Shown here: one piece after another, positions 1-64,000 of the stretch
Layout of the letters: each line of letters starts with the position of its first letter
Numbering within the stretch: the stretch's first letter is position 1
Assembly: GCA_020846975.1 (NCBI GenBank)
Contig: JADLCX010000089.1
Coordinates: forward strand, 62,001 to 126,000
Length of the DNA stretch: 64,000 nt
Reading direction: 5' to 3'
Source of the DNA: Phycisphaerales bacterium
Lineage (GTDB): Bacteria > Planctomycetota > Phycisphaerae > Phycisphaerales > UBA1924
Notes under the pieces: model-generated
Told to the model about the DNA's origin: nothing
What the model saw: the letters and a program-made list of their open reading frames with translations, nothing else
The model's database searches: none
Program-made: the position numbers and the translations under genes

Positions 1-742
1 TCGCGCTGGCCGCTTCCAGCGTCGTCTCCTCGATGTACAGCATGCACCGGCAGCTCGGGCAGTTCACCATCCGGCCCTGCATGATCGAGCTGGCGACCTC
101 CACCGGCACGGCCATCATGCACGCCGAGCACGAGTACTCGTGGCTGCGGCGGTCGAGCACCTCGACCGGCGCCAGGGCCTCATCGCCCCGCAGCTTGACC
201 AGTTCCTCGAACGCCCGCAGCTCGTGCGCGGGGATGCCGGTCGCCAACTGCTGCCGCTGCGCGGCCAGCTCGTTCACCCGGTCCTTGATGTCGGCTTCCT
301 TCTGGTCGCGGTCGGCCTTGGCCTTGGCGACGATCCCCGTCCGCTCGGTCTTCTTCGCGGCCAGGTCCGCGAGCTGCTTCTCCAGGTCCTCGGACCTGGT
401 CATCCCGTCCATCTCGCGCTCTTCCGCGGCCGACTTCTCGGCCTTGTAGTTGTTGAGCTCGGTCTGGAAGGCGTTGTACTCCTTGCTGGTCTTGGCGGAG
501 TTCATCTGCTCGCGGAGGGTGTTGATCCGGGCATCCAGCCGGGCCGCCTCGCCGTCCTCGTTGGAGATCGAGGCCTTGATCTGGCGGTGCTGGATGGTGA
601 GCGCCGCGTGCTGCTTTTCGAGCTCGGCCAGCTGGGCGGCCTGCTGGGAATAAAAACGCTCCGCACCTTCGAGTCTGCTGCGAAGGCCACGGAGCTGCTT
701 GTCCACGCGGAACAGTTCGAGGAGCTGCTTGGTCGCTGTCAT
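1..742 (-). CDS. Zinc-ribbon coiled-coil protein (COG1579-like), C-terminus cut by window edge
   Basis: The reading frame starts at an ATG at 742 and stays open to the window edge, so the C-terminus is missing. About 150 N-terminal residues are charged and Lys/Glu/Gln-rich with heptad character, predicting a long antiparallel coiled coil. This is followed by a zinc ribbon with two CxxC pairs (CSAC and CPSC) near residues 205-235. Long helical hairpin plus C4 zinc ribbon is the COG1579/zf-RING_7 architecture, which is widespread and of unsettled role, often described as nucleic-acid associated. Codon use matches the neighbours. The downstream neighbour on this strand lies outside the window. 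The architecture call is firm; no precise function is claimed. Confidence 0.8.
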   Translation of the reverse strand, partial: MTATKQLLELFRVDKQLRGLRSRLEGAERFYSQQAAQLAELEKQHAALTIQHRQIKASISNEDGEAARLDARINTLREQMNSAKTSKEYNAFQTELNNYKAEKSAAEEREMDGMTRSEDLEKQLADLAAKKTERTGIVAKAKADRDQKEADIKDRVNELAAQRQQLATGIPAHELRAFEELVKLRGDEALAPVEVLDRRSHEYSCSACMMAVPVEVASSIMQGRMVNCPSCRCMLYIEETTLEAASA

Positions 743-841
743 TCAGATGCCCCGGCCCCGCCGCCCCGGATCGCCACGCCTGATGCAATCATAGCCCGCA
801 AACCCGCCCGTGCGAGCCCGGATGCCGCGAATCGCGCGGGT

Positions 842-1825
842 TCACTTGAGCATCCAGAAGGCCACCGGCGCGACCAGGAGCACCGAGTCGAGCACATCGA
901 GCACACCCCCGAAGCCGGGCAGGGCCTTCCCGGAGTCCTTCAGTTTCGCGTCACGCTTGAGCACGCTGGCCAGCAGGTCGCCGGCCTGCCCCATCAGCCC
1001 GAAGAGCACGCCCGTGAACGCGGCGGAGGCGTAGCCGCGGTCGGCCAGTTCGGGCGTCACACCCTGCCCGTGCGCGCGGGCGAGCCACTGGGCCAGGCAC
1101 GCGGCCGCGCCCGCGAACGCAAGCCCTCCGATCAGCCCCTCCCAGGTCTTGCCCGGCGAGACCCACGGGATCAGTTTGTGGCGGCCGATGAGCGTGCCGG
1201 TGAAGTAGGCGCCGATGTCGCACGACTTGGCGATCGCGATGACCGCCAGGACGACCCAGGCCGAGTGCTCGCGGCGGAGGGCGAGGATGAAGCCGAACAT
1301 CAGGCCGAGGTAGATGAACGCGAAGACCGCCGCGCCGACCGCGGCGGTGGCCCCTTGCAGGTTCCGGCCGCGGATGTGCCAGAGCAGTGAGGCGATGAGC
1401 ACCAGCGTGCCCACGGTCGAGACCATGGCGACGGCGTTGACCGAGCTGGACGGCCGCGGGACCAGGGCGGAGACCAGGAGGCCCGCCATCGCGGCCATGG
1501 CCAGGAAGCGGCGCGAGGCCTGCACGCCGCCCGCGCGGAAGATGCGGCCGAGTTCGCGGGCCGCGATCGGCACCAGCAGCAGCCCGACGGCGAGCAGGAC
1601 CGTCCCCGCGGGCCACGTGCCCGACTCGCCGGGCCACCAGCCCGCCCAGCCGGCGGGGATCGGCCGGGCGTCGAGCCACTCATCCAGCCAGAGCAGGCCG
1701 AGGAGCAGCGCGATCATGACCGGTCCGAGTGCGAGACGGTGCTTGAGCAAGGCGGGAATGTACGCCGACCACCACGGCTCAGGCCGGTTCGGCCAGGCCG
1801 CCGAAGCGGCGGCTCCGCTGGGCAA
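842..1825 (-). CDS. cdsA: Phosphatidate cytidylyltransferase (CDP-diacylglycerol synthase)
   Basis: Integral membrane enzyme making CDP-diacylglycerol from phosphatidate and CTP, the branch point of phospholipid synthesis. It has multiple hydrophobic segments. The C-terminal signature is visible: a GKTWEGLIGG block, then an SVLKRDAKLKDSG stretch and a GGVLDVLDS block carrying the conserved K, D and G residues of the CdsA family. The start is unsettled. The ATG at 1825 overlaps the end of uppS by 47 bases and adds a Pro/Trp-rich leader, while a TTG at 1750 would give a protein beginning with the MLKHRLALGP-like edge of the first membrane helix, closer to family length. It follows uppS directly, the classic uppS-cdsA pair of envelope lipid genes, and is probably translationally coupled to it. 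Confidence 0.9.
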   Translation of the reverse strand: MPSGAAASAAWPNRPEPWWSAYIPALLKHRLALGPVMIALLLGLLWLDEWLDARPIPAGWAGWWPGESGTWPAGTVLLAVGLLLVPIAARELGRIFRAGGVQASRRFLAMAAMAGLLVSALVPRPSSSVNAVAMVSTVGTLVLIASLLWHIRGRNLQGATAAVGAAVFAFIYLGLMFGFILALRREHSAWVVLAVIAIAKSCDIGAYFTGTLIGRHKLIPWVSPGKTWEGLIGGLAFAGAAACLAQWLARAHGQGVTPELADRGYASAAFTGVLFGLMGQAGDLLASVLKRDAKLKDSGKALPGFGGVLDVLDSVLLVAPVAFWMLK

Positions 1826-2684
1826 AGTCGCGGATGGCCTTGTGCAGGTCCTCGACGGCGAAGTCCGGCCAGAGCACGTCGGTGACGTGCAGCTCGGCGT
1901 ACGAGATCTGCCAGAGCAGGTAGTTGCTGACGCGCATCTCGCCCGCGGTGCGGATCAGGAGGTCTGGATCGGGCAGACCGGCCGTGTAGAGATTGCGGGC
2001 GATCACGGACTCGTCGATCTCGGCCGGGCGCACTTCGCCGGCGGCGACGCGGTCGGCGATCCTCCGCACCGCGTCGACAATCTCGGCCCTCGCACCGTAG
2101 TTGACCGCGAGGCAGAGGGTCGGGCCGGTGTTGCGGGCGGTGAGCCGGGCCAGCCGATCGGCGGCTTCGAGGACTTCGGCGGGCAGCCCCTCGCGCCGGC
2201 CGATCTGCACGAATCGGATGTTCTTTCGGGCGATCTCCTGGGCCTCGCCGTCGATGTAGGTCTTGTAGAGCTCCATGAGCGAGCGGACCTCGTCCTGCGG
2301 TCGCTTCCAGTTTTCGAGGCTGAAGGAGTAGAGCGTCAGGCACTCGACGCCGAGCTTGCCGCACTCCTCGACGATGTTGCGCACGACCGATGCGCCGTTG
2401 CGGTGGCCGAAGATGCGCGGGAAGCCCCGCTGCTGTGCCCAGCGGCCGTTGCCATCCATGATGATGGCGATGTGGCGGGGGATGCGGGTGGGGTGGACAT
2501 CCGGCAGCCGGGCGGCGGGGTCGGCATCGGGCGAGCGGCGGCGCATGGCGGCGACGGCGGCAAGGCCGGCCGCGTCGAGGGGGATGTCGAGCGTCGAATC
2601 GGGCATGGGCTGGAGTCCGACGAACGATCTTATGCGGACCCGCGCCGTATTCATCGGAAGAAGCGAGGTCGCGGTTTCAGTCAC
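1779..2684 (-). CDS. uppS: Isoprenyl transferase (undecaprenyl diphosphate synthase)
   Basis: Cis-prenyltransferase that adds isopentenyl units to farnesyl diphosphate, giving the C55 lipid carrier for peptidoglycan and other envelope glycans. The catalytic Asp sits in the HIAIIMDGNGRWA block (about residues 71-83), followed by the GHRNGA and SFSLENWKRP motifs, and a C-terminal LIRTAGEMRVSNYLLWQ block that fits the family RTSGE-RxSNFLLWQ signature. With the ATG at 2684 there are about 70 residues before the first motif, longer than usual. Internal ATGs at 2606 and 2546 are plausible true starts. Overlaps cdsA downstream and lies 27 bases after purA's stop on the same strand, so it may be transcribed with both. 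Confidence 0.93.
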   Translation of the reverse strand: MTETATSLLPMNTARVRIRSFVGLQPMPDSTLDIPLDAAGLAAVAAMRRRSPDADPAARLPDVHPTRIPRHIAIIMDGNGRWAQQRGFPRIFGHRNGASVVRNIVEECGKLGVECLTLYSFSLENWKRPQDEVRSLMELYKTYIDGEAQEIARKNIRFVQIGRREGLPAEVLEAADRLARLTARNTGPTLCLAVNYGARAEIVDAVRRIADRVAAGEVRPAEIDESVIARNLYTAGLPDPDLLIRTAGEMRVSNYLLWQISYAELHVTDVLWPDFAVEDLHKAIRDFAQRSRRFGGLAEPA

Positions 2685-2711
2685 GGTCTACGACCGCTGC
2701 GCGGGCCCGGT

Positions 2712-4058
2712 TCACATCTCCACGATCGTCTGAGCACGGTCCGGACCAACGCTGACGATGCCGATGGGCACGCCAACGGCCTGTTCGATGTGGTCGAGGT
2801 ACGCCCTGGCACCCGAGGGAAGGTCGGAACGCTTGCGGCAGGCGGTCAGGTCCTCGGACCACCCGCGGACGGCGGTGTAGACCGGCTCGGCACGGTCGAG
2901 CAGATCGGCATCGGGCACGAAACGGTCGGTCTGCACGCCATCGACCCGGTAGGCGGTGCAGATCCGCAGTTCGTCGAAGCCCGAAAGCACATCCAGCAGC
3001 ATGATCGAGAGGTGGGTCGCGCCGTTGAGCATGGCCGAGTACTTGACCGCCACCAGATCGAGCCACCCGACGCGCCGGGGGCGGCCGGTGGTCGTGCCGA
3101 ACTCGCGGCCGCGCTCGCGGATGCGGTTACCGATGTCGTTGATCTGTTCGGTCGGGAGCGGCCCGTTGCCAACGCGGGTCGAGTAGGCCTTGACGACGCC
3201 GAGCACCACGCCGATCCGTCCGCCGGGGACGCCCGTGCCCGCGGGGATGCCGAGTACGGTGGTGCTCGAACTGGTGACGAACGGGTGCGTGCCGTGATCG
3301 ACATCGAGCAGCGCGGCGTTGGCGCCCTCGAACAGGAGCCGCTTGCCCGAGGCGAGCATGTCGTGGAGCAGGTAGGTGGTGTCGCGGATGCAGGGCTTGA
3401 GACGCTGCCCGAGCGGGATCGCCCAATCGAGCATCTCGCGGGCCGAGAAGGTCGAGGTTGATCCGAGCCCCTTGAGCAGCGCGTTCTTGATGAAGCAGGT
3501 CGGCTCGAGCTTCTTCTTGAGCATCTCGGGACGGAGCAGGTCGCCGACCCGGACGGCGGTGGCGCGATAGGCCTTGTCGGCGTAGCAAGGGCCGATGCCT
3601 CGCTTGGTGGTGCCGATGGCCTGGTGCGACTCGGGGTTGCCGATGCCGGGCGCGCCGGCGAAGGATCGCATTTCCTCGCGTGCGACATCCTCGGCCTTGT
3701 GGTAGGGCATGACGACGTGGGCGCGATCGGAGATGACCAGGCCGGAAACATCGACGCCGCGCGAGGCAAGGCCGTCGAGCTCCTTGAGGAGCACCTCGGG
3801 GTCCACCACGACACCGTTGCCGATGACCGCGAGTTTGCCGGCCGAGAGGATGCCCGAGGGGACCAGGTGGAGCGCGTATCGCTCGCCCTTGACGACCACG
3901 GAGTGGCCGGCGTTCGCGCCGCCGTTGTACCGGACCACGGCGTCGAAGCCGGGCGTGAGGAGGTCCACGACCTTGCCCTTACCCTCGTCGCCCCATTGGA
4001 GACCGACGACGGCGGTGCAGGATCGGCTCGGGAGGTTCACGTCGGTTGGGCTGGGCAT
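2712..4058 (-). CDS. purA: Adenylosuccinate synthase
   Basis: Cytoplasmic GTP-dependent enzyme joining IMP and aspartate, the first committed step from IMP to AMP. The glycine-rich GTP loop GLQWGDEGKGK with its catalytic Asp lies at about residues 19-29, followed by the NAGHSVV block with the catalytic His. The IMP/aspartate-binding region is represented by the GTTKRGIGPCYADKA and TTGRPRRVGWLD segments. The ATG at 4058 gives 448 residues, slightly longer than the usual ~430. The frame is open further upstream, but that part does not resemble the family. First gene of a probable leftward unit with uppS and cdsA. Confidence 0.96.
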   Translation of the reverse strand: MPSPTDVNLPSRSCTAVVGLQWGDEGKGKVVDLLTPGFDAVVRYNGGANAGHSVVVKGERYALHLVPSGILSAGKLAVIGNGVVVDPEVLLKELDGLASRGVDVSGLVISDRAHVVMPYHKAEDVAREEMRSFAGAPGIGNPESHQAIGTTKRGIGPCYADKAYRATAVRVGDLLRPEMLKKKLEPTCFIKNALLKGLGSTSTFSAREMLDWAIPLGQRLKPCIRDTTYLLHDMLASGKRLLFEGANAALLDVDHGTHPFVTSSSTTVLGIPAGTGVPGGRIGVVLGVVKAYSTRVGNGPLPTEQINDIGNRIRERGREFGTTTGRPRRVGWLDLVAVKYSAMLNGATHLSIMLLDVLSGFDELRICTAYRVDGVQTDRFVPDADLLDRAEPVYTAVRGWSEDLTACRKRSDLPSGARAYLDHIEQAVGVPIGIVSVGPDRAQTIVEM

Positions 4059-4175
4059 GGTCTGTCCGCGGTGCATGGTCGGGTGGGAGCGGGACACCGA
4101 TCGTATGGAGGGTCCGAGAATGTGACGTGCTCGGGCGCCGTTGAAGTCACGGCATGGACGGGTCGATAAACGGTT

Positions 4176-4379
4176 GTGCAGAACGGTCAGCCATCCAACC
4201 CGCCCGAGCACATCCGCATCATGTGCCCAAACCTGACGTGCAAACGCATCCTCGCGGTGCCGGGGGCCTCTCGCGGCAAGAACGTGCGGTGCAAGTCGTG
4301 CGGGGCGACGATCCGCGTGCCGCAGAAGAACGCGAAGGTTGAGCCGCCCAAGCCGCAGCCCGACGCCAAGGCCGCCTGA
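4176..4379 (+). CDS. Small zinc-ribbon protein, unknown function
   Basis: A 67-residue protein starting at a GTG. A C-x4-C pair (CPNLTC) and a C-x2-C pair (CKSC) flank a Gly/Lys-rich linker, the pattern of short planctomycete zinc ribbons that elsewhere form the N-terminus of larger membrane or secreted proteins. Here the protein ends after a Lys/Pro/Ala-rich tail with no further domain. It is divergent from purA, with 117 bases between the starts. It may bind nucleic acid or simply be a structural ribbon. Identification rests on the cysteine pattern only. Confidence 0.6.
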   Translation: MQNGQPSNPPEHIRIMCPNLTCKRILAVPGASRGKNVRCKSCGATIRVPQKNAKVEPPKPQPDAKAA

Positions 4380-4460
4380 ACGCGGCGGGTGATTCGTGTT
4401 TTCATGGTGCCCCCTTCGGATCCGGCGAGTTCCAGGATTCATGGGTCGTGGTCTGAGACA

Positions 4461-4480
4461 CACGGGCGGGGACGCCCGTG
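4461..4480. repeat. Hairpin-forming palindrome, REP-like
   Basis: Perfect 8-base inverted arms (CACGGGCG / CGCCCGTG) around a GGGA loop, in the gap between two converging genes. The same CACGGGCG core occurs in the hairpin at 22920-22949. It may be a dispersed intergenic palindrome or a weak bidirectional terminator; there is no T-run. Confidence 0.5.
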
Positions 4481-4484
4481 CCAC

Positions 4485-6848
4485 CTACTTCGCATCGAGC
4501 GCGACATCGAGTTCCACGGTTTTCGACGCGAGACATGCCTCGTCGGTGCATGGCTGGTACGTGACGGCAAGGATCGGGCGGCCGGTCCACGGCCCGGACC
4601 GTTCGAGCAGGAGCGGAAGATCGAACGTACCCGTATAGACCAGCAGGTCGCGGTCAGCGCCGTAGGGCTGGCCCTTTGGATAGTCGGCGTACACCTTGAG
4701 GCCCCCGCCATCGACGACCTGAACCCGGAAGGGCATGAGCCCGGTCGTGCGCCGCGTGCCGCCGGGGTCGGCGGCGGTCAGATGAAAGCCGTCGGCGATC
4801 CGAACGCGGAGCGTGAGCGCGGCCTTGCGCTCGGCGGAGAGTTCGACACGATCGGCCGAGGCGAGGATCTCGACGGGAGCATCGGAGACTTCCCGTGGGG
4901 TGGTCCGATCGGCCGCTTGGGCGGCCGAGAGCGCATCGTCGAGAGCATGACGGTCGGTGGACAGGACACTCATCAACGCTCGTGTCGCCGAAACCGCTCC
5001 GAGCGGCGCGGCGGCGATCATCGCGCTGCTCGACACCAGCCCGCGAATCGCCCGGGATCGGTACGAGGGCTTGCCGGTAATCTCGGCGAGCGAGGCCAGG
5101 TTGCGGAGCATGAGGCCTGAGGCGCTGGGGATCGCGCCATCGTGCCAGGAGCTGGTCCGCACGAACAGGTCGGCCTGGTTCGCGGGCGTGTCGAACCAGT
5201 TTCCCTGGTCATCGCAGAATCGCTCGGCGGCGAGTTCGCAGAGTTCTTCCGCGGCAAGAAGGAAGCGACCCGAGGGATCGCTGCCCGTGCGGTGGAGTTC
5301 GATCAGGCCGCGGATGACCAGGGCGTAGTCTTCGAGGAACGCGGGAGTCCTGGCGATACCGGCGCGGAAGGACCGCAGAAGCCCCGCGCGCCGCATCTCG
5401 GGCCCGACCTCGCGCATGCGTGTCAGGACAAACTCCATGGCCCGCACGGCGGATCTGATCGCTTCGGGTTCGTCGAGCAGCACGCCGCAGGTGGCCATCG
5501 CGGCGATCATCAGGCCGTTCCACGAGGCGATCGTCTTGTCATCGAGTCGCGGCTGTTCCCGCGTGTCGCGTGCGGCGAGCAGGGCCGCGTTGACTCGCAC
5601 GAGCCGCGCGCCGAACTCGGCGGAGTCCATCCGCATCGCGGCCGCGACGCGCTCCGGGCGGTCGTTAAGCCGGAGGACATTTCCCGCGACTTCGCCGGGC
5701 GCGGGTGTGTGGTGCGGATCGCGGAAGTTTGGGCCGCGGATGACGCCGTACACGGCCGCGGCCCATTCACCGTCGTCCCTGCCGAGAGTCTCGATGAGTT
5801 GGTCGCGGGTCCAGAGGTAGTTCAGACCCTCGCGTCCGCGGACCTCGGCATCCTGAGCGCTGTAGCACGCGCCCGTCGCGGGGTCGGTCATCTCTCGCCG
5901 CACGTAGAGGAGGATCCGGCGGGCGATGTCGGCATAGAAACCGTCCGAATACACGACCGACGCCTTGGCGTAGACCTCCGCGAGTTGGGCGTTGTCGTAG
6001 AGCATCTTCTCGAAGTGCGGGACGGTCCAGGTGGCATCGACGCTGTAGCGATGAAACCCGCCGCCGACCTGGTCGAACACGCCGCCGATGGCCATCTTGT
6101 CGAGGGTCGTCCTGATCGCGGCGTCGATGGCGGCGGTGGTGCCGTCGTCGGCGGAAGCCCGGCGCGCGTCGAGCAGGAGTTCGAGATTGACCGGCTGGGG
6201 AAACTTGGGCGCGCCCCCGAAGCCGCCGTGGTTGCGGTCGAAGACGCGCAGCAGCGCACCGACCGCGGCGATGACCTGCGCGTCGCCGATCAGGACCGGG
6301 CGTGCAGCGAGCGAGAGCCGCTCGCGTACGGCGTCGGCGAGGTCCTCGGCCTGGGCGAGCACATCCCGGCGATGATCGTGCCACGCGCCGGCGATACCCG
6401 AGAGGACATCGGGAAACGTCGGCGTGTTCTGAAACCGGGGCTCGGCGGGGAAGTAGGTGCCGGCCCAGAAGGGCTTGAGCGACTTCGGTTCGAGGAAGAC
6501 GCTCATGGGCCACCCCCCACCACCGCTGAAGGCCTGGACCGCGGCCATGTAGATGTCGTCAACATCGGGGCGTTCTTCGCGATCGACCTTGATGCACACG
6601 AAGTGGTCGTTCATCTGCGCCCCGATGGCGGCGTTCTCGAACGACTCTCGCTCCATGACGTGGCACCAGTAGCAGGTGGAGTAGCCGATGCTGAGGAAGA
6701 TGGGAACGTCGCGGCGGCGGGCTTCGGCGAAGGCCTCGGGCGACCAGGGCCACCAGTCCACGGGGTTGTGGGCGTGCTGGAGCAGGTACGGGCTGGTTTC
6801 GCGGGCAAGGCGGTTGGCGGGATGCCTCGCGTGGGAAGGCAGGTTCAT
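4485..6848 (-). CDS. DUF255 thioredoxin-like protein with six-hairpin-like domain and DsbD-N-like tail (YyaL/SPATA20 family)
   Basis: A 787-residue protein. The N-terminal ~170 residues match the DUF255/YyaL thioredoxin-like domain: the [19 protein letters not shown] opening, a CYWC redox pair at residues 59-62 followed by HVMERESFE, and a [10 protein letters not shown] segment. The middle (~200-600) has the (alpha/alpha)-barrel-like repeats of the family, including [16 protein letters not shown] and [12 protein letters not shown]. The last ~125 residues carry an extra domain with a PCTDEACL motif resembling the DsbD N-terminal domain, an uncommon addition. Natural substrates of the family are not settled. 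The ATG at 6848 overlaps the upstream stop by four bases (ATGA), indicating translational coupling. No signal peptide is seen. Confidence 0.9.
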
Positions 6849-7840
6849 GCGGCCTCCGGCTTGATGTTCATCTCGCGGACGATGAGCGTGAAGCGGCCGA
6901 AGGCCGGCTCGGCAGCGGAGGACGACGGCGCGGATGGCGTGTTTCGCCACGCCCCCCCACCCCCCCACTCGCCACCCGCGCCTCCCATGGAGCGCACGGC
7001 CGCGCCGCTGGAACGCAGCACGGCGTCGGCGGGCATGCGCATGCACATGAGGCCGACGAAACCGGGCACGACGCGCCGGCCGTCCTCGTCATCGCCGGCG
7101 GCGAGGCCGGCATCGACCCAATGCGAGAAATCGGCGACGTATTCGGCAACGGCGGAGTGGAGCCGGGCGGAATCGACGACGCCGGCCGAAACCGCGTCGA
7201 GGATGACCGCGCGAAGGCCTTCGAGGGATTCCTCGAGATCCTCGCGGAGCGCGAGCACGGTCTGGCCGCCCGCCTGAAGGAGGACGGGGATGCCGACAGA
7301 GAAGAGTTTGGAGCCAAGACGGGTCTCAGCTCGCTGCGCGATGGAGCTGACGGCGCCTCTCGCAAGAACCAGCCCGTGATCGGCGCTGAAGCGTTCGAGC
7401 GCGGCGTTGATCGGGATGCTGATGCCGGGGTCGGGCCCACCCCGCAGGAGATCGTGGCTGACCGCGTCGAGGAATCGCGCGGAGTTCTCGTCGCGGAGAC
7501 GGTCCATCTCGCCCAGCAGGGGGCGGAGGTTGGCAAACCCAGGGACGGCCTTGACGTCGCGGTAGACCGCTTCGAGGGAATCGCCGGGCGTCTGGCCCTG
7601 GATCGCGGCGGAGATGATGCCGGCCTTCCAGAGCGGCGTGCTCCATCGCCATGATTCGAGGAGGCGGAGGTACCGTGGCGATTTCTGAACCGCCTCGAAG
7701 ACTGCTTCGCGCGATGTGCCCGCCGCGGGATGGGGAAGGAGCGTGAGAACGGTGGAGCCGAGCAGGAGCGCGGCCATCGCGGGCGGCTCGCGGGTGGCGA
7801 GGTGGTAGGGGCTGACGGCGATGGCGAGGTGGGATGACAT
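6845..7840 (-). CDS. Conserved-looking protein of unknown function
   Basis: A 331-residue protein that I do not recognise. It begins with a moderately hydrophobic stretch (about residues 20-40), possibly a membrane anchor. Helical Leu/Arg/Glu-rich sequence follows, then a Gly-rich, low-complexity segment (about 285-305) encoded by a C-tract, and a short hydrophobic end. Its high third-position GC and tight spacing (6 bases after galE, 4-base overlap with the thioredoxin-like gene) support a genuine gene within a three-gene leftward unit. No catalytic motif is evident. Confidence 0.7.
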
Positions 7841-7846
7841 TCGAGG

Positions 7847-8875
7847 CTATCGCGAATAACCCGTCGGGTGCTTCTGGAACCAGCGCCACGCGCTGGAGAC
7901 GATCTCGTCGAGATCGGTGATGCTGGCGGACCAGTTCAACTCGGACTTGATCTTGCGAGGATCGGCGAAGAGCTCGGGCGGGTCGCCGGGCCGGCGCGGG
8001 CCGTGCTTGACCGCGAAGTCCTTTCCGGTGACACGCTTGACGGACTCGATGATCTGCCTGACGGAGTAGCCGCGACCGATGCCGAGGTTGTACGCTCGCT
8101 GATCGCCCGGCTTGAGGGCGTTCATGACGGCAACGTGGGCGTCAACCAGGTCCTCGACGTGGACGTAATCGCGGATGCAGGTGCCGTCAGGGGTGGGGTA
8201 GTCGGTGCCAAAGACGGTGAGGGCCTCGCGCTGGCCGAGGACCACCTGCAGACAGACGGGGATGAGGTGGGTTTCGGGCTCGTGGTGCTCGCCGATGAGG
8301 CCGGTTCGGTCGGAGCCGGCGACATTGAAGTAGCGGAGGCGGGCGAGCGCGAAGGGGCGGCCGGCGCGGGCCGCCTCGGTCGCGTAGTCCATGAACATGC
8401 GCTCGGTATGGAGCTTGGACCAGCCGTAAGGGTTGATGGGTGATTGGGGGCAGGTCTCGGGGATCGGGATGAACTCGCGGGAAGGCTCTCCGTAACTCGC
8501 ACAGGTGGAACTGAAGACGAGCTTCTCGACCCTCGCCTCATCGCACGCCTCGATGAGCGAGAGCGAGGCGGCGGTGTTGTTGCGGTAGTAGCGGAGGGGC
8601 TGGGTCACGCTCTCCCCCACATAGGCGAGGGCGGCGAAGTGCAGGACCGTCTTGACCCCGTGCTCGGCCATGAGTTGGGCCATGAGGGCGCGGTCGCCGA
8701 CATCGGCGGCGACGAACGTGAGGCGGCCGCCGGCTTTCTCCTTCAGAAGGTCAATGGCCTCGGCGTGGCCACGGAAGAGGTTGTCGACCGCGACAACCTT
8801 GTGGCCATCGCGAAGCAGGCGTTGGACGGCGTGCGATCCGATGTATCCGGCACCGCCGGTGACGAGGATGGACAT
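7847..8875 (-). CDS. galE: UDP-glucose 4-epimerase
   Basis: NAD-dependent short-chain dehydrogenase/reductase interconverting UDP-glucose and UDP-galactose for envelope polysaccharides. The N-terminal Rossmann motif VTGGAGYIGSHAV (residues 5-17), the SSTCASYG segment with catalytic Ser/Thr, and the YGWSK form of the YxxxK motif are all present. The C-terminal region has the YNLGIGRGYSV and GRRPGDP-like (PRRPGDPPELFADP) blocks typical of GalE. The 342-residue length is normal. The promoter and palindrome at 8906-8960 lie just upstream, making this the first gene of the unit. Confidence 0.95.
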   Translation of the reverse strand: MSILVTGGAGYIGSHAVQRLLRDGHKVVAVDNLFRGHAEAIDLLKEKAGGRLTFVAADVGDRALMAQLMAEHGVKTVLHFAALAYVGESVTQPLRYYRNNTAASLSLIEACDEARVEKLVFSSTCASYGEPSREFIPIPETCPQSPINPYGWSKLHTERMFMDYATEAARAGRPFALARLRYFNVAGSDRTGLIGEHHEPETHLIPVCLQVVLGQREALTVFGTDYPTPDGTCIRDYVHVEDLVDAHVAVMNALKPGDQRAYNLGIGRGYSVRQIIESVKRVTGKDFAVKHGPRRPGDPPELFADPRKIKSELNWSASITDLDEIVSSAWRWFQKHPTGYSR

Positions 8876-8905
8876 GGGTGGAACTCCGGGTGAGCGAGAA
8901 CGGGT

Positions 8906-8934
8906 AGCATACCAGAATATCCAAACACTGTCCA
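8906..8934 (-). promoter_or_regulatory. Sigma-70-type promoter for galE
   Basis: Reading the minus strand, TGGACA (8934-8929) is followed by a 17-base spacer and TATGCT (8911-8906), with a TGG just before the -10 as in extended -10 promoters. Transcription would start near 8899, about 24 bases before the galE ATG. The surrounding AT-rich stretch contrasts with the GC-rich neighbourhood. Confidence 0.6.
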
Positions 8935-8960
8935 GACAAAACTGGACGAATTTTGGAATA
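8918..8960. promoter_or_regulatory. Nested palindrome overlapping the galE -35, candidate operator
   Basis: A perfect inner inverted repeat GTCCAG / CTGGAC (8930-8935 and 8942-8947) is enclosed by imperfect outer arms (ATATCCAAA at 8918-8926 and TTTTGGAATAT at 8950-8960). The inner left arm covers the -35 hexamer, a position typical of a repressor site. The cognate regulator is unknown. Confidence 0.45.
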
Positions 8961-9084
8961 TGTTTGCATATCTACCCAAACTCTTCGCGAATAATGACTT
9001 ACGAATCGTCCTCAAACTGAGCGGTCGGGGATTGAAACCACCACATCTGGGGAATGCCGACTTCCGCGTGTGGAAAGACCGTAC

Positions 9085-10170
9085 TCAGGCGGCGGTTCGG
9101 GGGTTCGGCCGCCACCATCCGCCGAGTCTGAGGACGGATCGCCGCGAGACGAGGGCGAGGGCGACGAACCCCACGGCGACCATGAGGGCGCTGAGCCATT
9201 GGCCCATGGACAGACCGTAGGGACGGCCGGACTTGAACTGGTCGGTGATGAACTGGGCATCGGGGAGGCGCCAGAACTCCGTGGCGATGCGACCCATGCC
9301 GTAGATGATGAGAAACCAGCTTCCGATGACACCGGGCTTTCGCGGGCGCGACCAGATGAGCAGAAGACAGAGGCCGACGACGATGCCCTCGGCGGTGGCC
9401 TGGAAGAGCTGGCTGGGGTACCGGCTGTTGAGCAGGGGCTTGAGTTGAGCGGAGTAGCGGTCGGCGTGTTCGACGATGTAGGCGAGTTGGGATCGCGGGG
9501 TCGATCCGGGCGCCTGCGCGACGAGGTCGCGGAGCGCGTCGGTCTGAGCGGGTGTGAGGGTTGCATCGCTGTGCAGCAGTTCCTTGGGGAACTGCACGGT
9601 CCACCACGGCCCCTCGATTCCCGCGGGCGAGTGGATCTTGCCGAGCAGTTCGGCGTTGATGAAGTTGGCGATGCGGCCGAAGAACAGGCCGAATGTGCAG
9701 ACGAGCGCGGTGATGTCGAGAACATGGAGCCAGGAGGTCCGTCCGACGATGACCGTCGTGAACGACTTGCCGTCGGACGCGGGGCGGCGATCGGTCCAGC
9801 CGCGAGAGATGCGCCAACTCGCGAGGATGACGCCGATCATGCCGCCGTGGCTGGCCATTCCGCCGCGGTTGATGGCGAGGACACCCCAGAACGGAAAGGC
9901 GTCGTGGAAGCGGAGAAGGGAGCGGTCGTAGACGAGCACGTAGAAGACGCGGCCGCCGATGAGTGTGCCGAGGATGAGGAGCATCATCGCGTCGCCGACG
10001 CGATCGACGGGGACCTGGATGAGTTTGCGCTTGGCGAGGAATCGCATGACGACGAAGGCCGCGGCGAATCCGGCGATGTAGGAGAGGCCGTACCACCGGA
10101 CGCCCATGTCGGGACCGAGACGGACGGCGAAGGGGTCGAGGTGGTGGAACCAGGCGGCGAGGGTGGTCAT
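9085..10170 (-). CDS. lgt: Prolipoprotein diacylglyceryl transferase
   Basis: Inner-membrane enzyme that transfers diacylglycerol from phosphatidylglycerol to the lipobox Cys of prolipoproteins. It has several membrane helices. The RGGMASHGGMIG block contains the conserved His-Gly-Gly, and FGRIANFINAELLGK matches the Lgt signature GRxxNFxNxE. A YGMGRIATEFWR segment near the C-terminus matches the family's last conserved region. At 361 residues it is longer than E. coli Lgt because of an insert around residues 195-240. Its ATG overlaps the tatD stop by four bases. At least one lipoprotein substrate candidate lies nearby (28528-28941). Confidence 0.95.
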   Translation of the reverse strand: MTTLAAWFHHLDPFAVRLGPDMGVRWYGLSYIAGFAAAFVVMRFLAKRKLIQVPVDRVGDAMMLLILGTLIGGRVFYVLVYDRSLLRFHDAFPFWGVLAINRGGMASHGGMIGVILASWRISRGWTDRRPASDGKSFTTVIVGRTSWLHVLDITALVCTFGLFFGRIANFINAELLGKIHSPAGIEGPWWTVQFPKELLHSDATLTPAQTDALRDLVAQAPGSTPRSQLAYIVEHADRYSAQLKPLLNSRYPSQLFQATAEGIVVGLCLLLIWSRPRKPGVIGSWFLIIYGMGRIATEFWRLPDAQFITDQFKSGRPYGLSMGQWLSALMVAVGFVALALVSRRSVLRLGGWWRPNPRTAA

Positions 10171-11045
10171 GCCGGGTGACGGAGTGTCTGGGTGTCGGGG
10201 TGGCGGGGTGAGAGAACACCGAAAAAACGCTGGGTGTTGGCGTTTAGCTGAGCGTGGAAGGCATCGAATGGTTGGCCGCGGATGTCGGCGAGGGCGTGGG
10301 CGGTGTGGACGACCCAGGCGGGGATGCAGGGGCGCTTGCCGCGGTGGGGCACGGGCGGAAGGAAGGGAGCGTCGGTCTCGACCATGATGCGTTCGGGCGG
10401 GACGAGCCGGGCGGACTCGCGGACATCGCCGGCGTTGGGATAGGTGACGACGCCGGTGAAACTGACCGAGGCGCCGAAATCGAGGACTTTCCTCATATCG
10501 GCGGGCGTGCCGGTGAAGCAGTGGAAGACGAACCGGTCGGGATCGAGGGAGGTCCGCCTGAGGATCGGGATGAGGTCGTCGAAGGCTTCGCGACAGTGGA
10601 GGACGATTGGAAGGCCGCCGGGCTTGCCGATCCCGCCTTCGTTGGCGTGGTTGATCGATTGGATGTACGCCAGTTGCTCGATGAGGACGGCGTGCTGGAC
10701 CGCACGGGGCGGGTCTGGGTAGTGGTTGTCGAGGCCGAGCTCGCCCCAGGCGACGCAGCGCGGATCGGAAGCGACGGTACGAAGGTTGGCCCAGATGTGT
10801 CCGGTCTTTCCGCCGTTTCGGGTGATGGAGTCGGGATCGGCGGCATCGCTGTAGAGCGGGTGGACGCCGGCGGAGCACCAGACACTCGCGTGGCGGCGCG
10901 CGATGGCGAGGGCGTCGAGGCAGTCGTGGGTGGTGGTGGAGATGGTGATGACCCCGGTCACGCCCGCGGCCGCGGCGTCGGCCAGAACCTGGGTGGTCCG
11001 GTCGGCGAAGTCCGGGAAGGTGAGGTGGGCGTGGGTGTCGATCAC
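10167..11045 (-). CDS. TatD family metal-dependent hydrolase / deoxyribonuclease
   Basis: 292 residues with the TatD TIM-barrel markers: N-terminal MIDTHAHL metal-binding HxH, a GVHPLYSD segment, GELGLDNHY with the bridging Glu, LHCREAFDD, the VFHCFTG block and the ETDAPFLPP block with the final metal-binding Asp. Family members are 3'-5' nucleases or D-aminoacyl-tRNA-related hydrolases; the substrate cannot be told from sequence. Translationally coupled to lgt downstream, and divergent from the transglutaminase-like gene with only 35 bases between starts. Confidence 0.92.
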   Translation of the reverse strand: MIDTHAHLTFPDFADRTTQVLADAAAAGVTGVITISTTTHDCLDALAIARRHASVWCSAGVHPLYSDAADPDSITRNGGKTGHIWANLRTVASDPRCVAWGELGLDNHYPDPPRAVQHAVLIEQLAYIQSINHANEGGIGKPGGLPIVLHCREAFDDLIPILRRTSLDPDRFVFHCFTGTPADMRKVLDFGASVSFTGVVTYPNAGDVRESARLVPPERIMVETDAPFLPPVPHRGKRPCIPAWVVHTAHALADIRGQPFDAFHAQLNANTQRFFGVLSPRHPDTQTLRHPA

Positions 11046-11080
11046 GCGGGGACGGTAGGATTCGACACGGAGACCCGACC

Positions 11081-12568
11081 ATGATGCGAGCCGTTGCCCT
11101 GATGCTGGTGATGATGATCGGTCTGCCTGTCCGCGGCGACGATGCGGGCGGGGAGCGGTGGTACATCGTGCAGATGCAGGGCAAGCGGTGCGGGTGGATG
11201 CATGAGCAGGAGAAGAAGGATGGCGAGAACTGGCGGAACGAGAGCGAACTGAAACTCGAGATCAAGCGCGGCTCGATCACGGTGACGATCAGCGTGGAGT
11301 CGAGTTTCGTGGAGACGGCGGACTTCAAGCCTGTCTCGATGAGCAGCAGGATGATGATGGGGGCGATGCCGCAGGGCAAGCGGTACCGGTTCGGTCCCGA
11401 TGGCGTGGAGGTCGTCGAGACGGTCCTGGGGCAGAAAGAAGGCAAGCCGACGAAGGAGCCCCTGCCGGATGGGCAGTGGTTGACGCCGCGGGCGGTGGAA
11501 AGACTTTCGGCTGAGAAGATCGCGGCGGGCGAGAAGGAGATCGTCGTGAGGACGATCGATCCGAGCATCGGGCTCAAGCCGATCACGGCAACGTCGAAAC
11601 TCCTGGAGCAGACGACGCTGGAGGTCATCGGCAAGACCGTTCCGGCGTACAAGTGGGAGTCGAAGATCGACCTGTACCCGACGATCAGCACGACGACCTT
11701 CACGGACGAGCGTGCCCGACCGCTGCGGAACGAAACCGACCTCGGGGGGATCAAGCTCACGATCGTCCGGGCCGACCGCGACCTGGCGATGGCGAAGGTG
11801 GAACCGCCGGAACTGCTGCTCTCGACGCTCATCACGCCGGACCAGGCGATCGCCAAGCCGCGCACGCTGAGCAAGGCGGTGTACACGATCGAGTCTACGG
11901 GAGATTCGCTCGCGGACATCCCCACGGAGGGCGGGCAGAGGTTCGAGCGGATCGGTCCGAAGTCGGGCCGGCTGATCGTGGACGCGAAGACGGCCGGGCG
12001 AGCGTGCGCGCCGCAAGCCGAGGTGAAGGACGCCGGGTTCTCGGACTGCACGACGATGGTTACGTGCGGGGACGCCGAGGTGAAGGCGGCGCTCGGGAAG
12101 GCCCTCGGGGCTGATGCGCCGAAGGACAGGGCGGCGCGGGCGGAAACGCTGCGGAAGTTCGTGTTCAACTACATCGACAAGAAAAGCCTGGATGTCGGGT
12201 TCGCGACGGCGGCGGAGGTCGCGCGGACCAAGTCGGGCGACTGCTCGGAGCACGGCGTGCTGCTGTGCGCGCTGCTGCGTGCCGACCACATTCCGGCGCG
12301 GGTTGTGGCGGGGGTGGTGTATGTGGACGAGTTCGCGGGCAAATCGGGCATCTTCGGGTACCACATGTGGACGCAGGCGCTGCTGGACGACGGGAGCGGG
12401 CCGAAGTGGGTGGACCTCGATGCCGCGCTCTCGCGCGAGAGCGGGTTTGACGCCACGCACATCGCGCTGACGACCTCGAGCCTGAGCGAGAACGAGATGA
12501 CCAACTCGCTGGTGCAGCTCGCGCCGCTGATGGGGACGATCAAGATCAAGGTCGAGAGCGCGGAGTGA
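11081..12568 (+). CDS. Secreted transglutaminase-like (papain-fold) protein
   Basis: 495 residues with an N-terminal signal peptide (MMRAVALMLVMMIGLPVRG, cleavage near residue 20). The first ~300 residues are beta-rich with no motif I recognise. The C-terminal transglutaminase-like domain has the full triad in family order: Cys388 in SGDCSEHG, His428 in GYHMWTQ and Asp445 in WVDLDAA. Such proteins are usually periplasmic or exported peptidases or cross-linking enzymes, often of unknown substrate. Stands alone between divergent tatD and co-directional nnrD, 63 bases upstream of the latter. Confidence 0.85.
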   Translation: MMRAVALMLVMMIGLPVRGDDAGGERWYIVQMQGKRCGWMHEQEKKDGENWRNESELKLEIKRGSITVTISVESSFVETADFKPVSMSSRMMMGAMPQGKRYRFGPDGVEVVETVLGQKEGKPTKEPLPDGQWLTPRAVERLSAEKIAAGEKEIVVRTIDPSIGLKPITATSKLLEQTTLEVIGKTVPAYKWESKIDLYPTISTTTFTDERARPLRNETDLGGIKLTIVRADRDLAMAKVEPPELLLSTLITPDQAIAKPRTLSKAVYTIESTGDSLADIPTEGGQRFERIGPKSGRLIVDAKTAGRACAPQAEVKDAGFSDCTTMVTCGDAEVKAALGKALGADAPKDRAARAETLRKFVFNYIDKKSLDVGFATAAEVARTKSGDCSEHGVLLCALLRADHIPARVVAGVVYVDEFAGKSGIFGYHMWTQALLDDGSGPKWVDLDAALSRESGFDATHIALTTSSLSENEMTNSLVQLAPLMGTIKIKVESAE

Positions 12569-12631
12569 GCAGGGAACGCGGGGTTTGGAACTCGGAACTC
12601 GAATCTCGGGACTCGAAGTGTTTGAGAGCAT

Positions 12632-13627
12632 ATGGCAAATCGCGAGGAAACCGACTCCGGTGTTTCAACTGACCTCCCGCGCTTGCCGCGGCGGGGGCGG
12701 GATTCGCACAAGGGGACGTTCGGGACGGTGGTGATCGTGGGCGGGTGCTGTGAGCGGACGGTGATGATCGGCGCGCCGGCGCTGGCAGCGCGTGCGGCTC
12801 TGCGCTCGGGCGCCGGGCTTGTGAAGTTGGCGATGCCGGCGCCGATCCTGCCGCTGGGCATCTCGATGTGCCCGAGTGCGACGGGCATCCCGATCCCGAC
12901 GGACGCGACGGGCGCAATCGAGGCGCACGAGGCTTCCGCGGCGATCGACCGGTGCGTGGCGGAGGCGGGATGCCTGGTGGTCGGGCCCGGGCTGGGCGTC
13001 TCAGCGGGTTCCTGTGCGGCCGCGCTGCGATGCGTTCAGCAGGACGAGACCTCGCTGGTGATCGACGCGGATGCGATCAACTCGCTGGCGACGCTGCCGG
13101 AGTTCATGCGGGATTTCCGGGCCGCGGCGGTGTTTACGCCGCATCCGGGCGAGTTCAAGCGGCTCGTGGCCGGGCTGGGAATGTCGGGGGACCTGGGGCT
13201 CTCGGAATCGCGCGAGGCGGCGGCCGAGCGGCTGGCGCAGCGGCTGGGCGCGGTGGTGGTGCTGAAGGGCGCGGGAACGGTGGTGACGGATGGGCACCGG
13301 ACGTGGACGAACACGACCGATCATCCGTGCCTGGCGACGGCAGGGACGGGCGATGTGCTGACGGGGCTGATCGCGGGGCTGATCGCCCAGTTCGTGCCCA
13401 CGCCGCAGCGGGTGCTGTTCAAGACCAAGGTACCTCAGTTGCCAGCGGACCCGGCGCGACCCCTGGACCTGTTCGAGGCAGCGCGGATCGGTGTCCACGC
13501 GCACGGGCTGGCGGCGCGGTTGTGGGCGTACGCTCGGCGCGCGGATGCGGGGCTGCTGGCCAGCGAGTTGTGCGACCGACTGCCGCGAGCGTTGCAGGGG
13601 TTGCGGGTTCCGACGCGGGCAGACTGA
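12632..13627 (+). CDS. nnrD: ADP-dependent NAD(P)H-hydrate dehydratase
   Basis: Repairs damaged, hydrated NAD(P)H using ADP or ATP. This is the YjeF C-terminal, ribokinase-like domain alone, without the epimerase (NnrE) domain that is often fused to it. Visible family features are the KGTFGTVVIVGG opening, GAPALAARAALRSGAGLV, VVGPGLG, the DADAIN segment, TPHPGEFKRL and the terminal nucleotide-binding ATAGTGDVLTGLIAG block with its catalytic Asp. The 331-residue length fits a stand-alone enzyme. An NnrE partner is not in the window. Confidence 0.92.
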   Translation: MANREETDSGVSTDLPRLPRRGRDSHKGTFGTVVIVGGCCERTVMIGAPALAARAALRSGAGLVKLAMPAPILPLGISMCPSATGIPIPTDATGAIEAHEASAAIDRCVAEAGCLVVGPGLGVSAGSCAAALRCVQQDETSLVIDADAINSLATLPEFMRDFRAAAVFTPHPGEFKRLVAGLGMSGDLGLSESREAAAERLAQRLGAVVVLKGAGTVVTDGHRTWTNTTDHPCLATAGTGDVLTGLIAGLIAQFVPTPQRVLFKTKVPQLPADPARPLDLFEAARIGVHAHGLAARLWAYARRADAGLLASELCDRLPRALQGLRVPTRAD

Positions 13628-13646
13628 TCTGGCGGGCTATCGGTCA

Positions 13647-14267
13647 CTACTCGAGCTGCCGCGGGACCGCGCTGGCGACGAGCCGGATGGTGGGCGTCTC
13701 GTCGCCGATTCGCACCTGCACGGCCTGGTCATCGTTGGGGTTGATGGTGAGATCGACGGTAGCGCGGACCAGGCGCGGACCCGGCTCGTACTCTAGGATG
13801 AACATGGCCTCGGCGACGTTTCGGATCAGCGGTCGCTGCTCGATGATGGTCGCCGGCTCGGTGCTGGTATCGAGCAAGACGTACCAGAGTTCGTACGGAC
13901 CGTTGGGCTCGCCCGCCGAGCGCCGCTCGATCCGCGTCACGCGGCCGTTGTCGGCGATCCGGTCGGCCTCGGCGATGAACTCGATGCTGTTGCTGGTGAG
14001 CGGGTTCTGGCTGGAGTCGTAGACGTCGTCGGGGAAAGGCCCGAACTCCGCGCCGGTGCGGATCATTCCGAGGAGTCGCGTGGCGACGATGCGGGAGACG
14101 ACGTGGCTGCTGGCGGCCTCGGTGGTGTAGCGGTAACTTCGCCAGGAGGCATCGAAGGCCGCGAGGGTGGCGGTGAGCAGCGTCGAGGTGATCGCCAGGG
14201 CGATGAGCATCTCGATGACCGAGAAGCCAGCGACGCGGCGTTGGGTTCGGATCGCGGGCTGGTTCAT
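13647..14267 (-). CDS. Prepilin-type N-terminal cleavage/methylation protein (minor pseudopilin-like)
   Basis: 206 residues. After a short basic leader comes AGFSVIEMLIALAITST, the class III signal of type IV pilins and pseudopilins: Gly before the cleavage site, then a hydrophobic helix with Glu at mature position 5. The rest is a beta-rich globular domain without motifs I recognise. Last gene of the leftward pilus unit. Its ATG overlaps the stop of the preceding 964-residue protein by one base, so the two are probably co-translated and may assemble at the same pseudopilus tip. Confidence 0.85.
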   Translation of the reverse strand: MNQPAIRTQRRVAGFSVIEMLIALAITSTLLTATLAAFDASWRSYRYTTEAASSHVVSRIVATRLLGMIRTGAEFGPFPDDVYDSSQNPLTSNSIEFIAEADRIADNGRVTRIERRSAGEPNGPYELWYVLLDTSTEPATIIEQRPLIRNVAEAMFILEYEPGPRLVRATVDLTINPNDDQAVQVRIGDETPTIRLVASAVPRQLE

Positions 14268-17161
14268 CACTTGCCCTCCTTGTAGGTGAGCCTGGTCGGC
14301 GTGATGCTCAGGGGGAGCATGATGCCGTCGGGCATGGGCAGATCGGGGTTCCACTTGAGGTCGATTCGCCCGTAGCCATAGAAGGGCACGGCGGCAGCGC
14401 CCGCGGCGAGTTCGTCGGCGGTGGGCGTGTAGTCGTGGGGCTTGTCGGCGATGCCGTCGCCGTCGAGGTCGTAGCCGGTGATGCGGCGGCCGTTGACGAT
14501 CGGGAGCGTCTCGGGGTCGAGCGACTCGCCGTCGCCATCCTCGGGGCCGAAGTAACCGAGGGAGATGTTGAAGTTGGCCGGGTTGCCGACGGCCACGCCG
14601 TTCTCCTGGAGAGGCCCCTGACCGGCGGTGGGGGCGAAGGTCATCATGAGCGTGCCCTCGATCGAGGTATTGCCGCGGGCGTCGAGCACGCCGGCGACGA
14701 TCGTGCCCTTGAGCTGCATGTTCTGGCCGGTCGGGGCGTTGTCGCCGGTGTAGGTGTCGGTCGGGCTGTTGAAGGACCCGACATCCACCGAGTAGTTCGG
14801 GAGCATGAGCGAGCTCTTCTCGATTTCTTCCATGTCGTCGGCGTCGGGGTTGAGCGTGGGGTCGTCGGGGTTGTCGGGGTTGGTCTGGCTGAATCGCGTC
14901 GAGCCGGTGAACTGCATCTTGTTGCGGACGTGGGCGTAGGACGCGGGCGTGTCGCTGACCATCGAGCCGACGAAGAGGCAGTCGTGGAAGCGGATGTTGT
15001 TGGAGTAGAGCTTGGTGTTGCGCTCGGCGCCGGTGCGGGTCTGGTTGTTGATGACGGGCGGGTCGGGGAAGGCGGCGTAGTTCGCCGGACCGTCGATGAT
15101 GTTGCCGCTGGTGTAACGCAGGAAGTCGCTCTTGTCGAGCGGGTCGGTGACCTCGACCGGTCGGCCGGAGGTGTCGTTCCACTGCATCTTGCCGTAGTTC
15201 TGCCAGTTGGTGTGCGTGTTGTCGACGTAGGACCGCACGTAGGTGACGCCGATGAACTTGCAGTTGATGAACAGGCCGTTGTTGCCCTGCGGGATCTGCA
15301 CGTTGCGGAACGTCATGTTCTCGTAGCGCGGGCGGAAGTAGAAATCGACGTAGCTCGGGGAGTTGAAGGGCATGCGCTCCCAGAGGTGGCGGCCGGTGCG
15401 GGAATAGACCACGGAGTCATCCAGATCGGAGCGCCAGAAGCGGGGCGCGGTCGAATCGGCGTTGGATTCGATGTAGGTCGGGAGCTGGCTGGTCGCGACG
15501 CCGATCTGCACGGCGACCTGGCGCTCGAACGTGTCGCCGTCGGCGGCGAGCTTGAGCGGCGACTGGGTGTTGGTGAACGAAGAGGCGTCGATCGGGGGCA
15601 GGTCGCGGTCGCTGGCGGAGAACTTCTGGGCCGTCTTGCCGCGATCGGGGAGGATCGGACCGCGGAGTTGCGACTGGTAGCCGCTGTTGGCGGCCTGCCA
15701 GGCCTGCTGACCGACCTTGAACACCAGCCGTCCGCGGACCTTGGAATAGTTGTCCTTGCGGTCGATGAAGCCGTCTCGCCACCCGAGCACCTGGTCGGCG
15801 TTGCGGTTGTTGCGGACATCGGCCATGCTCTCGCCGGCATCCCACCGTCCGTTGCGGTTCGAGTCGGTGAAGCCCGAGACGCCGTTGCGGTTCCGGTCGG
15901 GGCTGGCTGAGTCGACCAGCAGCGCGAGGTCGTCGTCGGCGGTGAACTCGGGCGACTGGTTCTCGGCGATGGTGCCGCGGGTGAGCGCGGTGGAGAGCGT
16001 CACGCGGGCGTCGTGGTTGCGGTCGTAGTAGTTGACGAAGATGTCAAACTCGTCGAGGTAGCCGTCGTTGGTGATGTCGGCGTACGCACCGTCGGGCGAG
16101 CCGTCGTTGTCGGTGTCGGTGTCGGCCGGGAGCGCGGCACCCTCGCTGGGATGGTTGACGCGCAGGCGGTTGTCGCCGTCGATGTCGGAGTTCTGGAGCG
16201 CGTCGAAGAAGCGGCGCAGGCGCGTGTCGAGCTGCGCATCAAGCCCGAAGAAGTCGGACTTGATGGTCATGGGGTCGCCGTTCTCCTGCGCGACATCGTC
16301 GAATCGCGCGCCGAGCTCGCCCTCGACGTGGACGTTCTTGCCGATCAGGATTCGGCTGGGGCTGAGGATCACGTGACCCGGGCGTTTGACGATCGAGTAA
16401 TCCTGCTGCACGACACGGGTGACAGGGCGGCCGCTGGCCAGGCCGCCGGCGCCGCCGAAGCCGGCGTAGCCGCCACTGGCGCCGTGGTAGGCCGTTCCGC
16501 CCGCGCCGATGCTGCTGAAGCCGGTGACGATGATGCGCACGCCGGTTCCGCTGGCGAGCGGGGCGTAGGTGATCTGGTACGCCGCGGGCATCGCGCCCGA
16601 ACGATCGGCGTCGTCGTCGATGGCGATGAGCGGGGTGCGGACCCAGTCCTCATCGCGGAAGACCGAGGTATCGACATCGCCGGCGGGCGCGAAGGTGTCG
16701 GCGGTCGTCGGGTACCCGGAGACTCGCACGATGTTGGCGTCGGCGTAGTGGGCGTTCAGGAGCGCATCGGCGATGCCCCGAGTCTGGACCTGGTCGGAAC
16801 GGCCGCTGGGGGCGGCGACGACCTCTACGCGGCCGTCACCGGATGAGGTCGTGCCCGACCAGAGGCGCGTGGCGAACCCCGAGTCAACGGTGCCCTTCTC
16901 GACGACGAAACGGGAGATGGCATCGGCCAGGTGCTGCTCGGCGATGGCCAGTCCGGTCTCGGCCGCGCCCTGGGCCTTCATCACGTGCAGATGGGTGTGC
17001 GCGGTGCGGACGTTGCCCTGGCTGGCCACGGCCATGGCGATGGCGAGCGAGCCGAACATGACCAGGAACATCATGGAGAGCACGCTGGCGACGCCCCGAC
17101 GGGCGTGCTTGGCATCGGCGCGTCGGATGCGACGCCGGGTGTTTGGTCCGAAGCAGGGCAT
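14267..17161 (-). CDS. Very large pilin-assembly-associated (PilX-like) exported protein with EF-hand-like loops
   Basis: Starting at the ATG at 17161 it has 964 residues; open frame extends upstream, but that part is not convincing. A basic leader is followed by a single N-terminal hydrophobic helix, GVASVLSMMFLVMFGSLAIA, like PilX/TadE-type minor pilins but without a clear Phe/Glu cleavage site. Asp/Asn-rich calcium-loop motifs recur (DIDGDNRLR, DTDNDGSPDG, DRNRNG, DSNRNGRWDAGE, DLDGDGIAD). The second half has repeated Asn/Phe/Gly strands suggestive of a beta-helix. Located between a prepilin gene upstream and one downstream, it is likely a surface or tip component. Its size is far above normal minor pilins. 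Confidence 0.75.
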   Translation of the reverse strand: MPCFGPNTRRRIRRADAKHARRGVASVLSMMFLVMFGSLAIAMAVASQGNVRTAHTHLHVMKAQGAAETGLAIAEQHLADAISRFVVEKGTVDSGFATRLWSGTTSSGDGRVEVVAAPSGRSDQVQTRGIADALLNAHYADANIVRVSGYPTTADTFAPAGDVDTSVFRDEDWVRTPLIAIDDDADRSGAMPAAYQITYAPLASGTGVRIIVTGFSSIGAGGTAYHGASGGYAGFGGAGGLASGRPVTRVVQQDYSIVKRPGHVILSPSRILIGKNVHVEGELGARFDDVAQENGDPMTIKSDFFGLDAQLDTRLRRFFDALQNSDIDGDNRLRVNHPSEGAALPADTDTDNDGSPDGAYADITNDGYLDEFDIFVNYYDRNHDARVTLSTALTRGTIAENQSPEFTADDDLALLVDSASPDRNRNGVSGFTDSNRNGRWDAGESMADVRNNRNADQVLGWRDGFIDRKDNYSKVRGRLVFKVGQQAWQAANSGYQSQLRGPILPDRGKTAQKFSASDRDLPPIDASSFTNTQSPLKLAADGDTFERQVAVQIGVATSQLPTYIESNADSTAPRFWRSDLDDSVVYSRTGRHLWERMPFNSPSYVDFYFRPRYENMTFRNVQIPQGNNGLFINCKFIGVTYVRSYVDNTHTNWQNYGKMQWNDTSGRPVEVTDPLDKSDFLRYTSGNIIDGPANYAAFPDPPVINNQTRTGAERNTKLYSNNIRFHDCLFVGSMVSDTPASYAHVRNKMQFTGSTRFSQTNPDNPDDPTLNPDADDMEEIEKSSLMLPNYSVDVGSFNSPTDTYTGDNAPTGQNMQLKGTIVAGVLDARGNTSIEGTLMMTFAPTAGQGPLQENGVAVGNPANFNISLGYFGPEDGDGESLDPETLPIVNGRRITGYDLDGDGIADKPHDYTPTADELAAGAAAVPFYGYGRIDLKWNPDLPMPDGIMLPLSITPTRLTYKEGK

Positions 17162-17255
17162 GTTCTGGGTTCTCTGAGTTGTCTGGTTCACGGTCAACAC
17201 CCCTTGCCGCCTCGCTTGCTGCTCACTGCACGCTCGCTCGCCGCTCACACCCCGA

Positions 17256-17987
17256 TCATGGCACAATCCAGCTCACCACAGCGACGGTCTGGTCTTCGGT
17301 GTCGTAGACGCCGCGGTAGCGAACGGTGACGGTCACACGCAACGGGAAGGCGTCGATGGCCACGCCGTTGAACCCGGTCCCGTCGGGCGCGATCACCGCG
17401 TCGCTCGCGAGCGCGACCGAGAAGTCGGCCGGGTTGACCTTCTGAACCTGAATCACCTGCGACCACCCTTGCAGCGGGAGGGGATTGCCCTCGCCATCGA
17501 GCGCGGCGGTCCCGTCGTTGTTGATCTGCGGGATAACCTGGCCGAACGCGTCGATGGGTCCGGGCAGGTCGGAATCGTCGAGGCCGGCGGTCCCGACGTA
17601 ACTGATCGTCAGCCCATCGAAGTCGTCGATGTCGTCGAAGTCTCCGATGGTCGTTTCGCCGGTCTCCGGGCCCCACCCGCGCAGGGTCGCCGTGCCGCTC
17701 ACGTTCTGCGAGAAGAGGCCCGTGACGGGATCGTGTCGGGGCATCCGGCGTGAGAGTTCGCGGATCTCGTTGGCAAGGTAGGTCGCGGTCGCGGCGTGGG
17801 TTGACCAGCCGTTGCTCTTGATGAATGCCTGCTGGCTCTCGACCAGGGCGAGCACGCCGACACCGATGATGACGGTGGCGAGGGCGGTCTCGATCAGGGT
17901 GAAACCCGAGCGGCGGGCACGGGGCGCGGCGCGGCGGGTGCGCCGCATCGGTCGGACGGGCAAGGTTGGCACGGATGGGCGGCGCAT
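17256..17987 (-). CDS. Prepilin-type N-terminal cleavage/methylation protein (type IV pilin/pseudopilin)
   Basis: 243 residues. A long Arg-rich leader precedes RSGFTLIETALATVIIGVGV, the canonical type III signal (cleavage after Gly, Phe1, Glu5), processed by a prepilin peptidase at the inner membrane. The globular part is Asp-rich around residues 115-150, which could bind metal. Follows the GspF-like gene by 85 bases and precedes the large PilX-like gene by 94 bases on the same strand. The prepilin peptidase, secretin and PilB/GspE ATPase are not in this unit. Confidence 0.9.
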   Translation of the reverse strand: MRRPSVPTLPVRPMRRTRRAAPRARRSGFTLIETALATVIIGVGVLALVESQQAFIKSNGWSTHAATATYLANEIRELSRRMPRHDPVTGLFSQNVSGTATLRGWGPETGETTIGDFDDIDDFDGLTISYVGTAGLDDSDLPGPIDAFGQVIPQINNDGTAALDGEGNPLPLQGWSQVIQVQKVNPADFSVALASDAVIAPDGTGFNGVAIDAFPLRVTVTVRYRGVYDTEDQTVAVVSWIVP

Positions 17988-18072
17988 GGAGTGACCCCAC
18001 TGGGATGCGCGGCGAGGACAACGCTCCGCGTTCCGCGCTCCGACTTCGGCGTTCGGACCTTCGGGGTATCGG

Positions 18073-19299
18073 CTACTTCACCAGCGAACTCATCTTGAAG
18101 ATGGGCAGGATAATCGCCATGGCGATGAAGCCGACGACCGAGCCCATCAGGATGATCATAATCGGTTCGATCATCGAGGTAACGGCCTTGATCTTCTCTT
18201 TGAGCTGGCGCTGATAATACGAACTGATCTCGTCGAGCACCTCGCCGAGCTTACCGGACTCCTCGCCCGCGGTGACCATCTGGACGACGGCGCGGGGCAG
18301 GAGGGTGGTGCGCGCGAGCGGGTGGGCGATCTTCTTGCCCTGCTTCACGCTGGCGTAGACGGTGCGCCACATCGATCGATACAGGCGGTTGCCGGAGATG
18401 TCGCCGGTGATGGCGATGGTGTCGAGCATCGGCACACCCGCGTTGATGAGCTGGCCCATGGTGTGCAGCGAGCGGCCGATGTAGAGGGCGCGGAACATGC
18501 TCTTGACGATCGGGATCGTGAGCCTGGCGCGGTCGAACCAGAACCCGCCGACCTCGGTCCTGGCGAACCCGACGAAGCCGACGACGATGGCGACAAGCCC
18601 GCCGACGACGAAGTACCAGTGGCTGACCATGAAGTCGGACAGCGCCATGAGGAACTTGGTCGCCCACGGCAGGACCTCCTCCTTGCCCTGGAAGACCGCC
18701 TTGAACTTGGGCAGCACGAAGGTGAGCAGGAAGATGGTGACGGCGACGGCCATCGTGCCGATGACGCCGGGATAGATCGACGCGCCGATGACCATCTTGC
18801 GAGTCTCGATCTCCTGCTGGATGTAGCCCGCGATGCGGTCGAGCATCTTGGCGAACGAGCCCGACATTTCCGATGCCCGGGTCATGTTGACGTAGAGCGG
18901 CCCGAACAGTTTCGGGTGGCGGCTGATGGCTTCCGAGAACTGCTTGCCGCTCTCGACGTCGGTCTTGATCTGAACGATGACCTTCTTGAACTTCGGGTGC
19001 GTGGTCTGGTCGGCGATGCCGTCGAGCGCGGCCCGCAGGTTGATGCCGGCGCGGATCATGACGGCGAGCTGGGTCGTGAACTCGAGGACGTTCTTCTGCT
19101 TGGGCTTGCCCGAGTTCATCTCGGCGAGCCTGGCCGCGAGGCCCTTGCGGTCCGAGTTGCCCATCACGGCGTTGATCGACAGGACCCGGAAGCCCTGGTT
19201 CCGCAGGATGCCCGCGGCGGTGTTGACGTTGTCGGCGGCCACGACGCCGACCTGGACTTCGCCGGCGTTGTTCTTGACCTGGTATCGATAGTTGGGCAT
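18073..19299 (-). CDS. Type II secretion / type IV pilus inner-membrane platform protein (GspF/PilC family)
   Basis: 408 residues with the GspF/PilC layout: an N-terminal soluble domain opening MPNYRYQVKN, then two repeated cytoplasmic helical bundles, each followed by a membrane helix (FLLTFVLPKF; LIMALSDFMV region; C-terminal MIEPIMIILMGSVVGFIAMAI). The ISSYYQRQLKEKIKAVTSMIEPIMI end is diagnostic. It forms the membrane platform on which assembly and retraction ATPases act. Sits directly after pilT and before the pilin genes. Confidence 0.93.
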   Translation of the reverse strand: MPNYRYQVKNNAGEVQVGVVAADNVNTAAGILRNQGFRVLSINAVMGNSDRKGLAARLAEMNSGKPKQKNVLEFTTQLAVMIRAGINLRAALDGIADQTTHPKFKKVIVQIKTDVESGKQFSEAISRHPKLFGPLYVNMTRASEMSGSFAKMLDRIAGYIQQEIETRKMVIGASIYPGVIGTMAVAVTIFLLTFVLPKFKAVFQGKEEVLPWATKFLMALSDFMVSHWYFVVGGLVAIVVGFVGFARTEVGGFWFDRARLTIPIVKSMFRALYIGRSLHTMGQLINAGVPMLDTIAITGDISGNRLYRSMWRTVYASVKQGKKIAHPLARTTLLPRAVVQMVTAGEESGKLGEVLDEISSYYQRQLKEKIKAVTSMIEPIMIILMGSVVGFIAMAIILPIFKMSSLVK

Positions 19300-19443
19300 G
19301 GGGTGCTACCTGATGTCGGACGTGGGATGGCGGATGTCAGAACAACGGTCAGGCTCTCCGATCGCGGACGCTGTGTGACAACCATGTCTACGCGAGGGAC
19401 GTGCCTGTACATCCGACACCGCACATCCCGCATCCAACAGGTC

Positions 19444-20502
19444 CTACGCCACCAGCATGCGTTCCAGCTTGTCCGGGTAGGCGGCCTGGGCGATCGCGTC
19501 CTCGCGGCTGATGAAGCCGTTGAAGTACTGCTCGGCGATCGAGGTGTCCAGGCTCATCATGCCCATGGCGCGGTTGGTCTCGATGACGTTGGGGATCTCG
19601 AAGCTGCGGCACTCGCGGATGAGGTTGCGCACGGCGGGCGTGCACAGCAGGACCTCGACGGCCGGCACCATGCCGGGCTTGTCGATCCGGCTGAAGAGCG
19701 TCTGGCTGATGACCGCCTGGAGGGTGTTGGCGAGCATCGAGCGGATCTGGTTCTGCTGGCCCGCCGGGTACATGTCGATGATGCGCTCGACCGTCTGCGA
19801 GGCGTTGACGGTGTGGAGGGTTGAGAGCACGAGGTGGCCGGTCTCGGCCGCCGAGATCGCGAGCGCGGTGGTCTCGAGGTCTCGCATCTCGCCCACCAGC
19901 ACGATGTCGGGGTCCTGACGCAGGGCGTGCTTGAGGCCCGACGCGAAGCTGGGCATGTCCTGCCCGAGTTCTCGCTGCTCGATGAGGCAGCGGTTGCTGG
20001 TGAACGCGTACTCGACGGGGTCTTCGAGGGTGATGATGTGCTTGCGGTAGCGCTCGTTCATCGCCTGGATCATGGCGGCGAGCGTGGTGGACTTGCCCGA
20101 ACCGGTGTCGCCGGTCACCAACACCAGCCCGCGGGGCAGGTAGGTGAGCCGCGCGATGACTTCGGGCAGGTTCAGCATGTTGAGCGGCGGGACCTTGGTC
20201 TTGATGGTTCGCATCGCCACGCCGACCGAGCCGCGCTGCATGTGGGCGTTCACACGGTAGCGGCTCAGGCCGGGAGCCTGGAAGCTGAAGTCCGAGTCCT
20301 TGATCTGCTCGAAGCGCGCGAGCGCCTCCTTGCTGCACATCTCCTCGAGCATCGCCCGGGCTTCCTCGGGCTTGATGACGGGGAAGTCGAGCTGCGTCAT
20401 GACCTGGTGGATGCGGACCATCGGCGGATGGCCGGTCACCAGATGGATATCCGACGCGTCGTTTTCATGGGCCGTCTTGAGGATGTCCAGAAGCTTGGTC
20501 AC
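19444..20502 (-). CDS. pilT: Type IV pilus retraction ATPase (twitching motility)
   Basis: 352 residues from a GTG at 20502, preferred because GGAG lies about ten bases upstream and the product then begins VTKLLDILK like other PilT proteins. Walker A is GDTGSGKST, the Asp and Walker B boxes lie in ALRQDPDIVLVGEMRD, and the PilT-specific AIRNLIRE motif is present as AVRNLIRE near the C-terminus. This points to retraction rather than assembly. Hexameric cytoplasmic ATPase acting on the GspF/PilC-type platform encoded next. No PilB is nearby, so the extension motor must be elsewhere. Confidence 0.94.
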   Translation of the reverse strand: MTKLLDILKTAHENDASDIHLVTGHPPMVRIHQVMTQLDFPVIKPEEARAMLEEMCSKEALARFEQIKDSDFSFQAPGLSRYRVNAHMQRGSVGVAMRTIKTKVPPLNMLNLPEVIARLTYLPRGLVLVTGDTGSGKSTTLAAMIQAMNERYRKHIITLEDPVEYAFTSNRCLIEQRELGQDMPSFASGLKHALRQDPDIVLVGEMRDLETTALAISAAETGHLVLSTLHTVNASQTVERIIDMYPAGQQNQIRSMLANTLQAVISQTLFSRIDKPGMVPAVEVLLCTPAVRNLIRECRSFEIPNVIETNRAMGMMSLDTSIAEQYFNGFISREDAIAQAAYPDKLERMLVA

Positions 20503-20889
20503 AGGCTCGCTCCGATCGGAGAAGGCGGGAAGGAATGGCTCCGATGCGGCCGCGACGCTTCTCAAGCGCCGGACCGGCATCCAGCGGCTGTTCGATCGGC
20601 CGACGGGCGGATTGGGTTGAAGGGGGAAGCCGGCGGAGCCCGGCAAAGCGCACCGGTTGCACGGGCGGGGCGTTGCAAACGGAATAAACGGCCGAACGCA
20701 TCGGCGGCTCGCGAGAACCATCGTGGACGTGGTTGCGCAAGACCGGTCTGATGCAGGCCGCGCCGCTCATCGGAAGACCGCCGCGGCCCGGAGAAGCCGG
20801 ATGTTCTGTCGGCGCGGACGGCATCCGGACGGTGAATAGAGCCAAACGGCGACGATTCGATCGGCCCGTAGATGTGTCCCCTCCGGCAC
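20503..20889. other. Gene-free stretch upstream of pilT
   Basis: 387 bases between the pilT start and the stop of the DinB-like gene. All six frames show no plausible product. It should contain the promoter for the pilus unit, but I could not pick a convincing -35/-10 pair. The only regulatory mark I see is the GGAG ribosome binding site of pilT. Confidence 0.5.
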
Positions 20890-21369
20890 TCAAGCCGGAT
20901 GCAGGAATCCCAGGTGCAGTTCCGCGTGGCGGAGATGCCCTTGAATCCACTCGTCGTGGGTCAACGGCCCGAAGATGATGTTCGACCCGGACGGAGGCGC
21001 CTTGACCAACCGATCCCATGCGCTTCTGAACGTGGCAAGCCCCTGATCGAGTCCCAGCGGCTCGATTCCCAGCGTACCGCCCTCGACGTTCGGAATGCGG
21101 GCCCCGCGCGGCAACGCACCTCGAAGATATCTGTTCTTCATCAGCCGCAGGATGATCTTGATGATCCACGGCGGCTTGATCGGGTAGCCGTCGTATGCGA
21201 AGTTGATCCAGGTGGCCAGGTGTCCGAGGCACTGGCCGGTCGTCCAGTTGCCCGTGCGTCGAAGGTTGCCGGCGCGATCCGCGGCGACGACGCGATCGAC
21301 CTCCGTCCACATCTGCTCCGGCGTCTGGAACCTCAGTGTTCGATGCTCGGCGACCTTCGTGTCAACCAC
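20890..21369 (-). CDS. DUF1569-like protein of the DinB superfamily
   Basis: 159 residues with the pattern of DUF1569/DinB-like four-helix bundles: LRFQTPEQMWTEVDR helix, NWTTGQCLGHLATWIN, where the His corresponds to the first metal-ligand position, and a final HDEWIQGHLRHAELHLGFL helix with the paired His residues. DinB-like folds often bind a metal and act as thiol-dependent or unknown enzymes. No specific reaction can be assigned. Three bases separate it from the amine oxidase stop, on the same strand, so the two may share a transcript only if transcription starts upstream of this gene. Confidence 0.7.
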   Translation of the reverse strand: MVDTKVAEHRTLRFQTPEQMWTEVDRVVAADRAGNLRRTGNWTTGQCLGHLATWINFAYDGYPIKPPWIIKIILRLMKNRYLRGALPRGARIPNVEGGTLGIEPLGLDQGLATFRSAWDRLVKAPPSGSNIIFGPLTHDEWIQGHLRHAELHLGFLHPA

Positions 21370-21372
21370 GCA

Positions 21373-22872
21373 TCACCCCCCCTTTGGCTTCACACCGTCA
21401 CGGGCCGCGAGCCGCCTGGCGACGGTCGCGCCCGAGTTCAGCCCGCCCTCCATGTAGCCTACGAACTTGTAGCACACGTGCTCGCCCGCGAAGTGGAGGC
21501 GGCCGATCCCCTTGGCCATGACGGGGCCTTGCGTCGTCACCTGCCCCGGCGCCGGGAACGAGTACGACGCCATCACCCACGGGTCGCGAGGCCAGTCCAT
21601 GAACCGAGATTTTACGAAGTTCTCCTTCCACTGCGGGTAGAACTTCGAGAGCGCCTCGGCGTACTTCTCGTCGCGCTTGTCCTTCTCAAACGCGAGGCAC
21701 TGATCCGCGTTCGGCCCGCCGCTGAACGCCACCAGGCAGGCGTCGGCATCACCCTCCTGGTTGTCGGTGCCGTCCCAGGTCATGTGCACGGGCCCGTTGC
21801 CGAGCGCGTCGGGCGAGAGTTTGGCTTCCTTCCAGAACTTCTTCTTGAGGTGGGCCATGTACTTGACGTTCACCCCCATCTGCGGCCTCAGGCTCGCCGG
21901 AAGGGCGGGAGCGAACTCGATCTTGTGCCAGACCGTAGGGGGAACGGCAAGCACGACGTCGTCGCACTCGATCGTGCGCCCGTCCTTGCAGGTCACCACC
22001 ATGTTCGCGCCCTTGTGCGCGATCGAGGTGACGGGTAGGCCGAGGATGATCCGATCCTTGCCGATGCCGTCGGCGAGCTTGCCGGCGAGCAGGCCGTTGC
22101 CGCCCTTGCAGCGGTACACCTCGGTGTCGGTCCAGTACTTCTCTCCCCCACCGGCCTTCACGCACGCGAGCATGCCCAGCAGGCTCGACTTGTCGGGCGA
22201 TTGGCCGTTATCCGAGGTCTGGTTGATGATCACGGCCTTGCGAGTCAACTCGTCACATTCCAGCGCGTTGATCCAGGAGAGCACGGATCGCTTGTCGAGA
22301 TCGGCGGCGTCCTTCGAGTTCCACGGCGCATCGGCATCGATCGACTCCGACAGCGGGTTCATCCTGTTCAGAGCCTCGTCCATGCTCTCCCACAGTTTCT
22401 CCGCGGCCTCGGGCTCCAGAGCCTTGCCGTCGATCACGATCGGGTAGGTGACATCTTCCGCCTCGGTCACGTCGAGAAACTCAAGGCCGAACCTCTCCTT
22501 GTACGCGACCCAGGTCGGGTGGTTGGAACCGATCAGTTCGGCGCCGCCCTCGACGTTCCGGCCCTTGATGAAGTCGGCGAACGAGAGCACCCGCCCGCCG
22601 GTTCGGTCACGGGCTTCAACGACCGTGACGTCGTAGCCCGCGCTGGCCAGTTCGTAGGCGCACGCCAGGCCGGCGAAGCCCGCGCCTACCACGACGACTC
22701 GCTTGCCGGCCTGGATGGGCCGAAAGGCCGCGCCGGCGAGCGCACGGCCGGAGCCGGAGAGCAGAAGCCCGGCCGACGCGAGCAGCGTCGCCGTGAGCAT
22801 GTCGCGGCGGCTTACGGCGTCGATCTTTGGGCCGAAACGACGGTTCAAATCTCGGTACAGCGAGCGTGACAT
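21373..22872 (-). CDS. Tat-exported FAD-dependent amine oxidase (flavin monoamine oxidase family)
   Basis: 499 residues from the ATG at 22872, preceded by GGAGGA. The N-terminal [18 protein letters not shown] segment is a twin-arginine signal (residues about 21-40). The dinucleotide-binding fold follows: [17 protein letters not shown], then [12 protein letters not shown], typical of GMC-unrelated amine oxidases and phytoene desaturase relatives. The C-terminal [25 protein letters not shown] block closes the FAD site. Substrate is unknown (amines or amino acids). Export as a folded, cofactor-loaded protein to the periplasm fits the Tat signal. Confidence 0.9.
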
Positions 22873-22913
22873 GCAGATTGATCTCCTCCGAGCGTGCGAG
22901 CGAACAAGGTATC

Positions 22914-22949
22914 CGAAAAACGGCACGGGCGGATAAGCGCCCGTGCCGT
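22914..22949 (-). terminator. Intrinsic terminator after the 387-residue secreted protein
   Basis: A 12-base perfect stem (ACGGCACGGGCG at 22920-22931 with CGCCCGTGCCGT at 22938-22949, six-base loop) is followed on the minus strand by five U residues. It lies just beyond the stop of the gene at 23002-24165 and immediately before the amine oxidase start region. Confidence 0.7.
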
Positions 22950-22968
22950 GGGTTGTCGATGGGTACGG

Positions 22969-22991
22969 ATGCCGGCTCGGAGAGCCGGCAT
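22969..22991. repeat. Perfect hairpin ATGCCGGCTC / GAGCCGGCAT
   Basis: Ten-base perfect arms with a GGA loop, twenty bases from the terminator hairpin at 22920-22949. It has no T-run, so it may be a dispersed palindrome or protect the transcript end. Confidence 0.45.
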
Positions 22992-23001
22992 ACCAAGCGG
23001 G

Positions 23002-24165
23002 TTACTCGTCGTTGGTCGGTCCGATGGCCACGAGCCAGAGCTTGAAGAAGTTCATGACCTGCTGCTTGGTCAGCTTATTGGCGTTCAGCGCGTAGGTCAC
23101 CTTGCTGCTGGTCGGAAGGTCCTGCCCCGCGGGGATGACATCCGCGTACGTCACGCGCCCGGTCAGGCACGGGACCGAGTTGTCCACGGCGAAGAACGCG
23201 TCCTCATCGCTCAGCTTCTCGAAGGCCGCGCCCTCGCTGCTGGCGGACGTGTTCTTCTCTTCGTTGAAGCGGATGTTGAAGTCGTAGAACCCTTTGCCGT
23301 TGCTCTTGCGGTCGGGGTCCTCGACCCACTTGATCGTTCCCGTCACGATGTCCTCGTAGTCGGCGCCGTCGAGCGAGTACTTGAAGCGGATGTTGTCCGC
23401 GAAGTAGTTGCCTGTCTCGTAGTCGTAGTCGAGCCGGCCGTTGACGATCGTGCGCGGGTAGTTCTCGCTCGGGCCCTTGGCCAGCACGAGGTTCTCGAAC
23501 CGCATCGGGTCCGACTTCTTCACCTTCACCTCGACGGTCTTGCCGCCGATGATCCGCTTATAGTGGTAGCTCGCGAGGTTGTCCTTCTTCTCCGCCTTAC
23601 CGACGAGCCGGCCCGCGAAGTTGTCCACGAACGCCGCGGCCTTGCCCACCGCATCGACGTTGATGCGGAGCTGGCTCTCGCTCTTGGCTCCACCGGAAAG
23701 GTCAAACGCGCCCGAGGCGGTGTCGATCGGCACCGTGCCGACCCAGCGCCCGACGTTCTTCTTCTGCTTCGTGTCCTTCGGGTTCAGGACCGCCAGGTCA
23801 ACCTTGTAGAAAAGCTGGGCATCCTGCTTCTTGCGCCCGAGCGTCTTGGTGAAGAGGTTGGGCTGGCGCGTGATCTCGCCCGAATACTCGGTCGTCTTCA
23901 CCACGCTGAGCGAGAACGAGTACCGATCCTTCACCCCGACCGCCGGCGAATCTTCTCGCAGGTCGCCCGAGGTGTCCTTGCTGGTCCGGGTGTTGAACTG
24001 GATGTCCATCGTGCCCGCGATCACTCCGTCTTCGGTGATCTTCTCGGGCTCGGCGTTGTAGACCGAGGGCGCGCCGATCGCGGCCGCGCTGAGCACCACA
24101 CCCGACACCAGCCCCGACATCCGACCGAAACGGCGGACCTTGGAAGTCCACGGAGCATTCTGCAT
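23002..24165 (-). CDS. Exported protein of unknown function
   Basis: 387 residues from the ATG at 24165, fixed by AAGGAGG eight bases upstream, one of the strongest ribosome binding sites in the window, suggesting high expression. A basic N-terminus and hydrophobic segment (about residues 10-32, ending in AAAIGA) form a signal peptide. The mature part is Lys/Asp/Asn/Thr-rich and beta-predicted with no cysteine-rich or catalytic motif, and one Cys near residue 335. The last 25 residues (NKLTKQQVMNFFKLWLVAI) form a helix. Strong RBS plus its own terminator suggests an abundant monocistronic product. I do not recognise the family. Confidence 0.75.
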   Translation of the reverse strand: MQNAPWTSKVRRFGRMSGLVSGVVLSAAAIGAPSVYNAEPEKITEDGVIAGTMDIQFNTRTSKDTSGDLREDSPAVGVKDRYSFSLSVVKTTEYSGEITRQPNLFTKTLGRKKQDAQLFYKVDLAVLNPKDTKQKKNVGRWVGTVPIDTASGAFDLSGGAKSESQLRINVDAVGKAAAFVDNFAGRLVGKAEKKDNLASYHYKRIIGGKTVEVKVKKSDPMRFENLVLAKGPSENYPRTIVNGRLDYDYETGNYFADNIRFKYSLDGADYEDIVTGTIKWVEDPDRKSNGKGFYDFNIRFNEEKNTSASSEGAAFEKLSDEDAFFAVDNSVPCLTGRVTYADVIPAGQDLPTSSKVTYALNANKLTKQQVMNFFKLWLVAIGPTNDE

Positions 24166-24338
24166 TTCGAGTACCCTCCTTGAAGGGCCCGACGACCCGT
24201 TGGGCGGGATCCAACACGGAACCCGCCGGCGCGCACGCCGACCCTGTGCGTTCGTTCGGGAACATGGTACCAGAGTTTCATGGAACATGTGTGCGGGATT
24301 GCGAATCTCGCGGGCCGATCTCGTGTACGCTGCGCGTC

Positions 24339-24890
24339 ATGCTTGCGCCGACGTTTCTGGCCGCGCTCGTTTCGACCGTAACTCCTGTACCCGCTGAGGG
24401 TCCGCCGCCGAATGGCCGCGGCCGCGATCCGATGGTGTTTCGGAGTGTTTTCGAGGACCGATCTCGCGTCGTGATCCCGGCTCCAACACCGGACATCTGG
24501 ATCGCCTTTGACTCCAACACCTGCGAGATCCGAAGTTTCTGGAAGTCCGGGATCCAGTTCCGCGGCAAGGGGTGGGGCTTCTCGCAGGCCAGCGGCACCG
24601 CTGCGCCGGACGCGATCGTGCTGGCGGAAGCGCCTTCAACCATCAGCCTGAACCGGGATGTAGAACCGAACGAGGGCGAGCGTTCCACGTTGGCACCTGA
24701 CGCGTGGACATTCAACCGGGTGTCGTTTGACGCGGCGAAGGTGCACGACAACGCCGAGGTCAGGGACAAGACGAGGGCATCGGCGTCGGAGTCGGAGTCG
24801 GCGGGTGATCATCCCCTGCTGCTCCAATCACATCCGTCGGATGCAAACGACCCCGTCCGCTTCCGAACCATCTGGATCGTTCGGGAGTAG
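24339..24890 (+). CDS. Small exported protein of unknown function
   Basis: 183 residues from the ATG at 24339, with a short signal peptide (MLAPTFLAALVSTVTPVPA). A central PDIWIAFDSNTCEIRSFWKSG segment followed by FRGKGWGFSQASG resembles a beta-sandwich module that I associate with planctomycete secreted heme- or sugar-dehydrogenase-type proteins, here as a stand-alone domain. That resemblance is from memory and weak. The C-terminal third is charged. It lies 21 bases before the DUF418 gene and is probably co-transcribed with it, divergent from the preceding exported protein. Confidence 0.6.
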   Translation: MLAPTFLAALVSTVTPVPAEGPPPNGRGRDPMVFRSVFEDRSRVVIPAPTPDIWIAFDSNTCEIRSFWKSGIQFRGKGWGFSQASGTAAPDAIVLAEAPSTISLNRDVEPNEGERSTLAPDAWTFNRVSFDAAKVHDNAEVRDKTRASASESESAGDHPLLLQSHPSDANDPVRFRTIWIVRE

Positions 24891-24911
24891 GGGTGGTCGA
24901 GGAGGGATTGC

Positions 24912-26312
24912 GTGGCTGACTCACAGGCAGTGGTCTCGACGGATCTCCAACCGATCGCTTCTGCCGTGGCCGCCCCGGTGGGCGATTCTCGCCGTCTCAC
25001 CGCGCTCGATGCCACCCGCGGCTTTGCGCTTCTTGGCATCCTCATGGTGAACATCCAATCGTTCGCCGAGCCGTTCGGGCGGTTTGTCATGCCCACACCC
25101 GAGGCGACCGACCCGGTTACGCAGTCGCTGTTCTACTTTGTCAAGATCTTCTGCGAAGGCCGGTTCTACCCGCTGTTTTCCATGCTCTTCGGTGTGGGGC
25201 TGATTCTCCAGATGGGCAGCATCGAATCGTCCGGCGGCCGCTTCCGCGCGATCTACCTCCGTCGCCTGCTCGTCCTGCTTCTCATCGGCGCTCTGCACGC
25301 GCTGCTGCTGTGGTACGGCGACATCCTCTTTATCTACGCGATCTGCGGCGTCGTGCTCATGCTCTGCTCGCGACTTCGCGGCAGGACCCTGCTCACCATC
25401 GGCATCGCCGTGCTGCTGGGGGTGTCTATTCTCGGAGGCACTCTCTTCGGGTGGATGTCGCACGCCAGCCAGCACCAGCAGGCCGCGCAGGTCGAAGCGG
25501 TCCCCCACGATCCCCCAGCACCACCGGACAAGCCCGGTCGGCCCGACGACCTAGACCATCGCGCTCAGACCTCGCCCTTCTGCCGACTGATGAACGCCTA
25601 CCGAGACCAGCAGATCCGTGGCGGCCCGGAGACGCCGCTGTGGATCGAGATGGAGACCCGCGCCTACCGCGACGGGCCGTGGATCGAGTCGTTTCTCTTC
25701 CGCACCAGCACGTGGGCTTTGTACCTGCTGTTCTGCCTGCTCGGTTTCGGCTGGACGGTTCTCGCCGCGTTCTTCATTGGTGCGGGCCTGGCCAAACTCA
25801 ACCTGTTCTCGCCCGAGCGCCGCGCCCTGCGCAAGCGACTGATCCTGCTCGGTCTGGTTGTCGGCCTGCCCGGAGCGGCCGTCGGCGCCCTGGCGCCCGG
25901 GCTCGCCGGAGGCTCGCTCCCCCTGATGATTCTCGCGGGCATCTGCACCATGGCCGTTGGCCCGCTGGTCTCGCTGCTCTACCTCTGCACCATCACGCGA
26001 ATCGTCGAGTCCGGCGCGGCCCGTGGCTTGGTGCGCGCCCTCTCGGCCGTTGGCCGCATGGCCCTCACCAACTACCTCACCCACACGCTGGTCTGCACGT
26101 TCATCTTCTACCACTGGGGCTTGGCACAGTTCGCCCAATGGTCTCGCTCCGAGCGCGTGCTGCTGGTGCTCGGGATCTTCGCCGCGCAGTGCATCCTCAG
26201 CCCGCTCTGGCTATCGGTGTTCCGCTTCGGCCCATTTGAATGGTTCTGGCGAACCTTGACCTATGGACGGCTCCAACCGATGCGCCGCGAGGCCACTCCG
26301 ACCTCTCCATGA
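24912..26312 (+). CDS. DUF418 family polytopic membrane protein (YeiB-like)
   Basis: 466 residues from a GTG with GGAGG six bases upstream. The opening LTALDATRGFALLGILMVNI is the hallmark of DUF418/DUF1624-type acyltransferase-3-like membrane proteins, followed by about eight hydrophobic helices. The C-terminal DUF418 block is visible: LTNYLTHTLVCTFIFYHWG and the final WLSVFRFGPFEWFWRTLTYG. A charged Pro-rich loop sits around residues 190-225. Function of the family is unsettled; transport or acyl transfer has been suggested. Confidence 0.9.
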   Translation: MADSQAVVSTDLQPIASAVAAPVGDSRRLTALDATRGFALLGILMVNIQSFAEPFGRFVMPTPEATDPVTQSLFYFVKIFCEGRFYPLFSMLFGVGLILQMGSIESSGGRFRAIYLRRLLVLLLIGALHALLLWYGDILFIYAICGVVLMLCSRLRGRTLLTIGIAVLLGVSILGGTLFGWMSHASQHQQAAQVEAVPHDPPAPPDKPGRPDDLDHRAQTSPFCRLMNAYRDQQIRGGPETPLWIEMETRAYRDGPWIESFLFRTSTWALYLLFCLLGFGWTVLAAFFIGAGLAKLNLFSPERRALRKRLILLGLVVGLPGAAVGALAPGLAGGSLPLMILAGICTMAVGPLVSLLYLCTITRIVESGAARGLVRALSAVGRMALTNYLTHTLVCTFIFYHWGLAQFAQWSRSERVLLVLGIFAAQCILSPLWLSVFRFGPFEWFWRTLTYGRLQPMRREATPTSP

Positions 26313-26411
26313 CCCGTGTCACATCGCCGCGCCGATTCCGCTCTCATTGATTGCTCAGCCGATCGCCCCGCAGTTCCGTTACGCCCCGTCGATCCCCACC
26401 AAGAGGCGCCC

Positions 26412-27407
26412 ATGAAGCTCGACTCCGCCCGCGGCCTGAAGTCCTCGCTCATCGACAAGCTTGTCAAGGGTTCACTCCTGCCGGCGACCACCATCAAGTC
26501 ACTCGGCGCAACGATCGCGAGCTTCGCCGCCGCGCCGACGAGCCGGGCCACACTCGCGCTCGGGATCACCCGCAAGGGCAAGACCGAGTACCGGCTCGCG
26601 GTGCGGCTCCAGCAACGCTCACTCGACAGCGACCGCTTCGTCGCGGCGATCAGGGCCCAGGCCGGGCGCGAGGCGGATGTATGCTACATCGGCCGCGTAC
26701 ACCCGATGTCCACGCCCTGGCACTTCAAGCGACAGCGCCCGTTGTTGATCGGCGCATCGGTGGGCCACTTCGATGTGACCGCCGGGACCATCGGGTGCTT
26801 CGTCCGGGGCTCGAACGGCAAGTTGATGATCCTCTCCAACAACCATGTCCTGGCAAACGAAGGCGACGCGAAGAAGGGGGATGCCGTCATCCAGCCGGGC
26901 GACCTCGACGGGGGCAGGCCCGCGACCGGCACGGTCGCCGCGTTGACCCGTTTCGTCAAGTTCAAGTGGAACGGTGACAACTTCGTCGATGCCGCCGTCG
27001 CCACGGTCAACGCAGGCATCACCGCCGACCGCGGCAAACTCAAGGGGCTCGGCACGCTCGCCGGCACGGAGCCGGTTGAACTCGATATCGGCGAGGCGGT
27101 CTGCAAGGTCGGCCGTACCACGGGAGTGACCCGTGGCCGCGTGTCCAGCATCGAACTCGACAACGTCTTTGTAGACTACGACAACGGCCGCGCCAGTTTC
27201 GACAACCAGCTCGAGATCGAACCGACAACCTCCAAGCCCTTCAGCCGCGGCGGCGACAGCGGCTCGCTTATCGTCACGGCCGACCTGAGGCCCGCCGCGC
27301 TGCTCTTTGCCGGGAGTGACCACGGCGGCCCCAACGATCTCGGCGTCACCTTCGCCAACCCGATCAAGCGGGTGCTCAAAGACCTCAAGGTCAAGATCGC
27401 GATATGA
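26412..27407 (+). CDS. Trypsin-like serine protease with N-terminal alpha/beta domain
   Basis: 331 residues from the ATG at 26412. The chymotrypsin-fold triad is clear: His145 in LSNNHVLAN, Asp193 in NFVDAAVA and Ser283 in RGGDSGSL. The S1-site region after Ser (AALLFAGSDHGG) also fits. The N-terminal ~95 residues form a small domain with an LGITRKGKTEYRLAVRLQ strand pair, often seen ahead of bacterial trypsin-like peptidases. There is no signal peptide, so it is probably cytoplasmic or released in an unusual way. Six bases separate it from the 75-residue gene downstream, whose product resembles its N-terminal domain. Confidence 0.88.
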   Translation: MKLDSARGLKSSLIDKLVKGSLLPATTIKSLGATIASFAAAPTSRATLALGITRKGKTEYRLAVRLQQRSLDSDRFVAAIRAQAGREADVCYIGRVHPMSTPWHFKRQRPLLIGASVGHFDVTAGTIGCFVRGSNGKLMILSNNHVLANEGDAKKGDAVIQPGDLDGGRPATGTVAALTRFVKFKWNGDNFVDAAVATVNAGITADRGKLKGLGTLAGTEPVELDIGEAVCKVGRTTGVTRGRVSSIELDNVFVDYDNGRASFDNQLEIEPTTSKPFSRGGDSGSLIVTADLRPAALLFAGSDHGGPNDLGVTFANPIKRVLKDLKVKIAI

Positions 27408-27413
27408 TCCGCC

Positions 27414-27641
27414 ATGCCGACCAGGACCCCGATCGACCTCGCCCGCGCGGCCAAAGAGCACGCGAAAAAGGCCCTGGCCAAAGTGCCCGGAGTCGTGGGT
27501 ATCGGGCTGACGAAGATCAACGATCAGTACGCGCTGAAGGTCAACCTCGAAGCCGAGCTGCCCAAGACCGTCCGCGCGCCGCTCGATGTGGACGGCGTGC
27601 CGGTGACCTACGCCGTCACCGGCCCGATCCGGCCCCGCTAG
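27414..27641 (+). CDS. Small protein resembling the N-terminal domain of the adjacent protease
   Basis: 75 residues. The segment VVGIGLTKINDQYALKVNLE followed by DVDGVPVTYAVTGPIRP aligns by eye with residues 49-98 of the upstream protease (LGITRKGKTEYRLAVRLQ, then ADVCYIGRVHP). It looks like the small ferredoxin-like module that commonly sits at the N-terminus of this protease family, here encoded separately. The N-terminal 25 residues form a Lys/Ala-rich helix. Six bases separate it from the protease stop, so the two are probably co-translated. A role as inhibitor, chaperone or substrate adaptor is inference. Confidence 0.65.
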   Translation: MPTRTPIDLARAAKEHAKKALAKVPGVVGIGLTKINDQYALKVNLEAELPKTVRAPLDVDGVPVTYAVTGPIRPR

Positions 27642-27654
27642 AGCGGCTCCTCTC

Positions 27655-28509
27655 TCAGAACGTGATCCGCACCCCGAACCCGATGCCGAAGTCCAGTTCG
27701 GCCCGGTGATCGAGGTCTTCGATCAGCGGCAACTGCACCGTCAGTTCCACCGCGAAACTGCGGCCCTCGTACATCAGCCCGGGCGAGAGTCGGATCTCGT
27801 TGTCGCCGTTGGTCTCGTAGAGCCCGTTCAGTTCGGCGATGGCGTACCACGACCCCGTGGTCGCTGATGTGTACTCGCTCGGGGCGACGCGGAACAGGTA
27901 CGCCGTGTTGTACTTCAGCGCATCGCTCGACCCGTCGTTGCCGCCGAAGTTGTTGTCATCGCTCCCGCCGGTGTTGAAGGTCCAGTCGAGTTCCTGGTTG
28001 AGGCCATGCCGGCCCCGCACCATGGTCACGACCGCGCCGAAGTGCGGGTTGACGGACTGGCTGGAGAAGTCGTGGTCGTCGCCGCTGGCGACCCGGGCGC
28101 CGAAGAGCGCGGCGGCCCTCAGCGTGTCCACACCGCCCGTGTCGTCTTTGTAGAAGCGGTACTTGAACGTGAAGTCCAGATCACCGACGCCGTGGTCCGA
28201 GTCGTCACGACCTCCGGCCAGTTCCTGCGTCCGCCACTCGATCGGAACATCGAGCGTCAGCGACCACGCCCGCGCGAAGCCGTACTGCACGCTCGCCTCC
28301 GCGCGATAGAGCTCAGTCTCTTCGCTCTGGTCGCCGGGGTTAAACCCGAACCGGTAGTACGAGAACTTCGGCCTCGCCACCCAGACATCCTTCGACGGCA
28401 TCGTGGCCGCGTTGGTGTTGACGGCTTCCTGCGCGCGAGACTCGCCGGCCATCACCAGCGAACACACGATCGCGGCGGTAAAGCCCATCCATCTGCACTT
28501 GATCGTCAT
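27655..28509 (-). CDS. Outer-membrane beta-barrel protein (MetA-type transporter-like)
   Basis: 284 residues with a signal peptide ending near ESRAQ (residue ~27). The mature part shows alternating hydrophobic strands, Tyr/Phe/Trp at strand ends and a C-terminal Phe (GFGVRITF), the mark of outer-membrane barrels. Strand order and the WSLTLDVPIEWR and GVGDLDFTFKYRF segments fit the phenol-degradation MetA-like barrel family. It follows the HMA lipoprotein by 18 bases on the same strand, which suggests a metal-linked function. The substrate is not known. Convergent with the small protease-associated gene, 13 bases between stops. Confidence 0.8.
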   Translation of the reverse strand: MTIKCRWMGFTAAIVCSLVMAGESRAQEAVNTNAATMPSKDVWVARPKFSYYRFGFNPGDQSEETELYRAEASVQYGFARAWSLTLDVPIEWRTQELAGGRDDSDHGVGDLDFTFKYRFYKDDTGGVDTLRAAALFGARVASGDDHDFSSQSVNPHFGAVVTMVRGRHGLNQELDWTFNTGGSDDNNFGGNDGSSDALKYNTAYLFRVAPSEYTSATTGSWYAIAELNGLYETNGDNEIRLSPGLMYEGRSFAVELTVQLPLIEDLDHRAELDFGIGFGVRITF

Positions 28510-28527
28510 GGTGTTGCTCCTCGCGCC

Positions 28528-28941
28528 TCAGCGCTTCTCGATCTTCACCAGCGTGAACCCGGCTTCGTCGACCGCCTCGCCCAGCTGAGCCGGAGACGGG
28601 TGCGAAGAACCCGGCTTGAAGCCAACATCGACCTTCCCAGCGGACAGATCGACGTTGACCTTGCCGACACCCGGCACGCGGGCGAGTTGGTGATCAATAT
28701 TCGTGGCGCACAGCGGGCAGCCCAGGCCGTTGACCCACAGGATCGCCGAGTCGGACTCAACGGGCGACCCGCTCTTCGCGTAGGCGATGTCCGCCTCGCT
28801 CACCTTGTGCACGATTGCGTGCTCCATTGACGGGTTCTTGGCCGCGCCTCCGGACGGGCTGCAACCCAGGATCGAGGCCAAGAGGACAACGACACTCAAA
28901 CTCAACGCAGCGGACAGACCACGGCAGAGGACCGAGTTCAT
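28528..28941 (-). CDS. Heavy-metal-associated (HMA) domain lipoprotein
   Basis: 137 residues from the ATG at 28941. A hydrophobic signal ends in a lipobox-like SILGC with Cys27, so the protein should be lipidated by Lgt. Residues ~65-137 form a ferredoxin-like HMA domain with the metal-binding GLGCPLCATN motif (Cys75, Cys78), followed by VPGVGKVNVDLSAGKVDVGF, the typical second strand-turn. It would bind a soft metal such as copper or mercury outside the cytoplasm. The CPLC spacing deviates only in composition from the usual GMxCxxC. Located between a Cys-rich secreted protein and an outer-membrane barrel. Confidence 0.85.
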   Translation of the reverse strand: MNSVLCRGLSAALSLSVVVLLASILGCSPSGGAAKNPSMEHAIVHKVSEADIAYAKSGSPVESDSAILWVNGLGCPLCATNIDHQLARVPGVGKVNVDLSAGKVDVGFKPGSSHPSPAQLGEAVDEAGFTLVKIEKR

Positions 28942-29125
28942 GGGCAGACTCTCTCCGGCGCAACGCCGGGAAGCACGCGTCGGCAATCTCGCCGATGCGC
29001 AAGTAATCGACATGGGACGAGAGCGTCACAAGCAGAACAACCGCGAAGTCTCACGCGGCTGAAACTTCACGAGTTTCCCGCCGAGCGGAATACGATGCGC
29101 GCAAAGGATGCGCGGAACGCACTCG

Positions 29126-29515
29126 CTACGTTCGCCAGATGCACAGCATCGCCCGCCGCTGAAGGGCAGGCCGCGGGAAAGGCGCCCGCTCGTCCGGGAC
29201 TCCGAGATCGACATGCGAGCTCGCACACGGCGGGAGCGACAGCGGGCAGAAGCCTGCGAGGTTCAGCCAATCGCCCAGTCCACGATCGCTCGATCGCGGC
29301 GCGGGAGCGCGGTCATCATCGCGTGCCGGGCCTTCGGGCGCCCCGCCGCAGCAGCAAGCCTCTCCGCCGGCTTCGTCCGAGTCCGTTCCGCAGCAACAGC
29401 AGCACTCTTCGCCGCCGCACCGACTCGCGCACTCGCCGCCCGCCACCGGTCGCAGCATGGGCGCAGGCCAAGCCGCGGCGAGCACGAGCAGGAGGATGGC
29501 AAGGGGCTTGAGCAT
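29126..29515 (-). CDS. Small exported cysteine-rich protein, possible metal binder
   Basis: 129 residues with a good signal peptide (MLKPLAILLLVLAAAWPAP). The mature N-terminus has dense cysteines in two bursts (GGEECCCCCGTD and GEACCCGGAPEG), followed by an acidic and Arg/Pro-rich region, a CPLSLPPC pair and a C-terminus ending AMLCIWRT. Cysteine clustering together with the co-directional HMA lipoprotein and barrel suggests extracytoplasmic metal binding. A strong extended -10 (TACAAT) lies at 29550-29555, about 28 bases upstream of the ATG. No Shine-Dalgarno site is visible. The family is not recognised. Confidence 0.5.
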   Translation of the reverse strand: MLKPLAILLLVLAAAWPAPMLRPVAGGECASRCGGEECCCCCGTDSDEAGGEACCCGGAPEGPARDDDRAPAPRSSDRGLGDWLNLAGFCPLSLPPCASSHVDLGVPDERAPFPRPALQRRAMLCIWRT

Positions 29516-29549
29516 GTGGGTCGTCGGCAGAACCGCCGCTTCGAGCCTG

Positions 29550-29555
29550 ATTGTA
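29550..29555 (-). promoter_or_regulatory. Extended -10 element for the Cys-rich gene
   Basis: Minus strand reads TGGTACAAT, an extended -10 with a near-consensus hexamer; the -35 region is weak. The predicted start of transcription is near 29543. Confidence 0.4.
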
Positions 29556-29604
29556 CCACTTCGATACCTTTGGGTTGTTCCGTCCGCAACCGCGATCGAC
29601 CATG

Positions 29605-29632
29605 TTGCGATTCTTGGCGGTTTCGGTAAACT
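29605..29632 (+). promoter_or_regulatory. Possible promoter for the PD-(D/E)XK nuclease gene
   Basis: TTGCGA (29605-29610), a 16-base spacer and TAAACT (29627-29632), ending 24 bases before the nuclease ATG. Matches are moderate only. Confidence 0.3.
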
Positions 29633-29656
29633 GGACGCGTTTCCCAGATCGAAGCC

Positions 29657-30880
29657 ATGCCGTCCGAAACTGATGCTCAGATGCGTGCCTTGGAGGCATT
29701 CGTCGTCGAGAACGAAGATTTGCTGGCGCTTGAGGAGCGAATCGGACGGTTCAACATCTTCGATGCACTCGGCATCGTCCGCGCAGAGATACGACACTCG
29801 AACTTCTTGGCGTGGCTGCTGGACCCGGCAGAAAGCCATGGACAGGGTGACTTGTTCCTCAAGTCGGTGCTGATGGACTTGGCGAGACACGCTCGCAACC
29901 AGGGGTTCAATCCTCCGTTCAGCCCTGTCCATCTCGACGGCTCCGACATGGGCAGCGTCGAGATTCACCGGGAGTGGAAGAACATCGACCTGCTGATCCT
30001 GAGCCACGAACCTCCGTTCGTCATCGCGATCGAGAACAAGGTGGACTCGGGCGAGCACTCCAATCAACTCCAGCGATACGAAGAGACCGTAGCGGCTGAG
30101 TTTCCGGCGCGGCCTGCGTTGCTCGTATTCCTGACCCCAGACGGGGCCGAAGCCAGCGACGACGACTGGGTCTCGTATTCATATGCCGACCTCCACCGGG
30201 TGCTGACCCGCGTCAAGCGAACAAACTCGGGCGGCGTCGGTCCCGATGTCTCGGCGTTCCTTGACCACTACCTTCGACTGATCGAGAGCAGGATGATGGA
30301 TGACCCCCAGATCGACGAGCTGTGCCGACGCATCTACAAGAATCACCGCGCGGCAATCGACCTGATCATCGAACGAGTCGGCGCGACATCGAATCCTGTG
30401 ATGGCCGCCTTGATCGACCAACTGAACGAAAGTCCAGACAGATGGGTCATCCTGAAGTCGAGACCAAACGAGATCCGGTTCTTGCCGAAGTCTTGGCTTG
30501 AGGTTCTCCCACCTATTCGCAAGACGCGAATGAAGGACCCGAATGCACGTCGTGGCTGGCTAGTGGGATACTGGACTTGCCGGGATGACTGCCTTGAGTT
30601 CTCGATTTGGGTGCTGAAAACTGATGATCAGCACATCCGTCAGCAGGTGGTCGAACGCTTGACCTCAAACCCCGAGGAGTTTGGACTGGCTTTTCCCAAG
30701 CGACGTGCGCGGTGGATTCACGATTGGACGCAACTGCGTTGCGAGCGCGTTGCTGAGTGGACTCCGGACGCGGAGCCCGAGCTAGATGCAGTGTTGGCGG
30801 AAGTCAGGTCAAAGATGGACAAGTTTGAAGCGAGTGCTCTGCGAATTCGAGACGCGATCAAGATGTCGCTCAACACCTGA
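29657..30880 (+). CDS. PD-(D/E)XK nuclease superfamily protein (PDDEXK_4-like)
   Basis: 407 residues. The nuclease core lies in the first half: AEIRHSNFLAWLLDP (about 43-57), then WKNIDLLIL with Asp111, followed by AIENKVDSGE with Glu126 and Lys128, and a conserved Gln/Tyr (NQLQRYEE) just after. This order D...ExK...Q-Y is that of PD-(D/E)XK proteins of the PDDEXK_4 type, often found singly in variable genome regions and sometimes linked to phage defence. The C-terminal half is helical and unassigned. GC content and codon use are visibly lower than in the flanking genes, suggesting acquisition. No methyltransferase or other defence gene is adjacent. Confidence 0.8.
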   Translation: MPSETDAQMRALEAFVVENEDLLALEERIGRFNIFDALGIVRAEIRHSNFLAWLLDPAESHGQGDLFLKSVLMDLARHARNQGFNPPFSPVHLDGSDMGSVEIHREWKNIDLLILSHEPPFVIAIENKVDSGEHSNQLQRYEETVAAEFPARPALLVFLTPDGAEASDDDWVSYSYADLHRVLTRVKRTNSGGVGPDVSAFLDHYLRLIESRMMDDPQIDELCRRIYKNHRAAIDLIIERVGATSNPVMAALIDQLNESPDRWVILKSRPNEIRFLPKSWLEVLPPIRKTRMKDPNARRGWLVGYWTCRDDCLEFSIWVLKTDDQHIRQQVVERLTSNPEEFGLAFPKRRARWIHDWTQLRCERVAEWTPDAEPELDAVLAEVRSKMDKFEASALRIRDAIKMSLNT

Positions 30881-30909
30881 ACGAATTGGTCACCGCCATG
30901 CCACGAACG

Positions 30910-30937
30910 AAAAAACCCCGAGCTCGCGCCCGGGGCC
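30910..30937 (-). terminator. Intrinsic terminator of atpD
   Basis: On the minus strand a GGCCCCGGGC...GCTCGGGG hairpin is followed by six T residues. It lies 40 bases beyond the atpD stop and, read on the plus strand, could also end the nuclease transcript. Confidence 0.8.
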
Positions 30938-30974
30938 TTTGATTTCATGGCGTGACCGCCGCTTGCGGCCCGGC

Positions 30975-32438
<1,464 letters not shown>

Positions 32439-33073
32439 TCAGCGGCCTTGTGATTCGGGCCGGTTTTGGGGGAGGCAAGGATAGGTAGCCCCCCCTCCAT
32501 AGACCAGTTCGAGGCCCTCGGCGTTACGGCCGAGACGGACCACCGGCCCCTGATCCGGGGAGCAAGCCGGGGTAGGCCGGGGGAGGCGGGGGGGGTCTGA
32601 GGGGCTCCCGGCGGCCGAAGCTGGCGGACCTTGACCGCCAATACCACCTGCTCGCGGCCCTCGGATCCGAAACCGGCGACGACCGCGACGACCGTGGACT
32701 GATCGAGGGGAAGGTCGAGTTCGGCGGCAATCGACCGCGATTGGACGGTTGGCAACCCGATTTCCAGATCGCTCGGCACGGGCTGGCCTGCCGCACCCGT
32801 GCCCGTCGCGGGGTTGGGGGTCACGCGGACTTCGACCTTGTCGAGCGAGCCGGTCAGTCGCACATCGACCCGCCCCGCCGATGATGGTGTGATGAGCACC
32901 CCAAGCTGCAGACCCGAGACCGCCTCCCTGGTCTGAGGCTGGTACGCCACCGCGCTGTTGCCGACGACCGGCACCCAGTCGCTGATATAGATTGTGGTCT
33001 CGGTGGAGACGATTCCCCCCACCCCCCTCTCCCACCGCCCGTCCCCAATCCCCCGAGCCCGCATCCGCAACAT
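32439..33073 (-). pseudogene. Remnant or frameshifted gene encoding a secretin-type C-terminal domain
   Basis: Between 33010 and about 32595 one minus-strand frame has strong coding character. TTIYISDWVPVVGNSAVAY is followed by GLQLGVLITPSSAGRVDVRL, then GLPTVQSRSIAAELDLP and GSEGREQVVLAVKVRQL. This matches the order seen in the C-terminal beta-domain of GspD/PilQ-type secretins (post-gate strand, VLDVRP-like strand, LPTV...TTVRVPDGG-like strand, terminal strand). At a C8 run (about 32590) the coding signal appears to move to the frame ending at 32439 (SPDQGPVVRLGRNAEGLELVY). The N-terminal half of a secretin is absent, and the ATG at 33073 is only one possible start. Either a decayed gene, a truncated domain gene, or an assembly/homopolymer error. 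Confidence 0.45.
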
Positions 33074-33211
33074 CCCCCGCCCCGCCTTCCTCCGAGTGCT
33101 CCGCTCTCCTCGTTCCTGCCTTTGTCGTGGCCGGGCCTGGCGAACCGTCGCCCGCACTCGCCACCTGACGGTCGCGGTTCGGCTCTGCTCTGACCATACC
33201 ATCCCGCCTCC

Positions 33212-34099
33212 ATGCCCCTCACCTCGCCATCCGCTTCCATCCACCCCACCGCCGAAGTCTCGCCCGAGGCCGAGCTGGGTGAGGGTGTCGAGATCGGGCC
33301 GTACTGCTTCGTGAAGGGGCGCGTGAGGCTGGGCGCGGGCGTGAAGCTGCTGGGCAACAACTACATCGCGGGCGATGTCGGGCCGGTCGAGATCGGGGCG
33401 CGGACGGTCATCTACCCCTTCGCGTGCATCGGCTACGAGCCGCAGGACTTCAAGTTCCTGGGCGCGGGGATGAAGAGCGCGGGTGTGAAGATCGGGACCG
33501 ACTGCCTGATCCGCGAGCACGCGACGGTCCACGCGGCCTCGCACGATGCGCCGGCGCACCCCACGACGATCGGGAACAAGGTCTTCCTGATGGTCGCGAC
33601 GCACATCGCCCACGACTGCATCATCGGCAACAACGTGGTGATGGTCAACGGCGCGGGCGTCGCCGGCCACAGCGTGCTGGGCGACAACGTCACGCTCGGG
33701 GGCAACGCGGTGATCCACCAGTTCGTCCGCATCGGACGGATGGTGATGATGTCGGGCGACTGCGCGGTCAGCCTCGATGTGCCGCCCTTCTGCATGGTCA
33801 ACGAGCGCAACCGCATCGGCGGGCTCAACACCGTCGGCCTGCGTCGCGGCGGGATGGACCGCGGCGACATCACCAGGCTCCGCCGCGCGTTCCGCGACTT
33901 CCTGCGCGATCCCCTGCCGCGGAAGGCGGTGATCGAGGGCTTGACCGAACGCGGGAGGGAAGATGGCGGGTGCGCGCCCGTGGCGGAGATGGCCGCGTTC
34001 ATCGCCGCCAGCACGCGGGGCATCTGCCCCGGGATGGGCAAGGGGGTGAGGGGCGCGGGGACCAGGGGCGCGGGCGGGGATGAGGACCAGGGCGAGTAG
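33212..34099 (+). CDS. lpxA: Acyl-ACP--UDP-N-acetylglucosamine O-acyltransferase
   Basis: First committed step of lipid A synthesis in the cytoplasm. 295 residues of left-handed parallel beta-helix made from hexapeptide repeats (IHPTAEVSPEAELGEGV, IGARTVIYPFACIG, IGNNVVMVNGAGVAGHSVLG and others). The catalytic His lies in MVATHIAHDCIIGNN. The C-terminal helical domain begins at NTVGLRRGGMDRGDI, the usual LpxA boundary, and ends in a Gly-rich tail. Presence of lpxA supports an LPS-bearing outer membrane; lpxD/lpxC/fabZ are not adjacent. Start ATG is the first after the secretin-like fragment. Confidence 0.92.
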   Translation: MPLTSPSASIHPTAEVSPEAELGEGVEIGPYCFVKGRVRLGAGVKLLGNNYIAGDVGPVEIGARTVIYPFACIGYEPQDFKFLGAGMKSAGVKIGTDCLIREHATVHAASHDAPAHPTTIGNKVFLMVATHIAHDCIIGNNVVMVNGAGVAGHSVLGDNVTLGGNAVIHQFVRIGRMVMMSGDCAVSLDVPPFCMVNERNRIGGLNTVGLRRGGMDRGDITRLRRAFRDFLRDPLPRKAVIEGLTERGREDGGCAPVAEMAAFIAASTRGICPGMGKGVRGAGTRGAGGDEDQGE

Positions 34100-34145
34100 T
34101 TCGTCCGGACTGTCCAGCCCGCCCCTTGCGTGGTACTCTGCGCTC

Positions 34146-35081
34146 ATGTCGATCACGGATGATCTCCATTCCACCGCCTCGCTGTGCGTCCTCGCCAGCG
34201 GGAGCGCGGGCAACTGCTCGGTGCTGAGGCTGGAGCGCGAGGGTGTCGCGCGGCTTGTGCTGATCGACCTGGGCCTCTCGCCCAGGCGGACGTTCAGGAT
34301 GCTCGCCGATCTCGGGCACCGGCCCGACCAGATCGACCATTGCCTGCTCACGCACCTGGACGGGGACCACATGCACGCGGGATGGCGGCGGCAGATGCCG
34401 CCGCACGCGCGCATCTGGATGCACGAGCGGCACGCGCGGGCGGCGGGCACGCGGGGATGGCTGGATGATCCGTGGCGGTCGGGCGTGAGAACGTTCGAGG
34501 AGGGCGGCGGAGAGGGCGGGTTCGATGTCGAGCCCGATGTGCGTGTGCGCCCGCTGGTCATGCCGCACGATGAACTCGGCGTCGCGGCGTTCCGCCTCGA
34601 CTTCACGGGCGGTTTCGGCGGGGCGTCGCTGGGCTTTGCGACCGACCTCGGCCGCGTGCACGCCGGGCTGGCCGGGCACTTCTGCGGCGGCGGCGCCGAT
34701 CGGCCCGCCGTGGATGTCCTCGCCATCGAATCCAACTACTGCCCCGTCATGCAGCACAACTCGACGCGGCCCGATGCGCTCAAGCGCCGCGTGATGGGCG
34801 GGCACGGGCACCTGAGCAACCAGGAGGCGGTGAGCGCGATCCTGCAGATCGAGCCGCGCGAGCACGTGGTCCTCCTGCACCTCTCGCGCGAGTGCAACGA
34901 CCCGGCCATCGTGGCCGCGCTGCACGCCGGCGCGGACTACGCGCTGACGATCAGTTCGCAGGACGCGCCGACGCGGTGGGTGCGGATCGGCCGCGGCGAG
35001 CGTGCGGGGGGCACGCCCCGCGCCACGGCTCAATCGCCCGAGACGGTGGTCCGGCCGCGGACGCTGTGGTCGATGGCTTGA
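34146..35081 (+). CDS. MBL-fold metallo-hydrolase (YycJ/WalJ-like)
   Basis: 311 residues from the ATG at 34146. The N-terminal CVLASGSAGNCSVL and the metal-binding THLDGDHMHA motif (His70, Asp72, Asp74, His75) mark the YycJ-type subgroup of metallo-beta-lactamase-fold hydrolases, which include exonuclease-like enzymes. LAIESNYCP and GHGHLSNQEAV in the C-terminal half are further family matches. The first His of the common HxHxDH is replaced by the HLDGDH form. 46 bases after lpxA on the same strand. A GC-rich hairpin lies within its 3' end (35003-35025). Physiological substrate unknown. Confidence 0.88.
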   Translation: MSITDDLHSTASLCVLASGSAGNCSVLRLEREGVARLVLIDLGLSPRRTFRMLADLGHRPDQIDHCLLTHLDGDHMHAGWRRQMPPHARIWMHERHARAAGTRGWLDDPWRSGVRTFEEGGGEGGFDVEPDVRVRPLVMPHDELGVAAFRLDFTGGFGGASLGFATDLGRVHAGLAGHFCGGGADRPAVDVLAIESNYCPVMQHNSTRPDALKRRVMGGHGHLSNQEAVSAILQIEPREHVVLLHLSRECNDPAIVAALHAGADYALTISSQDAPTRWVRIGRGERAGGTPRATAQSPETVVRPRTLWSMA

Positions 35082-35141
35082 GACCGCGGGCCCGCCGCGG
35101 CACGAACACGGCCCCGGCCCGGCGCATACGCTTGGCTCCGA

Positions 35142-35600
35142 ATGAGCAAACGGACCCGCACCGCCGAACTCGAGAGCCAGACCCACGAGCGTTTTCCGAC
35201 GCACAGCGCCTCGGACCCCGGAGCGACGCGGAAACTGGCGGTCGAGGCCGCGCGCCTGGCGCAGGACGACAAGTGCACGGATATCGCGCTGCTGGATGTC
35301 CGCGGCATCTGCCAGGTCGCGGACTACATCCTGATCTGCTCGGGCAGTTCGGACCGACAGATGCGGACGACCGCGCAGGAGATCGGCGAGCTCGCCCAGG
35401 AGCACGGGTACCCGCCCTTCCGCCAGAGCGTCGACGACCGCACGACGTGGATCGTGGTGGATTGCGTGGACATCGTTGTGCACATCTTCGAGCCCGACAC
35501 GCGGGCCCACTACGACCTGGAGATGCTGTGGTCGGATGCGCCGCGGGTTGAATGGGAGCGGCCGGGCGAGGCCAACCGGGACCGGGCGGGTCTGCGCTGA
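35142..35600 (+). CDS. rsfS: Ribosomal silencing factor RsfS
   Basis: 152 residues; binds ribosomal protein L14 and prevents subunit joining under low nutrients. Family blocks present: AARLAQDDKCTDIALLDV, ADYILICSGSSDRQMRT, WIVVDCVDIVVHIFEPDTRAHYDLE (quoted in part), and a C-terminal LWSDAP. The N-terminal ~30 residues are an extra charged extension. Located between the MBL hydrolase and aroB with short gaps, all rightward, and probably co-transcribed. Confidence 0.93.
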   Translation: MSKRTRTAELESQTHERFPTHSASDPGATRKLAVEAARLAQDDKCTDIALLDVRGICQVADYILICSGSSDRQMRTTAQEIGELAQEHGYPPFRQSVDDRTTWIVVDCVDIVVHIFEPDTRAHYDLEMLWSDAPRVEWERPGEANRDRAGLR

Positions 35601-35639
35601 CTCAGCGAATCGCGAACAACCAACTGCGAACATCAAGTC

Positions 35640-36824
35640 ATGACGGGAAAGCGTGGGGACCCAGATGCCGAGAGCCAGCCGGTGCCATCCCGCACCGTGC
35701 GCGTGGACGCGCCGAGCCGCGCGTACGACGTGATCGTCGGCGACAGCATCCGTTTCAACCTCGTCGAGCCTGTTCTCGCCGCCCTGCCGGGCGCGAGGAA
35801 GGTGATCGTTTTCCGCGATGCCGGCATCGTCGATGACGGCGTGGTCACGGCGCTCCATTCGTCCCTCGACGGCGCGGGACTTGATGTCATCCACGGTCCG
35901 ATCCTTCAACCGAGCGAGCGCGTGAAGAACCTCTCGACGGTGGAACAACTCTTGGAGACGATGTCCGCGGCCAAGCTCGACCGCAATGATGCCGCCGTCG
36001 TGCTTGGCGGCGGGGTGCTGGGCGACCTGGCCGGGTTTGCCGCGGCGAGCTACCGGCGCGGCATCCGCTGGATCAATCTCCCTTCCACGCTCCTGGCGAT
36101 GGTCGATGCGTCGGTCGGCGGCAAGACCGGCGCCAACCTGACCGTGGAAGGATCGCTGAAGAAGAACATGGTCGGCGCGTTCTGGCAGCCGTCGCTCGTC
36201 GCGGTCGATGTGGGGTTGCTCCGCACTCTGGATGACCGGCACTTCCGCGCCGGGCTGGCCGAGTGCATCAAGCACGGGATGCTCGCGGCCGACTTCGGCG
36301 ATGCGGGGCTGGGCGAATGGACCGCGGTGAAGATGGCGACTCTCCTGTTGCGGGATGCGGCGGCGCTGGTCGAGCTCGTCACACGCAACATCACGATCAA
36401 GGCGGCGGTGATCGGCAAGGACGAGCGCGAGGAAGCGCCCGACGGTCAGGGCGGCCGCGCCCTGCTCAACCTCGGCCACACTTACGGACACGTGCTCGAG
36501 ACCCTTCCGGGGCTCGAGCTGCACCACGGCGAAGCGGTCGGACTCGGGCTCATCGCCGCGAGCGCCGCGGCGGTCCATGCCAAACTCGTACCATCGGGTT
36601 TCGCCGAACACACCCGCCGAACCGTTGCCGCCGCCGGGCTTCCCACGCGGGCGAACGGGCTTCGCGCCGATTCCGAACTGCTCGACCTGATGATGCACGA
36701 CAAGAAGGTGAGCGGTGGGACGCTGCGGTTGGTGCTCCCGCACGGACCGGGAAAGTGCCGGGTGCTTGCGAACCCCGCGGTCGAAACGGTTTTCGCAGGG
36801 TGGAGCGCGCTTCGGACGGGTTGA
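35640..36824 (+). CDS. aroB: 3-dehydroquinate synthase
   Basis: Second step of the shikimate pathway, cytoplasmic, NAD- and metal-dependent. 394 residues. GGGVLGDLAGFAAASYRRG is the NAD/substrate-binding block, LPSTLLAMVDASVGGKTGAN the second signature, and metal ligands occur in GLAECIKHG, NLGHTYGHVLE (His) and LHHGEAVGLG (His). The N-terminal 20 residues before the Rossmann part are longer than usual. 39 bases after rsfS; last gene of the lpxA-aroB run before a 209-base gap. Confidence 0.95.
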   Translation: MTGKRGDPDAESQPVPSRTVRVDAPSRAYDVIVGDSIRFNLVEPVLAALPGARKVIVFRDAGIVDDGVVTALHSSLDGAGLDVIHGPILQPSERVKNLSTVEQLLETMSAAKLDRNDAAVVLGGGVLGDLAGFAAASYRRGIRWINLPSTLLAMVDASVGGKTGANLTVEGSLKKNMVGAFWQPSLVAVDVGLLRTLDDRHFRAGLAECIKHGMLAADFGDAGLGEWTAVKMATLLLRDAAALVELVTRNITIKAAVIGKDEREEAPDGQGGRALLNLGHTYGHVLETLPGLELHHGEAVGLGLIAASAAAVHAKLVPSGFAEHTRRTVAAAGLPTRANGLRADSELLDLMMHDKKVSGGTLRLVLPHGPGKCRVLANPAVETVFAGWSALRTG

Positions 36825-37033
36825 CGAGCCCACCCCCACCCGCGCGGCGTCCCAAGCGCAAACTTGAACTTTCGGCTTTCAAGCGGGTGACTCGGCGGCT
36901 CCGATAACAGGACCGACCGAGGCGTGCCGGAGGCGGGGATCGCCCGAAGCGAGTGGGCTTGTGGATCGACCGGTCGCCCTTTCGCTCCGCGACCCCCCGA
37001 ACTGGTGGCGTCCTCCGAGACGAGGAACGTCCC

Positions 37034-38542
37034 ATGCACACGATCGCGATCGTCAACCAGAAGGGTGGATGCGGAAAGACCACCACCGCGATCAACCTGG
37101 CGGGTGTGTTTGCCGGGCGCGGCCACCGAACGCTGCTGGTGGACATGGACCCGCAGAGCCACTGCGCCGCCGGGCTTGCGATCCCTGAGAACCGGATCGA
37201 CCTGCACATCGGCGATGCGCTGCTGGCTGATCCCGAGTCACCGGTCGATCCAACGCGCCTCTTGTGGCGAGTCAGCCGCAACCTGGACCTGGCGCCGAGC
37301 ACGCTCAGACTGGCCGCCCTCGAGGCGGCCCGGGGCGAACTGACCGGCAAGGCCGATGCGGAGAAGCGGCTGGCGGGTGTGCTGTCCCGGTTCAAGACTC
37401 AATACGACGTCTGCCTGATCGACTGCTCACCCGCGATCGGGATTCTCGCGTTCAACGCCCTGGTCGCCTGCGACGAGGTGCTGATCCCGGTCGAGACCGG
37501 GTTCTTTTCGCTGCAGGGCGCGACCAAGCAGGTGAACACGATCAAGGCGATCGGCAAGCGACTCGGAGTCGCGCCGGTGCACCGCGTGCTCGCGACCATG
37601 CACGAGCCCGCGAGCGTGCTGAGCAAGGACCTGCTGGAAGAACTGCGTCGGCGGTTCGCCTCCCGGCTCATCCCGGTCGTCATCCGGTTCGATCAGAGCC
37701 TGCGCGAGTCCGCTTCGTTCGGTCAGCCCGTGGTCGAGTATTCCGCCGAGTCGCAGGGCGCATCCGACTACCGCGACCTGGCCGACTGGCTCACCCACAA
37801 CTCGCTGCGGCCGGGCGTCCACGCGGCCGAGCGGGATCTCGAAGAGCTGGCGTCCCCGCCCCTCACCGCGGCCCAGTCCGCCGCCCCGGTGCCGATCATC
37901 GCGGAACCCGCGACGCCGCTTCCTGCGAGCCGCGCGGCGGATGTCGCATCCAAGGCCCGCAAGCTCGCGGCCAAGTCGATGGACGGCGAGGGCATCGTCG
38001 ATGCTCCGTCGAGCACGCCCACCACCGGCTCGATGGTTGAGATCAAGGAGATCGAGCCCCCGACCCCCGCGTCGCCCGTCGCCGCGCCAGCCACCGTTCC
38101 TGCGCCGAAGTCCGAAATCTCGCGGCGCACACCGATCCGTGAGCCCCTGCCCGCGCAGGCTCCGCCGCCCGTGCCGACCGCCGCCCCGATCGCCACCGCC
38201 TTCGGCCCCCAGGCCACCAGTCACGGCATCATCTTCCGGCTCCCGGCTTCGATCGGACGCCAGGTCGCGGTCGCGGGCGACTTCAACGGGTGGATCCCCG
38301 ATCGCACACCCATGCGCTGGAACGAGCATAACGGCATGCTCGAGGCCATGGCGTTTATGCCACCGGGCAGCACCAGCCAGTATCGCCTGGTCGTCGATGG
38401 GCAGTGGATCGCCGATCCGTACAACCCGGCCATCCTGCCCAACCCCTTCGGCGGAACCAACAGCGTCGTCAGCGTGCCGAGCTCGCCGGCGCCGGATGTC
38501 GTGGTGGCGGGTCAGCACCACCTGTCGCGGAGCCCGGCATGA
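37034..38542 (+). CDS. ParA-family ATPase fused to a C-terminal CBM48 (AMPK-type glycogen-binding) domain
   Basis: 502 residues from the ATG at 37034. Residues 1-255 are a ParA/Soj ATPase: deviant Walker A KGGCGKTT (10-17), LLVDMDPQSH, CLIDCSPAIGI (Walker B region) and ETGFFSLQGATKQ. A Pro/Ala/Thr-rich linker (~265-390) leads to an E-set domain (~391-490): GIIFRLPASIGRQVAVAGDF, NGW, MRWNEHNGMLEA, YRLVVDGQWIADPYNP, matching the AMPK-beta/CBM48 fold that binds alpha-glucans or acts as a protein-interaction module. ParA proteins position DNA, chromosomes, carboxysomes or other cargo; fusion to a glucan-binding-type domain is unusual. No ParB is adjacent. Its stop overlaps the next start by four bases. 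Confidence 0.88.
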   Translation: MHTIAIVNQKGGCGKTTTAINLAGVFAGRGHRTLLVDMDPQSHCAAGLAIPENRIDLHIGDALLADPESPVDPTRLLWRVSRNLDLAPSTLRLAALEAARGELTGKADAEKRLAGVLSRFKTQYDVCLIDCSPAIGILAFNALVACDEVLIPVETGFFSLQGATKQVNTIKAIGKRLGVAPVHRVLATMHEPASVLSKDLLEELRRRFASRLIPVVIRFDQSLRESASFGQPVVEYSAESQGASDYRDLADWLTHNSLRPGVHAAERDLEELASPPLTAAQSAAPVPIIAEPATPLPASRAADVASKARKLAAKSMDGEGIVDAPSSTPTTGSMVEIKEIEPPTPASPVAAPATVPAPKSEISRRTPIREPLPAQAPPPVPTAAPIATAFGPQATSHGIIFRLPASIGRQVAVAGDFNGWIPDRTPMRWNEHNGMLEAMAFMPPGSTSQYRLVVDGQWIADPYNPAILPNPFGGTNSVVSVPSSPAPDVVVAGQHHLSRSPA

Positions 38543-40275
38543 TGCCCCCCCCTCCTGTTCCCCCCCTTCCCCCCGCGCGCCCCGCACCTACGGAGTCTCC
38601 CGCCGACAGGGCTTCGCGCACGGCCGCGGCCCCGCCGCGACGGCTCTGGCTCAGCGGCCAGCCGGGCAGCGATGCCTCCGGCCCCGACTCCGCGCAGTTC
38701 GATGCCCTGACGGACCTGTTCCTCGGCGAGGTCTCGCGCCCGCGGCGCGCCCCGAGCGAGCCGGGTTCGCCCGGTCGCGCGGGCGATGGCCCTACGCTGC
38801 GCCTCACCGGTTTCGATGATGGCGATACGGATGATCCGGGCGAGCTCGACGCTCGCTCGACAGGCGCGAGCCCCGCGCCCGCCGTGCCGGCGCCGAGGCC
38901 GCGCACGGGCCCCGCGTTCATCGAGTGCCTCATCGTCGGCAACCTGCCCGTGCTCGCCTCGGCGTGGGCCTCGCAGTATGTCCGCGAGATCGCCGAGATC
39001 GGCGGCCGCCCGGTCGCCTCGCTCCGGCTCCAGGGCGGGTACGCGACCATCGATCTCATCGGCGCCGAGCCGCCCTCGCCCGCCGTCCCGGCCGCGGGCG
39101 CACCGGCGAGCCTCGAAGCCGCGCTGCGCCGAGCCGCCGACCTGACCGACCGCTGGGTCATCCGCGTCGACCCCGCCGATGAGCCCTCGCTGGTCGGCCG
39201 CCGGTCGGTCCGGCTGGTGACGCTGCTCACCGGCGCGGACGAGTCCGCCCGCGTCGGCGCGTATTCGATGCTGAAGCAGATCGCCGAGCGCCTGCCCGAC
39301 CCCCCCACCCCCCCCACCCCCCCTGCCCCCCCCGCCACCTCCGCACCGCCCTCCGGCCCGATGCTCCGTGTGGCGATCATGAGCGCGCCCGGCCCCGAGG
39401 CGAGCGCGGCGGCCGCGAGACTGGTCGAGACCGCGAGAACGCAGCTCAACCGCGCGATCCAGCACGCCATCTGCTCGGCCCGCATCAAGGCCGCCACCCC
39501 GCCGGTCATGCTCTTCGGCGGCCGGACCGAGTTGAACGCACCGGCGATCATCGACCTGCTCGAGCGCATCGTCGAACGGCCGGGCGCGGCCGCGACAACC
39601 GAGGAGGCCGCGACGCCCGCGCCGCCGGTCGAGCCGCCGACGCTCCGAGCGGCCGCACCCGCTCGCGCTCCCTCTCCCGAGGTCTCCGCGGTCATCGCGG
39701 ACCTCGACACCGCGACCGCGAACGATCCCGACCCCGGCATCTCGGCCCTGCCCGCGCGCACGCCGGATCGCCCTCTCTCACCGCCGACCGCGGAGTCGGC
39801 CGCCGTGCCGCGCATCGACGATGTCCGGCTCTGGGCCAGCGCGGGCGGCGAACCTTCCGCCCTCGCCCCCGAGCCCGGTGCGCCCGCCGACAATCCCGGC
39901 CCGCTCGCCGCGCACATCGCCGCGCTCCGCCCCGCCGCGCTGGTCTGCCCGTACGCCGGCGGTGTCGAGTTCGGCCTCGACGATCGCCACGGCCTGCACC
40001 TCATGATCCGTGATACCGATGTGGGCAACCAAGCGGAAGGGGGGAACGGGGGGCTGGGCAAGCTCATGACCGCGGCGGCCTGGGCCGAGGCCCACCGCCC
40101 GCTCATCGCCGCCGCGCTGGGAACAGCCATCGGGCCGGCCAGGCCGATGCTGCACCTGTTCACCGCCAAGCCCCGCCAGGCCCGCGGCCTGCTCGACACC
40201 GATGTGCGGTTCCACATCCTCGCCCCGGTCACGGTCGGCGGCAAGGTCGGGTGGTACTGCGCGGAGCTGAACTGA
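38539..40275 (+). CDS. Large Pro/Ala-rich protein, possible degenerate MinD/FlhG-fold partner of the ParA fusion
   Basis: 578 residues from the ATG at 38539, which overlaps the ParA stop (ATGA), so translation is coupled. Folded segments are separated by disordered Pro/Ala/Ser linkers. IECLIVGNLPVLASAWASQYV (quoted to 20+1 for position only: residues ~129-149) is followed by RLVTLLTGADESARVGAYSM, then MLRVAIMSAPGPEASAAAAR. The spacing and hydrophobicity resemble MinD/FlhG-type ATPases after the P-loop (the TPEPTSITDAYALIK and VVN...EA blocks), but no Walker A motif exists. The C-terminal ~150 residues form another alpha/beta domain. I infer a pseudo-ATPase partner of the ParA fusion. The family is not otherwise recognised. 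Confidence 0.65.
   Translation: MMPPPPVPPLPPARPAPTESPADRASRTAAAPPRRLWLSGQPGSDASGPDSAQFDALTDLFLGEVSRPRRAPSEPGSPGRAGDGPTLRLTGFDDGDTDDPGELDARSTGASPAPAVPAPRPRTGPAFIECLIVGNLPVLASAWASQYVREIAEIGGRPVASLRLQGGYATIDLIGAEPPSPAVPAAGAPASLEAALRRAADLTDRWVIRVDPADEPSLVGRRSVRLVTLLTGADESARVGAYSMLKQIAERLPDPPTPPTPPAPPATSAPPSGPMLRVAIMSAPGPEASAAAARLVETARTQLNRAIQHAICSARIKAATPPVMLFGGRTELNAPAIIDLLERIVERPGAAATTEEAATPAPPVEPPTLRAAAPARAPSPEVSAVIADLDTATANDPDPGISALPARTPDRPLSPPTAESAAVPRIDDVRLWASAGGEPSALAPEPGAPADNPGPLAAHIAALRPAALVCPYAGGVEFGLDDRHGLHLMIRDTDVGNQAEGGNGGLGKLMTAAAWAEAHRPLIAAALGTAIGPARPMLHLFTAKPRQARGLLDTDVRFHILAPVTVGGKVGWYCAELN
39300..39338. repeat. C-tract array inside the linker of the ParA partner
   Basis: Runs of C6, C8, C7 and C8 separated by single A, A and TG bases encode a Pro/Thr linker. 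The opposite strand could form a G-quadruplex, and slippage here would change the frame. Confidence 0.6.
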
Positions 40276-40322
40276 GTTCGGAGGGCGGAGTTCGGAGCGC
40301 GGAGCGCGGGGCGGGAAGCGGG

Positions 40323-41012
40323 TTAGGCCGCCAGCCGCCCCGTGACGCTTGCGCCGGCGTTGCCAAACTCCACGCTGCACATCGTGCTCTCCGGCCCGGC
40401 TGCGCGGCCGCGCTGGGCCTGCACGGTGTACAAGACGGGCCCGGCCGCGAGCGATGCGACGGGGAGCGTGCGGTCGGCGAAGCGCTTGGCGCCGGTGGTG
40501 GCGATCGGCGAGAACGTGGTCTCGCGAGGGAGCCTGCGCTGCACGATGTACACCGTGCCGCGGGCGTTGATCGGCTGTGTGCACGACCACGAGAGCATGA
40601 CCGCGCCGGAGGCCGAGATGGTCGCCCGCACGTTCTTCGGCTGCGAGGGCGGCTCCATCGTTCCCGGCCGTGAGGTGCGGGGCGGAGCGATCTGTGCGGC
40701 GGAGTACACCCCGGCATCACCGGTCACCGTCGCCGTGTGCTTGATGGTGCGGATGGCGCTCGCGGCCGCGAAGTGCGCGGCCGCGAGCGCCCGGTCGGCG
40801 GCCTCGGTCAACGAGATCGCGGCTGTGCGCGCCGCCGAGGCGTTGTTGAGCCGCAGCCGCGCTTCGGCCGCGGCATCGATCACCTGCTGGGCTTGCTGGG
40901 GTGAGAGCCCCAGCTCCGAGGCTCGGGCGAGCCAGACCGGCCCGTGAGTGTCCAGGAACTCAAGGAGAGCGGCCGGTTGCGTGGAAGAACGCTCATGATT
41001 GGAGCGGAGCAT
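40323..41012 (-). CDS. Protein with fibronectin type III-like domain, unknown function
   Basis: 229 residues. The N-terminal ~100 residues are Ala-rich helices (FLDTHGPVWLARASELGLSP onwards). Residues ~125-220 look like a fibronectin type III beta-sandwich: PSQPKNVRATISASGAVMLSW followed by YIVQRRLPRETTFSPIATTG and LYTVQAQRG, with the conserved Trp and Tyr positions. No signal peptide, so probably cytoplasmic. Convergent with the preceding ParA-partner gene (47 bases between stops). Function cannot be assigned. Confidence 0.7.
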   Translation of the reverse strand: MLRSNHERSSTQPAALLEFLDTHGPVWLARASELGLSPQQAQQVIDAAAEARLRLNNASAARTAAISLTEAADRALAAAHFAAASAIRTIKHTATVTGDAGVYSAAQIAPPRTSRPGTMEPPSQPKNVRATISASGAVMLSWSCTQPINARGTVYIVQRRLPRETTFSPIATTGAKRFADRTLPVASLAAGPVLYTVQAQRGRAAGPESTMCSVEFGNAGASVTGRLAA

Positions 41013-41512
41013 CGACCGATGCGGGCCGTGGATTCATGACACACCCCGGTTTGACCACGCTGAATGCCCGCACCATCGTCCCGTCGGCCGTTCCCGCGCG
41101 GCTGTCGGCCTCCAGCACGGGTTATCCGGCCCTCATCGCCGCGATGGAGGCCGCCGGCGCGGCGGGAACGACCTTCAACAGTCCACCAACGCCCTCCAAC
41201 ACGGCGCTGGAGGCGCTCGGAACCTTGGCGATGGCGCGGGGGATGGCGGTGCCGTGCGATGAAACCCCTTCACGATCTTGCTTGATCGGCCCTCATCGCG
41301 CTCGGGGGATGCCCGCACGATTGTGCGCCTTCGTCAAGGCTCTTTTTGGATAGGGTCGGGGCTCGGAGGTGGGAACGACACGCCCCCCCCCTCCCCCCTC
41401 CCCCGCCCACGGCCCCCGTCTCATAGTGCCAGTTCATGTGTCTACACGACTCGTCAAAGGCACACTGCCTGCTCAAAGCAGCAGGCAGTGCCACACGAGC
41501 CGAGCTGATTAG
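41013..41512. other. Gene-poor stretch with C-tract and hairpin
   Basis: 500 bases without a convincing gene. A 105-codon frame at 41036-41353 (+) has acceptable third-position GC but no motif or ribosome binding site, and I treat it as doubtful. A C-tract array (41382-41409) and a perfect 11-base hairpin (41463-41490) occupy the rest. A promoter for the leftward gene ending at 40323 is expected near 41013 but was not identified. Confidence 0.45.
41463..41490. terminator. Perfect 11-base hairpin, possible terminator of the 74-residue gene
   Basis: CACTGCCTGCT / AGCAGGCAGTG arms with a six-base CAAAGC loop, 23 bases past the stop of the leftward gene at 41513. There is no T-run, so a factor-independent role is uncertain. 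Confidence 0.4.
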
Positions 41513-41737
41513 TCAACGCTCGTCAATCCATCCCCAGATGTAATCCATGTCATCCTGCGACGGCGCTGTACCGGTCATTCCCACGACAACTTGCCGGGTA
41601 AGCCTGTAGAGCTCGTCCAGCCTCGCTTTCGCTTGAGGCGTATCCGGCCAAACCATGTCTGGATCAGCGTCTCCGTATGCGTGATAAGCGTCCACCAAAT
41701 TGCGGAGTAGTTCGATCTGGTCGTCGAACTGCGGCAT
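41513..41737 (-). CDS. Small protein of unknown function
   Basis: 74 residues from the ATG at 41737, chosen because AAGGAG lies seven bases upstream; a longer frame exists but its extra N-terminus is unconvincing. The product is acidic and helical (MPQFDDQIELLRNLVDAYHA, then LDELYRLTRQVV and a C-terminal MDYIWGWIDER). GC content is lower than in the neighbours. No domain recognised. It overlaps nothing, and lies beyond the stop of the prpD-like gene on the same strand. Confidence 0.55.
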   Translation of the reverse strand: MPQFDDQIELLRNLVDAYHAYGDADPDMVWPDTPQAKARLDELYRLTRQVVVGMTGTAPSQDDMDYIWGWIDER

Positions 41738-41835
41738 TTTCGGCTCCTTGAACTCAATTCGTCGCTCATTACGAAATCGTTCCACCTCGCGTATTTTGAG
41801 GCACAAGTACCGACCGCTTGCACGGTTCGGCTCCA

Positions 41836-43290
41836 CTATCTCACCGTCAGCTTCGTGAACTCCCGCACATCCCCGATCTTCTCCATCGACAAGACCGCGG
41901 AAGCCAGCTTGTCGCACTTGTCCTTCCCGATCACGCCATCACCCAGGGCGTGGAACTTGACGCCGATCTCTTCGGCGGTCATCGGGTCGCGGGGGTCGCC
42001 CTTGGGGACATCGACGCGCTTGGTGAAGGACTTTCCCCCCACCGTGGTGATCGTGACCTGGCTCGGCTGGAACTTCGGGAACAGGGCCTCGAACTCCTGG
42101 TTGGCGACGACCTTGACCTTGTCCATGACGGGGATGAGCGACTTGTCCATGACGCGCTCTTCCTTGAACTGGAGCGGCGTCACCATGCCATCGACCAGGC
42201 CGACGGCCATGCAGTAGGGGAGGGAGTGGTCGGCGGTCTCCTTGCTGTCGGGGCGGTACTTGTGCGGATCGCCGAGGATGTCGGCCGCGCGGGCGATGAC
42301 CTCGACCTTGATCTCGGCGACATCGGCGGCCTTGATCCCGTTCTCCTTCACGCACTTCATCATCGCGGTGAGCGGCGCGTGGCTGAGGGCCTCGATGGGG
42401 AAGGACTTCATGCCGCAGTCGATGATCTTGTAGTGATCGGTGTTGGCCTTTGGCAGGTTGCCGATCAGGAGATCGGTGTTGAACTTCGCGGGCTCACCCT
42501 TGTAATGCACGTGGCCGAACACCGCGTACAGCCCCTCCTTGCCGTCGATCATGTGCTCGGGGCCGGAGTAGCCCTTCTGCGCGAGCAGGGCGCTCTCGAC
42601 GCCCATGCGCGTCGCCCAGGGGTCCACCGTGTTCTTCATGTTCGTCAGCTTGCCGGCCGTGACCGCGCCGGGTGTGAACGTGCGGCTGGCGGAGATGCCG
42701 ATCGCCTGCACCATCTGATCGACCGTGAGGTTGAGCACACGCCCCGCGGCGATCGGCGCGGCGAAGGCCGTCAGCGTCGCGTGGTGCCACCCATACTCGC
42801 GGATGCCAGGCAGGCCGAACTCGCACAGCCGCATCTCCACTTCATACGCGATGATGGTGGCGAGGATCAGGTCCTTGCCGGAGAGGCCCTTGTACTCGCA
42901 GAGTGCGAGAGGCCCCGCGATGATGTCGCTGGGGTGGCACGGATCGGCCTTCCAGTAGATGTCGTTGTAGTCCATCGCCCGGATCATGTGGTCGTTGAGG
43001 AACGCCGCATCGACGGGGTTGGTCTTGAAGCCGGAGACGAAGCAGGTGCAGGGGCCGGCGGCATGGCGGCTCTCCGGGCCGCCGGCCATCTCCCGGTGGT
43101 GCGCCAGGAGAATGTGCGCATCCTCCTGCCCGCTTCCGCCCAGGGCGCAGCCCATCGAGTCGTACCAGAACAGCTTGGCGGTTTCGATGGCCTTCGCGCT
43201 CAGGTGCTCGTATCTCAGGCCGCAGGCCCACTCGGCCAGCGTGTGCGAGAGGTACTTCTTGTTGGGGTCGATGGGGGCTTTGGAGGCCAT
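41836..43290 (-). CDS. MmgE/PrpD family protein (2-methylcitrate dehydratase-like)
   Basis: 484 residues. Matches the PrpD/MmgE fold: TLAEWACGLRYEHLSAKAIE opening, WYDSMGCALGGSG, NDHMIRAMDYNDIYWKADPCHPSD with the conserved DxND and H-x2-D, GISASRTFTPGAVTAG, and GMKSFPIEALSHAP. Family members dehydrate 2-methylcitrate in propionate breakdown or act on related tricarboxylates and cis-aconitate analogues. No prpB, prpC or acnD gene is nearby, so the exact substrate is uncertain. The ATG at 43290 fits the family start. Confidence 0.9.
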   Translation of the reverse strand: MASKAPIDPNKKYLSHTLAEWACGLRYEHLSAKAIETAKLFWYDSMGCALGGSGQEDAHILLAHHREMAGGPESRHAAGPCTCFVSGFKTNPVDAAFLNDHMIRAMDYNDIYWKADPCHPSDIIAGPLALCEYKGLSGKDLILATIIAYEVEMRLCEFGLPGIREYGWHHATLTAFAAPIAAGRVLNLTVDQMVQAIGISASRTFTPGAVTAGKLTNMKNTVDPWATRMGVESALLAQKGYSGPEHMIDGKEGLYAVFGHVHYKGEPAKFNTDLLIGNLPKANTDHYKIIDCGMKSFPIEALSHAPLTAMMKCVKENGIKAADVAEIKVEVIARAADILGDPHKYRPDSKETADHSLPYCMAVGLVDGMVTPLQFKEERVMDKSLIPVMDKVKVVANQEFEALFPKFQPSQVTITTVGGKSFTKRVDVPKGDPRDPMTAEEIGVKFHALGDGVIGKDKCDKLASAVLSMEKIGDVREFTKLTVR

Positions 43291-43365
43291 GGCGTTCTCG
43301 TCGTGGTGGGAGGAAAGATACCGGCCAAGCGGCGGGAGAGAATCGAACCACCGAGTCTATCACGG

Positions 43366-43701
43366 TCAGACGGGCGATCGCAGGCCATAAACCTCCACCG
43401 TCGGCGGCGCGGCCAGCAGTTCACGCCATCGCGCCAGCCAGCGGCCCATCTCCGGATCGCCCTCCACCCGCCGCTGGTCCCGCTCGTACACCTCGCGGTT
43501 CTCGTACAGCACCAGCTCGATGAAGCGGTGGTCGTCGTGCAGGTCTTCCAGCAGCCGGACCTCGATGCCGCCGGGCGACTCGTAGAACGGGATCGCCTCG
43601 CGCAGGAACGCGAGGAACTCATCGCGGCGACCGGGCTGAACGCGGACCCGGAGGTGAAGATCGATGCGGGTGGAGGTGGTGGGGGTGGTGGGGGTGGTCA
43701 T
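43366..43701 (-). CDS. Antibiotic biosynthesis monooxygenase / NIPSNAP-like dimeric alpha-beta barrel protein
   Basis: 111 residues from the ATG at 43701. After a Thr/Pro-rich leader, IDLHLRVRVQPGRRDEFLAF, EVRLLEDLHDDHRFIELVLY and the final helix with MGRWLARWRELL fit the ferredoxin-like alpha+beta fold of ABM/NIPSNAP proteins, which dimerise into small barrels. Such proteins range from quinone or heme monooxygenases to non-catalytic subunits; no residue here decides. Directly follows the DinB-like gene on the same strand with four bases between. Confidence 0.7.
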   Translation of the reverse strand: MTTPTTPTTSTRIDLHLRVRVQPGRRDEFLAFLREAIPFYESPGGIEVRLLEDLHDDHRFIELVLYENREVYERDQRRVEGDPEMGRWLARWRELLAAPPTVEVYGLRSPV

Positions 43702-43705
43702 GGGG

Positions 43706-44215
43706 TTACATCGCGACGCGCGGCAGGCCCAGGGCACGCCGCCACGCGCTGATCTGGCCGAGGTGGCCGCTCTCGTGCTTGACCATGAGCGTAACGAGCA
43801 TGTCGCCGACGGTCGGGTGCATGGTCCGCCAGCGCTCGACGGGGTTCGGCGCGGAGAGGATCGCATCGGTGGTCGTGGCGAGCGCGGCCTCGGCATCGTC
43901 GTGAAGCCGCCTGTGGGCCGCGGCGAGCTCCGGGCCGGGCTCGTACACGCGCGGATCCGGCGACACCTCGGACTTCTGACCGAAGGGGTGATCGACGGGG
44001 TCGGCGAAGGGCCGGCCGCGCGCGAGCGCGGCGGCGATGGGCGTGTAGATGTTGAGGTGCGAGAAGACCCACGCGGGGTGGTTGAGCGTGCGGCCGGGAA
44101 CCGGCTGGGCGGTCCACTGCTCGGCGGCGAGATCGCCCACGAGCCGGAGCGCGTACGCGCCGTTTCGTTTCCAGGTGATCAGGATGGCCGCGGCCAGGGC
44201 TGGAGGGTGTGCCAT
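43706..44215 (-). CDS. DinB-family protein
   Basis: 169 residues from the ATG at 44215. Four-helix-bundle pattern with His residues at the DinB metal positions: LNHPAWVFSHLNIY (first helix end), a central long helix GPELAAAHRRLHDDAEAALA, and MVKHESGHLGQISAWRRALG near the C-terminus. Family includes bacillithiol/mycothiol-dependent transferases and proteins of unknown activity. Divergent from the histidine kinase, 58 bases between starts. Probably co-transcribed with the following ABM-type gene. Confidence 0.82.
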   Translation of the reverse strand: MAHPPALAAAILITWKRNGAYALRLVGDLAAEQWTAQPVPGRTLNHPAWVFSHLNIYTPIAAALARGRPFADPVDHPFGQKSEVSPDPRVYEPGPELAAAHRRLHDDAEAALATTTDAILSAPNPVERWRTMHPTVGDMLVTLMVKHESGHLGQISAWRRALGLPRVAM

Positions 44216-44273
44216 GCGGCAGGAGCATAAGCCGCCACGATCCTGCCCCGGAATGGCGGGGTACCCTCGGACC

Positions 44274-45932
44274 ATGTGGCGCGGGATCTCGCTCGCCAAC
44301 AAGTGCCTGTTGCTGTTCGGAGCGGCCGTGCTGCTGGTGGTGTTCAGCGCGCTGAGCATCCCGTGGCTGCGGATGAACGCGCTGGTCGATGAGGCCCAGA
44401 AGGAGCTCTCGCGGCAGCTGGTCGAGGCGTGGCGACAGGGCCTGACGACCACGACGCAGCCCGGACCGTTCGTGCACCCCGGCGCGCGGGCCACGCTGAG
44501 CGATGCCGAGGTGTGGTACGTCGGCCCGGAGGAGGTCTCTCCGCCGGCGCAGGGCCGGATCGACAGGTTCCTCGTCGATGCCTGGAGGGGCTTCCGCGAG
44601 AACAAGAGCGACAACGAGCGGCACGAGGCGTCGTGGGAGGGCACCAACCGCGAGTACAAGTATGCGCGCGCGGCACGCGATGCCGACGAGGGCGGCGCGC
44701 TCAAGGGCATGTTCGTGCTCAAGCGCACCTCGACCGGCGCGGCGCGGCTGATGGTCATCAACACCGCCTACCTCCTGAGCGCGGGGCTGATCGCGCTGGG
44801 GCTGGCGGTGCTGGCGTTCTACCTGATCACGACGCGGCTGATCCTCTCGCCGGTACGCTCGCTCAAGGAGACCGCCGAGATCGTGCGCGAGGGCAACCTT
44901 GCCACGAGGTCCGACATCCAGACCGGCGATGAGTTCGAGGAGTTGAGCGAGACGTTCAATCAGATGCTGGAGAACCTGACCGAGAGCCAGGACCAGCTCC
45001 GCGCGATCAACACCTCGCTGGACCTGAAGGTCAACGAGCTGAGCGAACGGAATGTCGCGCTCTTCGAGGCCAACAAGCTCAAGGGCGAGTTTCTGGCGAA
45101 CGTGAGCCACGAGCTCAGGACGCCGCTGAACTCGATCATCGGGTTTACGGAGTTGCTGCTCGAGGCCGTGGAGAAAGAGGCCGAGGCGGGCGACGACTCC
45201 ACGCGGTTGAGCAAGCGGCGGCGCTACCTCGAGAACATCCACAACTCCGGACGCTCCTTGCTGGAGATGATCAACGGCCTGCTCGACATGGCCAAGCTGG
45301 ACGCCGGGAAGATGGAGTTGAAGCTGGGCCCCGTGAACCTCAGGGACGCGTGCGAGGGCTGGGCCGCGCTGTTCCGGCCGCTGGCCGACCGGGGCGGTGT
45401 GGAGCTGGTGGTGGATTCCGGATCGGAGCTCCAGACGATCGAGACCGACAGCGAGAAGCTGCAGCAGGTGGTCGTAAACCTGATGAGCAACGCGATCAAG
45501 TTCACCAGCGAGAAGGCGGCGGACGAGCGGGCGTCGGGCACGAGCAAGGGCGACCCGGCGCGCGTGACGCTCCGGGCCGAGCGCCTGGTGGGGCGCGGCA
45601 GCGAGGGCCTCGCGGCCGAAGATCGCGTGAGGATCAGCGTGCGCGACACCGGGCCGGGCATCGCCCCGGAAGATCAGAAGAGGATCTTCGAGAAGTTCCA
45701 GCAACTCGATAGCGGGCACACGCGCCGGCACACCGGGACCGGGCTGGGCCTGGCCATCACCAAGGAACTCTGCTCGATGCTGCAGGGCGAGCTGCAACTT
45801 GAGAGCGAGCCCGGCCGCGGCTCGATGTTCAGCGTGATCCTGCCCATGAAACTCAGCCCGGAACGGGCCAAGGAGATGCGGCTGGAGATGGCGTTCCGCG
45901 GCCAGCTCGCGGCCCAGAAAGAGCGGGCATGA
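44274..45932 (+). CDS. Membrane-bound sensor histidine kinase (orphan)
   Basis: 552 residues from the ATG at 44274. Two transmembrane helices (about 8-30 and 160-187) flank a ~130-residue periplasmic sensor region without a recognised fold. Then HAMP (about 188-240), a coiled-coil, HisKA with phospho-acceptor His279 in NVSHELRTPLN, and HATPase with N-box NLMSNAIKF, G1 DTGPGI, F-box FEKFQQ and G2 GTGLGLAI. A response regulator is not adjacent, so its partner and target are unknown. A perfect hairpin follows the stop. Confidence 0.94.
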   Translation: MWRGISLANKCLLLFGAAVLLVVFSALSIPWLRMNALVDEAQKELSRQLVEAWRQGLTTTTQPGPFVHPGARATLSDAEVWYVGPEEVSPPAQGRIDRFLVDAWRGFRENKSDNERHEASWEGTNREYKYARAARDADEGGALKGMFVLKRTSTGAARLMVINTAYLLSAGLIALGLAVLAFYLITTRLILSPVRSLKETAEIVREGNLATRSDIQTGDEFEELSETFNQMLENLTESQDQLRAINTSLDLKVNELSERNVALFEANKLKGEFLANVSHELRTPLNSIIGFTELLLEAVEKEAEAGDDSTRLSKRRRYLENIHNSGRSLLEMINGLLDMAKLDAGKMELKLGPVNLRDACEGWAALFRPLADRGGVELVVDSGSELQTIETDSEKLQQVVVNLMSNAIKFTSEKAADERASGTSKGDPARVTLRAERLVGRGSEGLAAEDRVRISVRDTGPGIAPEDQKRIFEKFQQLDSGHTRRHTGTGLGLAITKELCSMLQGELQLESEPGRGSMFSVILPMKLSPERAKEMRLEMAFRGQLAAQKERA

Positions 45933-45934
45933 CG

Positions 45935-45964
45935 CTCCGGCTCCGCGACACCGCGGAGCCGGAG
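45935..45964. terminator. Long perfect hairpin between histidine kinase and dockerin-tailed gene
   Basis: 13-base perfect arms (CTCCGGCTCCGCG / CGCGGAGCCGGAG) with an ACAC loop, starting three bases after the kinase stop and 28 bases before the stop of the converging gene. Probably ends both transcripts despite lacking a T-run. Confidence 0.5.
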
Positions 45965-45991
45965 CCTGAGCTCGCCGCTACGGGATACGGC

Positions 45992-46657
45992 TCACTCGTT
46001 GCAACCCGCGAAGTACAGAGCCAGGAAATCGAAGATGTCCTGAACACTCACATCGCCCGAGTTGTCGATATCGGCCGCGGCGTCGTTGGCGAAGTACGCC
46101 GTAAGGAAATCGAAGATGTCCTGCACGCTTCGATTGCCGTCACCATTGAAATCGGCGCGGCAGACAGGCGTGTAGGTCAGTTCGACCCGCGAGTCCGCGC
46201 TGAACGAACCCGCGAAAGGATGCAGCTCGCCGACATCATCGAGCGGGCCCGAGAGATCGAAGCTCCAGCGGCCCGGCACGATCGTGCCGTTGAACGCCGA
46301 GGTCGGGACCGTCGCGGTGAACGTGCCGTTCCCGGACCAGCCGAGATCGGCGCCCGTGATGTAGATGAACCCGTCGCCGGGTCCGTTGACGGCGGCCGTC
46401 ATGACGAACGTCAGGCCCGCGGCGTCGAACGGAGTGCCGTCGTCGAGTGAGCCGGTGGTAAAGGCCAGGTGCACGGTGCTGCCCGTGATCGTCGCGCCCT
46501 CCAGATTGGGCTCGGCAAACGTGGGGACGAAGAGCAACTGGTAGAGGCCGAACGTCTGCGGTTCATCGGGAAAGAAGTCAACGGAGTACGTGTCGGCGAC
46601 AGCCGCCGATGCCGAACAAGAAAGCACGCCGAGAATCATCGCGGTACGAATACGCAA
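45992..46657 (-). CDS. Secreted protein with C-terminal dockerin-like repeats (Phycisphaerales type)
   Basis: 221 residues if translation starts at the TTG at 46657, supported by GGAG seven bases upstream and by giving the signal peptide a basic start (MRIRTAMILGVLSCSASAAVA); the ATG at 46639 is the alternative. The middle is a beta-rich domain with GTFTATVPTSAFNGTI-like strands. The last 55 residues hold two repeats, CRADFNGDGNRSVQDIFDFL and ADIDNSGDVSVQDIFDFLAL, each an EF-hand-like calcium loop plus helix, bracketed by cysteines and ending AGCNE. This tail is common in exported proteins of Phycisphaerales and may anchor them to the cell surface. Confidence 0.85.
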   Translation of the reverse strand: MRIRTAMILGVLSCSASAAVADTYSVDFFPDEPQTFGLYQLLFVPTFAEPNLEGATITGSTVHLAFTTGSLDDGTPFDAAGLTFVMTAAVNGPGDGFIYITGADLGWSGNGTFTATVPTSAFNGTIVPGRWSFDLSGPLDDVGELHPFAGSFSADSRVELTYTPVCRADFNGDGNRSVQDIFDFLTAYFANDAAADIDNSGDVSVQDIFDFLALYFAGCNE

Positions 46658-46923
46658 GGGAGTTCTCCAGAGAATGATGGGTTCCGACTCTCCTGCCGCA
46701 CGGCCGCGACGCGCGGCACTCGGGGGGCGGCGGAGTTGTCGAACGTTGGATGCATACGACACGATCACCGTTGCGGTTTTGCGGATCGGGAGTGCAAGTA
46801 CATCACGGAGGCTGATTCGGTCGGCAACCGGACGGTTCGCCCGCGCTCCCGGACACATCCGGCTTGGAAACGCCGGACTGCGAACCTACCCTTGACCTCC
46901 AATACACACAGGAGAAGCAACCG

Positions 46924-47394
46924 ATGGAAACCACGCTGATCATTCTCAAGCCAGACGCCGTCCAGCGCGGCCTGATGGGTCGCATCATCACGCGGTTCGA
47001 GGAAAAAGGACTGCAGATCGTCGGGTGCAAGTTGATGCAGATCAGCGGCGACTTGGCGGCGACGCACTATGGAGCGCACAAGGACAAGCCGTTTTACAAG
47101 GGCCTCGTCGCGTTCATGACCTCCAGCCCCGTGCTGGTGCTCGCGATCCGCGGCAACGGCGCGATCACGATCGCCCGCAACATGATGGGCGCGACGTTCG
47201 GCAGCAAGGCCAACCCCGGCACCATCCGAGGCGACTTTGGCGTGAGCAACTCGTTCAACCTGATCCACGGCTCCGACAGCCCGGACGCCGCCGAGCGCGA
47301 GCTTGGCCTGTTCTTCGGCAAGGGTGAAGTGCTCCCGTGGAACCGCGGCGGTGACAACTGGATCTACGATATGAGCGGCGGCAAGGTGGAGTGA
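46924..47394 (+). CDS. ndk: Nucleoside diphosphate kinase
   Basis: 156 residues from the ATG at 46924, preceded by AGGAG. Balances NTP pools by phosphotransfer through a His. METTLIILKPDAVQRGLMG opening, the KPFYKGLVAFMTS and RGDFGVSNSFNLIHGSDS blocks with the phospho-accepting His (~121), and the WNRGGDNWIYD end are as in the family. Divergent from the dockerin-tailed gene with a 266-base gap that must hold both promoters; none is convincing by eye. A GC-rich hairpin lies 30 bases past the stop. Confidence 0.95.
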   Translation: METTLIILKPDAVQRGLMGRIITRFEEKGLQIVGCKLMQISGDLAATHYGAHKDKPFYKGLVAFMTSSPVLVLAIRGNGAITIARNMMGATFGSKANPGTIRGDFGVSNSFNLIHGSDSPDAAERELGLFFGKGEVLPWNRGGDNWIYDMSGGKVE

Positions 47395-47424
47395 TCGTCC
47401 GGCCGGAACTCGGAGATACGACAA

Positions 47425-47446
47425 GGCCCCGGCTCGAGCCGGGGCC
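47425..47446. terminator. Bidirectional hairpin between ndk and csrA
   Basis: GGCCCCGGCTC / GAGCCGGGGCC, an 11-base perfect stem with essentially no loop, between the converging stops of ndk (47394) and csrA (47485). Followed by TGTTCATT rather than a clean T-run. Confidence 0.6.
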
Positions 47447-47484
47447 TGTTCATTCATGGCCGGTCGAACACGCTCGGATGATGC

Positions 47485-47718
47485 TTACCCCGGCTGGGCC
47501 GCGACCGCCCCACCCTTGTTGATCGCCGCGATCACCTGCGGGCGATCCTCGACGATCTGATTGGCGACCTCGCGTCTGTGCACATCGATGTTTCGCGGGA
47601 AGTCGAACGCGATCCGGACGCGGTCGCCCTTGATTGATGCGATACGAACGATCCCGATCGGGTTGGCCGGATCGCCGATGACAACTTCTTCGTTTTCGCG
47701 GCGGGTGATGACGAGCAT
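47485..47718 (-). CDS. csrA: Carbon storage regulator, CsrA family
   Basis: 77 residues. The MLVITRRENEEVVIGDPAN opening, IVRIASIKGDRVRIAFDFPRN (quoted in part) and IDVHRREVANQIVED match CsrA/RsmA, including Arg44-equivalent and the VHR(R/E) RNA-contact region. Small dimeric RNA-binding protein that represses or stabilises mRNAs by binding GGA in hairpin loops. The acidic/hydrophobic tail after residue 60 is a little longer than in E. coli. Its own leader carries a GGA-loop hairpin over the ribosome binding site (47721-47733), suggesting autoregulation. Confidence 0.92.
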   Translation of the reverse strand: MLVITRRENEEVVIGDPANPIGIVRIASIKGDRVRIAFDFPRNIDVHRREVANQIVEDRPQVIAAINKGGAVAAQPG

Positions 47719-47720
47719 TT

Positions 47721-47733
47721 GGACCTCCAGTCC
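47721..47733 (-). promoter_or_regulatory. Candidate CsrA-binding hairpin over the csrA ribosome binding site
   Basis: The minus strand reads GGACTGGAGGTCC, a GGAC/GTCC stem with TGGAG in the loop, three bases before the csrA ATG. The loop GGAG is also the Shine-Dalgarno sequence. This is the arrangement of classic CsrA autoregulatory sites. Confidence 0.5.
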
Positions 47734-47880
47734 CCTTGCTTTCGTGGCTCCGGCTCAACGGCCTCCGACCTGTCGGATGATACCACGAGGGCCACCTGAT
47801 CCCAACGAAAAACCGGTCCGTGGGCGGCCCGTGGAAAGGAAGCTGAGCAAAGACTACCCGCAAACCCCCAAAACAGGTGG

Positions 47881-48117
47881 CTATTCGACCGCCTCCACCC
47901 GCGTGATCTCCGGAACGTGCTCGCGGAGGTTGCGTTCGATACCGACCTGAAGCGTTACCGAGGAAGATGGGCAACCTACGCACGCGCCGTGAAGGCGAAT
48001 CCGGACGACCTTCTCGGGGGTGATCTCCACCATCTCTACATCGCCGCCATCTGCTTGAACCGCGGGCCTGATGAGGTCGATGACCATCGCCACGCGATCG
48101 GCCAGGGACTCGGGCAT
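47881..48117 (-). CDS. NifU-like C-terminal domain protein (iron-sulfur scaffold)
   Basis: 78 residues from the ATG at 48117, the start giving typical family length; longer frames would run into the divergent gene. MPESLADRVAMVIDLIRPAV, QADGGDVEMVEI, then LHGACVGCPSSSVTLQVGIE with the CxxC cluster ligands match NifU C-terminal/Nfu proteins that assemble and deliver Fe-S clusters. The suf or isc genes are not in view. Divergent from the exported 537-residue protein. Confidence 0.88.
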   Translation of the reverse strand: MPESLADRVAMVIDLIRPAVQADGGDVEMVEITPEKVVRIRLHGACVGCPSSSVTLQVGIERNLREHVPEITRVEAVE

Positions 48118-48241
48118 CGGACGCCGGACGGGAGGGCTGCCCTCGTCCGGGGTGCTCTCGATCGGCTTGGAGGAGATGGTCGGTCGGAGTCGGGCCAAGG
48201 TCCAAGATGGTAGGTCGGCTTGGCGCACTACTGTTGCATCG

Positions 48242-49855
48242 ATGATCAAGCGGAGTCAGCAACGCGGGGCGTGCGTGGTCGTGGCGTTGGTTTTGGCGTG
48301 TCCGAGCCTCGGCGGGTGGGCGCCGAGCGTCGCTCGGGCGGAGGCTCTGGGGTGGCTCGATCCGGAAGACGATGTCACGATCATCCTCGATGCGGACGCG
48401 GGCGCGAACAAGCGGACCAAGGCCGTCGATCGGCTGTGGGAAGCCGCGGAAGCCGGGCGATACGACCGTGCGGCCGCGCGTGAGACGCTGAAGACCGTCA
48501 TCTGGAAGAGCAGCGCGCCGTCTCCTCTGAGGCAGGCGGTTCTGGCCAAGCTTCTTTCGGATGCGAGCCCCGGCGCGATCGCCGATACCCGTAAACTGCT
48601 GCGCCTGCGCATGCCGACCGAATCACAATGGCCGGTGATCGACGACATCTGCAGGGCGATCACGGCGAGAGCGGGCGATCAGGCGTGGCGAGAGATGACC
48701 GGTGCGCTGGTCAGGTCGTATGCGCGGCGGGTGCCGACACCGCCGGATGCGGACCGGCCCGAGCGGGGCGCGCTGCTCGCGCTCTATCCGGGCGAATCGA
48801 TCGAGCAGATCGCGTTCAAGGTCTACCTGAAACCGGCCGGCGAGATCAACGGCGGTGAACTGTCGGGACAAGCGCCGGAGCTCGTCGAAAAGCAGCGGGA
48901 CGCGGCGTGGGAACTTCTGGGGAGGCTGGATCCGAACGGAGGTGTTCGTGCGTCCATGATGGCCGCCGCGCCGCAGGACGATCCCGCTCTGCGCCCGATC
49001 GCTCGGTGCGCTCAGGAACTGAAGGTCGTGCCCGTGACCGGGTCCGAGTTGTCGTGGGCCAAACGGTTGATCGAGGGAGCGGATGCGGGAGGCGAGGGCG
49101 CGGCGTGGTGGTCGGAATCGAGCGCGGCGGTTGGCAAACTGAACGGCGACCAGCTCAAGGGCCTGCAACTCCGCCACATCGAGCCGGTGCGATGGGCTGC
49201 CAAGCACAAGCCCGATTGGCTCGCGACCGACCGGGACACCCTGCTCTCCGAACTCGAACGGCGGCTGGATGGCCGCCGCGTGTGGCGCAAGACCGCCGAC
49301 ATGGGCGACAGCGGCCGGCTGAGCAAAGAGTCATTGAAGGACTGGCGCGATGCGCTGGTGTGGGGTGATGCGCTGGCGATCCTGGTGATTGATGATGCCC
49401 TGCGGAGCGCGGGCGTCGCGAGCGAGCTGTTCGCGCAGGCCGCCGCCGACCGGGCCGACTCGAGCACGGAGTATGGAGGCGGCCTGTGGGCGGCCGAGCC
49501 CGTGCCGGGCGGTTCGACGAACCCGAAATGGACGGTGAAGGACAACTCGTTCGTGGTCAAGGGCTTCAATCCGCGGCCGGGCCAGCGCGTGAATGACCGC
49601 ACCTTCGTGGCGCCGGAGGCGCTGTTCACCGCCGATGGCGCAGGCGGGCGGGTCCTGTGCCATTATCACTTCCATGTTCAGACCGACAACAACGCCGACT
49701 ACGCCGGGCCGGGCGTGGGCGACATGGAGTACGCCGCCACGCACGGCCGGGCCTGCCTGGTGCTGACGAGCGTCAAGAAGGGCGTGCTGAACGCTGACTA
49801 CTACCAGCGGAACGGCGTGACCATCGATCTTGGAGAGCTCAAGGAAAGCCGATAA
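48242..49855 (+). CDS. Exported protein of unknown function
   Basis: 537 residues from the ATG at 48242. A signal peptide (hydrophobic core ACVVVALVLACPSLGG, cleavage near ARA|EA at ~33) is followed by a helical, Trp-containing middle with many Leu/Arg. The C-terminal ~65 residues are the best-conserved-looking part: RVLCHYHFHVQTDNNADYAG, MEYAATHGRACLVLTSV, then NADYYQRNGVTIDLGEL. The HYHFH cluster could bind metal or contribute to an active site. I do not recognise the family. 63 bases before the M48 protease gene, same strand. Confidence 0.7.
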   Translation: MIKRSQQRGACVVVALVLACPSLGGWAPSVARAEALGWLDPEDDVTIILDADAGANKRTKAVDRLWEAAEAGRYDRAAARETLKTVIWKSSAPSPLRQAVLAKLLSDASPGAIADTRKLLRLRMPTESQWPVIDDICRAITARAGDQAWREMTGALVRSYARRVPTPPDADRPERGALLALYPGESIEQIAFKVYLKPAGEINGGELSGQAPELVEKQRDAAWELLGRLDPNGGVRASMMAAAPQDDPALRPIARCAQELKVVPVTGSELSWAKRLIEGADAGGEGAAWWSESSAAVGKLNGDQLKGLQLRHIEPVRWAAKHKPDWLATDRDTLLSELERRLDGRRVWRKTADMGDSGRLSKESLKDWRDALVWGDALAILVIDDALRSAGVASELFAQAAADRADSSTEYGGGLWAAEPVPGGSTNPKWTVKDNSFVVKGFNPRPGQRVNDRTFVAPEALFTADGAGGRVLCHYHFHVQTDNNADYAGPGVGDMEYAATHGRACLVLTSVKKGVLNADYYQRNGVTIDLGELKESR

Positions 49856-49918
49856 AGGATTCGCGCTCCGCGCGAGGATCTTCGCACGAAGCGGACCCGG
49901 ACCCCAGCGAAGGATCGC

Positions 49919-51640
49919 TTGCTCCACCTGCTGATCATCGCCCTGTTCATCGTGATCGCGCTGCACGACTCGGTGGCGGGCGGCGGTCGCTTCGGCGTGG
50001 CGCCCGAGACAGCGCCCGCGACCACCGAGGTGTGGGTGGTCACGCTCGGGCCGATGCTCACCCTGGCGCTCGGAACGGTCGTCTCGATCAAGGTTCTCGC
50101 GCGACGCGTGGCCGAACGGGGTTCGATGCGTGCTCTCGCGGCGGCGGACCGGGTGCTGGCGATCTCCCGCGTCTCGGCCTTGCTGCTCCACGCCGGCAAT
50201 GTGCTCGCGCTGGGGTGGATGGGCGCGGTGCGGGGCGTGGTTGGCGATGTGGTGGCGATCGACGAGCTCCTGGCCATCGCGCCGCCGCTGCTGGTCGTCA
50301 TCGTGGGTTGGTGGGCATACTTCCCGATCGAGGCTCGAGTCCGGGAATCGACGATGTACCGGCTTCTCGAGACCGGGCAGCCGCAGTACCCGATGGTCTC
50401 GCGCGGGCGGTTTGTGATGTTGCAGCTGAGGCACCAGATCCTGCTCACGCTCGTGCCGCTGTCGATGATCGCGATCTGGAGCGAGGGGCTGGAAAGGGGG
50501 CTCTCGCGGATGGCGCGAGCCGACCCGGAGCGAGGGCCCGCGGGCCGCATCGGCGCCTGGCTTGCCGATGACGCGAACCTGACTGCCGCGCAGACGCTCC
50601 TGCAACTGGCGGGCGTCGTGATCATCTTCGCGCTCAGCCCGCTGGTCCTGAGGCGCGTGTGGGACACGGTACGGCTGACTTCCGGCCCGTTGCACGACCG
50701 GCTGATGAGGCTCTGTCGCGCCAGCGGCGTCAGCATCCGCGGCCTGCTGGTGTGGCGAACGCACGGCACGATGCTCAACGGCGCGGTCATCGGGCTGGTC
50801 GGGCCGCTGCGGTACATCCTGCTGACGGATGCGCTGCTCGATCAGCTGCCTGAGCGGCAGATCGAAGCGGTCATGGCCCATGAGATCGGACACGCCCGGC
50901 ACGCGCACATGCCGTGGCTGGCGGGGAGCCTGCTCGCCGGCTTCGGCGGTGTCGCGCTGCTGGTCGGAACCGCGATCTGGGGCGGGCTGCTCGTGATCGA
51001 CGCGGCCGGTCACGGAGCGTTCGCGGAGTGGCTCGCGATGTCTTCGCTGCTGACCGGGGGAATGGCCGTGTGCTCGTTCGCGGGGGCGCTCACCGTCTTC
51101 GGGTTTGTCAGCCGACGGTTTGAGTGGCAGGCGGATGCGTTTGCCGTGCAGCAGCTCAGCCGAGCCATGGAGGCCGAGACCGGCGCGCGGAGCGTAACAA
51201 CGTCGGCCATGCTCAACTCTCCGGGCATCATTTCGACCGTCGATCCGCGAGCATGCGCCTCAGTGATTTCCGCGGACGCGAACCTGGACATGTCGCTCGA
51301 ATCGCCTGCGGCAACCGTCCGCCCCGAAGCGGTCGCGGCGATGGTCGGGGCGCTCGACAGCGTGGCGACGCTCAACCACCTGTCTCGTGCGCGGTTCACG
51401 TGGCGTCACGGCTCGATCGCCTACCGGCAGCGAAGGCTGCTCGCGATGAGCGGGCGACCGCTGGGACCGCAGAGGATCGACGGCATCTCACGCTGGCTCA
51501 AGCGCGCGGTTGCGATCGGACTGGTTCTCCTCGTGACCATGTTCGTGCTTGAGAGCACGGTGCTTCGGGGCGGTGATGGGCGTGATGATCCGAGCCTCGA
51601 CTCCACGCGGCAACACGCGCCGGAACGGGGGCGGAGATGA
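49919..51640 (+). CDS. M48-family integral membrane metalloprotease
   Basis: 573 residues from a TTG with AAGGAT eight bases upstream. At least four hydrophobic segments in the first 200 residues and two more after the active site place it in the inner membrane. The zinc motif is MAHEIGHARHAH (HEIGH at ~320), followed by a Glu ligand region (RRFEWQADAFAVQQL, ~400) as in HtpX/Ste24-type M48 peptidases. Such proteases act in membrane quality control. Overlaps dapF by four bases. Confidence 0.87.
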   Translation: MLHLLIIALFIVIALHDSVAGGGRFGVAPETAPATTEVWVVTLGPMLTLALGTVVSIKVLARRVAERGSMRALAAADRVLAISRVSALLLHAGNVLALGWMGAVRGVVGDVVAIDELLAIAPPLLVVIVGWWAYFPIEARVRESTMYRLLETGQPQYPMVSRGRFVMLQLRHQILLTLVPLSMIAIWSEGLERGLSRMARADPERGPAGRIGAWLADDANLTAAQTLLQLAGVVIIFALSPLVLRRVWDTVRLTSGPLHDRLMRLCRASGVSIRGLLVWRTHGTMLNGAVIGLVGPLRYILLTDALLDQLPERQIEAVMAHEIGHARHAHMPWLAGSLLAGFGGVALLVGTAIWGGLLVIDAAGHGAFAEWLAMSSLLTGGMAVCSFAGALTVFGFVSRRFEWQADAFAVQQLSRAMEAETGARSVTTSAMLNSPGIISTVDPRACASVISADANLDMSLESPAATVRPEAVAAMVGALDSVATLNHLSRARFTWRHGSIAYRQRRLLAMSGRPLGPQRIDGISRWLKRAVAIGLVLLVTMFVLESTVLRGGDGRDDPSLDSTRQHAPERGRR

Positions 51641-52563
51641 CGATCCGCTTTGTGAAGATGCACGGGTGCGGCAACGACTACGTGTACATCGACGCGATCA
51701 ACCAGCCGCGGGTCGCCGCGTTGATCGGGTCGGCCGGGTGGCGTCGCCTGGTCGTTCGCATGAGCGACCGGCACAAGGGGATCGGGTCTGACGGCGTCAT
51801 CGCCCTGTGCAGACCGACGCCGGCGGGCGCGAGGCAAGGCGCGTGCGTGCGGATGCGGATGTTCAACGCGGATGCGAGTGAAGGGAAGATGTGCGGGAAC
51901 GGGGTCCGGTGCGTGGCGAAGTTCGCGCACGACCGGCTGGGGATCAAGGCCAGACCGATCAGAGTGCAGACGGGCGCTGGCGTGCTGGCGATCGACTACC
52001 GGCGCTCGAACGGCCGGCTGGCGGTGGCCACGGCGGATATGGGCAGGCCGGGCGTCAGGCCGATCGACGTGGGCGTGCGTCTCTCGAAACTCTCGTTCTC
52101 AGGTGTGGATCACCACTCGGGGATCGAGTGCGGACCGGAGCACGAAGTGTGGATCGGCACGTTCGTATCGATGGGCAATCCTCATTTGGTGCTGTTCAGC
52201 GATGGGAACCCCGGCCGCTTCGACTCCATACGCGCGTTGGACGCGTTTGATCTGGCCAGGTTCGGACCCGCCATCGAACGCCACCCGGCGTTCCGGGATC
52301 GGATCAACATCCACTTCGTGGTCAGGCAGGCTCGGCGCGAGGCGACCATGCGGACCTGGGAGCGAGGCAGCGGGATCACCCAAGCCTGCGGTACCGGGGC
52401 GTGCGCGGTGCTGGTCGCGGGGGTGTTGACGGGACGCCTGGGGCGATCAGCGCTGCTCCACCTTCCCGGAGGAGACCTGCGGATCAGGTGGGATGACCGG
52501 AGCGGTCACGTGCTGATGACCGGACCGGCGGAGGATGTGTTTGAGGGTGAGTATCGGGCTTGA
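51637..52563 (+). CDS. dapF: Diaminopimelate epimerase
   Basis: Interconverts LL- and meso-diaminopimelate for lysine and peptidoglycan. 308 residues: FVKMHGCGNDYVYID opening, the first catalytic Cys in EGKMCGNGVRC and the second in TQACGTGACA, with MGNPHLVLF and GSGIT at the expected places. Starts inside the M48 stop (ATGA). An insertion of about 15 residues sits near 60. Followed after 33 bases by an M20 hydrolase. Confidence 0.94.
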   Translation: MTIRFVKMHGCGNDYVYIDAINQPRVAALIGSAGWRRLVVRMSDRHKGIGSDGVIALCRPTPAGARQGACVRMRMFNADASEGKMCGNGVRCVAKFAHDRLGIKARPIRVQTGAGVLAIDYRRSNGRLAVATADMGRPGVRPIDVGVRLSKLSFSGVDHHSGIECGPEHEVWIGTFVSMGNPHLVLFSDGNPGRFDSIRALDAFDLARFGPAIERHPAFRDRINIHFVVRQARREATMRTWERGSGITQACGTGACAVLVAGVLTGRLGRSALLHLPGGDLRIRWDDRSGHVLMTGPAEDVFEGEYRA

Positions 52564-52596
52564 GATGCGGCTTGCATCGAGGCAGAGGCACGAGGC

Positions 52597-53880
52597 ATGG
52601 GACTGAGCGAGCATGAACGGACGGTGTGCGATGCGATCTCGCGGCGACGGGATGCGCTGCTCGATGACCTGCGATCGCACGTCGAGACCCCCACCGGCGG
52701 GGGCAACACCGATGGATTGAACCGAACGCGCGAACTGCTCACGCGGCGTGCCGCGAGGCTCGGTGCGACGGTCGAGCACGTACGGGGCCAGAGGCGGCCG
52801 CAGTGGCTGTTCGGGAGTCCGGGCTACGGCGACCGGGGCGCACGCTCAACACCGGATTCGCCGCCGACCGCGGTGTGCCGGCGCGAGCTCGGCTTGAAGG
52901 GCGTTCCGCTGCTGATCTCCGGCCATCTCGACACGGTGCACGATCCCTCGGGGCCGTTCCAGCAACTCACACTCACTCCCGATGGCGTTCGCGGCATCGG
53001 CCCGGGCTGCGTGGACATGAAAGGCGGGCTGGTCATCACGCTGGCCGCGCTCGAGTGCCTTGACGAGTGCGGCATCAAGCTGCCGTGGACGCTGCTTCTC
53101 AACAGCGATGAGGAAACGGGCAGCTACCACAGCGAGCGGACGATCTTTGCCGAGGCCTCGCGGGTGGCGACGCTGGGGGGGGTCGGGATCGCGGTGGAAC
53201 CCGGCGCGAATGGCTCCGAGGGGGCGCTGGTGGTTGCCCGGGCCGGAAGCGGGCAGTTCTTCATCGAGGTGACGGGAAAAGCGGCTCACGTCGGGCGCGA
53301 CTTCGCCTCCGGAATCTCCGCGGTCAACGCGCTCGCGGAGCTGATCCTCAAGATCGCCGCGCTGAGCGAACCCGCACGCGATCTCATCGTCAACATCGGC
53401 CCGATCGAGGGCGGAACGGCCACCAACGCGGTCCCGGATCGTGCGCGGGGCTGGGGGAACGTGCGGTTCCCCGACCAGGCCGCGGCCGGGGCGATCGAGG
53501 CCCGGCTGCGGACGCTCGTCTCCGAGGCGCAGACCGGCGCGATCCGAACCCGACTGGAGAGCAGTTTCATCCGCGCCGCCAAACCGCTGACGCCGGACAC
53601 GCAACGGCTCGCCGACATGGCCCGCGCGGCGAGCCTCGACCTCGGCCGCGAACTGCCGTTCACGAAGACCGCCGGCGTCTGCGACGGCAACGTGATGCAG
53701 GCGGCGGGCCTGCCCACGCTCGACACGCTGGGTGTGCGCGGCGGGGGCCTGCACACGCCGGAGGAGTGGATCGAGATTCCCAGCCTTGTCGATCGGTGCC
53801 AACTGCTCGCGGTGTTTATGATCAGGGCGGCGGGAAGCTCGGAACTCGGACCTCTGAACTCGGAACGGAAAGGCGGGTAG
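52597..53880 (+). CDS. M20-family zinc hydrolase (ArgE/DapE/CPG2-like)
   Basis: 427 residues. Co-catalytic zinc motif: SGHLDTVHDP (His and Asp), GCVDMKGGL (bridging Asp), DEETGS (catalytic and ligand Glu), and a C-terminal GGGLHTPEEW His. The dimerisation domain lies between (~200-320). Closest in look to glutamate carboxypeptidase and N-acyl amino acid deacylases. Three bases separate it from the aminotransferase of the succinyl-transfer group, so an N-succinyl amino acid (for example succinylglutamate) is an attractive substrate, by context only. Confidence 0.88.
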   Translation: MGLSEHERTVCDAISRRRDALLDDLRSHVETPTGGGNTDGLNRTRELLTRRAARLGATVEHVRGQRRPQWLFGSPGYGDRGARSTPDSPPTAVCRRELGLKGVPLLISGHLDTVHDPSGPFQQLTLTPDGVRGIGPGCVDMKGGLVITLAALECLDECGIKLPWTLLLNSDEETGSYHSERTIFAEASRVATLGGVGIAVEPGANGSEGALVVARAGSGQFFIEVTGKAAHVGRDFASGISAVNALAELILKIAALSEPARDLIVNIGPIEGGTATNAVPDRARGWGNVRFPDQAAAGAIEARLRTLVSEAQTGAIRTRLESSFIRAAKPLTPDTQRLADMARAASLDLGRELPFTKTAGVCDGNVMQAAGLPTLDTLGVRGGGLHTPEEWIEIPSLVDRCQLLAVFMIRAAGSSELGPLNSERKGG

Positions 53881-53883
53881 GCG

Positions 53884-55377
53884 ATGGCGACGACGATGCA
53901 GAAGCAGGGTGGGCAGGCGGGATCGCAGACCGCTGCGGCGACGACCGTTGGCGAGCGGCTCGCCGCGAGCCCGGCCTTGAACGCGGCCGTGGACGCGATC
54001 GTGTCCGAGGTCCGCCGTCACTCGGCGCTCATCACGGATGTCCAGCCCCCCCGCGCCGCGCTCAAGGAGACCTACGACAACCTCATGGCCCGCGCGGTCG
54101 AGGTCCGGGGCAAGCCCCTGCTCTACCCGTACCTGGGGTCGGGGATCGGCAACGGCGCGCTGGTCGAACTCGCCGACGGGAGCGTGAAGTGGGACATGAT
54201 CACGGGGATCGGCGTCCACTTCTTCGGGCACAGCGATGCGGACCTGACGGCCGCGGGCGTGCGCGGGGCGATGGCCGATACGCTGCAGCACGGCAACCTG
54301 ATGAGCAACACCGAGGCGTACCGCTTCGGCGAGGTCCTGCTGGCGGAGGCGAAGAAGAACAGCAGGTTGAAGTACGCCTACTGCGCGACCTCGGGCTGCA
54401 TGGCCAACGAGAACGCGATCAAGGTCTGCTACCAGAAGGCGGCCCTAACCGGCGGAGTCGCCCCGCGCGTGATCGCGTTCAAGGACTGTTTCATGGGCCG
54501 CAGCGTGACCATGTGCCAGATCGGCGACACGGCCGCGTACCGGCAAGGGGTGCCCCTGAGCACGCTCGTGGACTACATGCCGTTCTACGACCCGGCGGTC
54601 GCGGAGCGCATGGGCGGGAGCGCGAAGTTCATCGACATGGCCGCGGCGAGACTCCGCGAGTACATCGAGCGCTACCCGAAGCAGCACGCCTGCTTCATCT
54701 TCGAGCTGGTCCAGGGTGAGGGCGGGTTCAACACCGCGCCGCGCGACTACTTCGTCGAGCTGATGAAGATGTGCAAGGAGCACAAGATCGCGGTGTGGGA
54801 CGACGAGATCCAGACCTTCGGCCGCACCGAGCGGATGTTCGCGTACGAGCTGATGGATGTCGGCGAGTTTGTCGATGTCTTCTGCATCGGCAAGATGACG
54901 CAGGTCTGCGCCACGCTCTTCACCGAGGAGTTCAACCCGCAGGCGGGCCTCCTGAGCGGCACGTTCACCAGCAGCACGCCGGCGTTCACCATCGGCACGC
55001 GCGTGCTCGAGCGGCTGCGCGATGGGAACTACTACGGCAAGAACGGCTCGATCGCCCGCCACCACGCCGCGTTCACAAAGCAGGTGCGGGCCCTCGCGGC
55101 CAAGCACTCGGCCTGGTTCCCCAAGAGCACGGCGTACACCGACATCGTCGGCGGCAACGGCGGCATGATGCGGTTCACACCCTTCGGCGGCGTGAAGGAG
55201 AAGGTCACCAGGCTCTGCAAGCACCTGTTTGATGAGGGCGTGATCGCGTTCTACTGCGGCCACGGGCCGTACCACATCCGCATGTTGCCCCCGCTCGGGG
55301 TGATGAACGAGGGCGACTGGCCGCGGGTCTTTGCGTGCATCGAGAAAGGCATGGCCAGGCTGGCCGCGGAGGCCTGA
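53884..55377 (+). CDS. Class III PLP aminotransferase (AstC/ArgD-like)
   Basis: 497 residues, about 90 longer than AstC owing mainly to an N-terminal extension. DMITGIGVHFFGHSDADL and ATSGCMANENAIK are the cofactor-phosphate regions; FELVQGEGGFN and VWDDEIQTFGRT include the pyridine-nitrogen Asp. The Schiff-base Lys is Lys337 in CIGKMTQVC. Substrate by context would be N2-succinylornithine (or acetylornithine), transferring to 2-oxoglutarate. Tightly follows the M20 hydrolase; astA follows after 279 bases. Confidence 0.88.
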   Translation: MATTMQKQGGQAGSQTAAATTVGERLAASPALNAAVDAIVSEVRRHSALITDVQPPRAALKETYDNLMARAVEVRGKPLLYPYLGSGIGNGALVELADGSVKWDMITGIGVHFFGHSDADLTAAGVRGAMADTLQHGNLMSNTEAYRFGEVLLAEAKKNSRLKYAYCATSGCMANENAIKVCYQKAALTGGVAPRVIAFKDCFMGRSVTMCQIGDTAAYRQGVPLSTLVDYMPFYDPAVAERMGGSAKFIDMAAARLREYIERYPKQHACFIFELVQGEGGFNTAPRDYFVELMKMCKEHKIAVWDDEIQTFGRTERMFAYELMDVGEFVDVFCIGKMTQVCATLFTEEFNPQAGLLSGTFTSSTPAFTIGTRVLERLRDGNYYGKNGSIARHHAAFTKQVRALAAKHSAWFPKSTAYTDIVGGNGGMMRFTPFGGVKEKVTRLCKHLFDEGVIAFYCGHGPYHIRMLPPLGVMNEGDWPRVFACIEKGMARLAAEA

Positions 55378-55489
55378 GCAAGGCCCGCGCTCGCGATCGG
55401 CGCAGCGCCCACGGGCGTGCTGCGCGGTTGATCGGTCGTGCCGCGCCGACACTTGACCGTGGGGCACGGTTTTCTGGTCGTGCGACCGC

Positions 55490-55570
55490 GCGATTGGCCC
55501 GTGCAGCGCGGGTTCATGGGCATGAAACGCGGATTCATGCCCATGTCGCCGCGTTTCACGCCCACAGATT
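55490..55570. repeat. Degenerate ~20-base tandem repeat with internal palindrome
   Basis: Successive ~20-base units with the form CGCG-ATTGGCCCGTG, CGGG-TTCATGGGCATG, CGGA-TTCATGCCCATG and CGCG-TTTCACGCCCAC. Two neighbouring units form a perfect 12-base inverted repeat (CATGGGCATGAA at 55515-55526 and TTCATGCCCATG at 55534-55545). Lies between the aminotransferase and astA genes. Confidence 0.5.
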
Positions 55571-55656
55571 CCGAACACACGCCCGGGTTGGCGGCGCGAA
55601 CGGCCGGAATCATCCGACCATTCGGCTACCATGCAGCCCAACCAGGAGTCCCGACC

Positions 55657-56850
55657 GTGTTCCTGATGCGCCGAGCCAAGCCCGAGGATGTGCCCACGCT
55701 GCTCAAGCTGGCCAAGCTCGTCCACTTCATCAACCTGCCCGCGGACAAGGACATCATCGCCGAGAAGGTGCAGTGGAGCCGGCAGTGCTTTCTGGAAGTC
55801 GCCGAGCGCGTGCGGCCGAACGGCACGCTCAGGCCCGCGGCCATCCGCGGCAGGGCCAGGGCCTCGACCAAGGGCGATGGTCACACCTCGCTGCTCGACC
55901 GCTCGCGGCTGTTCATGTTCGTGCTCGAAGACACCGAGTCGGGCGGGGTGCTCGGGACCAGCCAGATCATCACCAGCATGGGCGGGGTCGGGCACCCGAA
56001 CCTGAGCTTCGAGCTCTCGCGCAAGGAGATGTTCTCGACCAGCCTGCAGATGGGCACCACGCACATGGTGGCGAAGCTGCGGCTGGATGAATCCGGCCCG
56101 ACGGAGATCGGCGGGCTGATCCTCCAGCCCAGCTACCGCGGCCACAAGGCCCGCCTCGGACGCTTCCTCAGCCTGGTGCGCTTCCACTTCATGGGCCTGT
56201 TCCGGCCGATGGTCGCCGACCACATCCTCGCCGAGATGATGGGCCCGATCACGCCCGACGGGCAGAACACGCTGTGGGAGTACCTCGGCCGCCGGTTCAT
56301 CAACCTCACCTACATCGAGGCCGACCGCTTCTGCCAGCACAGCAAGGAGTTCATGCTGAGCCTGCTGCCGCGCGAGGAGATCTACCTGACGCTGCTGCCG
56401 CCCGAGGCGCGGCGGATCATCGCGCAGGTCGGCCCCGAGACCGAGCCCGCCAAGAAGCTGCTCGAGAAACTCGGCTTCCAGTACCGCAACCGCATCGACC
56501 CCTTCGACGGCGGCCCGAACCTCGAGGCCGCGACCGACGACATCTCGCTGGTGAAGGCGACGCGGCGGCTCACGCTGGGCGCTGCGCTGCCCGCGGGCGA
56601 GGATCCGCCCGCCGGCCGCGGCGAGAACTCGATCTTCAGCGCGCTCGACGAGGATGGCGAGTTCCGGGCCATCGAGACGGTCGGCGCGATGGAGGGCGGG
56701 CCGACCGTCCGCCTGCCGCGCGCCGCGCTCGATCTGCTCCAGGTCCGCGCGGGGAGCATCATCGGGTGCACACCGCTCGCCCCGTCATCGCCGCCGACCG
56801 CCGCCAGGAGCAAGGCCGGCCGCGGTTCATCGAAGTCTCGCGCACGTTGA
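55657..56850 (+). CDS. astA: Arginine (or ornithine) N-succinyltransferase
   Basis: 397 residues from a GTG at 55657, chosen for GGAG eight bases upstream; ATG at 55666 is the alternative. Transfers succinyl from succinyl-CoA to the alpha-amino group of arginine or ornithine. AstA features: MRRAKPEDVPTLLKLAKLVH start, LEDTESGGVLGTSQI, GGLILQPSYRGHKARLGRFL, FINLTYIEADRFC and LGFQYRNRIDPFDGGPNLEA (each quoted in part). The C-terminal ~60 residues are an extra tail. Part of the run with the aminotransferase and the aldehyde dehydrogenase. Confidence 0.9.
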   Translation: MFLMRRAKPEDVPTLLKLAKLVHFINLPADKDIIAEKVQWSRQCFLEVAERVRPNGTLRPAAIRGRARASTKGDGHTSLLDRSRLFMFVLEDTESGGVLGTSQIITSMGGVGHPNLSFELSRKEMFSTSLQMGTTHMVAKLRLDESGPTEIGGLILQPSYRGHKARLGRFLSLVRFHFMGLFRPMVADHILAEMMGPITPDGQNTLWEYLGRRFINLTYIEADRFCQHSKEFMLSLLPREEIYLTLLPPEARRIIAQVGPETEPAKKLLEKLGFQYRNRIDPFDGGPNLEAATDDISLVKATRRLTLGAALPAGEDPPAGRGENSIFSALDEDGEFRAIETVGAMEGGPTVRLPRAALDLLQVRAGSIIGCTPLAPSSPPTAARSKAGRGSSKSRAR

Positions 56851-56886
56851 GACTGCCCGCGCACGGCCCGCGGCGTAGACTCAGGC

Positions 56887-58512
56887 ATGGCCACGCTCAC
56901 CGCGCCGTTCAAGCACCCCTCGCTCTCGCACGCGCCGAGCGACCTCGTCGGCGGCGAGTGGGTCGCCCTCCCGGGCAAGTCCGGCGCGGCGAGCGTTGAA
57001 TCGCACAATCCCGCCAGGCCCGAGCAGGTCGTCTGGACCGGGCACCCCCGCGCCGAGCACGTCGATGCGGCCGTGCGCGCCGCCCGCGCGGCCTTCCCCG
57101 CGTGGGCGCGGCTCGGCAAGGAGCGGCGCTTCGCCGTGCTCCGCCGCTTCGCCGAGCTGTGCAGGCAGAAGGCGCCCGCGATGGCGGATCTCATCTGCGA
57201 TGAGACCGGCAAGGTGATGTGGGAGGCCAGGGGCGAAGCGGCCGCGCTGGCCGCGAAGGTGGACATCACGCTCGACCTCTCCCCCACCGGCGGGCTCAGG
57301 CGCGTGGACGGCTTCGAGTTCGACATGGGGGCCGCGGGCGGCGGAGGCCAGAAGGTCGGCCGCGCGTGGTTCAGGCCGCACGGGGTCATGGCCGTGGTCG
57401 GGCCGTTCAACTTCCCCGCGCACCTGCCCAACGGCCACATCATCCCCGCGCTCGCGATGGGCAACACGGTGGTCTTCAAGCCCAGCGACAGGGCGCCGGG
57501 CGTGGGGCAGATGCTCGTCGAACTCCTCGCCGAAGCGATGGAGAAGGAAGGGGCTCCGAACAAGGGTAAAGGGGTCATCAACCTCGTGCAGGGCGGCGGC
57601 GACATCGCCTCCGCGCTCACCTCGCACGAAGGGATCGACGGCATCCTCTTCACCGGCTCGTGGCCCGTCGGCCGGCGCATCCTGCACGCCAACATCGACC
57701 GCCCCAGCCGCATCGTCGCGCTGGAGATGGGCGGGAACAACCCGGTCATCGTCATGGAGGATGCCGACCTGCGGCAGGCGGCGATCGAGATCATCCGCTG
57801 CGCGTTCAACACCACCGGCCAGCGGTGCACGTGCACGCGGCGGGTGATCGTGCACGCGCGGATCGCCGACCGGCTGATCGAGGTCCTCGAGACCGCCGCG
57901 GCCGCGCTGGCCTTCGGCGACCCGCGCGGGGGGGCTATGGGAAAGACTCCGACGTTCGCCGGTCCGATCATCAGCGAGGCCGCCCGCAAGGCCGTGCTTG
58001 ATTTCCAGAAGGCCGCCTTCGAGGGCGGCGCGGAGCCGATCCTCGAGTCCGAGCCGATCGCCATCCGCGGCGGCGGCTACTTCCTCTCACCCTCGATCAT
58101 CAAGGTTGAGAAGTTCACCGCCGACGATGTTGAACCCTCAAAGCGCCCGGGCTGCGACCGCGAGGTCTTCGGCCCGCTCCTGCGTATCGCCGAAGTCCGC
58201 GATCTCGACGAGGCGATCGCGCAGGCCAACGCCACGCGCTACGGCCTGGCGGCCTCGATCTTCACGCGCGATGTCGCCGCCGCCGAGCGCTTCATGTTCG
58301 AGTGCCGCGCCGGCTGCCTCAACATCAACACCGGCACCGCGGGCGCCAGCAGCAAGCTCCCCTTCGGCGGCATCGGCCTCAGCGGCAACCACCGGCCCGC
58401 GGGCTCGTTCAGCCTCGACTCGTGCGCCTACCCGGTCGCGGGCATGATCGAGCGCGGCGAATCGGCGCAGGTCGCCGAGGGCATGAACTGGGACGAGCAG
58501 TGGGTGCGGTGA
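56887..58512 (+). CDS. astD: Aldehyde dehydrogenase, probable succinylglutamate-semialdehyde dehydrogenase
   Basis: 541 residues, about 50 longer than usual AstD. GPFNFPAHLPNGHIIPALAM (NAD-binding and the FPxHLPNGH block typical of AstD), then GNTVVFKPSD, Glu280 in ALEMGGNNPV and catalytic Cys314 in TGQRCTCTRR. The AGCLNINTGTAGASSKLPFG end also fits. Oxidises N-succinylglutamate semialdehyde to N-succinylglutamate with NAD+. 36 bases after astA. Confidence 0.9.
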   Translation: MATLTAPFKHPSLSHAPSDLVGGEWVALPGKSGAASVESHNPARPEQVVWTGHPRAEHVDAAVRAARAAFPAWARLGKERRFAVLRRFAELCRQKAPAMADLICDETGKVMWEARGEAAALAAKVDITLDLSPTGGLRRVDGFEFDMGAAGGGGQKVGRAWFRPHGVMAVVGPFNFPAHLPNGHIIPALAMGNTVVFKPSDRAPGVGQMLVELLAEAMEKEGAPNKGKGVINLVQGGGDIASALTSHEGIDGILFTGSWPVGRRILHANIDRPSRIVALEMGGNNPVIVMEDADLRQAAIEIIRCAFNTTGQRCTCTRRVIVHARIADRLIEVLETAAAALAFGDPRGGAMGKTPTFAGPIISEAARKAVLDFQKAAFEGGAEPILESEPIAIRGGGYFLSPSIIKVEKFTADDVEPSKRPGCDREVFGPLLRIAEVRDLDEAIAQANATRYGLAASIFTRDVAAAERFMFECRAGCLNINTGTAGASSKLPFGGIGLSGNHRPAGSFSLDSCAYPVAGMIERGESAQVAEGMNWDEQWVR

Positions 58513-58659
58513 GGGGCAAGGGCCGAGGTTTCAGGGCCGAGGGCCGAGAGTAAGACTTCAAGACATGCGGCCGCACGACCGTGGCCTTTCGCACGGCACT
58601 CGGCGCTCGGCCCTCCGATCCCCGAGCCCCAAGCCCCAAGCCCCTATGATCCGGTCCCC

Positions 58660-59532
58660 ATGAGGCCCACCTCCCCACCGTCGCCCATGCCCGATGTCCA
58701 GGCCTCGGCCGATGCCCGCCGCGTCGCCATCGACCGCGTCGGTGTCAAGGATGTCACCTACCCCATCCGCCTGCAGGTGCCCAAATCGCACGGCGGCGGC
58801 ACGCAGACCACCGTCGCGACGATCGCGATGTACGTCTCGCTCCCCCACTACCAGAAGGGGACGCACATGTCGCGGTTCCTCGAGGTGCTCAACGAACACA
58901 CCGGCGGTTCGGGCGCGGGCTCCGAGCTGACGCCCATCTCGCCCAAGGACATCCCCACGCTCACCGCAGCGATCCGTGAGCGGCTCGATGCCGAGGAGGC
59001 CCGCTTCACGGCCGAGTTCACGTACTTCATCAACAAGCCCGCGCCGGTCACGCAGTCGGCGGGGTTGATGGACTACCGCGTGAGCTTCGAGTGCGTGTCG
59101 GTTCGTGAGGGGGGGCGAACCGGCACGACCGATGACTTCATCATGGGTGTCACCGCCCCGGCCGCGAGCCTCTGCCCGTGCAGCAAGGAGATCAGCCAGT
59201 ACGGCGCGCACAACCAGCGCTGCCTGATCGGCGCCCGCGTGCGCTGCGACACCACAGGGGGCAAGGGCCCCCTCTGGATCGAGTGCCTCGCCGAGATCAT
59301 CGAGAAGGCCGCGAGCTGCCCGGTCTTCGCCGTGCTCAAGCGGCCCGACGAGAAGTGGGTCACCGAGCACGCCTACGAGAACCCCAAGTTCGTCGAGGAC
59401 ATCATCCGCGATCTGGCGGTCGCGCTCAACGCCGAGCCCCGCATCACCTGGTACGCGATCTCGAGCGAGAACTTCGAGAGCATCCACAACCACAACGCGT
59501 ACGCGGAGATCGTGCGGGATAAGAGGGCCTAG
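58660..59532 (+). CDS. folE2: GTP cyclohydrolase FolE2
   Basis: 290 residues; type IB GTP cyclohydrolase making dihydroneopterin triphosphate for folate (or queuosine) synthesis, and able to use metals other than zinc. VGVKDVTYPIRLQV, VSLPHYQKGTHMSRFLEVL, LCPCSKEISQYGAHNQRC (metal Cys and His) and the terminal ITWYAISSENFESIHNHNAY are as in the family. 147 bases after astD, so probably its own transcript. Convergent with hrpA across a C-rich gap. Confidence 0.94.
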   Translation: MRPTSPPSPMPDVQASADARRVAIDRVGVKDVTYPIRLQVPKSHGGGTQTTVATIAMYVSLPHYQKGTHMSRFLEVLNEHTGGSGAGSELTPISPKDIPTLTAAIRERLDAEEARFTAEFTYFINKPAPVTQSAGLMDYRVSFECVSVREGGRTGTTDDFIMGVTAPAASLCPCSKEISQYGAHNQRCLIGARVRCDTTGGKGPLWIECLAEIIEKAASCPVFAVLKRPDEKWVTEHAYENPKFVEDIIRDLAVALNAEPRITWYAISSENFESIHNHNAYAEIVRDKRA

Positions 59533-59562
59533 CGCGTGGCATCGGCATCCTTGCCGTTGTCG

Positions 59563-59590
59563 CCCCCCCCCCCCTCCCCCCCTCCCCCCC
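59563..59590. repeat. C-tract array between folE2 and hrpA
   Basis: Runs of C11, C7 and C7 separated by T in the 59-base gap between converging genes. The opposite strand is G-quadruplex-capable. Confidence 0.6.
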
Positions 59591-59591
59591 A

Positions 59592-62500
59592 CTACATCCT
59601 CTCGATCCCCTCCCACACCTCCCGCATCTTCCTGACCGATGCGCCCCGCGCATCCGCCACGCGCAGGTCCTGGGCGAAGAGGGAGACCCGCAGTTCCTCG
59701 ATCAGCCAGCGGAACTCGGAGACGGGCGAAGTATCCCAACGGCCTTTCAACCCACCGGTGTGCTGGAGCCGCGTGATGCACGCCGACCACAGGGGGAGCA
59801 GGTCGTTGAGCCGCGCGGCATCGCGCGCGAGCAGGTCCTCGACGGTCTTGCGCGTGCCGCCATCTCTTCCCTCGAACCGCGTCGGCAGCCGTTCGAGCCG
59901 CAGCCGCGCGGCCGTGAGATACGCGGGGAAGCGCGACAGCCAGCGGAAGGGCGTCTCGACCAGCCACCGGCCGCCGGGCGCGAGGAACAGGGCCTGGATC
60001 TGGTGGCGGATGTCGGCGATCGGGGCGGACCAGTGCTCGGGCGCGGAATCGAGCGCGAGCGCGAGCTGGTGCCGCGCGGTGAAGATCGCGCCTGCGAGCT
60101 CGACCACCGCCCGGCCGGTGGCGCCGAGGCGGTCCCACCCGGCGTCGAGCGCCCTGTTGAACGCGGCCTTGTCGCGGACGGTGTCGATGAGCCGCGGGTC
60201 GAGCTGGCTGAAGGCCTCCAGCGCGGCCAGTTCGGCGAGGTTGGCGCGGAGGTCCTCGGCCCGCGCCAGCGGTGCGCCGGAGACAAGCGTCCGCTCCAGG
60301 CCGGGGATCGTGTCGATGAGCGAGCGCGATTCCGTGGCGACATCGATCGCCAGCAGGCGGATAATGCCCGAACGATGGCTCACCGCCGCTCGCTTGGTGG
60401 GGAGGGGGGAGTCGTTGAAGGGACGGAGGCCGACGGCCGGTGTGATCGCGAGCCTGCCCTGCACGAGCCGCCACGAGGTCTCATCGGAAAGGCCAAGCCC
60501 GGCGCGGACCTTGCCGGAGGCGGAAGGGAGCGGGAGTTCGGCGGTCTCGGGGATCGTCGCCGGCGGGTCGCCAAAGTCCCACACCGTGATGCCGCCGCGG
60601 TTGAACGGCCCCTCCGGCAATCCGACCAGCGACTCATCCGCCTGCTTCGCCAACTCGCGCTTGATCTTCACCAGGTCGCGGCCGGTGGCGATGACCCGCA
60701 CGGGCTTGCCGGGGAGTTCCTCGACCACGCGGAAGTTCATGCGAAGATGGATCGGCAGCCCCCCACCGCTCTCGGTCTGCTCAGCGGCCTGCGCCAGCAA
60801 CTCGCGCGAGACGGTGACGCCGATCGGCGAGAGCCGCGTGAGGGCCTCGGCCACCTCCGCGAGAAAATCCCCCTGCCCGAAGCGCGGACCAAGCAGCGCC
60901 ACGGTCCTGTCAGCAAAGCCCGCCGCGGGTGCAAGATTCACGCGCATCGGCTTGGGCAGGGCGCGGATCAGTTCAACGATCTTCTCTCTCGCAAAGCCGG
61001 GAACCAGCCAGTCAAACCGCGCGGGGTCGAGCGATGCGAGCGCGGCCAGCGGGATGATCGCGGTCACGCCGTCGTCGGGGTCGTTGTGCTTGTGGCGGTA
61101 GGAAAGGCCGATGCGCAGCGCAGAGTCCCCCCCCACCCCCCCCACCCCCCTCACCCCCACCCCCTGCCGGACCATCAGGAAATCGGGGAACATCTCCGGC
61201 GGCGGCTCGACCGCGCCCGGCGCGAGCATCCGCTCGCGCGGGATGATGAGGGCATCGGGCTGCCTCGCCTCGGCCCGCTGCCGCCACCGCTCGAAGCCCG
61301 GCCCGTCGTGGACATCCGACGGCACACGCTCGGCGAAGAACGCGAAGCGCGACGAGGGGTCGGCGAGCAGGTCGTGCTGCCGCTTCTTCTCTTCCAGCCG
61401 CTGGATGCTCTGCTGCGTGGCGTGGTTGGCGCGCTGGAAGCGGCCCGCCGAGAGGTACTCGCCCTTGACCAGCGCGTGCTCGATGAAGATCGTCCGCGAC
61501 TGCTCGGGCTGGATCGGGCCGTAGTGCATCCGGCGGCGCTTGATGATCGGCAGGCCGAAGAGCGTGACGGTCTCGTACGCCGCGACCTGCGCCGTGTCGG
61601 CCGACCAGTGCGGCTCCTCGTAGGTGCGGGTGACCAGGTGCGCGGCGGCCTTCTCGATCCACTGCGGCTGGATGCGGGCGACGCCGCGGGCGTAGAGCCG
61701 CGTGGTGCGCACCAGTTCCGCCGCCATGACCCACTTGGGCTTCTCGCGGAAGAGCGCCGAGCCGGGGAAGATGGCGAACTTGATACCGCGGGCGCCGTCG
61801 AACTCGAAACCGCCCTTCTCCGCGCTCTTGACGCCGATGTTGCTGAGCAGGCCGGCGAGCAGGGCGCGGTGGACCTGGTCGTAGATCGCGGCGGGGCTTC
61901 CCCCCAACCCCCCGCCCCTGTGCTTTGACTGGGGGACCTTCAGCCCGATCTCCTCGGCGAGCTCGGTGAGCTGGCGGTGCACATCCTGCCACTCGCGGAG
62001 CCGCACGTACGAGAGCAGGTTGGCGCGGCACCACTTGCGGAGCTGGTTGCCCGAGAGTCTCTTCTCCTGCTCGAAGAAGCCTCGCCAGAGGTTGAGGTAG
62101 GCGATGAAGTCCGAGGCCTTCCCGGGGTCCTCCCACTTCTCGTGCAGGGCATCGGCCTCCTGCTGCCTGTCCGACGGGCGCTCGCGCGGGTCCTGCACGG
62201 AGAGCGCGGCGGCGATGATGAGGACCTCGCCCAGGCAGAGTTCCTCCTCGCCGGCGAGCACCATTCGGCCGATGCGGGGATCGACCGGCAGACGCGCGAG
62301 CCGTCGTCCGATGTCGGTGAGGTTGCTCCCTCCGGGGTCGAGCGCGCCCAGTTCGATCAGCGTGTCGTACCCATCCTTAACCGCGCCGGGGTTGGGCGGC
62401 TGCATGAACGGGAAGGTGTCGATGCGGCCATCCTCGCCGGTCAGGCCGAGGGCCTTCATCCGCAGGATGACGCTCGCGAGGTTGGTGCGGAGGATCTCCG

Positions 62501-63851
62501 GGTCGGTGAAGACCGGGCGGCCCTTGAAGTCGTCCTCGCTGTAGAGCCGGATCGCGATTCCGGGGCTTGTCCGGCCGCAGCGGCCCGAACGCTGGTGGGC
62601 CGAGGCCTGGCTGATCGGCTCGATCGGGAGCCGCTGGACCTTGATGCGCGGGCTGTACCGGCTGATGCGAGCCAGGCCGCTGTCGATGACGTACCGGATG
62701 CCGGGAACGGTGAGCGAGGTCTCGGCGACGTTGGTCGCCAGGATGATGCGCCGGCCATCGGGGGGATGAGGCGAGAAGACGCGGTTCTGCTCGTCGGTCG
62801 AGAGGCGGGCATAGAGCGGGATGACCTCGCACTGGCGGAGCGCGTGCGACTCGGCGATCTCGTCGGCCGTCTCCCGGATCTCACGCTCGCCGGGCAGGAA
62901 GACCAGGATGTCGCGGTCACGACCCTCACCCCCGGGGGTGGCTTTCCCCGCACCGATCAGCTCGACCGCGGCCTGCACCACGGCGTGCTCCATCTCGATC
63001 TCGCGTGAGTCGTCATCACCGCGGTGCAGGGGCCTGTGGCGGACCTCGACCGGGTACGTCCGGCCGGAGACCTCGATCACCGGGGCCGGCTTGCCCGATG
63101 CGTCGGCGAAGTGGTCGGCGAAACTCTGCGGGTCGATGGTCGCCGAAGTCACGATCAGCTTGAGATCGGGCCGCTTGGGCAGGAGCTGCCGGATGTAGCC
63201 GAGCAGGAAGTCGATGTTGAGGCTGCGCTCGTGGGCCTCATCGATGATGAGCGTGTCGTACTGGGCGAGCAGGCGGTCGTTCTGGGTCTCGGCGAGCAGG
63301 ATGCCATCGGTCATGAGCTTGACGAGGCTCGACCGGGAGACGTGATCGGTGAACCGCACCTTGTATCCCACCACCCCACCCCCGCCACCGATCCTCGTTC
63401 CCATCTCATCCGCGATGCGCGATGCGACGCTTCGGGCGGCGATACGGCGCGGCTGGGTGTGGCCGATCATCCCCGCGACCCCCCGCCCGAGGTCGAGACA
63501 GATCTTCGGGAGCTGGGTGGTCTTGCCCGAGCCCGTTGCCCCGCACACGACGACAACCTGGTGCGATCGGATCGCCTCGGCGATCTCCCGCCGCGCCTGA
63601 ACGATGGGCAGTGAATCGTCGAACGTTGGAGAGGGCACGAGCCCGCGGCGATGCTCGCGGCGCTCGATCGAGCGGTTGAGAATGCTGACCAGATGCTCGA
63701 TCTGTCCCCGCTGGGATGGGTCGGGCGTGCGCACCCGGGCCAGCTCGCGCACGCGCCGGCCAAGACGGATGCGGTCGATGACCATGCACCGATCCAGCAG
63801 TTCGTGCAGGCTCGGCGCCGGCTCCTGGATGCCTGCGGTCGGATCGGACAC
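59592..63851 (-). CDS. hrpA: DEAH-box ATP-dependent RNA helicase
   Basis: 1419 residues, slightly longer than E. coli HrpA. Walker A GATGSGKTTQ (104-113), DEAHERS (204-210), SATID (motif III), FLPGEREI, TNVAETSLTV (motif V) and QRSGRCGR (motif VI) are all present, followed by a winged-helix/ratchet region. The long C-terminal half matches the HrpA-specific DUF3418 region, with LFGLPIIKRRRMHYGPI and ISYRHKHNDPDDGVT-like blocks. Processes mRNA and resolves stalled ribosomes in other bacteria. A Gly/Val-rich insert near residue 905 is encoded by another C-tract array (61127-61164). Confidence 0.95.
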   Translation of the reverse strand: MSDPTAGIQEPAPSLHELLDRCMVIDRIRLGRRVRELARVRTPDPSQRGQIEHLVSILNRSIERREHRRGLVPSPTFDDSLPIVQARREIAEAIRSHQVVVVCGATGSGKTTQLPKICLDLGRGVAGMIGHTQPRRIAARSVASRIADEMGTRIGGGGGVVGYKVRFTDHVSRSSLVKLMTDGILLAETQNDRLLAQYDTLIIDEAHERSLNIDFLLGYIRQLLPKRPDLKLIVTSATIDPQSFADHFADASGKPAPVIEVSGRTYPVEVRHRPLHRGDDDSREIEMEHAVVQAAVELIGAGKATPGGEGRDRDILVFLPGEREIRETADEIAESHALRQCEVIPLYARLSTDEQNRVFSPHPPDGRRIILATNVAETSLTVPGIRYVIDSGLARISRYSPRIKVQRLPIEPISQASAHQRSGRCGRTSPGIAIRLYSEDDFKGRPVFTDPEILRTNLASVILRMKALGLTGEDGRIDTFPFMQPPNPGAVKDGYDTLIELGALDPGGSNLTDIGRRLARLPVDPRIGRMVLAGEEELCLGEVLIIAAALSVQDPRERPSDRQQEADALHEKWEDPGKASDFIAYLNLWRGFFEQEKRLSGNQLRKWCRANLLSYVRLREWQDVHRQLTELAEEIGLKVPQSKHRGGGLGGSPAAIYDQVHRALLAGLLSNIGVKSAEKGGFEFDGARGIKFAIFPGSALFREKPKWVMAAELVRTTRLYARGVARIQPQWIEKAAAHLVTRTYEEPHWSADTAQVAAYETVTLFGLPIIKRRRMHYGPIQPEQSRTIFIEHALVKGEYLSAGRFQRANHATQQSIQRLEEKKRQHDLLADPSSRFAFFAERVPSDVHDGPGFERWRQRAEARQPDALIIPRERMLAPGAVEPPPEMFPDFLMVRQGVGVRGVGGVGGDSALRIGLSYRHKHNDPDDGVTAIIPLAALASLDPARFDWLVPGFAREKIVELIRALPKPMRVNLAPAAGFADRTVALLGPRFGQGDFLAEVAEALTRLSPIGVTVSRELLAQAAEQTESGGGLPIHLRMNFRVVEELPGKPVRVIATGRDLVKIKRELAKQADESLVGLPEGPFNRGGITVWDFGDPPATIPETAELPLPSASGKVRAGLGLSDETSWRLVQGRLAITPAVGLRPFNDSPLPTKRAAVSHRSGIIRLLAIDVATESRSLIDTIPGLERTLVSGAPLARAEDLRANLAELAALEAFSQLDPRLIDTVRDKAAFNRALDAGWDRLGATGRAVVELAGAIFTARHQLALALDSAPEHWSAPIADIRHQIQALFLAPGGRWLVETPFRWLSRFPAYLTAARLRLERLPTRFEGRDGGTRKTVEDLLARDAARLNDLLPLWSACITRLQHTGGLKGRWDTSPVSEFRWLIEELRVSLFAQDLRVADARGASVRKMREVWEGIERM
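61127..61164. repeat. C-tract array within hrpA
   Basis: Runs of C8, C8, C6, C5 and C4 separated by A or TCA, encoding a Gly/Val-rich loop of HrpA on the minus strand. Same sequence style as 33015-33034, 39300-39338 and 41382-41409. Confidence 0.55.
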
Positions 63852-63866
63852 GGGCCAAAGGTATCC

Positions 63867-64000
63867 TCAACCGACCTGCCAGAGCAGCCGGGGCTCGGCG
63901 ATCGGGTGGTGGCGGAGCGCGAAGTAGAGCATGGCCATCGCCGAAACGCACGAGCGGGCTCGGACATCCTGACGATCACCGGTGAACAGGAAGCGCCGCG
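63867..64000 (-). CDS. C-terminus of a protein cut by the window edge
   Basis: The frame is open from the window edge to a TGA at 63867-63869, giving 43 residues with a C-terminal RSCVSAMAMLYFALRHHPIA helix and end LLWQVG. Third-position GC is high, and it lies 15 bases before the hrpA start on the same strand, so it is likely the upstream neighbour in a unit with hrpA. Too short to identify. Confidence 0.5.
   Translation of the reverse strand, partial: RRFLFTGDRQDVRARSCVSAMAMLYFALRHHPIAEPRLLWQVG

Follow-up and report, generated by a model that had tools for sequence, protein, structure and literature searches.

We have found what appears to be a new variant of the AST arginine-degrading pathway in uncultured planctomycetes, in which an M20 metallohydrolase and an arginase-superfamily ureohydrolase appear to stand in for AstE and AstB, respectively. 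Most of what is known of the AST route comes from proteobacteria, where its five enzymes are fixed. In the planctomycete variant the route may work like the AST pathway, while ortholog-level membership failed for three of the five enzymes (AstB, AstC and AstE). Taken as a whole, the reading of the module as an AST route with both the M20 and the ureohydrolase exchanged into it is probable. The fuller proposal, that Phycisphaerales have an N2-succinylarginine ureohydrolase and a carboxypeptidase G2-like desuccinylase and carry out three of the five AST steps by non-orthologous enzymes, is in our judgment evenly balanced. Gene content, synteny, co-occurrence and mutual exclusion were computed; every catalytic activity is one that we infer.

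Results

The window locus

The window (the whole 64,000-nucleotide stretch of DNA analyzed) carries the M20, class III aminotransferase (AT3), AstA and AstD-like genes on one strand, with the first two separated by 3 bases (Table 1). Coordinates and family matches thus bear out the arrangement described in an earlier, sequence-only reading of this DNA. The AstA frame is open from position 55438, with the best start being a GTG at 55657 that has AGGAG ahead of it.

Table 1. Genes of the planctomycete AST-like module and its upstream neighbor
Gene	Position	Strand	Matches and proposed role
dapF (diaminopimelate epimerase)	51637..52563	+	TIGR00652, 242 bits, over cut-off; directly 5' of M20
M20 metallohydrolase	52597..53880	+	Pfam M20 and M20 dimerisation domains (PF01546 and PF07687); proposed N-succinylglutamate desuccinylase (AstE analogue)
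AT3 (class III aminotransferase)	53884..55377	+	PF00202, 137 bits; proposed N-succinylornithine transaminase (AstC analogue)
AstA, arginine/ornithine N-succinyltransferase, divergent	55657..56850	+	PF04958, 269 bits
AstD-like N-succinylglutamate 5-semialdehyde dehydrogenase	56887..58512	+	Aldedh; TIGR03240, 438 bits; PRK09457, 450 bits
Ureohydrolase (arginase superfamily)	G000:C22:64493-65542 (window genome, other contig)		PF00491, 259 bits

The order (dapF-)M20-AT3-AstA-AstD was found again in relatives at approximately 45-60% identity, and M20-AT3-AstA-AstD also occurs in distant relatives (loci L032 and L043). Because this order is kept in near and distant relatives alike, the gene arrangement is not due to chance. 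The adjacency of dapF and M20 is kept across the order, even where AT3-AstA-AstD sit elsewhere, and dapF is probably a conserved upstream neighbor rather than a pathway member. A block at 48242-52563, comprising an unknown 537-aa protein (no Pfam match), an M48 peptidase and dapF, remains intact together with M20 in relatives even where the AST genes now lie elsewhere. In scans for promoters and terminators nothing rose above chance, and a plasmid search with the window DNA gave no match. Elsewhere in the window (29681-32414), a PD-(D/E)XK nuclease gene (29681-30880) adjoins a gene (30975-32414) encoding a 479-aa ATP-synthase alpha/beta-type protein with a V/A-type C-terminal domain.

The AstA match to PF04958 lies well over the cut-off of 29.4, and that to TIGR03244 (175 bits) is under the equivalog cut-off of 391; identity to E. 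coli AstA is 34.8%. At the position of E. coli His229 the window AstA and those of most order members have Gly, and a few have Asn or Ser; in Acinetobacter the equivalent residue was among the two mutated as predicted catalytic residues (PMC12375414). Since this Gly is common to AstB-bearing and AstB-less members of the order, it does not explain the loss of AstB. AstA proteins of the window's family also carry a variable insert at about residue 50 of the family model. One genome, G078, has two AstA copies (L042 and L043), and another, G119, encodes a second, very divergent AstA-like protein with 54 bits to PF04958 (L057; G119:C14:31673-32740).

AT3 falls far under the cut-offs of the models for AstC (TIGR03246, 72 bits against 610) and L-lysine 6-transaminase (LAT, 71 against 521), and scores 112 bits against ArgD-type models. 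It shares 27.9% identity with E. coli AstC over 269 aa, with the PLP lysine column kept, and in some members of the class it is not a neighbor of AstA. For the AstD-like protein TIGR03240 is by far the best equivalog, under its cut-off of 579; the best PDB chains are those of AstD (5u0l, 3ju8 and 4kna), and identity to E. coli AstD is 39%.

Absence of AstB and AstE

AstB and a canonical AstE are missing from the window, as the sequence-only reading had noted, and the search of the remaining genome that it had proposed as a check detected neither in this Phycisphaerales assembly of 102 contigs and 95.8% completeness. For AstB there were no PF04996 matches in the window genome, and the E. coli and Caulobacter controls were detected. 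For AstE there was no match to PF04952, PF24827 or TIGR03242 anywhere in the window genome. The comparison was then widened to 120 genomes of the same class, with AstA present in 25 and absent from 95. None of these 120 genomes, including the AstA genomes tested, had an AstE that reached the cut-off. Matches of 99-148 bits to PF24827 in some relatives were rejected as AstE, as none reached the TIGR03242 cut-off and several were in AstA-less genomes.

Of the 25 AstA genomes, 19 encode full-length AstB, inside or outside the AST cluster, so that arginine would be the usual substrate of the module. In G040, G062, G072, G085 and G109 AstB sits 3' of AstD. The six genomes with AstA and no AstB are the window genome, four members of its family (G090, G096, G113 and G119) and one further member of its order (G107). 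An assembly gap is an unlikely cause of the missing AstB, because these five relatives also lack it and one of them (G090) is 98% complete in 8 contigs.

The M20 hydrolase as a probable replacement for AstE

With orthology set at an E-value of at most 1e-46, 22 of the 25 AstA genomes had an M20 ortholog, against none of the 95 without AstA (Fisher p 4e-21, uncorrected for kinship). The gene adjoins AstA but not dapF in six genomes (G014, G085, G109, G062, G008 and G078). Profile scores were 317 bits for PRK07338 and 172 bits for glutamate carboxypeptidase, while the DapE models TIGR01246 and TIGR01900 gave 39-68 bits against cut-offs of 304-362. The best PDB relative by sequence is carboxypeptidase G2 (92 bits). 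A structural model of the M20 protein (pLDDT 90.5) aligned with carboxypeptidase G2 over 384 residues (Z 44.7, rmsd 3.3, 24% identity), compared with a Z of 35.9 for the DapE fold. The metal-binding and catalytic residues H110, D112, D140, E172, E173, E201 and H386 do not vary among 21 M20 orthologs, and the dinuclear-metal motifs (HxD, D, EE, E and H) are held in common with carboxypeptidase G2.

Carboxypeptidase G2 frees glutamate from N-acylglutamates, and the last AST step calls for an N-acyl-glutamate-releasing enzyme. Since carboxypeptidase G2 is the nearest relative of M20 in both sequence and fold, M20 probably takes the place of AstE. The two enzymes share 24% identity, and carboxypeptidase G2 cleaves folate-type glutamates, where the planctomycete M20 is predicted to act on N-succinylglutamate. 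The suggestion in the sequence-only reading that an M20 enzyme substitutes for AstE thus gains from the association with AstA, the linkage to AstA away from dapF, the likeness to carboxypeptidase G2 and the lack of an AstE over cut-off in any AstA genome tested; the substitution is well supported by comparative genomics, with the activity itself predicted.

Three AstA genomes (G040, G054 and G072) have no M20 ortholog, so another desuccinylase must exist there and M20 is not the sole solution. These genomes (loci L037, L036 and L044, respectively) encode both AstA and AstB, and in none of them did a protein qualify as AstE at the cut-off. A search for an alternative AstE near their AST genes returned only an ion channel, a NIF3-like protein, a class IV aminotransferase and familyless proteins.

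The ureohydrolase as a proposed replacement for AstB

Genomes were searched for arginase-superfamily proteins and then with the window genome's own ureohydrolase as the query. Scores of 382-778 bits came from precisely those six genomes that have AstA and lack AstB; in the other 114 (19 with both AstA and AstB, 95 without AstA) the best match was 109 bits. Since all six AstB-less genomes carry this specific ureohydrolase, a guanidino-hydrolysing step is still present. Within the 25 AstA genomes the exchange of AstB for ureohydrolase has a Fisher p of 6e-6; on the AstA+AstD tree it amounts to only two changes, too few for a kinship-corrected significance.

In the window genome the ureohydrolase gene is unlinked to the module and has sugar-oxidoreductase-like genes as neighbors. 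Among 80 named ureohydrolase loci, nearly all titled Phycisphaerales or Planctomycetota, about 32 have AstA or AstD within the covered DNA and about 48 show no AST linkage within it. The ureohydrolase lies 3' of AstD on the same strand in 31 of the 32 linked loci, a position that AstB occupies in other relatives, and the full order (dapF-)M20-AT3-AstA-AstD-ureohydrolase occurs in 23 named loci. Two bins titled Leptolyngbya sp. PLA1 and Cyanobacteria bacterium CYA (L145 and L147) carry the planctomycete ureohydrolase at 61-64% identity and are probably mislabelled or contaminated.

All six ureohydrolases retain the metal-ligand motifs GGDHS, DSHxD and DxDxxDP. The top PDB relatives of the ureohydrolase are guanidino-acid enzymes, namely 3-guanidinopropionase (212 bits), proclavaminate amidinohydrolase (200) and guanidinobutyrase (198), ahead of agmatinase chains (185 bits and lower) and plant arginase (114). 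These three enzymes work outside AST pathways, and HAS and GxKGPLN motifs are specific to the planctomycete clade. NCBIfam labels the protein agmatinase: five of the six are over the TIGR01230 cut-off of 174.3, with the window genome's at 183.8 and the remaining one at 169.8. The co-occurrence pattern argues against agmatine as the substrate.

In human arginase, Asp183 contacts the substrate alpha-amino group; when this position was placed in the ureohydrolases by eye, it fell in a conserved GIKGPLN/GVKGPLN segment without an Asp. No AstA column was found to separate 6 AstB relatives from 32 ureohydrolase-group sequences, so the AstA substrate is probably unchanged between the two groups. The PDB relatives, the missing Asp and the unchanged AstA together favor N2-succinylarginine over free arginine, without settling the matter. 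The ureohydrolase most likely replaces AstB by acting on N2-succinylarginine. Its substrate is the least certain step of the scheme; we somewhat favor N2-succinylarginine, with free arginine a possible but less likely choice.

Discussion

In the proposed pathway, AstA would succinylate arginine, and the ureohydrolase, in place of AstB, would convert N2-succinylarginine to N2-succinylornithine and urea. AT3 would then pass the delta-amino group to 2-oxoglutarate or another acceptor (the AstC role), AstD would oxidize the semialdehyde to N-succinylglutamate, and M20 would cleave the latter to glutamate and succinate (the AstE role). Several findings count against this scheme: the swap amounts to only two changes on the tree, the ureohydrolase bears an agmatinase label and is unlinked in the window genome and in about 48 of the 80 named loci within the covered DNA, three AstA genomes are without M20, AstA has Gly at His229, and M20 stays by dapF after the AST genes have moved.

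The ureohydrolase could instead be a true arginase that converts arginine to ornithine and urea, after which AstA would act on ornithine and AT3, AstD and M20 would finish the route. The same co-occurrence and linkage evidence speaks for this reading. AstA enzymes can accept ornithine, as Acinetobacter AstO, an ornithine-dedicated AstA paralogue, illustrates (PMC12375414), and plant arginases are also agmatinase-like in sequence (PMC7370999). We nevertheless regard a true arginase as unlikely: the guanidino-acid hydrolases are nearest, with plant arginase far weaker at 114 versus 212 bits, the GIKGPLN/GVKGPLN segment has no Asp at the eye-aligned position of the Asp183 contact, and AstA is unchanged between the AstB and ureohydrolase groups. 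An enzyme acting on free arginine would leave AstA to succinylate ornithine, a sub-case of the entry at ornithine, without need of AstB, that the sequence-only reading had proposed. Entry at ornithine is not the best reading, as 19 of the AstA genomes carry AstB and the other six the ureohydrolase, and that half of the earlier idea is probably incomplete. In its strict form, with ornithine made by the cell or imported and the ureohydrolase an unrelated agmatinase, it would draw on the acceptance of ornithine by known AstA systems (PMC12375414) and on the NCBIfam name, which five of the six proteins earn by TIGR01230 score. It is improbable, because among the 120 genomes this ureohydrolase clade is confined to those with AstA, swaps with AstB one-for-one and lies within the AST cluster of many relatives.

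Two further readings would take the module, or its M20 enzyme, out of arginine catabolism. The conserved adjacency to dapF in the order might indicate that M20 is a DapE-type desuccinylase of lysine/diaminopimelate (DAP) synthesis; class III aminotransferases include N-succinyl-DAP transaminases, and a DapL search of the window genome with one model gave 104 bits, under the cut-off. However, M20 is missing from all 95 AstA-less class members, which presumably make DAP too, and stands beside AstA without dapF in the six genomes named above. Its DapE scores of 39-68 bits fall well short of those for PRK07338 and glutamate carboxypeptidase, and its fold is far closer to carboxypeptidase G2, making a DapE role very improbable. 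A module that breaks down lysine via N-succinylated intermediates, with AT3 resembling lysine 6-transaminase, would account for the weak match of AT3 to that model (71 bits) and for its GKxTQVC motif, a motif of LAT enzymes. We consider this very improbable, given that ArgD-type models score higher (112 bits) and that 19 of the 25 genomes pair the module with the arginine-specific AstB.

The preferred scheme, an AST route with substituted M20 and ureohydrolase, can be set beside several known systems. The astCADBE system of E. coli has AstA and an AstD-like dehydrogenase in common with it, and the same N-succinylated intermediates are proposed here. It differs in having AstB and AstE, both absent from the window genome, which has M20 and an arginase-superfamily hydrolase instead; in an AstC to which AT3 has only 27.9% identity, with AT3 far under AstC cut-offs; and in a second step that yields ammonia and CO2, whereas the planctomycete route would be expected to release urea. 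The ornithine locus astNOP of Acinetobacter (PMC12375414) likewise gathers part of the AST set, AstB not included, at a single locus. However, a full astCADBE operon is present in Acinetobacter as well, astNOP is without a dehydrogenase and desuccinylase, and no ureohydrolase is described. Arginine synthesis in Bacteroidetes (PMC7311316) also uses succinylated intermediates, with a candidate N-succinylcitrulline desuccinylase that is distant kin of succinyl-DAP desuccinylase, but that route is biosynthetic and is without AstA or AstD. No earlier account of either replacement, M20 or ureohydrolase, was found in the open-access papers searched, which is not proof of absence.

Conclusions

Of the five AST enzymes, a single phylum seems to have retained AstA and AstD and exchanged the other three. 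The scheme offers a likely function for a large M20 clade and for a clade that annotation tools would wrongly call 'agmatinase'; it also leads one to expect that uncultured planctomycetes use arginine and release urea.
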